From assembly GCF_963675165.1 (NCBI RefSeq), contig NC_087383.1, forward strand, positions 5,310,839 through 5,374,838: DNA of 64,000 nucleotides, given 5' to 3'. The notes beneath the pieces are model-generated. The model made no database searches, had not been told where the DNA came from, and saw only the letters and a list, made by a program, of their open reading frames with translations. Positions 1 to 64,000 of the stretch are shown here, in pieces. The position numbers were made by a program, and so were the translations under genes. This stretch comes from Halichondria panicea (Eukaryota > Porifera > Demospongiae > Suberitida > Halichondriidae). Every line of letters begins with the position of its first letter. Position 1 is the first letter of the stretch.

Positions 1-1067
1 GTTCAAACACAGGACATGGGGAACCTGAAGAGGGAATATGGAATGCTAGACAAAGATAGAAGTGGTCCTTTCAAGTCAAGCCAAGGAGAACTTGTGATAA
101 ATTGAGCATTTCTGTTATATCTAGATCAATCTTTACCAACATACATGTGCTAAGTACATAGTATAAGCATTGTTCAATGTCACACATAAATGATACAATT
201 GTTGTATAATCATAGTGTCATGATTGGTGTCTTCTATCCATGGTGTGTTTATCGTAGAAATCACAAAGCTCTAGAAGACTCACAGAAGCTTCAGGGAGTC
301 TGGACCGTCTCTCTGGCAGTCAACTTCTTCTTCTCTTCTTCTTCAACATGAAATACAAATTTGATATACTATCCGTATCCATACATAACATAATTGCCTC
401 TTGTGTTGATCTTTGATTGTTTGTTCTTTTATTGTTTCCATCAAATTCCATGTGGAACCAGTTATGTTAATTATGGTGCGTTAGGGGTTAAATATGGCAT
501 TTCCTCACATGACGCAACTAGTACAGGATTTCTATTGCGTTTCCAATCCCTTTCCTTCTTCTATCTATGGTCTGATTGACTTAGTTCATCTAGAGTGTAT
601 AACATACAATGTTATGATGTCAACAAGATCCACGGCAAGATCCACGGCAATATTTCTGCCGCAAAAAGTAGCCACCCCTGGGCATTGCCTTTAGTGTGCT
701 TCGCTACAGAGTCATAGGGACACTCGGACACACTAACAAGGAGGAATGAAGTGACTGTAATAACAATAATTGGCCATTAATATCATCAGTTCCTAAAAAA
801 AATGGTATACTTCCTTTTTTTATACTTCTACTTCCGGCCCTTTTCTCTTACAAATTGAACCGCGTACCGCGTAGTCCTTTCCCTTGTGCTTGTGTTTCAC
901 TACTGGGCTCACTAAGCTTAGTTTTGTGCTGGCTGCCAGTCTGTGAACACGGAGAAAACCAGTTTTAAATAATAGTATCCAGACTAGTCTAAATTTGCTG
1001 TTTTGATAGTATCTCAATAAAAGTGTTGCTGAATTTGATGCGGTTCTTAACCTCTTAACCTCGCCAC
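1..1067. other. No recognisable gene
   Basis: I see no conserved protein, RNA gene or element border here. Short open frames lack recognisable motifs. A 12-bp unit is duplicated in tandem at 626-649, one of many such small duplications in the window. Confidence 0.5.
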
Positions 1068-1200
1068 ACATTGTTATTTTGTGACCAAGCCCTACGCGAC
1101 CGATTTGTGCGCGGGTTGGCTCGCGGTAACACTTATATCAAAGCAGCGGAGACAGCAAAGGTCATGAAATGCCCTTACAGGACTACACAGCAGCCACCTT
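1068..1200 (+). pseudogene. Possible gypsy Gag relic
   Basis: A short open stretch reads CDQALRDRFVRGL followed by IKAAETAKVM. This resembles the Gag segment LRDRLVCGV...MELALAAE of the intact gypsy element at 38006-41944. No zinc knuckle, protease or LTR can be attached to it. A small Gag fragment is the best reading, but the match is short and chance is possible. Confidence 0.35.
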
Positions 1201-2081
1201 CAAAGGAAAAAACTCTACCATCTACCATCGACCAAATCACAGTGCCGATGGTTGCAAGACTCCTCAAAGTACGCAGCAAAGTACCAATCAGCTACATACG
1301 AATGTTCAGGCCCGACTCTCAACGCACACAAGTGAGCGTATTTCTGCAGGGTTATTTCTGCAGATAACCCTGGTACTGGCCCTACCACGTGACTGGCTGG
1401 AGAAAATCAACAACGTATTCTGCGCACTAAGGTGTGTCTATGTATATTTTGTCGAATTAGAGATGCTAGATGCTGGTAATTTGGTAATTTGGAATCAAGC
1501 AGCGTGGAATGTCGCTGCAAAAGAAAGTTGGTGAAAAAAGTGCTGAAGATGTGTGAATGTCATGCAAGTTTTGTATTAATTTTTGTGTATTAAGGTAATG
1601 TATCCATTAAGGTAAGAATGGTGGATTCACAAAAGACGGACGGACTCCCTCTGGAGATAAAAGTCCTCTAGCATGAAGACAACATGGATGGCTTGTTCCA
1701 TGTTGATGGAACAATAACTTGATGGAACGATAACTTTGATGGAACGATAACTCCAGAAGAGGAGAAGCACAGAAGATTGGTGTTTTTTGATTTGCTACAG
1801 TTAACTGTGTTTTGCGACTTCCTCTCCACCCTCCAAGAGGACTAAGCGGTCTACCTCAAAGGTTGAAGACACAGTGATGGCTGAAATCGGTAGGCCATAA
1901 TTATACACCGTGCTACACTGTGCCTCTTGACTTATAGTTGTAATCTTTCCCTACTTGTAGATAGTAAAAAAAATCGAACAAGGGAAGTAAACAGGTCAGT
2001 AAACAGGTCATACTTGATGCCCATCACACTCTGCCCATCACACTCTGCCAACCATCACACTCTGCCAAGTCAATGAAAATG
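1201..2081. other. No recognisable gene
   Basis: Nothing supportable is seen. Local tandem duplications occur, for example GATGGAACGATAACT-type units near 1720-1750 and CATCACACTCTGCC units near 2030-2066. Confidence 0.45.
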
Positions 2082-2619
2082 TTAACCGGCAGCGGTAGTG
2101 ATAATTTTCAAAAAATTATTGTGGGCGCTGCTATGCTGCTATGCACACACTGTAGCACATGCGCATTGGGCTGCTCTTTCACGTGGTATCTTTAATATCT
2201 TGCAAGTGACCGTTGCTACAAGATCTTCATAGTACAACCTCAGCGAGGTTCTAGGGCAACGATGCTGACTGGGATCATACCAAGAGGTCAAGCTATAACT
2301 GAAGAGCCGGAGGAAGAAGCTCTTGAGCATGAACCAGTAAGTATGGAGTGTAGTCAGGATAGCTTCAGTATGGTATGCTTAGTCTAGTTAGAGTTAGTAC
2401 ACAAGTGGACATCATGAGGCACCATGAGGCACCATTGAACTGTGTGTAGGTGAAGAAAACATTTCCTGGGAAAAGAGCCTCGCAGAGATTGAACCATGTC
2501 ATGAGAACACTTACTTAGTTTCTTTAGTTCATGCCTTCATACAGTTTATAATTGTGAAATGTGTAAAAAAATCGTATTTATTCTGTATTTTGTTTTAATT
2601 AAAGCCAGGAAAGGGTTAA
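2082..2619. mobile_element. piggyBac-like MITE, copy 1
   Basis: This is one of three copies of the same non-autonomous element; the others end at 42968 and 45871. The right end reads AAAGCCAGGAAAGGG followed by TTAA, the inverted form of the TTAACCCTTTCCCGGCTTT left end of the 44948 copy. In this copy the left end is short: TTAACC joins directly to GGCAGCGGTAGTG, so about 30 bp of the terminus is missing. TTAA targets and CCC-type ends are usual for the piggyBac superfamily. No intact transposase is present. Confidence 0.7.
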
Positions 2620-4169
2620 ACTTCAAAATAATACCACCATCCCACCATCAAATTCTTTCATCTTTTAAGCTCACGTAATCACGTAATGCAAGTTGCTTTC
2701 TACTGGATATGATGTCAAAACAGAGGAAACAAATCACGTGAAAAGTTACTTCTATTAGTCCAAGTTGTTTCACGAGTGATGTGTCGAGTGATGTGTCGCA
2801 GACCTACAAGTACTCAGAACCAGATCAACTGTGCACCTCATACACAAGCAGCGCTCTAGTCCTAAGGTATGAATTGTTAGAGACAAAAGAAGCAGCTCCT
2901 AGCTACATTGCTAGAATAAAACTTGACAGTAGCTTTTTTTTTTAAACATGAGTTATAGGACCTTTTTTTAAGTGAGAATTACATCCTTATTGTGCACGAA
3001 TATCGAATCGAATCCTAAGCGCAAGCTGACATGATGTGTACGTACGTACGTACACTGCTCATATAAAAATTAATAAACAAAGGTGTCTTCAAGTTTGTGT
3101 TGTCTTTTTTCTTTTTAGAGGCATTTCAGGTGGTCAGGTGGTCAACTTCATTCGGTATTGCCTGGTACGTTCTCTTGAGTCTGTTAAAATGAGTCCGTTA
3201 AAATAGGCGTGAATGCTCTCACCCCCTGAATGCTCTCACCCCCACCCCCTTGCTCCCCCATAAGCCCTAATCCCACTTTCCATTCCTCTAGCCAAAGCAC
3301 AACATGCTTCTCTAGCGTATGCATATTTGGGAGCCTGTGGGAATTGCTCCCGATAAAACGTAGCGATGTGTCGTAATAATTCTAATGAAGCACTGACACA
3401 GACTTACTCAGACTGGCAATGTCTTCGGGTGTAACGAGGCATTGATCGTAAATGTGATGGCAGTTTCGAAAAAGTTCAAATACAACTGTGCTTATTCTCT
3501 CAGCCTCTGCACGCACCGTGGGGTTAAATCTCTGTGCTAAGGAAATAAGGAAATACTTGCACAGCCATTTAGTGTTACCTTCCTGTTACCTTCCTGTAAG
3601 GCAATTTATTGATAATTATTTTATTGCTTCCTACCTATAAAGGTGCCGCTGTAAAAAGCTTGTCTCCTGACATTAAAAGAATTCAGAGCAGTTAAATCCC
3701 TTGCCGAGGTGAGTGTTGTAAACTCTCTCTCCTGTATTGAATTGTATGGCATATGAAATAATATTGACTATTATTATATAATACATTTTACACACCAGTT
3801 TGTGAACCTTTCCATCTTTTCTCTGTGCAGAGTTGGGTGTCCTCTTCCTCCTCTTCCTCCTCATCACCAAACAAGGTCAAAATTGAAACAAGCGCGTCAA
3901 TATCTTCCCGCAGTCTAAAAATACTTGAATATGACACTGTTTACGTTAAATGTTCCCCCCCCCCCCCCCCCCCACCTTTCCAGATCATCACCAACTTGTT
4001 TCAACCTCTGCCCCCAACTAACACCACCCTCATCTATGCTGTCCTCCCCCACTACATCCAAGTCGCATTGATGGAAAAAGACGGTAAAAGATGCCAAGAG
4101 TTATGTGCAGCCCAGGTGGACACACCTACATAGATCTTAAAAGTAAGTGTTTAATATATCTTACTTGAT
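2620..4169. other. No recognisable gene; low-complexity patches
   Basis: There is a CGTA microsatellite near 3037-3053, a pyrimidine-rich tract at 3840-3870 and a C run at 3955-3973. The open frame over the C run at 3825-4133 is low complexity and I do not accept it as a gene. Confidence 0.5.
3955..3973. repeat. Poly-C run (19 bp)
   Basis: Nineteen consecutive C residues. Length is likely to be unreliable in the assembly. Confidence 0.9.
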
Positions 4170-5340
4170 TTAAAGGGATACTTTTAAATCTCTAATGCAG
4201 TTGTGGAACTCCTTCGCCTTCTTTAAGTTCCCTCCCGCAGCCTGAAACCGATAGTAATCCCCCGATGTTGTCCTGCACTCAACTAGCTCGCTGGACGTTA
4301 CATGGCACCACATACATGGCACCACAGACAAAGTTTCGTGTAATAATACACACAGTTGATTGAAGTAAGTCGTACCTGAGGCACCAGATAATCCGAACAT
4401 GAGGCAAAGGAACCACCCGGACATTATGTTTCCTGAAATAAACAACTTACCGCCACGTTTTAGCCCTAAGGTCATTGACTTGCCCTCGAAAACGGGCGGG
4501 GTTGTCACAGGTGAGTTGAGTTGGGGTACGTGGTGAACATTGCATATCTGGAAAGACATTTAAAACTACCACCTCCCTTAATTGTCACCCCCAAGCTTAA
4601 TCCACACTTCATTTTGTGGTATTTTGCCCTCGTGCCATGTTAATCGGTGCACTCTAAATGGAAAAATATTTTACCCATAATAAATATTATCCACCTTCTT
4701 TCAGGGTCATCATTGAAGATTAGCATGTCTGAGATCTTCTGCCAAAGATCAGGGTGTAGGAGATTGGGCCGTCCTTTGAAGAGAAGGTGAAAGTCTGTGT
4801 GCAAATTATCTCCCACAATGACTTTTGCTTCAACCCTCTCCGATGCTATTTTAATCTTTGACTTCAACATTCTGCATTGACTTTGAAATAAATATCTCAC
4901 CTGTTCCACGGCTCTCTTGTACGCTAATAACTACAGGTGTTGTCTGGTCAGCTATCTTGTCTGGTCAGCTATCCTCTGTTGATCCCCCTTCCCTGCAGAT
5001 CTGAAGCACCTCATCGCCAGCGCTCACTCTCTTTCCAGAGTTGATGAGCTAGCTTTTCCACTGGGGACTCGTGGGGAGGTTACTTGGACGAAGGTGCGTG
5101 GCTATAATACTATTATAGTAATTATATTGCGTGCAGTGTAAATAATTATTATGCTCACCTGTCCCCTTGTTGGAACATATAGGGTTGGAGAACTCTGCAA
5201 GCTGCGAGTAATCAACTGTAGCAAGGGGTCGATCTTTGGGTCGGCTGAGCAATTCATTGGCATCAAGAGGTAGGTTAACAACTTGCTCTGTGTGGTTCTT
5301 GAGCTGCATACAGAGATTGCATGTAGCTCTCAATGTTATA
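4170..5340 (-). pseudogene. Cys/His-rich exon fragments of an unrecognised gene
   Basis: Several minus-strand stretches look like real coding sequence in the order 5340 to 4170. One (about 5340-5160) holds CNLCMQLKNH and ends NPICSNKGT next to a GT. One (about 5098) holds PRVPSGKASSSTL. A 4909-4640 frame contains HTDFHLLFKGRPNLL and NDDPERRWIIFIMG. A distal piece near 4330-4190 contains CMWCHVTSSELV and GGNLKKAKEFHNCI. The PRVPSG phrase recurs on the plus strand near 11340, so two related copies lie in this window. The style matches abundant uncharacterised transposase-associated families of sponges and cnidarians, from memory. Frames do not join cleanly, and a 17-bp tandem duplication at 4941-4974 lies inside. 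I do not know the function. Confidence 0.45.
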
Positions 5341-6781
5341 CCCGTACCAAGGGTAATTGTGCTGTAATTGTGCTGTAATCATCCAGGTGATGTGATAAGC
5401 AGCATGGACAGGAAACACACCGAGAGATACTTAGCCACTGACACAAACAATCACCGCACACAAGGTTGCTACATCCACATGTTGTCAACTCAATTGGTTT
5501 CTACACGAGCAGATGGGGACGTCGTTACTAGTGGTGATTATGACAATCGATTTTATATGTGCGATGATGGCCAGTGGTGAGAAATTCTTTGGTCTACCTG
5601 GGGTGTACCTTTTTTCTGTGGCCGACCTGCTTGGCGATTCCGAAAGGAGCAAACAGAACAGTCCCCAGGTAGCTATCACTATTTGGGGGTTGTATTGAGT
5701 GCTATTTTTTTGGGCTTTTTTGGAGAAGTAGATTATATTATTACGACAGGGATGACAGGGATGGGGATGACAGGGATGGCAGTATGTGGGTGCATGTTTT
5801 TCTTTCACTGTCTGTAGATACATTAATACCAAATACCTGCTATCGCTTGATGGGTATCTTCCCGTTTTCTTCATCTTGGGTTACTATCTATTTATACATT
5901 AATCACAGTGAGGTAATCTATACATTCTTGTTCACGATACCACATTTCCTCCCTCCTTAAAACAGTAAGTTCAAACTTCCATTATGAGTGACATTAACCT
6001 GTCAGGCGGCCTTTGTTCTCGCGGAGGATACCTAAAGGCTTGCCTTTCCGATGTTAAACTCGTGTCCGTATCAGTGTCAGTGTGGGTGCGTTGTCACATG
6101 ATCGACATCACTACTATACCGCTGTCCGTGCGAATTCCGGCCCACATCCTACTTTTGTTCACCACTATTCTCACCACTATTCCTGGGATCCATTTGTTTC
6201 GATGTCTGAAATCTCTGACCATCACCTCCCCGGTATCAACTTTCGTAGGGAATGCTTGTCTTCTTGTTTGGAAACCACCTGGGATTTGAGGTCCGGGAAA
6301 AGCAGATCAAACCGTGCTTACGGAATAACGCTAGAAGGACGTTAGAGGTAGCATGCGGATAATCAAAAAGAAAAACTCGCCAATCGATGAGAAACCCCAT
6401 CTTTTTCTCAACCCCATCTTTTTCTCCGGCCGCTTAACCCTTTAACCGTCGGATTCTTAATTAACAGTGAAGTGAAATGTCTGTAAATTCTCTATCGGGC
6501 TGCCTAGCAACCATATTGCCCATATTGCCCATACAACAAGGAATAAAATGGTGCAACATGTGTTGCCACGCTCACCCGTTTTTATCATTTTAAATGCTCG
6601 GCCAGCGGTGAGATAAAATCAAAAAAATTTTTTTTATGGATCAGCTTTGATTTTCACATCATATGAATATATGAATGTAACAGTGCTAAGATATATCAAT
6701 TTGAAATACGCATGTATTACTATATCGGTGAACGATCTATGAAATTTACAAGCTCACATAAAGACTGTTCATTACTGTATT
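5341..6781. other. No recognisable gene
   Basis: Open frames of 60-130 codons exist on both strands but carry no motif I recognise. Repeated GGGATGACAG units lie near 5747-5780. Confidence 0.45.
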
Positions 6782-6958
6782 CTAGTCACACAGTGAGCCC
6801 GCTCCTGGTCTTTCACCGTCCTGGTCCATAGCGCTAGCGTCTAGGTCCATCATGCATGCGTCTGGCATAAAGCGGTATCCTACTATCCCCTCTCCTTCAT
6901 AGGAACTGTCATCACCAGAGGAGACATCGCCCTGAAGCTGTTCAAGCACATCAGCCAT
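6782..6958 (-). CDS. Small acidic ORF, 58 aa, unknown
   Basis: The ATG is at 6958 and the stop at 6782. The protein begins MADVLEQLQGDVSSGDDSSY and is strongly acidic (pI well below 7), with Asp/Ser clusters and no Cys pairs. Composition looks coding rather than random and resembles the acidic N-terminal exons of DNA-transposase or transcription-associated genes. No downstream partner exon was identified. It could be a first exon or a chance frame. Confidence 0.35.
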   Translation of the reverse strand: MADVLEQLQGDVSSGDDSSYEGEGIVGYRFMPDACMMDLDASAMDQDGERPGAGSLCD

Positions 6959-7710
6959 AGCTATAAACTTCGAAATTTTAACATAGCAACGTGGCTTGTC
7001 CTCTATAACAGGGATGTGCCGCTACTTCCTAAGTATCGCAGAATTAGAATTTCGCAAAAAAAGTCACTATTGAATTTACCATTCGGAACATTCACAATCA
7101 CTGTTACTTTGCATTCTCAGAGATGGAGCCGTTTGAACACTTCTTCAAGTGCAATTTGAGTATTGTTACAATGATCACGAAATGGCGAGGAGTGTCCCAA
7201 CAAAATAGTGAAGTAAAGGTGTGGAGGGAAGAAAGAAGGGAGACTTCGAAGGAAGAAGAAAACAAAGAAATATAACCTATTGAATATACTCCAATCTTCT
7301 GGGTCCAGCACTTCTTCTCGTTACGTCTTTCTTTTTGCGAGACTGCATTGACTGCATGTGTATAAGAATGATGCATTAATTCGAATGAGGCTTTTGCAGG
7401 TTATCACATGTTATTTTTAATGTATAGTAGAGGTATACACAACAACATCACATTGCACACCCAAGTCAGTAGACAATCTTAATAGATCTATACGTTGATC
7501 TAATTAAGCACATTATGGTATAGATAGTAGGTTCCTAGCACTGTAGCTATTTTGGTTCGCACCTTTTCTTTCTTCCAGATGGACCAGCACCTAAACACTG
7601 AGCAAGACAGTACCCAACTGGTTAAGATCGCAAAGATTGAGCCCCACCCCCAGCTAGTTGGAGCATAGTAAAGTTTTTCGAAATAAGACGTGTATAGTGA
7701 CAGGGCGTGT
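6959..7710. other. No recognisable gene
   Basis: No domain or repeat border was found. The minus-strand frames at 7104-7376 are Phe/Ser-rich and read as non-coding AT-rich sequence. Confidence 0.45.
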
Positions 7711-8100
7711 ATAGTGACAGGGCCTAGGAAAACAACCCTTATGGAGCAAACTAATAAGCTATTTTAGGATTTTGGTTTTCTTTCATAAGAAGTAACTTCA
7801 ATATCTCCTCTAACTAAAAAAAAATTTTTTTATCCGAAAATTTTTTTGTATTAGCCGTTACAAGGCAGCCATTGAATTTTTTCATGCTGTTCTTGTATGC
7901 GGATAGAACTTCGAACATTAGTTTCTCAAAACGATAGGTCAATCCCCTTTCACCCGAAAATATTTTGGGGTAGGAAGGTGCAAAGTGAGTGATATTGTAA
8001 TCAATTTGAAGCTTAAGCACTGCTTTATTTAATTAAGCAATAAAATACAATTAATTAGTTTGCTCCATAAGGGGTTGTTTTCTTAGTCCTAGGCCCGTCA
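7711..8100. mobile_element. MITE with about 40-bp terminal inverted repeats
   Basis: The left end GTGACAGGGCCTAGGAAAAC... (from 7711) is repeated in inverted orientation at 8053-8100, which ends CCTAGGCCCGTCAC. The arms also share the stretch ending GCTCCATAAGG/GGTTGTTTTC. The interior is AT-rich and non-coding. A further partial end (CAGGGCCTAGGAAAAC) lies near 8274. The target duplication is not clear. About 390 bp with no transposase fits a non-autonomous DNA element. Confidence 0.7.
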
Positions 8101-8346
8101 CAATTATTATTAGTCACTTTGTGCATCAGTTATTCTAAAGCCATTGAGATAGGATCCAGTTAAGCACAAATGCCTCCTGGTTCCTCCTTGTGTTTCACGA
8201 CTGAAAATCCCCCCAGTATATAAATTGTTCGGATCCACATACAATGACATAATTATATAAACACAGAACCTACAGGGCCTAGGAAAACCCCCGGCACTCA
8301 ATTTAGTAGAAATGAAAAACATGGGCAAAAATTTTTTTTCACAGGT

Positions 8347-8836
8347 GCGCTACCTACCTGTAAAAATTTGGCTCTCTACGAAGCTTTAAACAGGTCAAGC
8401 GCGGACGTTGAAGAAACTCACCGAACGATTCATTTTTTACAATGAAATTTACTGTCTATGTGAGGCTCTACGTGAGGCCCTGGGAATTTCCCTATTATTG
8501 TTAATTATTTTTAACAAAAAAAGATATTTCATCAGCCCAGTACTTACAATCGAGACATAATTTAGCAACAGAAATTCATTAGAAAGAGCAGCTATCTAGC
8601 TAGTTAGCTTCCTCTACCTACCTGTAAACATTTGGCTCTCTACGGCTCTCTACGAAGCTTTAAACAGGTCAAGCGCGGACGTTGAAGAAACTCACCGAAC
8701 GTTCATTTTTTACAATGAAATTTACTGTCTACGTGAGGGGAAATTCCCTGGGAATTTCCCTATTATTGTTAATTATTTTTAACAAAAAAAATTCTTCAGC
8801 CCAGTACTTACAATCGAGACATAATTTAGCAACAGT
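8347..8836. repeat. Direct duplication, about 230 bp units
   Basis: 8347-8574 and 8608-8836 are near-identical direct repeats. Both contain AAACAGGTCAAGCGCGGACG and AATCGAGACATAATTTAGC. They are separated by about 33 bp and differ by small indels. Within the second copy GGCTCTCTAC is itself doubled. No gene content is seen. Confidence 0.85.
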
Positions 8837-10924
8837 AGCTTGGCATAGATCCACTCTTGTTTCTTTAGATGTATGTATCCCGTGCCACTTGTTCCTACAG
8901 ATAAGACACAATATCAATGTCACTTATATTGTTTCTCAGGCCTCCGACACTCGCAACGACCTGATCCATATAAATGTCACTCATCCCATCAGGCCTGCTA
9001 ATACTAAGTAATACTAAGCAATTAAAGGGCGAATACTATACTAAGTGAAAGGCCACCTATAATAGATCTTCCTTCACAGTTTTTTCAGTGCAATCAAAAT
9101 GTGCCACTTAGTTTTAACATTATTGCACTAATACCAAGGGCGTATACAGAGAAGAGGGCATGCAACTCACTATGTATCCTACGTACTCATCCGACTCCGA
9201 CTTCGAATCCGACTCCGACTTCGTATCAGAGACCGGATATGCTAAAAATAGAATCCAGTATACGGACGTGAACAAGTGGGCGGTGTTGTTTACGGAGTTA
9301 TAATTATGGGCGTGTAATAATTATGGGCGTGTACATCAGAGCTGCCTAGCTAGCTAGCTAACAGTGCAGTATTATTTTAGAGAAGTGTCATGACCAGTCC
9401 TAGTCCAGCCAGGTCCAAGACAACCCCTTCGAGCATGAAGTTGAGTGCTGGGCGCATTGTTAAGAAGTACCAGAGACTCAGGAAGACAGATTATTGTACC
9501 TAGGTTTCATCTTCTTGGAGTTGCAACTAACTGTTGGATGGTTTGCCTTTGCCTTTGACACTGCTAGTACAAGCCATACTGCTGCTGAGAACTAGTTTTA
9601 CTATGCTGCAATCGAGCTAGCTAGCTGGCACAGATATAAAAAATACTTTGATTTACCTTGTGCGGTCAAAGGTTACGCGTGGGCGTTTTTGTGGGCAGTT
9701 CTAAAAATAGCTCAATACGAAGTCGGATGATTCTTCTGAGAATGGGGCGAGTAACATTATTGCACTACACAAAATGCAGGAAGCAAAGTACCTGCTATAA
9801 AACGCTTCCTGCTGCACACGGGCTCTCAAACAATGATGTAATACACCTTAAAAGGAAGTTCAATGTAAGTTTTGGAGTTATGGTCAGTTATGAGTCAGTT
9901 AAATACATAAATACAAGATAATTATAGTGAGCTAGCTAACTAAGGTAAACCGTAAACTCTGTCTCACTACCTCACTACCTTTCTTCTCTTTATAGGAGGC
10001 TGTTGCGCAATGTTTGTCGGGGATATGTGTATGAAATGTTCTTTCATTATACAGTGAAGCTACCTTTTTGTACTCTGTTCGCCAAACGCAACAACCCATT
10101 TCCTGATCCACGGAACAGTGTGTTTTTCCAAAATGTGGAGTTTTGGAAAAACGGGAATTTGAGCTCTGTAGAAGGTTGTGATGTTAAACGAACGCAGTAT
10201 GTTCAGTTTTATGTTAAATTTACCCAATGTGTTGATTTCTTCTGTTGTGACTGAAGATTTGTCATACACCTTATGACATTTCGCAAATAGTTCAAATGTT
10301 TGCAGCTGAAATTACAGGTGGAGAGTAGTCGCACAGCTCTCTTGTGAGGCTAGAAAGTTTAATGGTATTGCCTTATTATTAAAGAACTTACTTGGAGAAC
10401 ATGGTTATAATATGCCTGCTTTTCAACATTGAACGAGCTCAGCGCCACTTGCAATGTCTTTACAAAAGGGCGTTTTAACCCTTTAGCAATGCTTTCCTCT
10501 GCCTCTTTGAAATTCTTTACCTGTGTATACATTATTAGCGGCATTATGTACTCATGTATTTATTGGTCATTGTCTTACTCTTATCGTCTACATATTCTGC
10601 CATACGAGCAATGTTTATAAAGGAAAAACTCCTCGACAGTACAGCAAATTTGAGGGAGCTTGACATTGGCCCTTGACATTGCCCTCGACATCGAGACGAT
10701 ATATCCAACCCACACCAACCCCACACCAGTAAAAATGTCATCAAGAGAGCAATAACAAAGAATAGTGACTGTCAGAGAAGACAATGCAATCCACCATTGG
10801 CACCGTCCAAACTAGGCCTAGAAGGCCACCACTACTCGCCACCACTACTCTCTGTTCCATCAACGACATAGGTATACAAACAGAAAAAGTAAAAACTACG
10901 GAAGTTCCTTTGCCCCCTATGTAA
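8837..10924. other. No confident gene
   Basis: A plus-strand stretch at about 9171-9302 encodes SSDSDFESDSDFVSET and ends at a stop. It is acidic and repetitive, so it may be an exon or simply a GAC-rich repeat. Other frames (9658-9921, 10003-10254) show no motif. The pair of GCCACCACTACT units near 10826-10850 is another small tandem duplication. Confidence 0.4.
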
Positions 10925-11994
10925 CCAGCTTCCAATTGCCAATTGAGTTAAGTTGTGGCAAATACGCATGTGCTAGGAATGGTATAAAAATGTCAAATTC
11001 ATTTACCTGCCCTTGCTGTCACGAAGACCACCTCAGTGACTATCTTGACAATATCAAAGCAACACCAAACATTGTTCTAGTTGCTATTGGCAACTTAAGT
11101 GTCGCTTGCACTGTGTGTGACAAAATTGTTAAACACCAAGAAAGTTTGTGCCAGACACACTACGCTCTCTCCTCTGATATTGATTGAACAAATCACCAGA
11201 CACACCTCTCACTTCAGTTCAGTGGAGCAGAAAGTTCAATCGTATGACAAGTTCTTCTGATTCTGCAGGAGGACAAGTAAGTAAACAAGTGATGTGTCTA
11301 ATTAAATACTCATGTATTGCAGCCGCACACTTTAGTCCGCGTAAGTACTCCACGAGTGCCTAGCGGAAATGCAAGTGCTTCTACTCTAAGGCGGAGAAGT
11401 AAGGAACTTGGGGTGCACAGGTGCACAGGAAACACACAAGTGGTGCGCACTCAACACAGCAACTTGATAAAACTTACTGGCATGCTGTTCAAGGATGGGT
11501 CTGTTGTCAAGGTGACATTGGGTCAGCTTAGCCGTGAAGGCACACCTCCAGCTCACTTGGTCCAAAGTTAGAGCGCTAAGACTAGAGCGCTAAGACGGTA
11601 AACATTTTAAAACATTTTAAAACATGCAATACACATACGTACTTTAGGTGGGTGAGGGGGAAAGAGGTAAAGCTGAATACACACCATTCTCATTCGGACC
11701 ATAGAGATCCACAACAATTGAACCTATGGGCCAAGATAGAGGAGTTGCTCAACGAAAATGACAACGAGAGTGCAGGGTCGAGAGTGCAGGGTAATAATAA
11801 AATTTATGTTTTTAATAAATTTACCTATTCACTGTATCGTCTGCCAAGATGGAATACCTAACGACGAGATCTGGGTAAAAATTGGCGGAGATAAGGGTGG
11901 TGGCTCATTCAAAATGAATTTTCAAATTTGTAATGTTGCACACCCTAACTCCGTCAACAATACCTGTGTATTCTGCACCAATCTCACGACCTGA
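10925..11994 (+). pseudogene. Zinc-finger-like exon fragments, unknown gene
   Basis: The frame at 10936-11187 contains CPCCHEDHLSDY followed about 30 residues later by CTVCDKIVKH. This is a Cys/His spacing compatible with a RING- or TRAF-type zinc-binding fold. The next frame, 11317-11571, contains RVSTPRVPSGNASAS, which matches the phrase on the minus strand near 5098. A third frame (11652-11861) starts after a short gap. Spacing suggests exons of one plus-strand gene, related to the fragments at 4170-5340. There is no complete reading frame and the function is unknown. Confidence 0.4.
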
Positions 11995-14900
11995 GCACAC
12001 AAACTTGGAGGTATACCTAGCTTATGTATTGTGCACTTACCTGCAGAGGAAAGACGGTGAAGGTTTTCATGAGTGGGGACTATGAGTTTTTATACGGAGC
12101 CTCTGGTAATAATAAAGCAGTAAATAAAGCAGTAAAATGAAATTATCATGCAGGCAAACATTGGTGCCTAACGACTAAAGATCAGCTCAAATGTCCACCT
12201 ACTACACTACAACTGAGGACCACTCAAGGCATTTGCGAGGGGCCAATAATGCCATCAGGGAACCTCTTTTCAAAAATGTACCGGTACGTACGGAATGTGA
12301 ATAAATAATTGTCATGCACAGGCTTGCCCACCTGGACTTCATATCAGCCTAGGGATATTTTATCGTCTCTTCTCCCTCTTCTTACTGGAACGCGAGTGTC
12401 ATGACCTAGACATGATGGTTAGGAACGAGGACAGTTCTCTTGAAGGTGGAGCAAGTTACGCTCATCACATTGAGCTTCTGGATGAATGAATCATGACATA
12501 CTGCTATGTACATTGTTTAGTGATTTAGTGAAAGACAAGAACTAACTCACCGAGAGGAGGTTCGGAGGTTCTTGAAATCATGGTAGCATTTTCAGATCCG
12601 GAGTCGAACGATTTACCCTGCAGGGTTTCTGTAGTGCTGAGTGCATGGTGTTCTCCGCTCATGTCAGCTTGTACAAAAATTACCTTTGTACAAAAATTAC
12701 CTAAAGTTTAATATGCTATGTCTATTGAATAAAAAGTGTGACAGTCCTATGTTACTACATCTACTTTAGTTGTTGAACAAACTGGTAAAATTCTGTGTTG
12801 ATAGGAGATCGCTTTGATAACCACTAATTTACAACATGGCTAACTACAAGCAACCACCTGCATGCACATGGTGTGCTTTATTTTTAGACTGCGCACTGGT
12901 CATTAATGCGCACTGGTCATTAACTTCTTATGTAATGTTTAATAATCATTTCCATGACAAAAATAGTGATATAAGAATGATGTAGAGCACAAAAATCTAA
13001 AAAACGAACAGTAAGTTCAGAGGAAAAAATGGTACATAAACCACACCCACTTTTCATAATGAGTCCTTGATTCGAATATTAAACTAAGTGACCAGCTTGA
13101 AACAGCTGTTGCTTTATGAAGAACAGATACACTTTTTGTGAAAGCTTACCATTGGAGCGACGGGAGCGACGGGAGACTTTATCTTTTTATTTCTTCGAAG
13201 CTCGTCTTCCAAGCTTTATGAGTATACGGAAGTGCCCGGAAATCAATAATTGAACTTCAATTATTCATGACGTTTGAGCGTCATCTGCTCAAGAGGGCGT
13301 TCTTCGTAGCGTACAATTATTTTATCTGCCACAACTTGGAGTATGAAGACAATAAAGACAGACATATTTTCAGTAATACAAGAAAAGACTGCCAGTTCTC
13401 GTGGAATCTTGTAAAGTTCTTTGAGATGCACTTTGCCTGTACCAGTTTGGTACCAGTTTCACGCACAAATATCAATTATTCCTTCTTGTCCAAAGTCAAA
13501 ACCTGAAATTCTTTCTTTCATTCAATTCACACATTTCAAAATATTTTAAAGGTTCCAGTAGTTCAATATCACTTTATTGCTTGCTTGCTTATTATTAAAA
13601 TGCAAAGACAATCCATTGTTTCAATCGAACAAGGCAGAGAACTGCTGGAACCTTTAAGAATCTTGCGTTTGACTTTGGCGCATGCCAAGCTGGTCAAACA
13701 TACGATGACTGTGACTGTTTGGACCCCATGGATTGGGGTCCAGGCATCAGACCGTTTCTAAACAATCAATTTATAGTACTGTTTTTGCATATTACTAATT
13801 AAATAGATAACGGGATACACATGATGACATACACATGATGACATAACTAGAGCACTGAAGTGCAAAACCCAACCATGTAGAGGCCGAGGAGTCAAAAGTC
13901 AAGCTGGCTGGCAAAGCATAGGAACTCAATAAAGATGGAGTGTGTAATAAAGAATCAACAGTCACACTTGTCTTTCACATCACTCACGTTCACTTTTGGA
14001 CAAATACTGTCGTCGAAGTCTATCCCAGCAATGTCTTCTGCCGTATTTGTACGATCTCAAGCTCATCTCCTCTTTTCGCATGCGCAGTAAACGCTCTTCT
14101 TTTTCTACCTTTTTTGAGAGACATCTGAACTCACAATCCTGGTCGCCATCTGCAACAAGAATCAGTAACAAACAAGAATCAGTAACAGTAGAATCAAACA
14201 GCACACAAACAGCAACAGCAACCGATCAAAGCAACCAGTATCTGCAAAAACAGCATCGGCGATATGCGCACGATTTCCCTCTTTTATTCTATCACAAATT
14301 GGCCCTTCCCACTATTTTCCAGCAGTATAAATACAATAGGTCCTTGATTCGAACAGCTCGATCCCAGGTCGCTTTTGTAAACATGGTACTAGTTGTGTGC
14401 GCATGCTTTTTTTAATAATTATTTGTGATCGGACAAAATATTTATAATACATGTACACAGAGATGCGCCGTTGTGCTGTAGCAGTGACTCAGTAAAATTT
14501 GCTTGAGAAAACATAGCAGATCATACTCCAGTCCTGTGAGCCCTCACCTCAAACGGTCCAGTCTTGTCGACATTAGAACCGTTAAAAGGGTGGTTCCTAA
14601 AAGGTAAAGGTCAATCGTACATATTTACACACATGAACACACATGTCATACATGTACCTGGTACCTGCCACCTGACGGTTGATTGGCAGTCAGTAGAGGG
14701 GTCGAACTTTATCCAGCTGGTTGATACCATTTTGTCTGCAACAGCTCCAAAAAATGCCACCCAAAACGACTGAGGAAGAGTGCAAAGGCCAACCACGAGG
14801 AACTCTCATAACTGGGAGGGTGTTGGGGGAAGCCATTGTTGGGGGAAGCCATTATCAGCTAGTCAATGTTGGCTTCGAATATAATGTTGGCTTCGAATAT

Positions 14901-15186
14901 AGATCTAGTGTGAAGGCCGCTCCTAATGTACTCAATCTAGCAATTGTTTCCGAACTCAAGAGGCCAAAGAGGCCAAGAAACTGAAGGATTCATGCCAAAC
15001 ACGCTGAGTCCAGAATTGCACATGGCAGCTTTTTCATTTCCAGCTGTTCTTGACCAACAATCAAGCTACAATCGAGAACAGAGTGATTTCGAATTCGATT
15101 CACTGAAGCAGCAAAAATTGGGAAACAGCTCCATGGTGAGCAGACGACACCGATGCTCAAGCGTGTAGTACAAACTGAGATATCCG
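11995..15186. other. No recognisable gene; several exact small duplications
   Basis: Frames at 13267-13506, 13996-14415 and 14721-14984 have no recognised domain. The last contains an in-frame doubled NVGFEY caused by an 18-bp tandem duplication at 14865-14900. A 16-bp unit is doubled at 14822-14853. Confidence 0.4.
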
Positions 15187-15935
15187 TCACGAAGTATCAC
15201 CGAGATGAGGCAGTTGACAGTTGAGATTTTCAAAGGTGATCTGCCCCATGCTGTAATGTTCAATATTGAATACGAGAGCACATTTGGCTCCAATCAACAT
15301 CATACAGGTGTGTGTCAACCTTGAAAAGCATAGTAATATAAAAGCATAGTAATATAAACTGTTGAATAAAGAACACAGTCTGTAAACATGCATGCAAACA
15401 TGCATGCTAGTAGACTGGAGGAAGCTGTTCAATTGGTTAGGTGACAGTCCACACATTGGATGAAAGTTCCATGCATCCTTGAATGCTGCCAGTGATCTAT
15501 TTATGCGGGGAATAAAATTGTAATGGAGACAGAATATATGAGCTTCATTGTGGCTCCCACAATTTTCCATGTGGCTAAATAGACGGTAGAAGAATAAGAT
15601 GGTGCACTGTGAGAATACGTGCCTCCAATGCGTTGGTTATGAACGCTCCTGCCAACTGCCGGCCCCTGAGTAGATGTTCCTGCCAACTGCCGGCCCCTGA
15701 GTAGATGTTCCAACATTATCCGCTCACATTCTCACCACCTCTCACCACCTCTCACTCTACTTGGTAGTCCACACTCGCGCACACCTTGAATGAAACATTC
15801 CTCAACAGTTACTGCTCTGTTGTTAATGACACGTCCACCAATACATCCATGTATCACCAAAAACTTCATTTCATCCTCATTACTAGTCATTACATAACTC
15901 CAAGTGAAATGTCTCTTATTAAACATACCTAACAT
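15187..15935 (-). pseudogene. Integrase-like (rve/DDE) gene relic, copy 1
   Basis: Read from 15935 to 15187, fragments appear in the order expected for a retroviral-type integrase core family. These are FLVIHGCIGG with RECGLPSRVRGGER, then GRSVHNQRIGG, then FCLHYNFIPRINRSLAAFKDAWN. The second copy, at 45982-46660, shows the same order (FVIHGAVDGFSRT, RSDHGG, SSVHNE, FQESWNNH). Frames are broken by an exact 31-bp tandem duplication at 15650-15711 and by a duplicated GGTGGTGAGA-type unit near 15733-15755. No intact catalytic triad can be read. It is a relic of a mobile element or of a multigene family that uses this integrase fold. Confidence 0.6.
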
Positions 15936-16822
15936 ACCTAATTAGCTTGGATCTAGGTGCAGCATTAATGGTACGCAACCGTCTCATAATTGAACCTTCA
16001 TAATTGAACCTTCAGGATCGTTGTACATCTCTGAACTCCGAAACCCACAGGCAAGAAGATGATGCCCTCTCATTTGTCGGTTACCGCTTGGATTTCAGAA
16101 ACCAATGCTCTAAGTCTGTCAGAGTACAATATGACTCTCTATCAGTTCGAATGGAAACTCTGTGACATTTGACTCTGTGACATTTGGGGAACAGTGAAGT
16201 GATTTTCAACAACAAATTGGAGTTGCTGCAAATGCTGGTCGTCCAACTCTGCCAGACAGGGTAACAGGGCAGGAGAGTGGTGTGTGTAATGTTACACTTT
16301 GCAGCACTTGAAGGGCATTTAAACAGCAGCTGCCTCTTCATCTTCACTCAATGTACCTATACTGCCTACACACCAACTCTAAAGTCAGAAACTTGCATTT
16401 CAGAAATCACTCTGTCATGAACTCAATACTCAACTTTGGAAAGAGAGCAAAATCATGTGTCATGTGACCAAATCATGTGACCATCTAGATGAAAATGATT
16501 GGGAGGAGGAGTTGGACAAAATGGCACCTCATAAAAACGCACCTCTAAAAGTAAGGGTGGGTGAGATTCAGAGCAAACCTGGCAGTCATGGCTCTGTGGT
16601 GCAAGCTGGCCAGTCGAACACTAGCAAAGTGGTAACCTTACTAAAAACAAGAGCGGGCTCGTTCAAGGTCAACTCACCTCACACATAAGAAAGTGGGGTC
16701 CTGTGGGGTCCTGTGACCCACTGCCACTAACTGAGCCGGACTCCCTAAAGCATCGTAAGCGGCTGTCTGAAATGGCAGTTGCGATTGGACTGAATCAATG
16801 TGTAGAATGTTGTAAGAGACTG
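15936..16822. other. No confident gene
   Basis: The plus frame at 16455-16688 (begins MCHVTKSCDHLDENDWEEEL) and the minus frame at 16081-16347 are open but not recognisable. Doubled units (CTCTGTGACATTTG near 16160-16185; ATAATTGAACCTTC near 15988-16013) are present. Confidence 0.35.
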
Positions 16823-17030
16823 GAACCTTGTGTGTGTGTGTTGATCGTTTTGTATTTGTTAGGTATATGTATTTACCTCCTTATGTTTGATTGTGCCTTA
16901 TGTTTGATTGTGAGAGACCTTGTGTAGAACTAAAACTGCTGTATTTTGTATTGGTTGTGTGGTTGTTGATTCAAGCTACCTGGTATAGCTAGTCTTACCT
17001 ATAAAGAAGGATCCGCTCGGTGACATTTGG
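16823..17030 (+). repeat. 5' LTR of degenerate gypsy element
   Basis: Shares a series of blocks with 18301-18504. CCTTATGTTTGATTGTG is doubled here in tandem near 16880-16912. Outer border is approximate. Confidence 0.6.
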
Positions 17031-17303
17031 TGGCAGCGTCGGAATTATTGTCTGTGGTCAAATAGACTAACCCGGTCGATGACTAGTAGGACTCGAAGTG
17101 GAACAAATTTCAAGGGAACTAACGAAACTACAGCTACCGAGATGGCATAGAGGCAGAACTCCGAGCTGAGAGAAGGGACGAGGAAGAGACGACCAGAAGA
17201 GACGAGGCGATGAGAGCCGTGGTCTAGTGGAAGGAGCACGTGGCGAGGGCGGCAGTGCCCCCTACTCACGATCCAAAAGTGGACAGTAACCTTTGAGAGA
17301 CTC

Positions 17304-17699
17304 ATGACAGCCCATGAAGTGCCTGAGAATCGATGGCTAGCCCCTCAGTTGTCAGGGAGGGCTCAGCAAGCCTACGCAGCTCTGAATAGTGAGGCAGCTT
17401 CTGGCTACACAAAGGTGAAAGAAGCCATATTGCGTCGATACGATGTTAACGAAGAGACGTATCGACAGCGATTCCGTACGGCCTCGATGAACGACATGCG
17501 TGTGAGACTGACGAAGAAGTGGACTGTGATACCGTCGAGAAATTGCAGGACCCTTCCAGCAGATGTGGGTGCAGGAGCACAAACCAAACACTGGCTGCGC
17601 AGTTGGCAGATGACTACTTGCAGGAAGTCACACCCACTCGCAGGGTCTGAAGAGACAGATTGTGTGTGTGCAAAATGCAAGGAGGAGGGAGTCACGTGA
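17304..17699 (+). pseudogene. Gag fragment (SCAN-like capsid region)
   Basis: The frame contains LAPQLSGRAQQAYAALNSE and ILRRYDVNEETYRQRFR. These are characteristic of a gypsy Gag whose capsid resembles the SCAN fold. After residue 60 the sequence drifts out of frame (MRVRLTKKW and onward), so the C-terminal half is lost. It lies just downstream of the primer site, as Gag should. Confidence 0.7.
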
Positions 17700-18300
17700 A
17701 CCCGGACGGAAACGACGGTATCAAGATCGAGAGAACCAGAAGGCCTGTAATGTCATTATTCAGCAAACTGTCCAAGTAAAACTAACCTGCTGTGCTTGGA
17801 AAGACGGAGCAAGGTGACTCTGAACTGATTGAAAGTGAAGGGAGCCCTAAACCGGGAGTCTTCCAGGAAGAAAGAATTGAAGGGCGAATTGAAGGGCGAA
17901 CAGTGTCCGATGTGTGGTTGGACACTGGCTGCACGAGGACGATGGTCTCAGACAGGATCTAAAAGGCGACTCTATTGCCATCTGCTGGACACAGTAGTAT
18001 ACCCACTAGCCCGAGTGGAAGTTGGCCAAATTCATGAGTCGAGGCATGGGTACAGATATGCCAGCTCTGCCGAGGCTGGTGACAAACAAGTTAGTTGATG
18101 CCCTGGCCGAGAAAGCCTCGGACGAGAAGGGGTGCCCAAAGACCCAAGAGTACACTCGGAGCGAGGAGTACCGACGAAAGGACGGGACGTCGAATTGTGG
18201 TTTCGTCAGAAAGAAGGGTCGACGCTGGTTTCCCTGATAGCCTGGTCGAGAGTAAATTCTGCGTCAAACTACTTTTCCTAGTCTAGTTTTACGCGGGGGA

Positions 18301-18504
18301 GGACCTTGTGTGGGTATATTATGTATTTACCTTATGTTTGATTTTGGTGACCGAGTTGGTGACCGAGTTGAGTTTTTATGATTATGAGTTTGACCTCGTG
18401 TAGAACTTAACTCTGTATGGCTGTATTTTGTGTGTGGTTGTTGATTTTCCTTGTAATAAACCACCTGGTATAGCTAGTCCTACCTATAAAGAAGGATGTT
18501 AACA
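18301..18504 (+). repeat. 3' LTR of degenerate gypsy element
   Basis: Matches 16823-17030 in blocks. It has its own 12-bp tandem duplication (GGTGACCGAGTT) near 18345-18368. Confidence 0.6.
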
Positions 18505-18595
18505 GCATTATAAACGTGCACAGACTTTGAGATTATTAATTTAATTTACCTTATGAATAAAATTAGTGGTTTTCACGAAGTACAAAGAGGAGCAA

Positions 18596-19120
18596 TTAGC
18601 CACTGACTAGGGTGACGCAGGCGCCATGGGGCAAGCGAGATGAGCTACTCTCTTTAAAAAAAAAACAGCACCATTTTTTTAAAACCCTCAGTAAAAAAAA
18701 CATAGCACAATTTTTAACTTTTTTAAAATCCTCTGTAACAGGACAAAGGCAATTGGCAATTGTCGTTAACTTTGGTAGTAGTTCATTTTCCCAAAAGTCA
18801 GAGTCATACTGAATTCTTTCCACAGGTTTTTGGTAAATACTACACACTTTCTCTCCCTTGAACTTGACAATAATAAGCATGGGTTCGTTTTAGTTCCACA
18901 GTAGACTGTGGGTGTACTTTGCAACAGAAATCAGTTTCTTGTGACGCACATTTCATCTCGACTACTCCGAATACATACGAATCAGGTGAAGCTCCAAGGA
19001 AAGGATGTTGTTCGCACATGACAAATCCAGCTTTAGAGGTGATGATATCATTATGTCCACACTTCGCTTGGTGTTCATAGTATTTCTCGAGTGCTACTGG
19101 CTCATATGTGTTTCCCCATT
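18596..19120 (-). pseudogene. YqaJ-like (lambda-exonuclease-fold) nuclease relic
   Basis: Reading 19118 down to about 18862, one open minus-strand frame gives ALEKYYEHQ, GHNDIITSKAGFVM, EQHPFLGASPDSYV, GVVEMKCASQ and HAYYCQVQG. It meets a stop just after QVQGRESV. A second frame, 18880-18596, continues with KPVERIQYDSDFWENELLPK. The LGASPD, E-x-K and YYxQVQG motifs are those of YqaJ-like viral-type recombinase/exonuclease domains. The Asp of ASPD and the Glu/Lys of VEMKC would be active-site residues. The two frames look like one protein interrupted by a frameshift or small deletion near 18865. Such domains occur in many uncharacterised invertebrate genes and in some mobile elements; I see no element border around this one. 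Confidence 0.6.
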
Positions 19121-19989
19121 CCTACTTAACCCTAACCCTAAAAAATGTAACCATTCAGAACCCAAATTTGAAGGAACGGAACTGTGCTTCTGGTATGTGA
19201 CACCTGACACCAGGCCGTTTCAACAAAGTTTAAAAAACTTGGAAAAAAATTTACGCGGACATTTTCGAATCACCCCTTTTATTGTTGAATCAGATAAAGC
19301 GTTCTTTCAGCGATACCAAAATCGCGTTTTTATATGTTCGAGGGGCAATCGACGTTCAAAATTCAAAATTCAATGAAAAATTGTATTAAGTTTTGCATCT
19401 CCCGTGTACTCGGAAGCCACGCCCATCTACTGCGCAGCCTCGTGATTGCGCAGAAGAAGAAGAATGATGAAAGCTTAAAGAGAGAGAGCTAGCTAGCCAA
19501 GTTCCTTATCCGTCCTGTTTGGCACCTGAAGAGCGGCTTCCAAGAAAAGATCAACGCACAAGACAGTAATGGTGAGCGAGGCATGGTACGATTGGATAAC
19601 CCTTTGTTAGTACACTTGCTTGTTTAATACTTCTAGGCTTGTTAGTTCGATCTAGTTCGTGATTCTTAGCTAGGTGTGATGTGTCTTCCTTAGCTTTGAA
19701 TAGACGAGAGCGATTCTGACTCGGAGCCTCCAGTAGATTGGCTACTGTAAAGCCTAAAAGCTTAAAAGTCACTCTGTAAGATTAGTTGCTTAAAGCTTTA
19801 CTTGATTATTGATACAAATTAATCGTAGAGTGTACATGTAGGTGGTACATTCTCTGTAGTTAAAGTTAATGGCAGCTCTTTAGAAGAGCTAGTAATAGAT
19901 AAGAGTGAGTAATAGATAAGAGTGAGTAATAGATAAGAGTGATAAGAGGTTGAATAAAAAAAAAAGGGTGGTTCTTAATTGGAATGATG
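19121..19989. other. No gene; fragment of a repeated exon
   Basis: Positions 19685-19735 match 22140-22180 in inverted orientation (GAGAGCGATTCTGACTCGGA). This is the ESDSDSEP-coding repeat unit of the neighbouring minus-strand gene. Units AGTAATAGATAAGAGTG are tandemly tripled near 19889-19941. The TAACCCTAACCCTAA stretch near 19127 is too short to be telomeric. Confidence 0.5.
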
Positions 19990-19991
19990 GT

Positions 19992-20326
19992 TCACTTAGA
20001 GCACGTCCTAACGTTATGTCCTGGCTGCTTGCACTGAGCACAAATTCGTTGCTTGCGTGTTCTCTTGGTATGAGATGGTGGTCGCTCTGGAGTGCCCTGG
20101 CGACTGGTTGGCTTCGGTACCGGGCAGGTGACGTCCCTGTCTGCCACAGGGCAGAATTCACGAATCTTATCGTGCAGGTACCACTGCCGCTGTGCTGACA
20201 GGCCTGCTGGGGTTATCACTTCTGGTAGTTCATTCCGGTCGTCGAATGTGGCTCCTTGCTTCAGCAATTCGTGACACGTCTCAGCAGTGACATCAGCTCT
20301 TTCCTTGGAGTACACCGCACCTTGTA
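19992..20326 (-). CDS. C-terminal exon with zinc knuckle
   Basis: The minus frame ends at 19992. It contains LSAQRQWYLHDKIREFCP, a basic Pro-rich linker and CAQCKQPGHNVRTC, a CCHC zinc knuckle, followed by the stop. A plausible acceptor (CTACAAG before GTGCGGTG) sits near 20327. It is the last exon of the minus-strand gene. Confidence 0.65.
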
Positions 20327-20517
20327 GGTATGAATATAGCATTTTCATAATAGTTGTAGTTGTAATTATGTATACTCCTTAACGTACATTCCCATGATTA
20401 CGTTGTAATCTACTGTTATACATCACTGTAGGGTTAAAAGCTTTAACTACTTTTCAACTGCTATCAAACTGCTATCAGATTGAATTTTGTTCACTGTTGT
20501 TTATGACTGTATTGTAC

Positions 20518-20875
20518 CTGGTTGGGAGGAGGGAAAGCGAAAGTGATGCCCCTTCTTGATGTGTGAAAGCTTTTTAAACTTATGGGCAAAGAAGGTGACC
20601 CAGTCTCGATTTCACTTCCATCCTCGTCAGTAACAAGCTGTGCCTCGTTGCAAATCCCCGATTTCTGAACTTGGGCAACTCTTGTAAATAACCCAAAGCC
20701 AAAGCACCAGTCAGGTGCAAATTTGGTGTGACCCACTACCAGGAAGGACAGTGTGATGTTTGTGTGCCGTTTGTGTGCCTTCCCGTGATGGCCCTCCACA
20801 ACAGGTACCAGATCATGTAGTTGTTTTTATTCTGACCCGTGCAGTTGTCTGCGTGGAAGTACACATCAGTTTCGC
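20518..20875 (-). pseudogene. Exon with HADNCTGQN and VGHTKFAPDWCFG motifs
   Basis: The exon starts after CACAG at 20876 and ends before GTACAA at 20517. It encodes TDVYFHADNCTGQNKNN, then after a frameshift HTNITLSFLVVGHTKFAPDW. The frameshift coincides with an exact 11-bp tandem duplication at 20758-20779. A 6-bp duplication adds an extra FG (CFGFGLF) near 20690. The Asp of ADN may belong to a DDE-like core, but that is only an inference. Confidence 0.65.
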
Positions 20876-20928
20876 CTGTGAAAAATGTTAGTATACAGTT
20901 TATTTAACAGGGAATGTTTATGTCTTAC

Positions 20929-21126
20929 CCAGCCCATGGTTCTCAAAGAAGTAGTGCAAAGTAGTGCAACTGGCTGATCACCGTATTGGAGCCCTTCCCA
21001 CAGTCTCCTGCCTCGTCACCAAGGAAGTTAACCTGGCGTGGGAAGGCCTCACAATGAACGCCAAAGATCCGGGGAAGTGAGAAAGAAAACGGGGCCAGGC
21101 TGCAGTGGGTCACTCGGGTAATGCAC
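20929..21126 (-). pseudogene. Exon with VHYPSDPLQPGPVFF and GVHCEAFPRQVNFLGDEAG
   Basis: Bounded by an AG acceptor (21127-21128) and a GTAAGA donor (20923-20928). A one-base shift separates VHYPSDPLQPGPVFFLTSP from FGVHCEAFPRQVNFL. A 10-bp unit (CAAAGTAGTG) is doubled near 20945-20965, disrupting LHYFFENHGLG. Confidence 0.6.
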
Positions 21127-21223
21127 CTGAAAGAAAAGTTTACAGGTGAAAGGTGAGAGCCTTAGTATTTTGTAGACTAACAAGACTTTAGTAAACTAGT
21201 GGCCTACATTTAATAATACATAC

Positions 21224-21310
21224 CTGCTGAGCATAGTCAAAGGAATAGTGAGCTACTGAGTTTGGTTCTGCTCTTGAGTGTAGAGGTGGAATGGTGAATT
21301 TACTGTTCAC
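21224..21310 (-). CDS. Exon FTIPPLHSRAEPN...FDYAQQ
   Basis: The frame reads FTIPPLHSRAEPNSVAHYSF and ends DYAQQ directly before a GTATGT donor. It joins in phase to VHYPSDPL of the next exon. The upstream limit is approximate. Confidence 0.6.
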
Positions 21311-21344
21311 TGTGTAGTATGGTCTTATTGTGTCTTTACACTGT

Positions 21345-21440
21345 CATGGGCTTCATGATGGTAAACAAGTCCTGCCATCTTCGACAAAACGTGCGGTAAG
21401 AAGCAACGCGATCGCCTGTGAGTGTCAGTGCTTCTTTATA
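21345..21440 (-). CDS. Exon SYRTFCRRWQDLFTIMKPMT
   Basis: A short open stretch GDRVASYRTFCRRWQ-DLFTIMKPMT lies in the expected position between the RFLHGLS and FTIPPLH exons. Borders are approximate. Confidence 0.5.
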
Positions 21441-21790
21441 TTCCTCCATGTCTGTACAACTATAGCCGGGAACTCTGCCAGGAAGAAGCATCCCATGTAC
21501 TTCTGAATAGTTATGGAGGTAAGTCTGTAGAATGAAAAGTGTTGTATGACAGCAGTGTTAGAAATTCCATCGGTCATTGACCAGGCACAAATTACATTTA
21601 AAATTTTTTCCAACACTAAGCTTAAACGTACCACTTGGTTCTCGTTGTCTTCCTGTGCTCTTGGAGTGAGCCCATTTTCACTATACGCATTTTTTTCTTT
21701 CTGGGTAATACCTGTTAAATTATTTGTATTGAAATAGTATGCATTATCCTTACTTAGTCCATGTAGAAACCGAAATACACTGGCACACAC
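21425..21790 (-). pseudogene. Exon region CASVFRFLHGLSK...ENGLTPRA
   Basis: The beginning of the frame (MCASVFRFLHGLSKDN, NGLTPRAQ) fits the position after the Cys-rich exon. The rest of the 121-codon frame looks intronic, so only the first part near 21790-21640 is likely to be coding. Confidence 0.45.
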
Positions 21791-22093
21791 TGGTCGTCCT
21801 TGTACGACACACTGCTCTGAGTTGGTTTATGTTTATGACTGGGTCCACAGGTGTCCTTGTTCTTCATGGCGGCATGAAGTTCCCCGAGAATTGCCATGTC
21901 TAGCTCGCTTTTTGAGAGCTCGAAGCAATCCATCCGAGATTCTGTGACCTGTTGCAGTGTGAGGTGATCTACTACACGTACACCCGTCAATCATGAATTG
22001 TGCGATGTCCTCAGTCTCTTTCAAAGTTTCAACTGAGTCTGGGTATTCAATGTAAGTTGTTAATGATAATTCTACATGATTGTTGTCTTTCAC
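21757..22093 (-). pseudogene. Cys-rich / ELDMAILGEL exon
   Basis: One frame begins YIEYPDSVETLKETEDIAQF and reaches DGCTC. A second frame continues VDHLTLQQVTESRMDCFELS and KSELDMAILGELHAAMKN. The one-base shift falls near 21980. Position and motif order match the N-terminal Cys-rich segment of the family. Confidence 0.6.
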
Positions 22094-22124
22094 GCCAAAG
22101 CACTTACTGTGACCGTGCCGTCCT

Positions 22125-22560
22125 GTGGTGGGGGGTTCTGAAGGCTCCGAGTCAGAATCGCTCTCACCTATTCAAAGCAAGTTTTTAATGATAATTTTAC
22201 ATGTTTGTTGTTTTTCAGTCCAAAGTACTTACTGTCACCTGTTAAACCTGTCAATGGGTTCTCAGACTGTCGTTGCCGCCCTGTGGTTGGGGGCAGAATC
22301 GCTCTCACCTTGTTGCCTGTCAAAGGCTCCGGGTCAGAATCGCCCTCACCTTTTACAGGCCGAAGCACTTACCGGGAACTGTCAGTTCGTTGTCGTTGTC
22401 GTAGGGAGTTGATGGGAGTTGATGGGAGTTGATGGTGACATAGGGCCTGAATCCTCGTCTACTAAAAATAAGTTGAGTAAAGATTATACCATAACCTGGG
22501 TCGTTACAGGGGGTTGATGGTAACACAGGACTCGAATCGCTCTCACCAAGTTAATTAATA
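22125..22560 (-). CDS. Repeated Ser/Glu/Pro linker exons
   Basis: Several small exons with AG/GT borders encode variants of GESDSDSEP and GEGDSDPEPLTGNK. They are followed by intron sequence that is itself repeated (ACTTACTGTCACCTGTTAA-like). The same units recur at 31740-31960 on the far side of the 9-kb element, which shows that the element landed inside this repeated exon block. A GAGTTGATGG unit is tripled near 22407-22435. Confidence 0.5.
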
Positions 22561-22637
22561 GTGTAATTCGTTGTCCTTTAATGTCCTTTAACGTCCTTTA
22601 AAGGGAGGGTGAATCAACTTTTTTATTTTTGCATAAA

Positions 22638-23044
22638 TGTGACAGGCTCTGGGAAAAAGGCCATATTGGATATTGGAGCAGGCTACAATTGTTGAGATTT
22701 AAATACCAGATGATAGAGCAAAGAATTGCCTATGCACTGATATGCTTAGTTTTCACATACCTCTTTTCATGCCTGAGTTATGCGCGTTGGAAACTCAAAG
22801 TTCTGAAATAGCAGTATTGAGAAACGCCCACTTAAAGATTGCTAAATTGGGAAAAGTAAGGTAATGGCGGCTGCTTAGACAAAGCGCTTCGGTGGAACGC
22901 GTTGGATTCAGAGCATCAGATTTTACAGAGAGGTGACTATAGACAACTATAAGCTAAGAAAAATTATTATGAGATTATACACTGTAGTCTATAAATCTGA
23001 CCATTGCTCAATACCAATATCTGCTCCAACCAGAGCCTGTCACA
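22638..23044. mobile_element. MITE family A, copy 1 (TGTGACAGGCTCT ends)
   Basis: Begins TGTGACAGGCTCTGGGAAAA and ends CCAGAGCCTGTCACA. It is clearly related along its length to 50998-51417: both contain GATAGAGCA, GATATGCTTAGT, GAGTTATGCGCGTTGGAAACTC and AGAGCATCAGATTTTACAGAG. It has no coding capacity. It interrupts the left terminal repeat of the 9-kb element and so is younger than that element's insertion, or at least than its left end. Confidence 0.85.
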
Positions 23045-23124
23045 AATGTGTTCTATTTGAGACCCAGATGCATGCTATAAAGATTGAAATATTTTAATTC
23101 ATTATTGATGAAGGTTTAGTAAGG

Positions 23125-23187
23125 CATCCTGTCTAACATACTTCCTGTTGTGGTTGAATGTGGGCGTGACTACTGTCATAGAAGGAA
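23125..23187 (+). repeat. Left inner terminal inverted repeat of 9-kb element
   Basis: Inverted counterpart of 31632-31701. The right arm carries a few extra bases (GATGT) in the middle. Confidence 0.85.
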
Positions 23188-23696
23188 CAGTTATTGTAGC
23201 AACTATGAGTTCAAGCAGTGATGACAGTGGTATAGTTCTAGCCGGAGTGGTATCGCCACTGCACCGGAAGTACTGCATTTATCTGCAATTGACAGAAAAA
23301 AAATTTACGGGAAATTTACTAATTTTAGTATACTAAGTCATAATACTATGCTCTGTATCTTATGCACACACTGACCTATTAACATGAATTTCACCATCAT
23401 AGTTGCTGCTCATGCATGTAATAACCACAAGAAAATTGCACGCAGATAGATAATTTAGTTCTCTGTAAATTGCAAAAGTGTGGTCTGAAGCCAAGATTGA
23501 CTTGGGGCCATTTCAATTGGGGCCATTTCCAGCTTCCTCAAGGTAACCCACACTTATTACTACTAAAAGAAACAGTATGAAATTTCCAATTATTTAAGCA
23601 AATTTCCAGTCATGTATGTTGTATATTTTCCGAGATATCGATGTACAAAGATGACATAAAAATACTATGTACACACAATTGTAAACACACACAAGA

Positions 23697-25306
23697 ATGA
23701 GCAATGAAGCCATACATCACACATCAAATTTGTCACAGTATACAGAATCATCAGCAGTGTATATGGCCAGACTCAATGCGTTCTACGAAGGTTCTTGTGG
23801 ACCCTGTCGTCTCTGTATGGAAACAGTAAAGAAATATACACACGTCCAAAAGTTGAGTGAGAATGAATATTCATTACTGTTAAAAGTGGAAAGTGTGTCT
23901 ATAGACAAAAGTGCTTGTATTTGTTACAGTTGCTCAAAGCAAATAAAACGTAGCATAAGTAATAATCCCAACTTTCAACCGAGATGGAAACCAAAAATTG
24001 TCACAAGGAGACGTTGAAATGTAGTATACATATTTGCAACGAAAAACTTTGTAAAACCACAAAACTTGCCTCAGTTGAAGAGATTGAGGAAGTGCTGCAA
24101 CAAAAAGTAGCATGTTTTACAGTTGAGGATGACCAGGTGGATCACTACAACACATTGTACACTCACTACCTTGCATCCTCCTCATAGACTACCATGCGAG
24201 TCCTGTAAAATTAAACCACATAAAGGACAACACTTTAACAGACACTGTACGTCACCAGATGTAGTGAACGCCTACTTGAGGGAAGTCATCAATTACCCCT
24301 CTGACTTATCTAGAGAAAGCATACTTTGCCTTTCATGTTATATGCATTTCAGCATAATAACAAGAGGGAAGGGACACACAAATACATGTACTCAAGTGGT
24401 TTGAACCGAGAAGCAGAATGCGAGACTCGCAAAGAGATTGACACAGTGTTACTTCATTTGCAGTCTAAAGCAAATAAAATTATCCCAAACAAAGAAATGT
24501 CAGAGAAGGACATTTTTGAGCTTGTCATGCATAAATTGGGAATCTGACTGGGAGAATGCATAAAATGTGGTGAAGCTATGGTTTTACCAGAGCTGTACAG
24601 GGAATATATACGTACTGTGAAATCTACTTCATCCCAAACAGGTGCCAAATTTATCGAGGAAAATATCCCTAGCAGTCGCTGGTTTCTTTCAAACCTACAA
24701 GTATAATTATTATAAGGGTATGCTTGAGGTACATTGCCGTCATCGACGGTATGGGACAATTTTGTTTCACAAAAACTGTGACCTTGTTAGTGCATTATCA
24801 ATAGCACTAGGTAAGCGACAAAGTCCAAAAATAAAACAGGAACAAGATGAGATCAGGAACAAGATGAGATACATGACACTGCACGTGATTCAGAATCAAC
24901 ATCTATTGATAATTCAGTGGTTCCTGTTGCAAAGTACCTTAACGGTATCCTTCATGAAAGAGCAAAGACAGTATGTATGGAATATAATGGTATACCTGAA
25001 AAAGTCAGCAATTTCAAATTGTGTGAACTTATTGATAAAACAAACCCCATCTTACTACAATTTTTACGAGAATTAACACAGTCAGCCCGACAGAGCAAAC
25101 GTAAACTGTTTGAAGACCTCTCGCCTGAAGTGGATACTAAAACTATCCGTTTGGTATTTGCTCTAAGTGTACTACAATTCTGCACCAACAACATGCACTT
25201 GCAGTGCTCCACTACATGTTGCTCTCACAGAATCTATACTATGTCATGGTGGAACTCAAGAGTTAATTCGTATTCTAAACAGATTAGGTGCAGCAGCTTC
25301 CCTTGA
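23697..25306 (+). pseudogene. Cys-rich N-terminal region of the 9-kb element's protein
   Basis: A run of frames in different phases reads as one broken protein. It contains CGPCRLCMETVKKYT with ACICYSCSKQIK, then CSIHICNEKLCK, then LPCESCKIKPHKGQHFN with LCLSCYMHF, then GECIKCGEAM, then LEVHCRHRRYGTILFHKNC, then KYLNGILHERAKT. The Cys pairs suggest several zinc-binding modules. At least four shifts or stops separate them. One shift (24642 frame to 24917 frame) coincides exactly with a 17-bp tandem duplication at 24837-24870; skipping one copy puts the two frames in phase. No named domain is recognised with certainty. Its position suggests a DNA- or target-binding part of the element's protein. 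Confidence 0.6.
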
Positions 25307-26053
25307 CACAGTCAATCGCTTAGCCACAAACGTCGTTACAAAACGGATAGCAGAAGGTGTATCAGCAGACCTCAAGCCTGGAATGTATGCTACAGCAACA
25401 GTAGACAATATCGACATTATACAACCATTTGCATTTGTGTCCTGTTTAGATGCATCCCGAAGTTGGCATGGGACATCTGTTCAATGTATTCAACCCCTAC
25501 CAGAAACAGAGTATCTATCACAAGACCTTGTGCCCTCATCTCATGCTTCACAATTAACCACCCGAACTCACATTCAAACAACATCCCCAGTAAACACTCC
25601 AATACCACATGAGAAACATAAGCGAAGACGTCGTACACTGACAGAGTTTTCACCACATACCTCAATAACAGTTGCTCCCAAAAAGAATTCAACAGTACTC
25701 CAAGACAAGGAGGTTTTTCAGTCAATACACACAGCTGAATATGTGCGTTTGCAAACAGATTCTGAACTGTCAATAGCACAATTTAGACCAACAGCAGTTG
25801 AAGAAGCTTCACTTAAAGTTTTGCAGGAGGATTTGTTTAAATGCATTACACTACGGAGCTTTTCCCCTCCCCAAATATTTCCTAGCTTAGTGTCACTACT
25901 AAACTGTGTCAAAAGACAAACCTATGACAAAGAAGTTTCCAACATTGAGGTAGTGAGTGAAAAGGCTGACAGTAAACCCACACTGGTAGGTGTCATTGCA
26001 CGTTTACACAAGCTATTCCTAATTGACCACGGACAGAAGCATGTGTTCCTAGT
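25167..26053 (+). pseudogene. Central region: HGGTQELIR / VDNIDI / RSWHGTS
   Basis: One long frame covers HGGTQELIRILNRLGAAASL, VTKRIAEG, then ATVDNIDI (Asp at residues 80 and 83 of the frame) and RSWHGTSVQ. A Ser/Thr/Arg-rich linker follows, then VGVIARLHKLFLIDHGQKHV. The frame is then cut by an 840-bp insertion. The same phrases occur, as I remember them, in large uncharacterised cnidarian and sponge proteins. The VDNID Asp could be the first acid of an RNase-H-fold (DDE) core completed by GDAKTY after the insertion and ALDECHEM further on. That is inference. Confidence 0.6.
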
Positions 26054-26054
26054 T

Positions 26055-26893
26055 ATGCCTCGAGGCGTAGCCGCACGAGGGATACGGTAAAGCTGACTGT
26101 GTGTGTGTGTGTGTGTCTGTGTGTCTGTGTGTCTGTTCCAGCTGTAACTGCTCAACGGTTGCAATGCGACGAAAACTAACAGCTTCTATAGGCTTCTAGC
26201 CACGTTCTCTTGGATTTTGATTCGTGGATTTGCAAACTAAAGCTTCTTTCTCGAGTTATGGCTAGTTTGACTCACATTGAAGGCTGTTGCAGTCTCTTCA
26301 GAATCTTTCATAGCATCATCTGTCCGCACAAACTTTCTATTCAACATATGAGTTAGCCTTGCACTAAAGCGCTAGCTTTTTGTTAGCTACAATACTCAGA
26401 AAATATCTGTTAAAACAGCTACTAGCTAGCAGTAGCCATTTGTGAAATTGATCTCTTTGGACACACCCTTTAATTATTCCTGTGTGTGTAATGCGCATGC
26501 GCGCTCATTCCCCACGTGTGAGAAAATAATAATATCCAAGATCCAGATCCTCCTGGCAGAATCATCTTTGTCTTGAAGGCCTGGTAAGCCACAAAACACT
26601 ACCATATAACAATATAGATAACAATATGCATGTACACAGGTCTTTTCTTCTTAGATATTATATACACTGAACTACAGATCTTGGAAGAATCAATTTTCTT
26701 CTTTCTTGAGGTCCTAGTAAGCCACATAATACAACAATAGATGCATGTAAATAAGTCTTTTCTTCTCAGTGACTTTATATAGATAAGCTAACTTTAATAT
26801 TAAATTCATTATAGAAACTAATATAACACTCTAATACTTTTCAGCGAAAGCAAAAACATGGCGAGAGGCATTAGCACAGCGCCAGCTTGAACA
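26055..26893. mobile_element. Insertion inside the coding frame, 6-bp target repeat CTAGTT
   Basis: CTAGTT occurs at 26049-26054 and again at 26894-26899. Directly joining the flanks keeps the phrase HVFLV followed by GDAKTYVILK in frame, so 26055-26893 is an insertion. Its ends hold ATGCCTCGAGGCG and CGAGAGGCAT in inverted relation. It contains a (GT)n tract at about 26098-26136 and two imperfect direct copies of about 105 bp (26558-26668 and 26685-26790). No protein is seen in it. Confidence 0.7.
26098..26136. repeat. GT-rich microsatellite
   Basis: GTGTGTGTGTGTGTGTGTCTGTGT-type tract inside the insertion at 26055-26893. Confidence 0.9.
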
Positions 26894-26996
26894 CTAGTTG
26901 GAGATGCAAAAACATACGTTATTTTAAAGGAAATAATTATGCTATGAATATGCAGGCCAGCAGTGGCTAACGCCTTATCCCGGTGATTGGCACATT

Positions 26997-29429
26997 TTGT
27001 TAAACTATCAAAAAGCTCTCATGAAACCCTATGCTGATGCTGGCCTGGCTAGTTTAGGCAAAGTTTCTGGACACAAGGGGGAAACATTGACTTCTCTAAT
27101 CCATGCAACAAATTTCAGAAGAACACATGAGTTTCTACTACAAGCGTATGAAGCTATATACAGGTACTTTTTGTCACTGTATACAACTGAGCTTTGCGAA
27201 AATGACATGAGTGATACAGACTATACACATGAGATTACGACAATGATTACTCAATTAGCTACTCAATTCTCACACACGTCAGGTATTGCAGACCTAGAAG
27301 TGTTTAGGGACACGGCTACAAAACTTCTAAATAGCACCGCAATGAAATTGCTGAAGTATAAAACATTCATGGAAAGACTATCCACAAAGCATGACACTGT
27401 TAAATTCTGGTATCAGTTCATCACCGTCGATTGTTTTGCTTATTTGGCCCTTTTTATAGCTCAAAAATATAGGAATTGGGAGCTAAGAGTTGGAAGCATA
27501 AAACTTTTATCAGCAGTTTTCACTGCATTCGATCACCCAACATATCAAGAAGTAATCCCACAGCATTTACAGGACTTATTGAGACTGCCAGATTCTGTAT
27601 TACAGTATCTGAGATCGGGTGCTTTTAGTGCCCGTTTAAGTCCATCAGAATGGCATAGCGTTGCTTTAGACGAATGCCATGAGATGAAAATCAATAAAGA
27701 CGCAAAACTGGCAGTTATACGACCAACTCCACAAAAAATGGAATTTCTGTCTAACTATCTCTCATATAGGGCAGTTTGTGTTAGAAATTTGCAAAAAGAG
27801 TTATTCCCAGAGCAGGAGAAACCAACCGATGCTCATGGTCACATAACAACAAGTAGAGACAAGAAAGGTGAAACAAATGTTGATCACATGATTGACACCA
27901 TTACTAAGAATGGTATGGCCATCCACGAAGATTTATGGAATTTTTTGGAATGTAAGCAAGCCAGTCTGGAACAATCTTATGACCTTCTAAACTTCAGGAA
28001 TATTGGTCAGGAAGCATACGAATCATTTGTATCTACTAAGTACCTTCACATGCCAAGTACATCAGTTATAAAACGCAAGAAACGACTGAGTACTTTTACT
28101 ATAACAGCAACACAAAAAAAGAAAGTAAAGCTGATTGACCAAGAACGTAAAATTAGTCAACGTTATCTGAAAAGGCAACTTGCTTGGATAGCGGAACAAG
28201 GGATTGACAATATTGACATTGATAGTTTATTTGGCCCCATTTCACAAGTCCCAAGAGCACTTGTAGACGGTAAAGGTTTCCCACAAAAAGCATATAAGGC
28301 TAGTACAACCGGATTTTATGAGAAAAGGTATGCCAAATTACCAGTTATTCTAAACAGCTTCCCTCCCCTGTGGGTACCACATTCAGTGATCCTAGAGGGA
28401 ATGTTCATGATTCAGACAACACCACTACCTACAGTGAGCAACATGAATGATTACGTAATACTTTTAATCAATCAGTTTGTAAAACCTCACATTAAGGCAG
28501 GTGTACAGGAGGTCCACGTACAGGAGGTCCACGTAGTGTTTGACACACCCGGTTCAATGAAAGAGACACCAAAAGAACTAGAACAAAAGCGAAGAGACGA
28601 GAGTGTACAAACTACAAAAGTTGATCATATATGTGGCCATATTGACAATAATACAACTGTGCCTACAAACTGGAGATCATTTCTCACATGCAGAAGATGT
28701 AAAAAAGACCTAACAGAATATTTAGCAACAGAAATTTTAAATGTTGTGCCTAGTATTCTCTCAGCAGAGCAAGCAGTATTTTGTAACATTGGCGTTGATG
28801 CATACACTACATCAAACTCGAAAGAAATACTTCCTTGCCCTTCATTGTGGACAGACGCAGATGAGGGGGATTTAAGAGTATGGTTACACTGTGTACATTC
28901 AGCCGGCACAAACAAATTGGTATTTTCAAGAGATACAGACGTTTACCACATAGGTCTGACAGTGCTTCACCTAATCCCAACTAACCACATAATTGTACAG
29001 CTCAGTAAAAGTTACAAAAACGGTGGAAAATTTATTAATCTTAAGGCATTCGCTGAGGCCCTTTCGAAAGACCCTGACCTAAGTGGCATTACTGATTTAC
29101 ACAGACCTCAAGTTATCCAATCTATTTATGTTAGTACTGGCTGTGACTACATCTCATTTTTTTCTGGCGTGGGAAAAATTACTTTTCTGACAACTTTTTT
29201 CCAGTATGCATCATTTATAACAGGCGGACAACCCATTGGAAGCATGGGAATTCTTGAGACCTCCTCAGCACTATTGTCATTCTTACGTCTAGTGGGTTGT
29301 GCATATTTTAAGAAACACACATCGGCATTCGAACACCCTACCTACACCAATTGCTCTGTACCAATCATCTGTACCAATCAATTGGTATTGTTAACCCACT
29401 TAAACACCATGAAGAATGGTTACAAGTAA
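26997..29429 (+). CDS. 810-codon frame: FEN1/XPG-like (PIN-fold) nuclease protein of the 9-kb element
   Basis: The frame is open upstream of the first Met as well (WLTPYPGDWHILLNYQK), so the Met is not the real start. This is the second part of the protein cut at 26054. Residues 223-235 read ALDECHEMKINKD, a possible DDE glutamate region. From about residue 510 a FEN1/XPG-like layout appears. It has VVFDTPG (Asp516) followed by a basic KxxPKELEQKRRDE stretch, DADEGDL (Glu623, Asp625), SRDTDVY (Asp646, Asp648), and TGCDYISFFSGVGK (Asp717) resembling the FEN1 helix-turn-helix start. These acids match the metal-binding set of flap nucleases. A doubled VQEVH at residues 504-512 comes from a 15-bp tandem duplication. 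The last 20 residues are out of phase because of a 13-bp duplication at 29355-29380. Confidence 0.65.
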   Translation: MLNYQKALMKPYADAGLASLGKVSGHKGETLTSLIHATNFRRTHEFLLQAYEAIYRYFLSLYTTELCENDMSDTDYTHEITTMITQLATQFSHTSGIADLEVFRDTATKLLNSTAMKLLKYKTFMERLSTKHDTVKFWYQFITVDCFAYLALFIAQKYRNWELRVGSIKLLSAVFTAFDHPTYQEVIPQHLQDLLRLPDSVLQYLRSGAFSARLSPSEWHSVALDECHEMKINKDAKLAVIRPTPQKMEFLSNYLSYRAVCVRNLQKELFPEQEKPTDAHGHITTSRDKKGETNVDHMIDTITKNGMAIHEDLWNFLECKQASLEQSYDLLNFRNIGQEAYESFVSTKYLHMPSTSVIKRKKRLSTFTITATQKKKVKLIDQERKISQRYLKRQLAWIAEQGIDNIDIDSLFGPISQVPRALVDGKGFPQKAYKASTTGFYEKRYAKLPVILNSFPPLWVPHSVILEGMFMIQTTPLPTVSNMNDYVILLINQFVKPHIKAGVQEVHVQEVHVVFDTPGSMKETPKELEQKRRDESVQTTKVDHICGHIDNNTTVPTNWRSFLTCRRCKKDLTEYLATEILNVVPSILSAEQAVFCNIGVDAYTTSNSKEILPCPSLWTDADEGDLRVWLHCVHSAGTNKLVFSRDTDVYHIGLTVLHLIPTNHIIVQLSKSYKNGGKFINLKAFAEALSKDPDLSGITDLHRPQVIQSIYVSTGCDYISFFSGVGKITFLTTFFQYASFITGGQPIGSMGILETSSALLSFLRLVGCAYFKKHTSAFEHPTYTNCSVPIICTNQLVLLTHLNTMKNGYK

Positions 29430-29439
29430 TCAGCTAAGG

Positions 29440-30006
29440 GCAGATACAGAAAGCCATAATTTACCATCTACCGAAGCTCTGGCGCTACACTGGAAGAGAT
29501 GCTTATGGGTACTTCAAATGTGGAACAGTGCAACACAAAATGACATGGACCTTCCAGGTACACACATTATACCCTGATACTTATGCATGTGCTCACCTTG
29601 TTAATTCCTATTTCAGCTCTCTCTCACTACACATGGATGGAAGCGATAAAATGGAGAACTGGGGATTCAATGGGATTCTCCAGAAAACCTGACAAAGTCA
29701 AAGGAAAGAGTGGAATATGTATTATCAGGGTGCAAGTGCAAGACTGGTTGCACAAACAAATGATGCAAATGTTTCAAACAGGAAAGAAGGTGTGGGCCTG
29801 GCTGTAAGTGTGTAAACTGTATGAATACACAGAGTAATCACCTATTTGAAGAGGATGATGTACACGATCTTGTATTATCAGAGCAGTGCCATTATAATTC
29901 TGAAGATGACTATGTTGAGACAGACTGTGAGGAAGATGAAGAAACAAACGAAATCATAAACGAAGTGTTTGGACCAGACAATGATACTGAAGATGTGTTT
30001 GTATAG
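29440..30006 (+). pseudogene. C-terminal exons with tesmin-type CXC domain and acidic tail
   Basis: After the 810-codon frame, coding continues in other phases. ALALHWKRCLWVLQMWNSA runs to a GT at 29558. A 59-bp candidate intron follows (29558-29616, ends TTTCAG). Then come ALSHYTWMEAIKW, TKSKERVEYVLSG and a CXC unit CKCKTGC...CKCF...CGPGCKCVNC at 29731-29820. An in-frame TGA at 29761-29763 sits where an Arg codon (CGA) is expected, suggesting a C-to-T change. The tail after 29821 is very acidic (EEDDVHD, CEEDEETNE) and ends at 30004-30006. CXC domains bind DNA in tesmin, TSO1 and MSL2. Confidence 0.65.
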
Positions 30007-31631
30007 GTTTAATGTATGTCAGCTATGTTCCCTGGGATTATGCTTCAAAACTTATACAGTCTGTACTTAAGATACTAGACAACACATAAAACAAATTTCA
30101 GCGATGTATCAACTTTCAAAGTGCTACCAGGGCCAACCAAAGTTGATAAATGAATCTTCAAATGTTGGCCTAATACTATAGCACATTATTACTCGCAGGA
30201 TAGTTGGTTTCTTGTTTTGACTTCAGTTATACATTATATAATACTCCTTTATTAGCTTACCATTACTTCTCAGTCTCATCTGTGGCCCAAACTCCTGTAG
30301 AACATCAGCAAACATGGGCAGCGAAAGCGTTCTTTGGCATTGCAAATTTATGAACTCCGCCCATTGTAATTAATTTTACAGGAAGTTGTGCAGTGGCGAT
30401 ACCACTGTTCAGTGTCTTCTGTTGAAATGATGTGTCAGAAGTTTCAGAACATGGAAGTAATCAAGAAACAATTGAGCCCTACAGATTTGAGAGTGGCACA
30501 CCATGTACCATTAGACACAGAACCAGGAGGAGAAGAAGGAGAAGAAGATGATGACTCTGAAGGTGCATGTGCTTCATACAAAAATGCACATAAACAAGCA
30601 TGTAATCTATTCAGGTGAGAATGTGTATGTTGCTGTGAAGTGGAAAGTCGTCGAGAAGAAGGAAGAAATCACACTGATATAAGTTGACATGAATGATTCA
30701 CACCGGTGTGCCTCGATGTGTGGGTACTTCAAATAGCATACTCTAACTACAGATATCATTATGGTGATCCAGCACATTCATGAGTATAAAGTGTTACTGA
30801 ATTATAAGCCATGTATTTTATTCGTAGGCGTTACCGGTTCATTGCTTATCGGCAACTTGTTGGTTGGTGTTGGGGATGGCTAGCTGCGCTGTAAACCAAA
30901 TCAGGGAAACTTCAGGACACTTCTGCTAACTATGCTGGATTTAAATATCCACAAGTGTCATTTTACAATATAAATATAAACTGTCATACGAACATGAAAA
31001 TGTTAGTGGTCAGGGGTGATGAATCTGCTTTGGTGCGGAATGGCATGATTTTTCTGGTTTTACAAAATCGCTACTTATAATAGGCTGGTAGGTATCAGAT
31101 GATTTGCTTTTACCCTTAGCGCTTGTTTTTGTTTGGCTAACTTGAACACAGGCTTGCACTGATACATGGTTGTATTTAGGACTAGGTTCATCATCTGGTT
31201 CGACTTCAGCAGAAGCCAGTTGGAGAGTGTGAGGGTCCAGCAATAATTTGATTGACAATCTGTACTGGTTAAGCTTACAAAATGCAAGAATTGACAGCAC
31301 CTTTACCTCATGCCGTTGCCTTTTCTCTACAACTCCTCTTCTTCTTCCGATACCACCCCCTTCTGCTCTTCTCTTATGACCAATTTCATGGTTTCAGCGC
31401 CTTCTTTTCTTCAGGCCAAGTAAGAGCTGAGTTAATTTCAAAGCTGTCATCAGTAAAATGTTCACGAGTGCATGATCAGTGGCCTTCCATACACTGAGCT
31501 CTTGTTCGTTGAACTTCACTTTTTTTTTATCCAGCATCCTTGGGAAAGCTCACTAGGAGTGTTTGAGCACCCAGCAGCTACAATCTGTTGACCATAGTGC
31601 TACAGTTGAGTGGCATTAAGTTTTGCATGTA
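30007..31631. other. 3' part of the 9-kb element; weak ORFs only
   Basis: A plus frame at 30388-30618 (contains EPGGEEGEEDDDSEG) begins within the inner inverted repeat. A minus frame at 31010-31300 (LQLASAEVEPDDEPSP) is open for 96 codons. Neither has a recognisable domain. They could be exons of a second gene carried by the element. Confidence 0.35.
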
Positions 31632-31701
31632 TTCCTTCTATGACATCATGTAGTAGCCGCGCCCACATTCAACCACAACAGGAAGTATGTTAGACAGGAT
31701 G
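31632..31701 (-). repeat. Right inner terminal inverted repeat of 9-kb element
   Basis: Inverted counterpart of 23125-23187. The outermost AGGGAGGGTGA match is at 31721-31731 next to TTAA 31732-31735. Confidence 0.85.
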
Positions 31702-32015
31702 CTAAATCTGCCTCACTAAGTCACCCTCCCTTTAAGGCACTTACCATAACGCACATACCATAACCTGCCAGTTGGTGGAGTTGATGGAGACATTGCGCTC
31801 CAATCTTCATCTATTCAAAATAATCACTTACCATAACTTGTCTTGGGTTGTTTGATGGGGACACAGGACTCTCACCTAAATAATTTCAGAACTGCGTCCA
31901 ACCACTTACCATAACCTGTCAGTGGAGACATTGGGCCGAGACTGGACTGACTGATAGTAAAGGACGCTGGTAGCAACCTGCATAATTTTAAGTGTATAAT
32001 AGGTACTTGCTTGTG

Positions 32016-32274
32016 TTACTTGCTTGCTTGTGTTACTTGGTGCGGTGTGCGGAATAATCGGAATAATAGGCAACTACCAACCATAATCTTACTTGGTGGA
32101 CATAATCGTCTCCACAGCATTATCCTTCTCCTTCCGAGTCGTAGGCAGCCGTGAGATTGCTGGGCACAACACATCAATATAAAAACTTTTCTTGAGTAAC
32201 ATTTGAACGGAGGTTGGAGCTGCCACCACATTCTCGTCCTTAATCTCGCAGGCAACGTAGAACCTAGTGGGCAA
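32016..32274 (-). CDS. N-terminal-side exon FYVACEIKDENVVAAP
   Basis: The minus frame reads FYVACEIKDENVVAAPTSVQ, then LLKKSFYIDVLCPAISRLP and KEKDNAVETIMSTK. It has a coding-like composition and no frame breaks over about 58 codons. It lies upstream of the repeated linker exons of the minus-strand gene. Function unknown. Confidence 0.55.
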
Positions 32275-32469
32275 AGCCTGGTACTCTCAGCCGCTTTGAA
32301 ACAGGGAACCCCAATGGTATCTGACTGTCATACATACTCATGTCAGCAGTTCCATGAACATACCAGAGGTGCTGTCTTGGCAAGGTATGTGTGCATGTCG
32401 ATCACCATGGATTTCGGGTGGAACCTTTTAACACCGGTGCATGACACAGGTTATACACCCGGAGGTCTT

Positions 32470-32900
32470 CAGACACAATAATTACACCATTGATGTCGAC
32501 AGTGTAATTGATTGTTCTTTTGTCTGTTCTTCATCACCCAAAACACATGACCCAAAACACATGTGTTCGGATCATCCTCAATGGAGAATTCACCACTTGA
32601 GAGCGCTGCCAGGTCACGCAATGTGATTTGATCTGTTAGGATTTAGTTTAGCATGTACGACAATCATGTATATAATCACACCGTCTTGACTGGTGCCACT
32701 CTCACTCATTGCACCACCATCACTCATCTCACTCATCGTATCACTCTCAGCGACAGAGTCTTGTTCTATTACATAGGATTGACTTATAAGGCTATGGGAT
32801 TAAAGTTTATGTATATGGTCATATATGGTCACCACCCTCACCCTCACTCCTTTCGCCACTGTCATTCATCGTGTCATTCTCGAGTCTCGTTCTAATTAAT
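32470..32900 (-). CDS. Acidic N-terminal exons
   Basis: Minus-strand open stretches encode ENDTMNDSGERSEGEG (about 32895-32835), DSVAESDTMSEMSDGG (about 32765-32690) and QITLRDLAALSSGEFSIEDD (about 32622-32540). A 12-bp unit (CCCAAAACACAT) is doubled near 32537-32562 and breaks the last one. Exon limits are approximate. Confidence 0.45.
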
Positions 32901-33670
32901 ACCTTCTTCCATCCGGCTCTGCTCGGATACAACTTCACACAGCAAATCAACAATCTACACAGCAAAACGTAGTGTAAATAACGGATGCAGTTTGGCACCG
33001 CATAAGCCTTGAATACGGTAGCAGAAACGGGTCGTTTAACTTACACAAACGATAAGGTTTAATCCTGTAATGGGAACAACTTAAACGGACGACTTTTACC
33101 GTGACCGTTTTACTTTCCGTTTAGTACTGTATCTCCCCGCTTCCACATGCAAACAATGCCGTTTAAGACGCCGTCTTTGCAACAACACTAGAAACAGGTG
33201 TAGCTATAATTATAGTAGCTAGATCTACGCCCACTCAAGTTTTGTTTGCATTATTTTGTATAAAGGTGATGTATAAAGGTGAAGGACTTACAGTGGAGAG
33301 CTTCACTTGAAGTAAAACTTACGGTGCCGGTATCGATGCCAACACTTGTAATGGGAAGTCAGGAACAGTCAACTGTAAGTTAAATATGTACATAATACTG
33401 TGAATTTAATATGCACCGTTCCATTCCATTTTTGACGACCCTGAAGACTTAGCAGGACTGTTAATAACACACAAAAGAAGTTGGTGGCAACCCTGAGAAA
33501 AGACAGCACAGTATAGATCTATATACACACTTGTACTGTCACAGTGAACTTACTTATCTTAATTTGTGTATAGGTGAGCCTCCTTTCCGCAAAGAGAGAA
33601 TGAGTAAATCTGAAGAACAAAGAATGAAATTAATATAGCGTGTACTCCTATATGTATGATCTAAACTCTA
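32901..33670. other. No recognisable gene
   Basis: AT-rich to mixed sequence with no domain and no element end that I can identify. Confidence 0.45.
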
Positions 33671-33676
33671 TGACAG

Positions 33677-34548
33677 TAATTTAACGTAAGCACGAGGGCC
33701 AATACACAAGTACACACACTATTATAAAGGCCACCTGACAGAAGATGACACATCTTTACAGGCTGCTGGCACCGGATGACACATCCATCCAAGTACGAGG
33801 GCCAATACACAAGCACACACACTATTTAAAGTAGCATAAACCCTTGTAAAGTACATGAGCTTATATAAAGACCACCTGACAGAAGATGACACAGGCTGCT
33901 GGCACCGGATGACACATCCATCCAAGCACAAGGGCCAATACACAAGCACACAAGCACACACACTATTTAAAGTAGCAACAAACCCTTGTAAGCTTACCAC
34001 CTGACAGAAGATGACACATCTTTACAGGCTGCTGGCACCGGATGACACATCCATCCAAGCACGAGGGCCAATACACGAGGGCCAATACACAAGTACACAC
34101 ACTATTTAAAGTAGCATAAACCCTTGTAAAGTACATGAGCTTATATAAAGGCCACCTGACAGAAGATGACACATCTGCACCGGATGACACATCCATCCAA
34201 GCACGAGGGCCAATACACAAGTACACACAAGTACACACACTATTTAAAGTACCATAAACCCTTGTAAAGTACATGAGCTTATATAAAGGCCACCTGACAG
34301 AAGATGACAGAAGATGACACATCTTTACAGGCAGGGCCAATACACAAGCACACACACTATTTAAAGTAGCTCCTATATAAAGGCCACCTGACAGAAGATG
34401 ACACATCTTTACAGGCTGCTGGCACCGGATGCCAAGCCAATACACACTATTTAAAGTAACAATAAACCCTTGTAATAAATGCCACGATGACACATCTTTA
34501 CAGGCTGCTGGCACCAATGACACATCCACACAAGCACACACACTACAC
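33677..34548. repeat. Minisatellite, about seven irregular units
   Basis: The phrases GGCCAATACACAAG, ACTATTTAAAGTA, CCACCTGACAGAAGATGACA and GCTGCTGGCACCGGATGACA recur. ACTATTTAAAGTA-type sites lie near 33718, 33821, 33962, 34101, 34240, 34357 and 34447, so the spacing is about 90-141 bp. Units differ mainly by internal small duplications and deletions. The long minus-strand open frames over this block are translations of the repeat and are not genes. Confidence 0.85.
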
Positions 34549-35230
34549 TACATGTACGTAGTACGAGTGACATAAAAACTTGGCTATTATTTTATTTACC
34601 AACACTTGTATTATTATGATCTAGGTACAGATTACCTGTCTCTTTGATGTTCAAGGTACATGTACACGGTAGCCGGCTAGCCAGCCCACGAAAAGAAACA
34701 GCTCAAGAGACTCCATCTCCGGCTCCAAATGACCGCCTAAAAGGAAACATTCTGAGCATGTGCATGTCACCTTTGACCTTTACCCATGGTGTGCTTCAAA
34801 TAATAATGTTTCAGCACTTATTAAAACTATGGTAGAGCTACCCAGAATACTGTCTGTGGAGATCAGTTTTTGTGGAGGAGATAGGATAGAGAGTACAGAC
34901 TCAACGCGTGGCTTCAGCTGTATTCTTCCACTGGTCGCTCTGCTGGCAAGCTTTGCAACATAAGTGTTCAGTCCTGTACAAATTCAAATTAGACATACGT
35001 ACATAAACACTGTTGTCTGTACGTTGAAACTCACTAGTTGATCTCCATGGTAATTTGTGTCTGTAAACATTTTCCCCGTTGTGTCATATACCTATCTTCA
35101 ATCTCAGCCCACTGTTTTTTCTCGCTTTCTGATTTCAGAAATTTTTTTCTTCTATCAAACATCTGTAAAATTATAGTTTCATTATAATGAACACTGATAC
35201 TATAATTATACTTAACCCTTTTCTGATATG
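34549..35230. other. No confident gene
   Basis: The minus frame at 35034-35261 (RRKKFLKSESEKKQWAEIED) is basic, helical-looking and overlaps the end of the Tnp2-like relic. I cannot tell whether it belongs to it. Confidence 0.35.
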
Positions 35231-35235
35231 CCTTT

Positions 35236-36235
35236 TTTTGTGCATTCTTTTTTTTTGGCATTACTCCAACACCAATATAACGTTTTCCTGCTTATATCTC
35301 TCATTTCTTATATCTCTCATTTCTAGGCAAATTCTGGATTGTCATGTACATGGCACCAGTGGAGTGCACAGTTCGTTTGAATGGCAGTCTATGTTTAAAG
35401 TCAAACGATAAGAGTGAGGATTGTTTAAAAAGTTATTGTACTCAGCACTCGAAAATCGTTTCCATATGTTGCCATCATAAACATCTCCAAGAAAATCTTC
35501 TGGAATGACATTAGCTCGGCTTCTCCACTGCTCACATTTTTCTACAAAGCTTGGCCGTTTTAAGAGGTGACATATACTTGTTTTAAGCGACCGGTATGGA
35601 TATACTTTTATTGGTGTTAAAACAGTTCTTTTCTTGGTTTTGTGTGATTTTAATAGCAAGGTACCACAGGGTTGAGGATGATTAGGAACTCAAAATGCAT
35701 GACAACATCGCTTCGATTCTTTCTTTCCATTAACTATTTGTATACAATCCTTGTATTCGAAAATGCAGCTACACTTTGGACAAACTACGTATTCAGTGAA
35801 TGACTGCTTGTTGAGTCCTGCTAGTTTTTCCATTTTCCCCATGGTAGCAGGAATTGAGGAGGAAGCTTGTACCATCAACTCACACTGAAAAGCCTTTCCA
35901 AGATAGTGAATGAAGTACCGTGCAAATTTAAGAAAACTTGTCACTCCAGCACTTGATACGTTGTATGTAGCTTGCCAGAGCAAAATAAATATAAATAGTA
36001 TCCGAAACTATAGTATCCGAAACTGATTATCTGTCTCTTGTATCGCTGACCAATGACCATTGTCTTCAACGTCAGAATCTGACTCTGAATCTTCACTAGA
36101 CGACCACACTTCCGTGACATCCTGCATAATTTAATGAATGCATGATTAATGAATGACCAATTCCGACTCTGTTGCTGGTATATTTCTAGAAGCAACTCGT
36201 TGAAATGCAGCTGTGACAGCTAGGCTCATTAACAT
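35236..36235 (-). pseudogene. Tnp2-like (CACTA-type) transposase relic
   Basis: Reading 36235 to 35236, fragments follow the order of Tnp2-like proteins. These are WQATYNVSSAGVTSFLKFAR, YVVCPKCSCIFEYKDC, CGTLLLKSHKTK, YPYRSLKTSICHLLKRPSF, VEKCEQWRSR, DVYDGNIWKRF, LTLNID and TIQNLPRNERYKQENV. The Asp residues of DVYDG and LNID are the kind of catalytic acids expected. The protein is cut short after QENVIL. Frame changes coincide with tandem duplications of 15 bp (35996-36025) and 16 bp (35291-35322). No terminal inverted repeats were found, so this is a fragment. Confidence 0.65.
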
Positions 36236-37560
36236 CAATTACAGGCCCGCCTCCCCACTGGAATGGTCACTAACGAATTCCCTTTCCTGATCGTCAAACA
36301 CTCGTTGTCGTGATGTATGATAACATTATGCTACTGAATACTGTAGTGTAGATGAATTACGGTACACTGAAGTATAACTCTGTCTTGGAATCAGTATAAG
36401 ATCCTACATCTGACATAGTTTCAAAGAGCTGCAGGCTCGTCATTCAATGTAGGTCTAGGATCAGCCTGACACTGACTAATGGTTCTAGCCTATAATAAGG
36501 AGAGCAATAAACACTATCCCAAACTCTCCTTTTCTTTGGATGATTGGAGCCCATTTAATAGGCAGCTAGCTACATAGACAATTAATTAAGACAATTAATT
36601 AAGATCCAGATTTATCAATGAATAACACGAGGTACACATCTTAACTATACGTACAACTGTACAATGCATGCAAAGAAACGGCTCCCGTCGATGACTGTAG
36701 TGGGTTGCTTGTAAATAGATTCATTCTCAGCGGTGAGATTTACTTGCAGCAACGGCACCGTCGAGCCCCGCCCCCGTGAACTTCCGTCTTGCCTTCCGTT
36801 AATCTGAAAGAATGAAAGAAACGGAATACAGCCGTTTTTTATGCCTATTTTTGCTGTGCTAACGTCGCCTCCTCAGTCACTATCAAGGGTCAAGTGTCAC
36901 ACACAGCTATAAGTTTCTTGGGAGACAGTGTCACTATCAAGGGTCAAGTCAAGTACAGCAAGTCCAGTCACAGTGTTACTATCAAGGGTCAAGCGTCACA
37001 CACAGCTATAGGTTTCTTGGGGTTCCTAGACACACAGCACATGCTTGCTCACGCTAGGTGGAATATTCTATCAAGATGGGGAGGGCGTGGCCAGACCTAG
37101 GTTGATCGCGCGTTAATTTTAGGGCCTGATAATTTGCAGTAAGCACGTGTCTATATCTAGAACTGATTGGAGCTAGGATCTAGGAGCTGTGGACAGGTGT
37201 GTTTATTCGCTAACTAAGGACCAGCATTCTTACACTAGCTTCTCAGGTGTGGTAAATGTATCTATTGAGTTAGCATTTGTGCGCTATACTGAAAGGGGGC
37301 TGTCAGAATAGAGCTGTTTTCTGAGACTGTGACGGTGTGTATTTTACAATCCATGGGGTCGGCTTTCTTCATGATAACAAAATATTGACAGCTATACCCT
37401 ATAATAAACTGTAAATTTTGCTCTCAGCAAGTTCAAGTCTAATCCCCACCTAGGGGGCATTACTTTGACAAGTGTAACACTGCTCGATTCAATGCTGTAG
37501 GAACTGTGTGTCAGGCTGTTTTCTGAGACTGACACTACTTGTGAGACTGACGGTGTGTAG
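36236..37560. other. No gene; short direct repeats near 36880-37024
   Basis: The block CACTATCAAGGGTCAAG with ACACACAGCTATA and GTTTCTTGGG occurs twice (36880-36928, 36972-37024). A third partial copy lies between them. No domain is seen. Confidence 0.45.
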
Positions 37561-37638
37561 GCGGCGGAATTGCTTGAACGTATAAAGCAGGATATGCTGA
37601 ATTTTGAGTGTCATTGTGGAGAATGCAGAAAGTGTAAG
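37561..37638 (+). CDS. Cys-rich exon, 26 aa, unknown gene
   Basis: Bounded by GTGTAG before 37561 and a GTACTG donor after 37638. It encodes AAELLERIKQDMLNF followed by CHCGECRKCK, a tight Cys cluster that could bind zinc. Length is a multiple of three. It is upstream of the coiled-coil exon interrupted by the gypsy element and is probably part of the same plus-strand gene. Confidence 0.45.
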
Positions 37639-37743
37639 GTACTGAAAAACCCATTGTCCTAGGACAGTGGTGTTTCAGGGACATTCAGGGACATTCAGCG
37701 CCTTAGACGGGAGAACGAAGCACTACAAAAACTGCTGGACGCC

Positions 37744-37966
37744 TGTAGTATCCACCGGAACTATCTAGAAGTAGCTGTAATGTATCTGTAATGATCTAGA
37801 ACAATCTAGCTAGAATTGGAACTGTACTTTGTACTTAGTGGAAAGTTCTAGAAGTTACTTTAGCTTTGTATATATAAGAAGGTTCTGTACTGTGCTCGGT
37901 GTGTGTTCTATTCTACCCCAAGAATATTTATCTATGTCAAAGTGAAGACAATTAATAGATACAACA
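37744..37966 (+). repeat. 5' LTR, gypsy element 1
   Basis: Begins TGTAGTATCCACC and ends GATACAACA. It appears identical to 41956-42178. Confidence 0.95.
37869..37877 (+). promoter_or_regulatory. Likely LTR TATA box
   Basis: TATATATAAG in the 5' LTR, about 95 bp before the LTR end, is placed as a core promoter element would be. The same site is in the 3' LTR near 42081. Confidence 0.5.
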
Positions 37967-37967
37967 A

Positions 37968-37982
37968 TTGGCGACAAGGATT
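37968..37982 (+). other. Primer binding site, gypsy element 1
   Basis: TTGGCGACAAGGATT starts one base after the 5' LTR. The TGG start pairs with a tRNA CCA end. The same motif follows the 5' LTR of gypsy element 2. I cannot fix the tRNA identity. Confidence 0.7.
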
Positions 37983-38005
37983 AACTCAGAAGACAAGAAG
38001 AAGCT

Positions 38006-41000
38006 ATGGCTACCCAGCATGGCGCTTTTGGAGAATTCTGTCCAGACAAAGAAGACTGGATATCCTACACTGAAAGACTAGAGCAGTATTTTCAGGCGAA
38101 TGATGTCGACGCTGCAGAGAAGCAGAGGGCTATATTACTGAGTGTATGTGGAGCATCAACGTATCAACTGATCAGAGACTTAGTGGCTCCAGAACGGCCA
38201 AGCACCAAGACTTTCCAAGAGGTAGTACAACTCGTGAAAGAACACCACCAGCCTCCACCATCGTTTATCGTGCAGCGATACAATTTTAATATGCGAAGCC
38301 AGAAAGAAGGAGAGACAATTTCAGCATTCATGGCCAGCCTGAGAAGACTCTCTGAGCACTGCAAATACGAAGCTATTCTGGATGACATGCTTAGAGATAG
38401 ACTCGTTTGTGGAGTCAGAGATAGGAGGATTCAACAGCGTTTACTCTCAGAAACAAATCTCACCCTTCAAAAAGCTATGGAATTAGCATTAGCAGCAGAG
38501 GCAGCAACTCGCAACTCTCAAGAACTCCAAGCAAGCAAGACACAGAACACTGAAGCTCTACACAAAGTCCAGCACTCTAAAACAAGTCAAAAGGAAAGCA
38601 AGAGCAAAACGTTTGGACCTTGCTACCGCTGTGGAGGAAACCATGCCCAAAGGGATTGTCGATTCCGAGAAGCTGAGTGTCGTGAATGCAAGAAGAAAGG
38701 ACACATCGCTCGAGTATGTCGCTCTAAGACAAAAAGGAAGTCAACTCATAGAGTCAGTCAGGAACAAAGTGAGTCAGAAGGAACTGAAGATGAAATTCTA
38801 CTCCTACATTGTACAAGAACGAACACTACTGAGCCGATCACTGTTACCGTGAAAGCAAATCAAGCTGACCTTGAAATGGAAGTGGACACCGGAGCTTCAG
38901 CTTCCATCATCAGTGAAGCTACTTACAAGAAACTCTGGCGAGGTCGTTTACCTCCACTGAAGAATACAAATGTCAAGTTACGTACTTACTCAGGAGAAAT
39001 CATCAAGGTACAGGGAACCACGACGATTGAAGTGGTTTACGAGAGTCAAAAGGAGCAGCTTCCTCTTCTAGTAGTCGTTGGAAATGGTCCAAGTCTACTT
39101 GGAAAAGACTGGATGAAAAAGATCCGCCTAAACTGGAACAAGTTAGTGCACAAAGTGGAAGAGGAACACACACTGAAAGCTGTTATTGCGAAACATCCCA
39201 ATGTTTTCAAGGAAGGACTTGGACTAGTCAAAAGTTATTCAGCAAAGATTCATGTTGACCCTACCTCATCACCGAGATTCTGCAAGGCAAGGCCTGTAGC
39301 CTATGCTCTGAGGGTAAAGGTCAATGCCGAACTAGACCGACTTCAGAATGAAGGCGTCATCGAGCCTGTAGAGTTTTCTGAATGGGCTGCACCCATTGTT
39401 TCTGTGATCAAGCCCAATGGATCTCTTCGTATATGCGGCGACTACAAAGTGACAGTCAACTCTGCATCGAAGCTAGACAAGTACCCATTACCCAGGATTG
39501 AAGATCTATTCTCTCAGCTGGAAGGAGGTAAAACATACTCTAAACTCGACTTATCTAACGCTTTTCAGCAAGTCTCACTTGATACCGAGTCCAAGAAGTT
39601 CACAACTATCAACACGAGCAAAGGTCTTTTCCAGTATACTCGACTTCCGTTCGGTATTTCTTCAGCACCTTCCATATTCCAGAGAGTTATGGATGGAGTC
39701 TTGAGCGGTCTCGATGGAGTAGCAGCTTACATTGATGACATTGTTGTCACCGGAAAAACAGAACAAGAGCATCTGCAAAACCTGGACAAGGTACTCACAC
39801 GATTGGAACGAGCAGATCTCCGACTCAACCCTGCCAAATCAGCCTTTATGCTACCAAGTATTCAGTATTTGGGTCACGTCATCTCAGCTAAAGGCATACA
39901 ACCTAGCCAAGAGAAGGTTCGAGCTCTACTTGAAGCACCAGCTCCCAACAATCTCCAACAATTGAGATCTTTCCTGGGCGCTATCAGTTATTATCGAAAG
40001 TTCTTATCCAATCTGTCCAGTAAGCTGGCACCACTGAACAAGCTCCTGCAGAAGGAAGTGAAGTGGACATGGGGAAAAGAACAGGAGTTAGCATTCAAGG
40101 AAGCTAAGCAGCAACTGACGTCTACGAATGTACTCACACACTACAACCCCGAAAAGACCCTGTTGCTATCATGTGACGCCTCACCTTATGGGTTAGGAGC
40201 AGTTATTTCACACAGACTGGATGACGGAAGTGAGAAGCCAATAGCTTTTGCCAGCAGATCATTGGCACCGGCTGAAAGAAAATATGCCCAATTGGACAAA
40301 GAAGCACTCTCAATTGTATTTGGAGTAAAGAAGTTCCAGCAGTATCTACAAGGTCGAAAATTCATCATTCTCTCTGATCACAAACCACTGCAACACCTAC
40401 TCAGTGAAAACAAGCCGATACCGGTGTTGGCATCTGCCAGGATTAAGAGATGGGCTCTGATTCTCAGTGCGTACGATTACAAGATCGAATACCGACCAGG
40501 ACAACAACATGGCAACGCAGATGTCCTAAGCCGCCTACCTCTTCCAGAGACAGTGAAAGAAGCGAGTCTGCCAGGAGAAACAGTTCTTTTAATGGAAACT
40601 CTTCATAGTGCACCAGTCGATTCCAAGAAAATCCGCTTCTGGACAGACCACGATCCAGTAATGTCTAAAGTCAGAAGATTAGTGTTGTCAGGATGGAAAT
40701 TCTCAGATGACGAGAAGTTGCAACCCTACCAAAAATGTCACAAGGAATTAAGTGTACAGGATTCTTGTGTGCTGCGGGGAGAAAGAGTTGTTGTTCCAGA
40801 AGAAGGCAGAAACAAGACCTTAGAAATTCTACACGATGGACATCCAGGAATAACAAAGATGAAGCTACTAGCAAGAAGTGTCGTTTGGTGGCCAGGAATC
40901 GATTCGGATATCGAAAACAAGGTAAAAACGTGCGAGATGTGTGCACTTCACCAAAAGTCTCCTCCAATTGCCCCTTTACATCCTTGGGAATGGCCAAAGA

Positions 41001-41944
41001 CGCCATGGACAAGACTACACATCGACTACGCTGGACCATTTATCGGGAAAATGTTTCTCGTAATTGTGGATGCTTACTCAAAATGGTTAGAAGTTATGCC
41101 TGTGTCGTCTGCCAACTCCACTCAGACAGTTACAGCACTTAGGCAAGTGTTCTCTACCCACGGGATACCCGAAGTCATAGTGTCTGATAATGGCACTCCA
41201 TTTACAAGTTTCGAGTTCAAGACATTTACCAAGAGCAATGGAATTCGTCACTTAACATCTGCACCATACCATCCATCAACCAATGGTCTTGCAGAAAGAG
41301 CAGTCCAGACTTTCAAGAGAGCAATGAAGAAAAGTGGATCTGGAGAGTTAAGTACCAAACTAGCTCGTTTTTTGTTTCATTATCGAACAACGCCTCATTC
41401 TACAACTGGCCAGACTCCAGCAGAACTACTCATGGGACGTTCCCTCCGAACATGCTTGGACTTGTTAAGGCCAAACATCAGAGCTAAGGTAGAAAACAAA
41501 CAGCTCTCGCAGAAGTCATCTCATGACGTCAGAGTGAAAGAACGCTCATTCTTCCCACAAGACAAAGTGTATGTTAGAGAAGCAGGTACCAATTCACCAT
41601 GGACGCCTGGAGTGATTGTATCGAAACAAGGAAATCTTACATACGGAGTGAGACTAGAAGACGAACGACTAGTTAGGAGACATGTGGATCATGTTCGAAG
41701 TCGCTCTTCATCCTCCGATGAACCGCAGCAAACTGAAGAAGAAATGCCCGATGAGATAGACATACCCTCATCACCAGCTCAGCCAGAAGAATCACAAAAC
41801 CAAGAAGAACCAGCTCAACCAGAAGATTCACAAGAAGAAGAGCAACTTCAAGCTCAAGAGCCTCTCAGACGATCTACTAGAGGTCATAGACAACCGGAAC
41901 GTTACGGATATTCAATTCCCACCACAGATGAACCTTCAATCTAA
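38006..41944 (+). CDS. Gag-Pol polyprotein, gypsy element 1 (1312 aa)
   Basis: One frame encodes all functions needed to copy and insert the element. In order these are a capsid-like Gag (LRDRLVCGVRDRRIQQRLL); two zinc knuckles near residues 206-240 (CYRCGGNHAQRDC, CRECKKKGHIARVC); an aspartic protease with DTGAS (Asp294); and a reverse transcriptase with YIDD (575-578). RNase H follows with CDASPYGLGA, then an integrase with an HHCC finger (HDGHPG...CEMC) and catalytic Asp1007, Asp1061 and Glu1097 (D-35-E spacing). The C-terminal tail is acidic and Gln/Pro-rich. There is no stop or shift between gag and pol, so Gag and Pol must be made as a fusion. All key residues are present. The layout is that of K02A2.6-like gypsy elements, from memory. 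Confidence 0.95.
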   Translation: MATQHGAFGEFCPDKEDWISYTERLEQYFQANDVDAAEKQRAILLSVCGASTYQLIRDLVAPERPSTKTFQEVVQLVKEHHQPPPSFIVQRYNFNMRSQKEGETISAFMASLRRLSEHCKYEAILDDMLRDRLVCGVRDRRIQQRLLSETNLTLQKAMELALAAEAATRNSQELQASKTQNTEALHKVQHSKTSQKESKSKTFGPCYRCGGNHAQRDCRFREAECRECKKKGHIARVCRSKTKRKSTHRVSQEQSESEGTEDEILLLHCTRTNTTEPITVTVKANQADLEMEVDTGASASIISEATYKKLWRGRLPPLKNTNVKLRTYSGEIIKVQGTTTIEVVYESQKEQLPLLVVVGNGPSLLGKDWMKKIRLNWNKLVHKVEEEHTLKAVIAKHPNVFKEGLGLVKSYSAKIHVDPTSSPRFCKARPVAYALRVKVNAELDRLQNEGVIEPVEFSEWAAPIVSVIKPNGSLRICGDYKVTVNSASKLDKYPLPRIEDLFSQLEGGKTYSKLDLSNAFQQVSLDTESKKFTTINTSKGLFQYTRLPFGISSAPSIFQRVMDGVLSGLDGVAAYIDDIVVTGKTEQEHLQNLDKVLTRLERADLRLNPAKSAFMLPSIQYLGHVISAKGIQPSQEKVRALLEAPAPNNLQQLRSFLGAISYYRKFLSNLSSKLAPLNKLLQKEVKWTWGKEQELAFKEAKQQLTSTNVLTHYNPEKTLLLSCDASPYGLGAVISHRLDDGSEKPIAFASRSLAPAERKYAQLDKEALSIVFGVKKFQQYLQGRKFIILSDHKPLQHLLSENKPIPVLASARIKRWALILSAYDYKIEYRPGQQHGNADVLSRLPLPETVKEASLPGETVLLMETLHSAPVDSKKIRFWTDHDPVMSKVRRLVLSGWKFSDDEKLQPYQKCHKELSVQDSCVLRGERVVVPEEGRNKTLEILHDGHPGITKMKLLARSVVWWPGIDSDIENKVKTCEMCALHQKSPPIAPLHPWEWPKTPWTRLHIDYAGPFIGKMFLVIVDAYSKWLEVMPVSSANSTQTVTALRQVFSTHGIPEVIVSDNGTPFTSFEFKTFTKSNGIRHLTSAPYHPSTNGLAERAVQTFKRAMKKSGSGELSTKLARFLFHYRTTPHSTTGQTPAELLMGRSLRTCLDLLRPNIRAKVENKQLSQKSSHDVRVKERSFFPQDKVYVREAGTNSPWTPGVIVSKQGNLTYGVRLEDERLVRRHVDHVRSRSSSSDEPQQTEEEMPDEIDIPSSPAQPEESQNQEEPAQPEDSQEEEQLQAQEPLRRSTRGHRQPERYGYSIPTTDEPSI

Positions 41945-41955
41945 GGGTGGAGGAA
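41943..41955 (+). other. Polypurine tract, gypsy element 1
   Basis: AAGGGTGGAGGAA lies directly before the 3' LTR and overlaps the stop region of Gag-Pol. Confidence 0.8.
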
Positions 41956-42178
41956 TGTAGTATCCACCGGAACTATCTAGAAGTAGCTGTAATGTATCTG
42001 TAATGATCTAGAACAATCTAGCTAGAATTGGAACTGTACTTTGTACTTAGTGGAAAGTTCTAGAAGTTACTTTAGCTTTGTATATATAAGAAGGTTCTGT
42101 ACTGTGCTCGGTGTGTGTTCTATTCTACCCCAAGAATATTTATCTATGTCAAAGTGAAGACAATTAATAGATACAACA
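41956..42178 (+). repeat. 3' LTR, gypsy element 1
   Basis: Appears identical to the 5' LTR at 37744-37966. Confidence 0.95.
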
Positions 42179-42272
42179 ACGCCGCGAATAAGTGCGTCGT
42201 AAAGATGACAGCCGGCGAGTTTGAAGAAGTAAGCACCACAGTCCCGTATCTATGTAATCTGTGTATCTGTAG

Positions 42273-42392
42273 AGATCGAATGTACTCGTAAGAATGGGTG
42301 GGAGACTGAAGCCACCACAACTGTTTACATACCAAGTGAAAATTGTACTAACATACGGTGCATTGATACTAGGAATGGATGATGCAAGCAAT
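42273..42392 (+). CDS. 40-codon exon of the gypsy-interrupted gene
   Basis: Bounded by CTGTAG and a GTGAGT donor, 120 nt with no stop, reading MGGRLKPPQLFTYQVKIVLT then YGALILGMDDASN. Both borders are in phase 0, compatible with the coiled-coil exon that ends at 42228. Function unknown. A small further exon may start at 42471 (AEIDPVLL). Confidence 0.45.
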
Positions 42393-42519
42393 GTGAGTGC
42401 ACAGACGTCGGTCACGCTGCCTATGTAACACTGTAGCTATATAAGTTTACTGTACGATAATTCTCAGGCGGAAATTGATCCAGTACTGTTAAGGTGTGAG
42501 TCGTCCAGCAGACCGAGAT

Positions 42520-42968
42520 TATTCAAAAATTTGCTGTGCGGGCTATGTTGGAGCTATGCACACGCTGTAGGTACCAGCACATGCGCATTGAGCTGCTCTT
42601 TCACGTGGTATTTTCAACATCTTGCTTTCTGATCGAACTATGTCACCGTGAGAACATTGAGAACACTTACTTAGTGTCTATAGTCACTATAGTCACTTTG
42701 TGCCTTTGTGCCTTCGTATAATATTGTTTGTGTATGTTTGTGTACATAATTGTGAATGTTTGTAAAAATCGCTAATTAGTTGGGGGTGGTCAGTTGCTAG
42801 GTAACGATGATGATGTCATGGTACCCCCGGGGTCTGGGCTACCTGTAGGAAATAGTTACGAGTGATTTCAATGTATGGTTCATAAGATTCATAAGATATG
42901 GATTTTTAAAGAAAAACATGTATTTATTCTGTATTATTTTGTTTTAATTAAAGCCGGGAAAGGGTTAA
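42520..42968. mobile_element. piggyBac-like MITE, copy 2 (left end truncated)
   Basis: Shares AGCACATGCGCATTG, AGCTGCTCTTTCAC, GGGGGTGGTCAGTTGCTAGG and the right end AAAGCCGGGAAAGGG-TTAA with the 44948-45867 copy. The left terminus is missing and the interior is shortened. Units CACTATAGT and TTTGTGCC are doubled. Confidence 0.7.
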
Positions 42969-43200
42969 GGAAGTAACAGTGAACTTAATTAAGGGTGAAC
43001 TTAATTAAGGAAGTTTAAGCCTTATTGCTTCGTACTATGTACTACTATACTACTACAGCGTGTAATTGCCCCACTATACTTTTGCCCCTTGTTAATCACA
43101 GATATCCAAAACTACTACTACTACTGCTGCTACTACTATTACTACTACCATAATAATACGTCAAACTGAACTGAAAAGTTTCTATTATATATTATTCGAC
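42969..43200. other. Simple-sequence rich spacer
   Basis: Contains CTA/CTG trinucleotide tracts near 43111-43150. No gene. Confidence 0.6.
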
Positions 43201-44820
43201 ACTATATATATTATGAGTAACACCAGTCTGGCGGTTCCAATAATGTTATGGAACGGAATTCAGGTTGGTCAGAGTTGGCCGGTTTCCAAGACACCCATGC
43301 CTTATCTCGTTCATTTCCATATAATACCCGGCCATGGGCCATGGACAATTACAGAAAAATTGATACCCCTATCCATCCAAGCTCAAGTGAACCTGCTGTA
43401 GTAAGTTTCTGTGTTAAAAAAGTGCTATAATTATACTATAATTATGTGCAGTGCGCTTATAGTAAATGAATTCAGTTTTTACTGATTTACCGTGACATTA
43501 TATCCTTGCATGTATGTATATAGAACTTAGAACTTAGAACTTTTGTGGACATGATCGATCTAACTGTACCAAGTCCGAAGGTAGTGAAATGGATGATCTT
43601 CCTCCTGTATACTGCATCACGAAAAGTCTACTCCAAGGTTTGAGGCATGTGCATGCATGTGCTTACAGGGCTGAGTCTGGACGAGCTGAAGCCAAGCATA
43701 TTGTGCAAAAACATCAACAAGATGAAGAAGATTTTCAGAGGGTGCACGTTCGGAGAAGCCACATATTTCAAGATGGCCTTCCTTCAATTAATGTTGAAAG
43801 TTGAAAGTTACATAGGCGAACAGTCAGTTATGATGGTGGACCCCGCCGTGAGTTTTTCCAGTTACTCATGAGGGAGTGTTTCAGCAAGTCAGGATTGTTT
43901 AGGGGATGGCCATGGCCATGCAATACAGTACCTGCGCACAATGTTGAAGCTGTTGCTGATAACAAATACTATATTGTCGGCAAAATGGTATCTATGTGTA
44001 TAGTGCAAGGAGGCCAACCACCACTCTGTTTTGCCGAAGCTATTGCTGATTTTGATGTTTACATTATTGTAGTATTTTGATTCATTATAACAGTAGGCCA
44101 CTTGGCTGTACATTATATTACATACAGTTCCTTCCGGTTTACATCGTGAATAAAACACATATAACATGAGAAATCCTATCTTATTACATATAGGTGAAAG
44201 GATATTTCCTCTACCAAATCATTGCTCAGGAAAGACTTCGACTTTCGTTTCGATTGTGGCTACAGCAAGCCTACCGTCCACATCACCATAGATGACAATA
44301 AACAGCTGGTGAAAGCCATTTGGCTACACTTTGTGTTTTTTCTCCCACTTGCTGAGTTGCAACAGTTGCGTAAAGGATTTCGTGAAACTCTGCAAATGGA
44401 ATTGTTAACTGTTTGCCACCCCAAAGTTGTTCACAGCTTCTTTTCACAGCTTCTTGATTGCGTCACGGGCAACTGGTAACTGCAGACTTTTTCATTAACT
44501 CCTTCGTAATTTTGTACTCACCTCAAGGCTCAAACAACCGCACAAAGGAGGAAGCTGTCATTCTAAGTTGGACCGAGTATGTTGAGGAATGTGTTGGTAA
44601 CCCTTCTTGATTTTATGTCAAAACTAACCTGCAGCTGGTTTTGGTACCACACCGAAGCTTCATTTCACCAATGATTCTGGCCGGTCTTCCAAGGGCTTCA
44701 ACATGCGACTTAAGCATTACTTTCTCTAGGTCGTACGGTCTCCTTTCTATTGATGGGTTTAAAGAGAAAATGGACTTGGCAATATGCGGCTCCTTCGGAT
44801 TTGGTATACCATAATACCCC
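43200..44820 (+). pseudogene. HECT-type ubiquitin ligase-like gene relic
   Basis: Several plus-strand fragments follow the order of HECT-like proteins common in sponges and cnidarians. These are RVHVRRSHIFQDGL, then IGEQSV with RREFFQLLMRECFSKSGL, then HNVEAVADNKYYIVGKMVS, QGGQPPLCFAEAIADF, LVKAIWLHFVFFLPLAELQQ, LRKGFRETLQMELL, YSPQGSNNRTKEEAV and VPHRSFISPMILAGLPRAS. They lie in different frames with short introns and breaks between them (for example GTTGAAA doubled near 43791). I do not see the catalytic-Cys C-terminal segment, so even an intact copy could lack ligase activity. It is probably a decayed member of a multigene family. Confidence 0.6.
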
Positions 44821-44947
44821 GCTATGACTTATGGACGTATTGTGTTAATTGACTTTATTGACTTATTAATTGACTTTTCATCGCATTTCTAGTTATGACA
44901 TGATATGTATACGCGTATATATAATATAATTATGTATACTGCATTAA

Positions 44948-45867
44948 CCCTTTCCCGGCTTTAGCCGTCATAATTATGACGGCAGCGGTAGTGATAATTT
45001 TCAAAAAATCGTTGTAGGCGCTGTGTTGGAGCTATGCACACCCTGTAGGTACCAGCACATGCGCATTGGGCTGCTCTTTCACATGGTATCTTTAATATCT
45101 TGCCTCAAGGTACGCTTTGTGCAGTACTGTCGAAAGAAAAGTGACCGTTTGATAATGGCTACAAGATCTTTGTAGTACAACCTCAGCGAGGTTCTAGGGC
45201 AGCTAGACAGTGAGAATAACGATACTTATGGCCTTGTTGTACTTATGGCCTTGTTGAGTAAGAGGACAGTGACTGGGATCATACCAAGAGAGGAAACTAC
45301 TTCTCAGAGGTCAAGCTATAAACATAGAGCCTGAAGAGCCGGAGGAAGAAGCTCCTGAGCATGAACCAAAGTCCTGGACCTTGTAAGTAACTATGGAGTA
45401 TCATATGTAGTCTGGATAGCTTCAGTATGGTATGCTTAGTCTAGTTAGTACACAAGTGGACATCATGAGCCATCATTGAACTTGTAAACCTGTGTGTAGG
45501 TGAAGAAAACATTTCCCGGGAAAAGAGCGTCTGCCGATACAACCTCGCAGAGTAGTTTCTGCTGATCCTGATTGAACCATGTCACCGTGAGAACATTGAG
45601 AACACTTACTTAGTGTTTTTAGTTACTTCATGCCTTCATACAATATTCTTTATGTTCATAATTGTGAAATGTGTAAAAAATCGTTAATTAGTGGGGGGTG
45701 GTCAGTTGCTAGGTAACGATGATGATGTCATGGTACCCCCAGGATCTGGGCTACCTGTAGGAAATAGTTGCAAGTGATTTCAATGCATTGTTCATGAGAT
45801 ATGTATTTTTAAAGAAAAATATGTATTTATTCTGTATTTTGTTTTTTTAATTAAAGCCGGGAAAGGG
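44948..45867. mobile_element. piggyBac-like MITE, copy 3 (full length, 920 bp)
   Basis: TTAA flanks both ends (44944-44947, 45868-45871). The ends are inverted (CCCTTTCCCGGCTTTA and TTAAAGCCGGGAAAGGG). Inside, a stretch near 45154 could encode LSEVLGQLDSENNDTYG after an ATGGCTACAAGATC start that is soon followed by a stop. This may be a remnant of a transposase N-terminus. CTTATGGCCTTGTTG is doubled near 45227-45257. Confidence 0.85.
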
Positions 45868-45981
45868 TTAATTGTTGTGAGATAATTATGGTACAATTAT
45901 ACTACATGCATGATTATACTACATGCATGATATTAATTTATGCAATCCAAACAGCCTGACAACAAATGACGTCCAATAGTT

Positions 45982-46660
45982 TCAATAGCTGTGGTGTACA
46001 ATCTCTTTGCACTCGGAAGTTTGGAATGCTTCCAAATTTCGAGACAACTCACTGCAAGGGAGTCTTGGTACCGGAACATGTGCATTCGTTAGTTCATCAA
46101 CATCAATTTCACTTTCTATATTATCCAAATCACTCGTACACAAGCCTTCAACAAGCAGTTGGTACGGCGTTCGGCTGCCTTCGGATGACAGCGAATGATT
46201 ATTCCAACTTTCTTGAAACTCGGAAAGGTTCTTATTTATCAGGGGAGATGAGTGGGTCAAGCACCTCTTCGACTCGTACTCACAACGCATCTGTGAACAT
46301 CTCTCCACATGCGCTCTATTCACTCGTTGTGGACAGAGCTTCCAGTGGGAACACAGGAGTACTGTGATCCCCCATGATCTGAACGAACAAAGCCTGAAAT
46401 TCTTCGAAAAAAGTCCAATACAGTGGGTGCACGATTGTTGTCAGCACAGTGTAGGTAGGTAATTGTACGTGAAAACCCATCTACTGCTCCATGAATAACA
46501 AATCGCCATCGTATAAGCTTGTGATGGCCGTCAATATGCCATATGTAATTTGGATGAGGAACGGTATACACTCTACGTCGTACAACAGAATGACGACGGG
46601 CAACAACATTATCATGATTCGTGGAGCATTCGGCGAGTTACTCTAACACCACGCCGAACC
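45982..46660 (-). pseudogene. Integrase-like (rve/DDE) gene relic, copy 2
   Basis: Read from 46660 to 45982: RRVYTVPHPNYIWHIDGHHK, FVIHGAVDGFSRTITYLHC, TVLDFFRRISGFVRSDHGGS, PTGSSVHNE, then after breaks NKNLSEFQESWNNHSLSSEG and SRTPYQLLVEGL. The IDGHH Asp and RSDHGG Asp are the first two acids of an integrase triad. The segment that should hold the Glu (NERIERxW) is scrambled. It is related to the copy at 15187-15935. No element ends were located. Confidence 0.65.
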
Positions 46661-47098
46661 AGATGACCCTGTAAAAGTACCTCACCAAAGTACCTCACCA
46701 TCATTCGGATGCTCTTGTTTGATTGCTATAATCAAATCATCCAGCTCATTAGTACAAAGGGGGGGTGTAGCCTCACTAAGTGTTGATCAAGAGATATTCA
46801 TAAGTTGTGCAATCTTACTCTAATTAAAATTGAGTTTCCTCCACTCCAGAATCATTTCAATGCTGATATCTTCCACAGGCAACAGGTGGAGGAGCGACAC
46901 TATATATACACCATTGAATTGTGCACACATAATAATTCAAAAGCGTATATGACACAATAGAGATAAATTTACCTATTTCCTGTGATGGAGCCTGACTTGC
47001 CATGGTATACTAATGTATAATGAAACAGTTCCTTGTCTAGTACAGGTATTAATAAATTATAACCCACCCAATTTATTTCCACTGACATTCCCTATATC
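46661..47098. other. No recognisable gene
   Basis: Nothing supportable. CCTCACCAAAGTA is doubled near 46680-46702. Confidence 0.45.
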
Positions 47099-47320
47099 CT
47101 CCCACTGACATAATTATAATGATTATATCTGACATAATAATTATAATAATGGGATATATGTTATATAATTATATCCCATGCTTGCCACTGAAATATAATA
47201 TATCCCTGCTGACATATAATTATTATATCCCCAATATATATTATATCCCTGCTGCCCCAATATATATTATATCATATATTATGCTGACATATAATATATA
47301 TCCCCGATATTATATCCTTT
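47099..47320. repeat. AT-rich irregular array
   Basis: Repeats of ATATAATTATATCCC and CTGCTGACATATAAT-like units make an AT-rich block. The short open frame through it is not a gene. Confidence 0.75.
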
Positions 47321-47499
47321 GTTTAATTGAATTTTGACACATAATTATGGCACCCCATACTGTTAACTTAATTGTATCTTTCACCACAGGAATCAACTGA
47401 CTGTCAGTCTGCACACAAAGCCCACGCAGTTTAATCTGCAGTCTCTGTTGCTATGCAACAATCGTTAAATTAATCAGAGTAACATTGCTAATCTAATTA
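47321..47499. other. Spacer before Helitron relic
   Basis: No feature recognised. Confidence 0.4.
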
Positions 47500-48570
47500 T
47501 TTTCACATTCATTGCCGCTTCCTTCGTTTACGTCTTCATCAAATTTTCGTTTGCACTGCAGCTCTGCAGCTCCTCTATTTTTACTCTCAGTTTTATCTCT
47601 AGAAAATCACCATGAAGACCTTTCTCAACTGATTGCAACATGCCAGAGGCACATACTGTCTTCGAACTCGTCATGGAAGATTTGGCTATCCCAAACCATA
47701 ACAAACAGAAGAAGCTCGTAATGATGGAAGCTCGTAATGATGGTATGATCAACCCCGTACAGCATGGCGTGCTAACGTGGACATGCAGTTCATCGTATCC
47801 AGACGTCGGGTCATTGACTACTGCACCAAGTACGTCACCAAAAGTGAGCCAAAAGTGAGCCAAAGTCGTCAACGACACCTTCACAAGAATAGTCAGAGGC
47901 TGGCAACAAATCTCTCAAGACCAACTCCTAATACACACTGTAGGAGACATGCCACATCCTGTTGCAGCTACAAATGTACAAATCATCCATCACGCTTAGC
48001 TTGGAGGAACAGGTCCAGCAAGATGGTCGAGCAACAGCCCTAGACCACTACCTTGCCCGACCATCCTCTGCTACCTTCAATACCACAACAGTACACCATG
48101 CCAAATGAGCTGGGTGCACAGCCTAACACGAGAAGCAACAAAGTGGTAGTCATCACCCGATTGTACTACCCACCTGATCCTGCTGGAACCAAGTACGAGC
48201 AGTATTGTCAACAATCATTGATGAAGTATAAGAGTTTTCGCACAGGGTCATTTGCTCCTTCCTCCCTTGAAGAAGACCTACAAGTATACCAACAACAACA
48301 AAATCCAACCAACGATGAGGTATATGTTTTACTGTAGGATGAGCAAAGCCGGTCACAACGAGCACAAGAAGAGTGGATGCTTCAGCCAGACAGCAGACTG
48401 GACAGCGGATCACACGTTCACAACACCAAAAAATCTTCAAGAACGTCAGCTGGAGGTGTACACCACAGTCAAACACCACTACGAGAACAACAACCCTACA
48501 CCACTCTGCATGATTGTCACAGGTACAGCTGGCACAGGGTATCTACATCAGACTGCTGTTAGGTGACACC
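47500..48570 (+). pseudogene. Helitron-type Rep/helicase relic
   Basis: Three pieces of a Helitron-type protein lie in order on the plus strand. First is a Cys-rich/FGYPKP-like region near 47640-47700. Next is RNDGMINPVQHG...DMQFIVSRRRVIDYCTKYVTKSEP (47740-47860), typical of the Helitron helicase-like N domain. Third is LQERQLEVYTTVKHHYENN with MIVTGTAGTG (48430-48540), the start of a PIF1-type helicase including the Walker A motif. Frames are broken by a 16-bp (47711-47742) and an 11-bp (47840-47861) tandem duplication. The catalytic Rep Tyr pair and most of the helicase are absent. It ends abruptly next to the DIRS-like relic. Confidence 0.65.
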
Positions 48571-48583
48571 GCCTGTTTGTGTT

Positions 48584-49369
48584 TCAGGGCGTCCGCAACT
48601 GCATTGAAGATATTAGGTGCCGAACGGAGATTGGGTCAATAAACATTGAGCCGTTCCACTGTACGGGGCGGTCGTCTGGGTGGACTGGTATTAACCTATA
48701 TGCGGCTTCGATGTCCACTTTAGCTAGAAGTGCTCCTTTTCCGATATGGAGTATTCTGTTGGCTATGTCGTCCACCGTGGTATAGGATAGGGAGCATAGC
48801 TCAGGCTCAATTCCACTGTTGACGCTACCCATGGGAGGGTGGGATAGGTCGGTGATTAGGCGCCACTTGCCGGTGTTATGGCCCTTTGGGATCACCCCAA
48901 AGCGAGTTGGGGGCAACGGATGGCTCGGGCCGAGTAGGGACTGCTCTTTCTGTAGGTATGCCGTAACCACTTCAGGGTGTTTGTTGAGATGAGAGGTGCC
49001 CCATACTGGAACCCAGATTCGGAATCCGTCTGTTAATTCATTGATAATATAGTTGTGTGTCTGGAGGGCATGCTTCCAGGCCAATGGTGTTCGACATGGA
49101 GTGCATGCGTCCAGTGCCAGAAGGTCAGTGGTATAAGGGTACAGGTTGTCCCACGGAATGTCTGTGTGGGAGAGTGCGGAGTAGTATGGCTCAGTTAGAG
49201 ACCATGTATCACACCTTGTGGGTGGAGTTTCTAATATCCTACGTGTGCATGCATACCCAACTCTAGCTATCTTATGAATTATTCTATCATTGAGAGCAGT
49301 ACCAACAATAAATGAATAGTGGTTCAACGTAATGACGTGGTGAACTACTACAAACAACACCAACAACAC
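48584..49369 (-). pseudogene. DIRS-type reverse transcriptase fragment
   Basis: The 261-codon frame contains FRIWVPVWGTSHLNKHPEVV, FGVIPKGHNTGKWRLITDLS, SVNSGIEPELCSLSYTTVDD and ALLAKVDIEAAYRLIPVHPD. These are the fingers and first catalytic Asp (VDIEAAY) of a DIRS-type reverse transcriptase. The LPFGLRSAP segment is damaged: WNGSMFIDP is followed out of frame by RSAPNIFNAVADAL. The YxDD motif is missing. The first about 35 residues of the frame are probably not part of the protein. Confidence 0.75.
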
Positions 49370-49404
49370 AATAAATGAATAGCTGGTTCAACCTAATGAA
49401 CTAC

Positions 49405-49713
49405 TTAAAGGGTCCGTTTCCCTACGATTGAAATGTCATTGATGCCAGTGGCGGCCCTGACCATATGAAGGCTCGGATGGGACCCTCGGCATCCTTGGCA
49501 GGTGTGGGCTCTGAGGCAACGTTGGGCTTTCTTGCCGCCCCTGTCTGAGTAGGCCAGGCCTGGGGGTTGGGCCAACTGCTCGTGGGCCTGGTGGGGCAGT
49601 TTTACGTCATGTGGTCTGTGTTTAGACATAGCTCGCACCTCGGTAGCCTCGATCCCAGGCCGCTCTTCCTCGAAGAGAGGTCCTGGTATCGGCTGTTTGC
49701 GCATGCGCCACAT
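49405..49713 (-). pseudogene. Gag C-terminal fragment of DIRS-like relic
   Basis: The minus frame includes QRCLRAHTCQGCRGSHPSLHM, a Cys/His cluster typical of the nucleocapsid end of such Gag proteins. It lies directly upstream of the reverse transcriptase frame on the same strand. Confidence 0.5.
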
Positions 49714-50210
49714 AATCCCCAGAAACTGGGGACTCCGGATATCATTGTATAATGCTCAGTAAAACCAAATGCTCAGTAAAACCATGACGTCACAACGAAC
49801 GGAAGTGGATTAAAGGAAGTGGAGAAGAAGGTTTCTAGCCCGTGTGATAGCATTCTAATAGCTGCCTGCTATGTTAACAAAGAACTCACAGCCTGCAACA
49901 GTAAGGCTGACATTAGCCTATATGGACAGGCCACGCCCATCTGACACTAACCTTGGTGAAAGTCTACATGTAGACTCTATCAGAAGAAATAGCATGCTGT
50001 AACCAAACGTACAGCTATGTCTCTAGCTAGCTAGCTATATAGCTCTGTGTATGTAGCTCTGTGTATGTAGTGTTGTTCTTTGTGTGTATGCGTTATTCAG
50101 GATATTTTTCGGGTAAAATGTCAGTTTAATGGAAACATTACGGTCCAATAATTTTGCGCATGCGCAAACAGTCAGTAGCAGGCCTCCTTTCTGAGGCCTT
50201 GTGAAGGAGG

Positions 50211-50613
50211 CTAGCACCACGGGAGTGTCTTGGCCCGGCCTGTGAAGGCCTCGTTGAACCAGTTCAGATCCAGGGTTTTCCGACGATATTGTCTATCGTA
50301 GGCCCCAGTTTGATAATTAATCCCTAGGTAAGTGAAGGTAAGTGAACAATGCAGGGGGGAAGCGAGAGGTGAGGATCCCTGCCATGAGTGCATACCGCTC
50401 TGCCCACTGCCTGAACAGGTGGGTGGGGTCTACCCGATGCCGAGTCGAGTACTCAATCTTCTTAACTGTCTTTGACAGTAGAAGTGCGGCCAGTGGTGGT
50501 ATGGGGTGGGGGTGGGCCCCTCGGCTGTCTGGGTTGCCACCAGTGCCAGTGGCATCAGGCTCTCGCCTGGGACCTGTATGTCTTGGCAGCAAACTATCAG
50601 AATGGATAGCCAA
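50211..50613 (-). pseudogene. Gag central fragment of DIRS-like relic
   Basis: Two overlapping frames contain DPTHLFRQWAERYALMAGIL, FPPALFTYL and then AYDRQYRRKTLDLNWFNEAF with GRAKTLPWC. These phrases match Gag-like proteins of DIRS-type elements as I recall them (YDxxFRRxxA...LFxxxFxGRA). A frameshift near 50340 coincides with a doubled AGGTAAGTGAA unit. Confidence 0.55.
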
Positions 50614-50770
50614 TGGAGTGATTGCCCAAACCGTACCCTATATGGAGTGGATAGCTACTGGCGTAAAGCTATCGGAATGGATAGCCAGTGCCCATGCCCT
50701 TAATTAATTTATTTCAGTTACATGTATATCTGGCAATGCGAAGCTATCGGAATGGATAGCCGGTGCCCAT
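50590..50770. repeat. CTATCGGAATGGATAGCC repeats, left cluster
   Basis: At least three variants of AGCTATCGGAATGGATAGCC followed by GGTGCCCATGCCC or AGTGCCCATGCCC. The unit contains the imperfect palindrome GGCTATCCATTCCGATAGC. The same unit flanks the large inverted repeat on its right side in the same orientation. Confidence 0.75.
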
Positions 50771-50997
50771 GCCCTATTTCAGTTACATGTACAGTGCAAC
50801 AAGTAGAACTTTTGTTTTTTTACGTATATCTTCTAAACTAAATGTGATTGGATCAATTTGAGTGCAGGTACTGAAAGTTCAACTAATTGGCGCTTCCAGT
50901 GGACCACCACCTGTTATATCATATGACATCATCATTCCAAATGGCTGCTAGAATATGTGTACATTGGAAAATATGTTAGGCATGGAACTATCTTATA

Positions 50998-51417
50998 TGT
51001 GACAGGCTCTAGGAAAACCAGACTATTGGAGCAGACTAAAATTTTGGTGATTAATGTACCAAGTGATAGAGCAGAGCATTGCCTACACAATGATATGCTT
51101 AGTGTTCACATACCTAGTTTCATACCCGAGTTATGCGCGTTGGAAACTCGAAGCCGTAAAATGTAGTATCGAGAAAAACGGCTCTCAAAGATTGCTTAAT
51201 TAGGAAAAATAAGGTAATAGCGATAGTTTGGACGAAGCGTTTCGATGGAAAGAGTTGGATTTAGAGCATCAGATTTTACAGAGAGGTAGTAGAAGGACTG
51301 TAGATACTTATACATCAATAACATTTTATTTGAGATTTTATACTGTAGGCATAAATTTAGCTGTAGCTCAATACTAAATTCTGCTCCAATAGTCTGGTTT
51401 TCCCAGAGCCTGTCACA
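50998..51417. mobile_element. MITE family A, copy 2
   Basis: Begins TGTGACAGGCTCTAGGAAAA and ends TTTTCCCAGAGCCTGTCACA, with terminal inverted repeats of roughly 45 bp (ACCAGACTATTGGAGCAGA). Related along its length to 22638-23044. It sits in the left arm of the large inverted repeat and is absent from the right arm, so it inserted after the arms formed. Confidence 0.9.
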
Positions 51418-51848
51418 TATGTTTGAGAAATTTGTTGTGCAAGTACTTGCACATCTTTTGAGCAGTGCAGGCTCTGAGATACACAGAATTTTGTAAATTT
51501 TTAGTAGCGTGTTAGGCATTGATTTTTTGAGTTTGTGCTAGTTAAGGTGAGGAGCATGTACTACAATAGTATACTTCATTTGTACTAACTTACAGGAGCT
51601 AGACCAGTCTCTTCTTTGCTAGAGCGGCCCTTCTTGTCAAAAATGGTGATTTTCTTGGTTTCTGTTGCGTAGTAGTGTAAATTGCCACGCCCCTGTGACA
51701 CATTATGACTAGGTGTAGTTGCAGGTTAGACTAGTTGCAGGTTAGACATCACATGAGCTTGGATGTAGCAAATAAAGACAAGTGATGTCACAAATCAATG
51801 AATATCATTGCTTACGTCAGCAAAAACGGGCAAAGAGCAGCAAAAAAT

Positions 51849-52334
51849 CATAGATTGAAGAGTTAGAGGGATAGGAAACGGTTGGTATCTCGAGTAACAT
51901 CCGCGCTACGCTGCGGTTTAATCGAGGCCATCACAACAATATCTATTTCTACACTCAGTGCATAATAAACTACAACTAACTGTGCTTAGTCCGTGCAACT
52001 CACTTATATTTCAAGGTCTATACCTACTTGTAGTCATAACCAGCACGCTTACACGTTACATGTTCCAATAGCTCTTGGGAACATATAACTTTACTGGGTG
52101 TGGTCAGTCATTAGCAAGTACTACACGTGGCTCATGGACTAGGCGTGTTATAAGTTGCTGAAAGAGATGATGTCTAGAGGAAACACAGCTTTGGGAGTTA
52201 CCCGGCAAAAATGTGGTTAATAGCCTCATTCATAGGGCGTAGCGCGGATAATTTTCGAGGCTCCACTGCAGATTCAATGTAAAATCATCACGTGCACCAC
52301 TCCGTTTCCTATCCCTCTAACTCTTCAATCTATG
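51849..52334. mobile_element. CATAGAT-end element, 486 bp, gene-less
   Basis: Begins CATAGATTGAAGAG and ends CTCTTCAATCTATG. Further in, both ends carry AGAGGGATAGGAAACGG and ATCCGCGCTACGC. The ends match those of the tyrosine-recombinase element at 53462-60474 and of 61241-63732. No target duplication is obvious here. Confidence 0.75.
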
Positions 52335-52834
52335 GGCAAAATCACCATTTTTGACAAGAAGGGGCCGCTCTAGCAAAGAAGAGAATGGGTAGTACAAATG
52401 AAAAGTATACTATTGCAGTCATGCTCCTCAAAAATCAGACCTTAACTAGCACAAACTCAAAAAATCAATGCCTAACACATTTGCTACTAAAAATTTACAA
52501 AATTCTGTGTATCTCAGAACCTACTACCAGCCTGCACTTCCGCTGGAGCTCAAAAGATGTGCAAGGTAATGAAGTACTTGCAAAACAAATTTCAGATCTT
52601 AACTCAAACATATAAGATAGTTCCATGACTAACATATTTTCCAATGTACACATATTCTAGCAGTCATTTTGGAATGATGATGTCATATGATGTAACAGGT
52701 GGTGGTCCACTGGAAGCGCCAATAGTTGAACTTTCAGTACCTGCACTCAAATTGATCCAATCGTTTAGAAGATATACACAAAAACGTAAAAAAACAAAAG
52801 TTCTACTCTCTTTGGTTGTTGCACTGTATATCTG

Positions 52835-52980
52835 GAGCTATCGGAATGAATAGCCGGTGCCAATGCCCCCTGCAGCTATCGGCGTGGACAACCAGTTATA
52901 TCTGGCAGTGTGGAATGGATAGCCGGTGCCAATGCATACCCTTGGCAGTGTGAATGGATAGCCGGTGCCAAGCTATACCC
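52835..52980. repeat. CTATCGGAATGGATAGCC repeats, right cluster
   Basis: Four degenerate units (GGAATGAATAGCCGGTGCC, GTGGAATGGATAGCCGGTGCC and so on) lie in the same orientation as the left cluster at 50590-50770. Confidence 0.7.
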
Positions 52981-53454
52981 GGCAGTGCTCTGTGTAGTTA
53001 AGGCCTGGGTCAGGCACTGATAAGATTAATTTTATTCATTACCAACATTTAATGTAGATGATGTAGATTATGTAGTGTTAATGAGATTCATAACCATTAT
53101 TAATGTTTTCGTTGCAATTGATGTCACATGTCAAGAAGAAGTCAAGGTACTTGCTTAGCTAGCTGCTGGAACTATTGTACAGAATCTTTAGCAACAAATG
53201 CGGTGGACTTGCACAAGGTAAGACTAGTTGTTTAGGCCCTCAAAAGATAGAGTAGGTTGTCATGATTATATTTCCAGCGGGGGAAGTCAATATGTGCAAA
53301 ACTGCCTTAGCTATACTGGCTTCTTTAGCTCTGACAGCCACTCTAGAGGTAGGCTATGCTGTGTATCTCAAGAATACAGTAACTCCTACTCTTCCCCCGC
53401 CGGATATTAGTACCTAGCAATGATAAGTTCATCTAGCCTTGTTTTTGAAGCTTG
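52981..53454. other. No gene; short inverted match to 60692-60722
   Basis: CTGTGTAGTTAAGGCC near 52990 is found inverted at about 60704-60720 (GGCCTTAACTACGCAGAG), on the far side of the tyrosine-recombinase element. No protein seen. Confidence 0.45.
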
Positions 53455-53461
53455 ATCTTAG
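53455..53461. repeat. 7-bp target duplication, left (ATCTTAG)
   Basis: ATCTTAG directly precedes the left terminal repeat and is repeated at 60475-60481. Confidence 0.8.
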
Positions 53462-53706
53462 CATAGATTGAAAAGGAAGGGGATTGGAAACGACCAGGCC
53501 TCCATGTGTAAATGGTTGAAACACTCCGCGTTATGATTTCGCGATCGCGATTATTTTTGTTTTGACCGTACTCTGGTTGTATTTCAACTGTTTCTAGCTC
53601 TCCTATCCACTAGCGATCACTCAGAGGCTGGGAGGTTACTCTAGAGAAGTAAGTTTACACCACTGACAAGCTCTAACTTGTCTAAGTCCGCTGTCTTTAC
53701 GTTATG

Positions 53707-53819
53707 GTTAGAACATGGGCATGAGGTATCTATGTGTTATAGTGTCCCAAAGCTCGAGGGCTTTAGCCCGAGGGATGAGGGACACTATAACCATAGATAC
53801 CGAATGCACATGTTCTAAC
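53707..53819. repeat. Long hairpin upstream of the recombinase gene
   Basis: GTTAGAACATGGGCATGAGG... is repeated in inverted form ending ...CGAATGCACATGTTCTAAC. The arms are about 40 nt, with GGTATCTATG and TTATAGTGTCCC paired. The loop contains a nested small palindrome CTCGAGGGCTTTAGCCCGAG. It lies 190 bp before the recombinase start. It could be a tiny MITE, a regulatory site or a recombination site. Confidence 0.85.
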
Positions 53820-54004
53820 TGATTTAGATCCCAAAACCTATTGGCTACTAAAAATGCACTAGCTTAGCAACAGTCAACCTATATAAACAGCCAACCTAGC
53901 AACTGCATTATTTGTTTTGAAATGTTCGAAACCATCTCTGCTTCTCTGCTACTCTGCTAAGAACAGTTCGAGTCGGGCCTGTTCCACTGCAGTTTAATAT
54001 CGGT

Positions 54005-55450
54005 ATGGACGAATGGATAGATAGCCATAGCTCCACCCACAAAACCAGCTCCTCCCCCAGCTTTGCAACCAGGAAGCTAGCTGCTCCTACTCCTCCTACT
54101 CTCGAAACAAAGAAACCTAAGGCAAGCGGTGCGAGCAAGCCCAGGAAGCGAGCGGCTCCTCCTGCTACTGTCGAGCACCTACCGAAGAGACCTAAGCTAG
54201 AGTCTATGCAGCGCTTCTCTACAGCAAGTGAAGCTGAACTAACTAAGCTGTCTACGCCTTTTGTTCCTAAGAAAACAGAAGATGCAACTGCATGGTCTCT
54301 AAGAAACTTCCATTGCTGGTTGAAGAACAGGAACAGCCAAGACCAACTGGAGAAGTGTCCTGAAAATCTACTGGAGGAAATGGATACCAAGAAGCTCAAC
54401 TATTGGCTTGCAGTATTTTTAGTCGAGACCAGGAAGGTCACTGGAGAATCCTATCCTCCAACTACTCTGCACAGCATTATGTCAGGCCTCCTTCGATACA
54501 TGCGAACTGTTGATCCACAGAGGTGTCCAAACTTTTTTGCAAGAAACAATGCCGACTTTGTCACTCTTCAGAACACCATGGACTCTGTGTTCAGAACATT
54601 GAGGAAGGAAGGTATTGGATCGGAGAAGAAAACAGCAAAGCCATTTTCGAAGGAAGAAGAGCAGCAACTTTGGTCATCTGGAGTATTGGGTGTGCAAGAC
54701 CCTGTATCACTTCAACGTGCTGTATTCTTTTCAAATGGCAAAAGTTTTTGCCTGAGAGGAGGAAACGAGCATCGTGAACTTAAACTATCCCAGTTGAAAA
54801 GAGAAGTCGGAGGCTACAGATACACCGAGAATGCATCCAAAAACCGTGCAGGTGGACTAGGCCAGTTAAAACTGCAGAACAAAACTGTCTTCATAGCAGC
54901 AGTTCATGAAGCTGGAGAAAGGTGCCATTGCTACCTACTGGACCTGTACATCAGTAAGCTTCCTAGAAAAGCTATCGAAACCGACTTGTTTTACGTCCGT
55001 CCCCTCGAAAATGTCCAACTCGAATCTCAAACATGGTACACTTGTGTCCCTGTAGGAAGAAACAAACTGTACAAAATGGTGAACGACATGTGTACTCTTG
55101 CTGGGATTCTGGGAAGAACAAATCATAGCCTCAGAGCAACAGGCGCTACTGAGCTATACAATGCTGGTGTTCCAGAGAAAATCATCAAAGAGAGAACTGG
55201 ACATCGTTCATTGGAATGTCTACGAATGTACGAGCGTACTAGTGAGAAGCAACAGAATGCCGTATCCAGAGTTTTATCTGCACAAAAAGAAACCAGTTTC
55301 AATGTGGAAATGACGAAACTGGCAGAAAACACAACGAACATTGCAACTCACTCATCTGTTCCAGTCATGAACTTCCATAACTGCCAAGTTAACATCAACC
55401 AATACAGCCACGGGTCCATCGTCGACAGTGGAGCTTCTCTCAACCATTAG
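54005..55450 (+). CDS. Crypton-type tyrosine recombinase (481 aa, intact)
   Basis: The protein begins with a Ser/Pro/Ala-rich tail holding two basic, nuclear-signal-like stretches (KPRKRAAPP, PKRPKLE). It then has an SAM-like N-terminal DNA-binding region (WSLRNFHCWLKNRN to VDPQRC). The catalytic domain shows Arg251 (CLRGGNEHR), His374 and Arg377 (NHSLRATG), His400 (TGHRS) and Tyr409 (RMYER), the full R-H-R-H-Y set of tyrosine recombinases. The surrounding text (LRATGATELYNAGVPEKII) is like the recombinase domain of Crypton elements and the KIAA1958/QRICH1/ZMYM-type domesticated genes. The start at 54005 is the first ATG of the open frame. No frame damage is present, so it may be active or recently so. 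Confidence 0.9.
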   Translation: MDEWIDSHSSTHKTSSSPSFATRKLAAPTPPTLETKKPKASGASKPRKRAAPPATVEHLPKRPKLESMQRFSTASEAELTKLSTPFVPKKTEDATAWSLRNFHCWLKNRNSQDQLEKCPENLLEEMDTKKLNYWLAVFLVETRKVTGESYPPTTLHSIMSGLLRYMRTVDPQRCPNFFARNNADFVTLQNTMDSVFRTLRKEGIGSEKKTAKPFSKEEEQQLWSSGVLGVQDPVSLQRAVFFSNGKSFCLRGGNEHRELKLSQLKREVGGYRYTENASKNRAGGLGQLKLQNKTVFIAAVHEAGERCHCYLLDLYISKLPRKAIETDLFYVRPLENVQLESQTWYTCVPVGRNKLYKMVNDMCTLAGILGRTNHSLRATGATELYNAGVPEKIIKERTGHRSLECLRMYERTSEKQQNAVSRVLSAQKETSFNVEMTKLAENTTNIATHSSVPVMNFHNCQVNINQYSHGSIVDSGASLNH

Positions 55451-56120
55451 TTATGTTATTACGTTACTGGACTACAATCATCTAGCTCTTATAATTATTT
55501 TGTTATTACTGTCATTGTAAATCATAATAAACTGTTAATGTTGTAGTTTGTAGCCCAGAGCAATCTATAGTACCGGTACTATAGCTCATAGTTCCCTGCT
55601 AAATACACTCAAATGGGATCTAATCTGTTTTTAGTTTTTGTTGAGTATAGCTTGAATTACTCCATGTCAACTTTTCTCTTTCCCTGCTGCGAAGCCTAAA
55701 CAGCAAAATACATTGCTTGACTTGGTTATTATGTATCTAAGTGCTATATAGAATGGTTTCATGCCATGGATAAGCTTTACTGTTCATAAACGTTTGCAGT
55801 ATAGTCCTTCAAACTGCTTTAGTATACTTTTAGACACACCACGGGCCTTGACCTCTCACGACTTCATAGTAAGGGCTATTCCTTCTTTTATAGCATGTAT
55901 TTATTTAGTGATAGTGGTTGCGTTGCTTAGTTGACCTTTTAGAGCTATATTCTCTTTACTTTTTAGAATATTCAACATTAAGTGATCAATTTTTCACCAT
56001 TTCTATGTACAGCACATTGTATGGCAGCCAAGACAGGTAATGAGCATGCTGACTATAAAATAATCCCTTTGTAGTTTTAGCCACGCCCTATAACACGAAG
56101 TGTTTCACGCAAAAATTTTT
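55451..56120. other. 3' region of the recombinase element
   Basis: AT-rich non-coding sequence between the recombinase stop and the gypsy insertion point. AATAAACTG near 55527 could serve as a polyadenylation signal. GTGAAACAC/CGTG subterminal sequence near 56090 mirrors the left end. Confidence 0.5.
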
Positions 56121-56125
56121 GTTTC

Positions 56126-56294
56126 TGTAATAGCTAGCTTTAGCTTACTTAAAAATAATCAAGAACACGAGGAGGTTACATAACTCAAGATAACGAGCGG
56201 CGCACGCTCAGAACACAGGAAACAATAAACATGACATAATGGATAAATAATAATAATAATACATAGTTCATAGTTCACAGTTCTAGTCCTTACA
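56126..56294 (-). repeat. 3' LTR, gypsy element 2
   Basis: On the minus strand begins TGTAAGGACTAG and ends GCTATTACA. It appears identical to 60276-60444. A TAATAATAATAAT tract is inside. Confidence 0.95.
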
Positions 56295-56307
56295 TTCCCT
56301 CACCCTT
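56295..56307 (-). other. Polypurine tract, gypsy element 2
   Basis: Minus strand AAGGGTGAGGGAA lies directly before the 3' LTR. It is almost the same as the tract of gypsy element 1. Confidence 0.8.
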
Positions 56308-56311
56308 AGGT

Positions 56312-59300
56312 TTAGACACTGTAACGATCTGGCGGACTTCGAATACGACTAGACGTACGTATCGGTGGGGAATCCTGCGGTTCGGTTTCGGCCTGTCTCT
56401 CGGTATCGGTATCCAGTGCCTCGGTATCAGTGTCCAGTGTCTCGGTATCGGTGTTTCCCAATTGTACAGGGGGAATTGTTTGATCGTTTTGGTCCTCCTC
56501 CACCGACTCTGGAGCTGCACGATCATGAACAGCATCCACATGTCTTCTGACAATTCTTCCATCATTAAGTTCAACATGATACGACAGTGGACCTCGAACA
56601 TCCACAATCTTTCCAGGCAACCATTTCTTTGCATTTGGAAAATCCTTGACGTACACTTTCTCATCAATTTTGAAAGATCGTAATTTTGTCTTGGAATCGT
56701 GGTTCCTTTTCTGCACTTCAATTTTTGATTGGACCTTTTCCGTCAAATTCGGTTTGAGGAGGTCTAACTTAGATCTAGGTCGTCTTCCCAATAGAAGTTC
56801 TGCCGGGGGTACCCCAGTGGTGGAATGAGGTGTTAACCTATACCAGAGTAAAAACTGGGAGAGTTTCTCGGCAATTGTCCCATTTGACCGTCGTTTCATG
56901 TTCTCTTTGAAACTTTGAACTGCTCTCTCAGCGAGGCCGTTAGTGGAGGGATGGTATGGGGATGAGCAAATATGTTTGATTCCATTACTTTTCATGAATG
57001 CTTGAAATTCAGTGCTAGTGAACTGTGTTCCATTGTCGGTAACAAATATCCGAGGCAAACCGTGAGTTGCGAAGATAGTACGGAGCTTCTCGATGGTCGT
57101 GAATGATGTGGCTGTAGACATGGGCACAACTTCAAGCCACTTTGAGTAGGCATCTATCACCACCAGAAACATCTGACCCAAGAATGGTCCCGCAAAGTCA
57201 GCATGTAAACGTTCCCAGGCAAGGGTTGGAAACTCCCATGGGTGAAGTGGAGCTTGGGCTGGGGAATGCCGTGTTCGTTGGCACTGATCACACTCTTTGA
57301 CAGTGTTTTCCAGATCTCCATCTACCCCTGGCCACCACACGAACGATCGGGCCAAGGCTTTCATGCGAGTTTCTCCGGGGTGTCCTTCGTGTAGCAAATC
57401 CATGACTGCCGTACGTCCTCTTGGGGGAATCACGATTCGGTTTCCTCTCAAGAGACAACCCTGTTCCACCGACAGTTCTGACCAGACCTTGTGGTAGGGC
57501 TTTGCAATCTCTTCTCTTGGGCGTTCACCGGACACAATGGAATCCCGAATTTTGGCTAAGGTGGGGTCTTGGGACGTCCACTGTTTGATGTGAGAGGAGG
57601 TAATTGGTGACGCATCCAAAGTTTCCAAAATGTTAACTGTTTCTGGAGTGGGTGGAACTGAGGATGGTGCCGCTGCACTCGGTAAACGGCTTAGCATATC
57701 GGCATTGGCATGCTCTCGTCCCGGTTTGTAGGATATCGAGTAGTCATAACCTCCTAACAACAGTGCCCAGCGTTGAATACGTGCTGATGCCATCTGTGGG
57801 ATTGCGGAGGTCTCCTTGAAAATATGTTGTAGTGGTTTGTGGTCTGGTGTGATGGTAAATCGCCTGCCGTACAAATATTGATGAAATTTCTTCACTGCGA
57901 ACACAATTGCTAATCCCTCCTTTTCTAACTGCGAATAGTTTCTTTCGGCCGCCCCAAGTGAGCGGGATGCAAAAGCGATTGGTTTCTCTTGGCTGTTGGA
58001 GTATTTATGTGACAGGACTGCCCCTATTCCGTAGGGGGAAGCATCACATGCAAGGACAAGCTCTTCCGAAGGGTCATAGTGTGCCAGTACACGATCGGAT
58101 GTGAGAAGATTCTTAACTTTTTCGAAAGCCTTGCTGTGGCTAGGGCCCCAGGACCACTTGGTGTTTTTCTGCAGCAGATGATAGAGGGGTGCCAAAACCG
58201 TGGATAGGTCTGGAAGGAACTTGTGGTAGTAGTTTACAGCCCCCAGGAACGAACGAAGCTGAGTAATATCCTGAGGTTCAGGTGCCTTGTGGATAGCCTC
58301 GACCTTCTCCGTGGTGGGTTGGATGCCTTCTGCAGAGATACGATGTCCGAGGAATTCGACTGAGGGGAGCAAAAAGGAACACTTGTCTTGCTTCAGTTTC
58401 ACTCCCGCTTCCTCTAACCGGGTGAGGACAGCGTCCAGGTTTTGAAGGTGTTCAGGAATTGTCTTTCCTGTGACAAGAATATCGTCCAGATAGATCAACA
58501 CTCCCGGAATACCTTGCAGGAGGTTTTCCATAATCCGCTGAAAAAGGGATGGTGCAGAGGCCACTCCAAAAGGCAGTCGATTCACCTGATAGAGCCCTTT
58601 GTGAGTGTTGATCGTGACCATTCGTTTTGCCTCATCGTCCAGGGCAACTTGTTGATAGGCCTGTTTGAGGTCAAGTTTAGAGAAAGCTGTTCCACCGGCC
58701 AGGGACGCCAGCAAGTCCTCTACTCGAGGTAGGGGGAAAGTCTCCGTGATTGTTTCCCTGTTGACTGTGATTTTGTAATCGCCGCATAATCGAATGGAAC
58801 CATCTTTCTTGCGTATCGGTACGACAGGTGTGCCCCAGGGCGAAAACTTCACAGGTTCTAGTATGCCCAAGGCAACCTGACGATCAATTTCTCTGGCTAC
58901 TGGCTCTCTCATCGCGTACGGTACTTGACGAGCCCGATAGAAGCGAGGTTTGCTTCCTTCCTTGGGGTAGAGCTGAGCTGTGGTACCCTTAATGAGCCCT
59001 AATTCTTCAGAAAACAGAGCAGAGTGAGCGTGCACCAATGTTTCCAACTCACTAGTCTTTTGTGTTACTTGGTTGAGCGTGGCCCAGTCCAGCCGTAAAT
59101 ATTGTAACCAGTCTCTTCCAAGCAGTGTTTGGCCTTGTCCATCCACTATGATGAGAGACACTTCTGCTTCTTGCCCACCGTATTTAACCTTCACATCAAT
59201 TGCCCCTTTTACCACTATCTTTTCGCCAGTGTACGTACGCAACTTGGCTTGAGTTGGCTTGATTTCTGGAGTAAGGGCTTCTGGCCAGGTAGAGGATAAT

Positions 59301-60238
59301 GTTGAGTAGCTCATGATGGACAGGGTGGCTCCAGTATCCACTTCCATCTTAACAGGAATCCCTTCAATCTCGATAGTGACCATTAGGGGGTCACCCAGGG
59401 GTGTACGTGTCGTAATACGATCGATCAGGTTTGAGTACTCCGGAAAATCTTCTTCCTCTTCTTGCTGTCCCGCTGCAGTGTGAATCTGTCGAGACGATGG
59501 CTTACTGTTCTTCAGCTTCTGGCGGCAAACTGCAGCAATATGGCCTTTCTTGTGACAGTACCTACATTCTGCGTCTTTGAACCTGCAACTACTATGGGAA
59601 TGTTCTCCTCCACATCTGTAGCAAGGTTGTGCTTCTCCTCTCTCGGTATAGGTAGGAGCCGAGGTTTTTCGGAATGGACGGAGTTGATGTACCGCAGTGG
59701 CATCTGGTATTGTTAAATCCTTAACTTCCTTTTCTGAGGCTTCTAAACTGAGCAAGAGTTTATATGCTTTGTCGTAAGTCAAGCCTTCTTCTGCCAAGAG
59801 CCTTTGTTGCCATTTCCCGTTAGCAATGCCACATACTAGGCGGTCCCTTATCATCTCATTGAGCCTGGCTGCGTCACCAAAGTTGCAGCTCTCCGCCAAA
59901 CGTTTGAGTTGTGTAACATAAGTTGCTATTGTCTCTTGGGGCTGCCTAACTCGAGTGTTGAAACGAAAACGTTGCACTATTTCTGAGGGTTGAGGTTGCA
60001 AATGGGTGGACATGGCAGTACAAATGTCCCTGAACGTCACTTCAGCTGGTGTACGCGGGGAGAGAACATCCTTAATGCGTCGGTAAGTTACATCACCACA
60101 GGAGCAAAGTAGGATGGCCCTCATCTTGCCATTGTCGTCCACATCGTTCGCTGTAAAATACAGCTCGGCCCTTTCGACGTACGACTTCCAGTCGCCCAAA
60201 GCGAGGTCGAAGGGTCCCAGAGTGCCATGTGTAGCCAT
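56312..60238 (-). CDS. Gag-Pol polyprotein, gypsy element 2 (1308 aa)
   Basis: Same domain order as element 1 but clearly diverged. It has Gag (MIRDRLVCGIANGKWQQRLL); two zinc knuckles (CYRCGGEHSHSSC, CRYCHKKGHIAAVC); protease DTGATLS (Asp301); and reverse transcriptase YLDD (583-586). RNase H follows (CDASPYGIGA), then an integrase with an HHCC finger and catalytic Asp1014, Asp1068 and Glu1104 (D-35-E). The C-terminal tail holds a TDTETLDTDTEALDTDTE repeat and is acidic. The start at 60238 lies 38 bp after the 5' LTR on the minus strand. There are no internal stops or shifts. All functions appear intact. Confidence 0.95.
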   Translation of the reverse strand: MATHGTLGPFDLALGDWKSYVERAELYFTANDVDDNGKMRAILLCSCGDVTYRRIKDVLSPRTPAEVTFRDICTAMSTHLQPQPSEIVQRFRFNTRVRQPQETIATYVTQLKRLAESCNFGDAARLNEMIRDRLVCGIANGKWQQRLLAEEGLTYDKAYKLLLSLEASEKEVKDLTIPDATAVHQLRPFRKTSAPTYTERGEAQPCYRCGGEHSHSSCRFKDAECRYCHKKGHIAAVCRQKLKNSKPSSRQIHTAAGQQEEEEDFPEYSNLIDRITTRTPLGDPLMVTIEIEGIPVKMEVDTGATLSIMSYSTLSSTWPEALTPEIKPTQAKLRTYTGEKIVVKGAIDVKVKYGGQEAEVSLIIVDGQGQTLLGRDWLQYLRLDWATLNQVTQKTSELETLVHAHSALFSEELGLIKGTTAQLYPKEGSKPRFYRARQVPYAMREPVAREIDRQVALGILEPVKFSPWGTPVVPIRKKDGSIRLCGDYKITVNRETITETFPLPRVEDLLASLAGGTAFSKLDLKQAYQQVALDDEAKRMVTINTHKGLYQVNRLPFGVASAPSLFQRIMENLLQGIPGVLIYLDDILVTGKTIPEHLQNLDAVLTRLEEAGVKLKQDKCSFLLPSVEFLGHRISAEGIQPTTEKVEAIHKAPEPQDITQLRSFLGAVNYYHKFLPDLSTVLAPLYHLLQKNTKWSWGPSHSKAFEKVKNLLTSDRVLAHYDPSEELVLACDASPYGIGAVLSHKYSNSQEKPIAFASRSLGAAERNYSQLEKEGLAIVFAVKKFHQYLYGRRFTITPDHKPLQHIFKETSAIPQMASARIQRWALLLGGYDYSISYKPGREHANADMLSRLPSAAAPSSVPPTPETVNILETLDASPITSSHIKQWTSQDPTLAKIRDSIVSGERPREEIAKPYHKVWSELSVEQGCLLRGNRIVIPPRGRTAVMDLLHEGHPGETRMKALARSFVWWPGVDGDLENTVKECDQCQRTRHSPAQAPLHPWEFPTLAWERLHADFAGPFLGQMFLVVIDAYSKWLEVVPMSTATSFTTIEKLRTIFATHGLPRIFVTDNGTQFTSTEFQAFMKSNGIKHICSSPYHPSTNGLAERAVQSFKENMKRRSNGTIAEKLSQFLLWYRLTPHSTTGVPPAELLLGRRPRSKLDLLKPNLTEKVQSKIEVQKRNHDSKTKLRSFKIDEKVYVKDFPNAKKWLPGKIVDVRGPLSYHVELNDGRIVRRHVDAVHDRAAPESVEEDQNDQTIPPVQLGNTDTETLDTDTEALDTDTERQAETEPQDSPPIRTSSRIRSPPDRYSV

Positions 60239-60261
60239 GGCAGGTAGAATGGGTAGGTCGG

Positions 60262-60275
60262 ATCCTTGTCGCCAA
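60262..60275 (-). other. Primer binding site, gypsy element 2
   Basis: Minus strand TTGGCGACAAGGAT lies directly after the 5' LTR. It matches the site of gypsy element 1 over 14 bases, so both probably use the same tRNA primer. Confidence 0.7.
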
Positions 60276-60444
60276 TGTAATAGCTAGCTTTAGCTTACTT
60301 AAAAATAATCAAGAACACGAGGAGGTTACATAACTCAAGATAACGAGCGGCGCACGCTCAGAACACAGGAAACAATAAACATGACATAATGGATAAATAA
60401 TAATAATAATACATAGTTCATAGTTCACAGTTCTAGTCCTTACA
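60276..60444 (-). repeat. 5' LTR, gypsy element 2
   Basis: Appears identical to 56126-56294. Confidence 0.95.
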
Positions 60445-60481
60445 GTTTCCAATCCCCTTCCTTTTCAATCTATGATCTTAG

Positions 60482-61240
60482 CATCTTCATGGCCGCATTT
60501 GTAGTTCTTATTATTAAAAGTGGCATGACGTCATCACCATTTTTGGGGCTAATTAGCATAATTGAATTAAGCTAATTAGTTTTTTGGAAAAAGAAAACAT
60601 TGAGCTTCATTTTGGATCATTTTGATGCAGCATACACTGTATATTGCAAATAATACAGCAGTATGAACATAGTGTTAAATTTTGGTATTTACAGCCAGAC
60701 CCGGGCCTTAACTACGCAGAGTGTGCAGCTATCGGAAGTGCGTGTGGAGCCATCGGAATAGATAGCAAGTCTTAATCAGGCGAGGCGGTTCAAAGAATCA
60801 CTGTGATATCCAAGTGTTCTAGCTACCCGCAATGTGAACATCTATCTAGGTGGTCGCCTGATGTTGGTGGTGGGATAGGGTGGTGAGATAGGGTGGTGAG
60901 ATAGTCCCTGGGAGTAGCCCCGACCCTGTTGGGGCTGGTGGAGTAGTCACCGACTCTGGTGGTCGCAGTAGCTGGATGGCCGCCTGGTATGCAGGCAACT
61001 CCAGCTGCTCTTGTGAGAATCCAGGGGACGATCCCGTGGCCATGGCCCGAGAGACGCAGGGGTATAATTATACGACCGAGAATCGAGAAATAGAGAAGTC
61101 ACAGAGATTCTCAGAAGTAGTAATTGCATGCACATGGCCGACTGACTGCGCATGTGTGTACGACGCCACATCCCATTTCTCGTACTCCCACGCTAATGGC
61201 TTTGTTGCATGTGAGCTCACCAATATTAACTATGTTTAAC
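60482..61240. other. Flank between two elements; possible first exon on minus strand
   Basis: A minus frame from 61043 to 60846 starts MATGSSPGFSQEQLELPAYQ and AIQLLRPPESV and looks coding. It has no recognised partner exons. A GTGGTGAGATAGG unit is doubled near 60879-60904. The stretch near 60692-60722 is the inverted partner of 52985-53017. Confidence 0.35.
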
Positions 61241-63732
61241 CATAGATGTAGGAGAGAGGGATTGGAAACGGAAGTGGGCCTCGGAAAACATCCGCGCCTC
61301 GCTTTCTTGTCTTCTTTTCTTGCCTCAAATGAGGAAAACTCATTGCATAAGCGGTGAAGAAGAGGGAAAGAGACACAATCAACAGTGCATTGGTACATGG
61401 TATAATAGTAAGGAGAATATGCAGAGCTAGTGGTATTGGATACTTGTTTCACAGTAGATATAAAATCATCAGAGGATGCTTAGTTCCCTGAAATTGTGAA
61501 TGTATTTGTGACTGTCAGAGGCTTCTCTTTTGCTGCCAACGAAAAAGAAAACCATCAAGAAGTGCACTAGTTTGAGGCAATAACCATGATCATTCATACG
61601 ACAAGATACATAATACACCATGTAACTTTCTTAATAATTGTTTTCACTTTTGATGAATCAATTGTACGAAGTTTCTATATATACTAGGCTGGTGAGCGTA
61701 CATTTCAATTTCCAATTCATTAAGTATAATTACATACACTTGGAGACAGCAAAACACTCCACAGCACTGCCAGTTGCTTTCTAAGTGTAAAACGAGTGGG
61801 ATCAAACCGAACAACATTAACAAAAACTTACACGATAAAAATGATTATTACAGCTATAATTATGATTAGTTTAGCACTCTAATCAGACAGTCTTAGATGG
61901 AGAGAAGCTGGTGAGGTATACAAGGGTGTATATATAGCCGGAACAGCCGATAACATTTACGAGGGCGGTGACGTGTAGGGGTGTAGAGAGGAGGGGTATT
62001 CTTCTGTCTTCTTTTCTTCAGCATACTCAGTAAGTTTTGGCTTGCGAGGTATTGCTATATAAAATATAGATGAAACAGCATTTGTAGTAGTTAAATATCT
62101 CGGGCCTACAGGCCCTTCACCACAATCTACTACCGGGCCAATAACAATTATGAGGTAAAAATAGGTGATTACACATTCATGCACACAAAAGCTATACATC
62201 CACCTGATTCAAAACTAATGCTCTTGGGGTGATCACCAATCATAAGGGAATGTATGCCTAAAATTAAAATTTCTGTAACGCTTAGCGTATTCCCAAAAAA
62301 GGGATCTTTAGTGGTGCTCTTTAATTCAACTTTTTTCTAGCACTAAATTCTGCCAGCTGATGTATGACTAATTTTCTTTGGCTTGGGGTGATACCACATG
62401 ATTTACCAACAAGCATATTGAAGTATACGACCTAAACATTAATCATTTCAGAGAAAAAGGGATAAATGTGTACAATACAAGATTAAACTTACCTAAATTC
62501 AATGAAGAAGATAGTTGCAACGGTAAATAGAGCTTGAATAATGGTTATTCACTATCTATATAACTCTTTCCTTGGCAATCTGTTGTAGAAATTACAACAA
62601 CGGTAACGAATCGTTATGATGAATTAGATGAAGTTGTATGTGAGCTCCTCCCTGACAAACAAACTGTAGTCTAGGTAACGGCCTTATCAGTCAAGTAGGC
62701 TAAAAATCTGTGTCCTTTGATGTAAGCTTTGATGTCTCTTTGTGCATATGTAGTTAAAAAAAAAAACAAAAAAAAAAAGAAACCTTTGACTAGCTAGGAA
62801 GAGTAGCAGCAGTAGTAGTAAGAAGAGTAGCAGTAGTAGTAGTAGCAGTGCAAGCAGGACTAGACTAGATTAAAAAGTTGGTGGAAAGAATAACTGACCG
62901 TTTGGACGTCACCTGGCTGCCAGACTTTCATCTGGACTCTTCCCCCTGAGTAGCTGGCCTTTCTCTAAGCCACAAAACTGAGCAAGAAGCTGAAGAAGCA
63001 GCTAGACAGAGACATGTACCTAGCCTTGAGAATTGGGAGGCGTGGCTCAACTAGTTAGCCCAGCCCAGAGGAATTGTTACCGTGGGTACTGAACAACCGT
63101 AGAAGTAGGGCTACCCCTGGCTTTACTGAATTAACTAGCTGTGTCTGCTGTCTAGTTGGACCAGATTTAGCTAGATAATGAGGTAGAGAATAGTTGAGCG
63201 GTGCTGTGTGTAGCTTGAACTGTACTGGCTGGCAAGAATCTAGTAAGCACCCTATGGCTATGCACTGATAACTCGTCAGAATGGAGGGTATGTTCTAGGG
63301 ATCTGGACAGCTGTACATCCAAAGGAGCCAGGGAGTGCCAATCATCTTCTCCCAGTCTCTGACACGCTAAACAAAAGGAGCTAGAACTGGGAGTCCCAGC
63401 TAGAATTGCTAGCCGGATCTAGACTAATAGAATGACATGGAGGCGTGGTGAGGCCGGATCCACACTAATTGATCGACCTAAAGACGCTCCTGTTCCAGAT
63501 TTCACGAATGGCAAGGAAAGGGATAAAGCACAGTTGCACTGGATACTGGAAAACTTGACAGAATACTAGTGACAACTCATAAAATCCTAGATTTGCAATA
63601 ATCTCAGTTACCCGCGAAGTTCCTGGGGAATAGATTAACCCTCATTAAGCGAGGCGCGGATGTTTATCGAGGTCATATGTGAAGTACATTGAAATCTACT
63701 TCCGTTTCCAATCCCTCTCTCCTACATCTATG
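61241..63732. mobile_element. CATAGAT-end element, 2.49 kb, gene-less
   Basis: The left end CATAGATGTAGGAGAGAGGG and the right end CCCTCTCTCCTACATCTATG are exact inverses, extending through GATTGGAAACGGAAGT. A 7-bp target duplication GTTTAAC lies at 61234-61240 and 63733-63739. Subterminal ACATCCGCGCCTCGCTT is also present in inverse near the right end (AAGCGAGGCGCGGATGT). The interior has only short open frames (for example 61957-62199 minus) with no recognised domain. It looks like a non-autonomous relative of 53462-60474. Confidence 0.85.
62754..62850. repeat. Poly-A and AGT/AGC trinucleotide tracts
   Basis: A-rich run at 62754-62780, then AGTAGCAGCAGTAGTAGTAAG-type trinucleotide repeats at about 62800-62850, inside the 2.49-kb element. 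Confidence 0.8.
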
Positions 63733-63739
63733 GTTTAAC

Positions 63740-64000
63740 CAAGCTTAAACCTCATCTATGGTCAGGCTAGCCTCGATTTCAGGCCAATACCTGACCACTT
63801 TTCACATATTTATTTGGTAAAGGTCGTTAACATTAAAAATAGCTGCAAGATGTCTTTCGAGTTCCTTCCGGCCTGACATTGGTGCCTCTCCAAACCAGCA
63901 GAAGACATCTAAGGCATCAGTTGGAACTGGAATTGGTTACACTGGGATGATTGTTCAGAGCGTGCTTTCTGTTTTACTTGTGTCAGTGCTTTCAAAACCA
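63740..64000. other. No recognisable gene
   Basis: Short flank to the window end. No feature is seen. Confidence 0.4.

Follow-up and report, generated by a model that had tools for sequence, protein, structure and literature searches.

Academ proteins bear Cys fingers, the nuclease of the AcademX lineage is of the XPG type, and THAP fingers can occur in the proteins of Kolobok transposons. In the published account of Academ (PMC10045372), AcademH elements have target duplications of 9 or 10 bp and AcademX elements of 3 or 4 bp, sizes that are seemingly tied to the helicase (AcademH) and the nuclease (AcademX) encoded; the mean Academ length reported for bivalves is 5565 bp (PMC10294476). Kolobok transposons are described as having TTAA duplications, RR...YY termini and a C/DxxH motif (PMC9587614). 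The locus described here lies in a window (the whole stretch of DNA analysed) of 64,000 nucleotides, and a sequence-only reading had taken 22602-31731 as a single TTAA element of 9130 bp whose combination of domains was not known from any described superfamily. Our analysis makes it highly probable that the locus is a Kolobok-type transposon with a later insertion of the AcademX lineage, both of them then broken; the separate ends, the separate copies, the domain content and the duplication sizes are what the data show (Table 1).

Table 1. Features of the nested locus in window coordinates, ordered by position.
Feature	Position	Strand	Basis
TTAA, left end of outer element	22598..22601		sequence; TTAA at both ends of L051-L053
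Left part of outer Kolobok-type element (inverted repeat, MITE inside)	22602..23244		alignment to L051-L053 up to 23239-23241
405-bp MITE in outer left end	22639..23043		AAAT flanks; inverted ends; many genome copies
Inner element, degraded Academ transposon, most likely AcademX type	23245..30407	+	starts of L044, L046 and L047; ends of L044 and L047
Left terminal inverted repeat of inner element	23245..23264	+	repeat-finder pair; first base G, not C
Coding region of a single broken protein, spread over several frames, with stops and one insert	23775..29994	+	tblastn with relatives P0042, P0002, P0003 and others; L040 open frame
Zinc-finger-like, Cys-rich N-terminal region with paired Cys motifs	23793..24580	+	motif positions; weak P0042 match
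DUF6589/DDE core	25401..27686	+	conservation in A2; PF20231 in relatives; model and VIA-align
VDNIDI, carries first D of DDE core	25401-25418	+
RSWHGTS	25458-25478	+
839-bp high-copy interspersed repeat in coding region	26055..26893		CTAGTT flanks; genome copies
GDAKTY, carries second D of DDE core	26900-26917	+
PGDWH	26979-26993	+
ALDECHEM, carries last acid of DDE core	27663-27686	+
FEN1/EXO1/XPG-fold nuclease acids EGMF, VVFD, DEGD, RDTD, GCD (predicted)	28389..29162	+	A1 conservation; model and VIA-align; window frame
CXC (tesmin/TSO1-like) cysteine unit, second half	29764..29820	+	PF03638, window 19.5 bits; relative P0054 over cut-off
Right terminal inverted repeat of inner element	30388..30407	-	repeat-finder pair; same end in L044 and L047
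Right part of outer Kolobok-type element	30408..31731		alignment to L051-L053
TTAA, right end of outer element	31732..31735		sequence; L051-L053

The structural marks on which the single-element reading was built are present in the window: TTAA stands at both borders, the repeat finder returned the AGGGAGGGTGA inverted ends of 22602-31731 (20 nt, 90%), and further inward lie inverted repeats at 23124-23174/31652-31702 (51 nt, 96%) together with a 14-nt arm pair. A search of the genome (131 Mb, 39 contigs) with the 312 bases adjoining the right TTAA end on its inner side listed 12 matching stretches, two of which were the window's own two ends, and three places were fetched. The elements found there measured 3976 bp (L051), 1941 bp (L052) and 1936 bp (L053), had inverted repeats of 215-218 bp that were 97.2-98.6% identical, and carried TTAA at both ends in 3/3 cases. 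Homology between the window and these elements ended at 23239-23241 and started again at 30406-30415, and the coding region aligned to none of the three.

The coding part has borders of its own. A perfect 19-nt inverted repeat, which the earlier reading had left unused, joins 23246-23264 to 30388-30406, and counting the terminal base that other copies have lengthens it to 20 nt. Three internally deleted copies of the inner element, L044 (C6), L046 (C11) and L047 (C1), were 92-95% identical to the window over the retained parts; all three shared one start at about window position 23245-23246, L044 and L047 stopped at 30407, and L046 was cut short at 29961. Their flanks differed from one another, and neither the repeat nor the flanks of the TTAA element matched in any of these three closest fetched copies of the coding region. 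Their common terminus was CAGTGGTATCGCC with a terminal C, where the window has G as its first base. GAGC stood on both sides of L044, a 4-bp duplication, and no target duplication was seen at L047 (1/2 testable copies of the inner family); in the window the left junction of the inner element looks eroded relative to L051, and its duplication is therefore unreadable. Searches with the two inner ends listed 5 and 8 places in the genome, none of them in common with the places listed for the TTAA end except the window's own locus.

Other copies were thus found for the outer ends and for the coding part, separately. Inverted TTAA/AGGGAGGGTGA ends do flank the gene, as a single 9.1-kb TTAA transposon encoding a FEN1-DDE protein would require, but the gene was missing from 3/3 fetched copies with such ends, 3/3 close copies of the gene lacked these ends and started at the separate inverted repeat, and the end searches met only at this locus, which leaves the single transposon very improbable. 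Since TTAA-ended copies exist without the FEN1 gene and copies of the coding element exist without TTAA ends, 22602-31731 is a composite, and most likely a nest of two known kinds in which an Academ-type element is lodged within what is left of a Kolobok-type element unrelated to it. The expectation of TTAA at every insertion held for the outer-type copies and failed for the coding element, where L044 and a relative described below have 4-bp duplications other than TTAA.

Coding sequence for the outer element was found on the minus strand of L051, which encodes two products. One is a THAP protein (PF05485, E 5e-20); the other is a Mutator-like fragment of 281 aa whose PF20700 match (E 1.5e-6) lies just over the cut-off and whose MULE match (E 3e-4) lies under its own. 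This fragment contains DIWH, a DxxH motif. The Pfam matches of the L051 fragments, from partial coding sequence, were to Mutator, MULE and THAP, with no piggyBac family among them. The termini of L051-L053 and of the window are AG...CT and so of the RR...YY form. With its TTAA duplication, RR...YY termini and DxxH motif, the outer element resembles the Kolobok superfamily as published (PMC9587614). Its THAP finger also agrees with Kolobok, and we have filed it as Kolobok-type; it differs in having a partial coding sequence in its longest copy, L051, and none in the window copy. The AGGGAGGGTGA ends once ascribed to the coding element hence belong to a different transposon, and the comparison with Kolobok, which suits the outer element, does not suit the inner one, since the duplications readable in its copies and recent relatives are not TTAA. 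An additional 188-aa frame on the plus strand of L051 (338-904), acidic and then Cys-rich, gave no significant Pfam match; the outer element may have a further protein here.

All motifs named in the sequence-only reading, namely VDNIDI, RSWHGTS, GDAKTY, PGDWH, ALDECHEM, the FEN1 acids and the CXC cysteines, lie on the plus strand, and its proposal that a mobile element encodes a single protein combining a DDE core and a FEN1-type nuclease with Cys fingers was supported. The longest open frame in the coding region runs from 26937 to 29429 (830 codons). The Cys-rich region matched the N-terminus of P0042 weakly in tblastn (24% identity, E 1.7e-13), and no Pfam zinc finger was found in the window's own coding pieces. 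The window's own matches to DUF6589 (16.6 bits, cut-off 27) and to CXC/TCR (PF03638, 19.5 bits, cut-off 23.5) were both below threshold, and all seven nuclease acids are retained in its sequence. A PDB sequence search gave no useful match for the protein. Structure was modelled on relatives and not on the window's own broken protein: the DDE part came nearest to the P-element and Hermes transposases with moderate scores, Foldseek by itself returned nothing significant for this DDE model, and the nuclease part of P0003 was predicted to have a FEN1/EXO1/XPG fold. The inner element thus appears to encode a nuclease of this fold with a full acid set, and its activity is a prediction from sequence and models.

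For the 830-aa frame, 80 relatives were returned from about 5.8 billion proteins searched (7995 candidates scored), and the few with a named source include a sea cucumber, a mussel and one record labelled uncultured Thioglobus. A Pfam scan of eight relatives found PF20231 (DUF6589) in seven, over the cut-off in six; the eighth starts at the last DDE motif and matches CXC over the cut-off. In an alignment of 29 relatives (A1), many of them partial, DUF6589 was matched in 16/29 and CXC in 4/29 at E <= 0.01, six nuclease acids were kept in 28 or 29 of the 29 rows, and the first nuclease position held E in 21 rows and D in the other 8. In a second alignment (A2, 25 rows) the aspartate in GDAKTY was invariant, as were D, E, H and E in DECHE, and the first DDE acid was D in 19 of the 20 rows having a residue there.

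Searching the same genome with the protein yielded 57 matches, 54 of 105 candidates having been scored, among them one relative, 38% identical, in three copies at C3, C9 and C14 with open frames of 1617, 1732 and 1732 codons. The intact C9 frame (L040) matches DUF6589 over the cut-off (51.2 bits), and it has no CXC match at E <= 0.1 in the Pfam scan, though CXC-like cysteines are visible. Compared over 6.2 kb with the copy at C9, those at C3 and C14 show 99.3 and 99.7% identity, and this near-identity indicates that the relative has probably moved recently. End searches added two shorter copies at C10 and C7; all five start with CAGTCTAATGG and end with CCAACTG, and 5/5 have exact 4-bp duplications (GAAC, TAAT, TGAA, TTCT, TTCT), none of which is TTAA. 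It might be imagined that the gene is no transposase but a host gene which two separate MITEs had captured or interrupted, as the coding region sits among repeats of other families; the family, however, has many copies that bear terminal inverted repeats and are flanked by duplications, three relatives are nearly identical over their 6.2 kb at three chromosome sites, and internally deleted derivatives retain the ends, so that we reject this explanation as having practically no likelihood. Another relative of the inner element occurs twice on C8 (L042 and L048, at about 4.69 and 4.61 Mb); the two are about 99% identical with the same flanks, so that segmental duplication, and not transposition, made the second copy.

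The DUF6589 profile matched 92 times in this genome, and 14 control genomes gave no match. From the stronger loci, two (L060 and L061) were fetched, with DUF6589 at 136.2 and 109.1 bits, and in both the DUF6589 gene is immediately followed by an opposite-strand helicase gene (Pfam names DEAD and Helicase_C; PF00271, E 1.7e-12 in L060; PF00270, E 5e-14 in L061), which in our own reading is RecQ-like. Exact 9-bp duplications were present at three of the six copies of the L061 family whose ends were examined; of the others, two had unmatched flanks and for one no left end was found. We therefore class the L061 elements as AcademH-like by helicase and 9-bp duplications, and L060 by its helicase. 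At about 1.593 and 1.626 Mb of C10 (L061, L065, L071, L072), two helicase-type copies in opposite orientation have unmatched flanks but share one 9-bp flank (ATAGAACCA), which lies to the right of one copy and to the left of the other, as if an inversion had occurred between them. The terminus of the L061 element, TAGCCTCGAGACCAG, was counted with <=2 mismatches 3683 times forward and 3637 times reverse in the genome, where the reversed control gave 41 and 46; the helicase-type Academ element may have its ends in common with a very abundant family of short elements.

One DUF6589 core is therefore common to the nuclease-type relatives and the helicase-bearing elements of this genome. Because the split within the genome, nuclease with 4 bp against helicase with 9 bp, matches that published for AcademX and AcademH, the inner element is most likely a degraded Academ transposon of the AcademX type, placed by published description and not by reference sequences. 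Like AcademX as described (PMC10045372), it and its relatives are nuclease-bearing DDE transposons with duplications in the 3-4 bp range, and the mean Academ length in bivalves (PMC10294476) is close to the 6.2 kb of its intact relatives. AcademH shares with it the DUF6589 core, here accompanied by an opposite-strand helicase gene, and differs in having the helicase instead of a nuclease and 9-bp instead of 4-bp duplications. The CXC-like unit at the C-terminus sets the inner element apart from AcademX, for which no statement on such a unit was found in the literature searched; AcademX proteins may regularly carry it, a trait then not yet described. A separate undescribed superfamily, having DUF6589 in common with Academ distantly or not at all, would be compatible with a placement that rests on description and not on reference proteins, and with the lack of any mention of DUF6589 in the literature searched, but the occurrence in one genome of DUF6589 with helicase and 9 bp and of DUF6589 with nuclease and 4 bp makes it improbable. 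The assignment to AcademX thus replaces the earlier view that the combination of domains fits no described superfamily. Of the outcomes that the earlier reading had named as refuting it, two were observed, namely copies whose ends lie elsewhere and agreement with a known superfamily.

The P element and hAT elements make 8-bp duplications, and to our knowledge their transposases lack a FEN1 domain. The models suggest that the DDE core arrangement of the Drosophila P element and of hAT (Hermes) is like that of the inner element, including a long helical insertion that precedes the last acid. DUF6589, in Pfam a family of unknown function, is most likely the Academ transposase core in a P-element/hAT-like arrangement.

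At this locus a Kolobok-type transposon (TTAA target, long inverted repeats) most probably inserted first, a transposon of the AcademX lineage then entered it, now lying at 23245-30407, and a MITE, the 839-bp interspersed repeat, frameshifts and stops broke both. Judging by fold and conserved acids, DNA binding by the Academ protein may fall to its Cys and CXC regions, the P-element/hAT-like DDE core may cut and join, and the FEN1-type domain may trim or cut a strand (a flap, a hairpin or the second strand) at the transposon or target junction, processing that would leave the 4-bp duplications. That the nuclease or helicase sets the duplication length has been suggested in the published account of the two lineages (PMC10045372), and the contrast seen here fits the suggestion. 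Going further, we propose tentatively, as a possibility that we hold in some doubt, that Academ swaps a FEN1-type nuclease for a helicase as its strand-processing partner, the choice setting a 4- or 9-bp stagger, and that in the nuclease lineage DDE core, flap nuclease and CXC unit in one polypeptide do the whole reaction; if this is true, junction processing, usually the host's job, would be done by one protein.

The claimed new superfamily is removed by these results, and nesting is seen to yield a false composite. Of interest still are the assignment of DUF6589 to Academ and the FEN1/CXC architecture in an intact frame. Moreover, a single animal-type genome contains both Academ lineages with their differing duplication lengths, so that the proposed tie of duplication length to partner enzyme can be put to the test.

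The 405-bp MITE has 296 candidate copies in the genome (40 scored), and L051-L053 present its empty site uninterrupted. Between the two largest coding frames of the inner element lies the 839-bp repeat, with 3056 candidates, 40 of them scored; 33 of these 40 best rows, the window included, are full-length with 92-100% identity. The coding region of the inner element is spread over several frames, its last part having four stops relative to the intact relative. In the nuclease region, an exact 15-bp tandem duplication at 28503-28532 (GTACAGGAGGTCCAC twice) repeats five residues.
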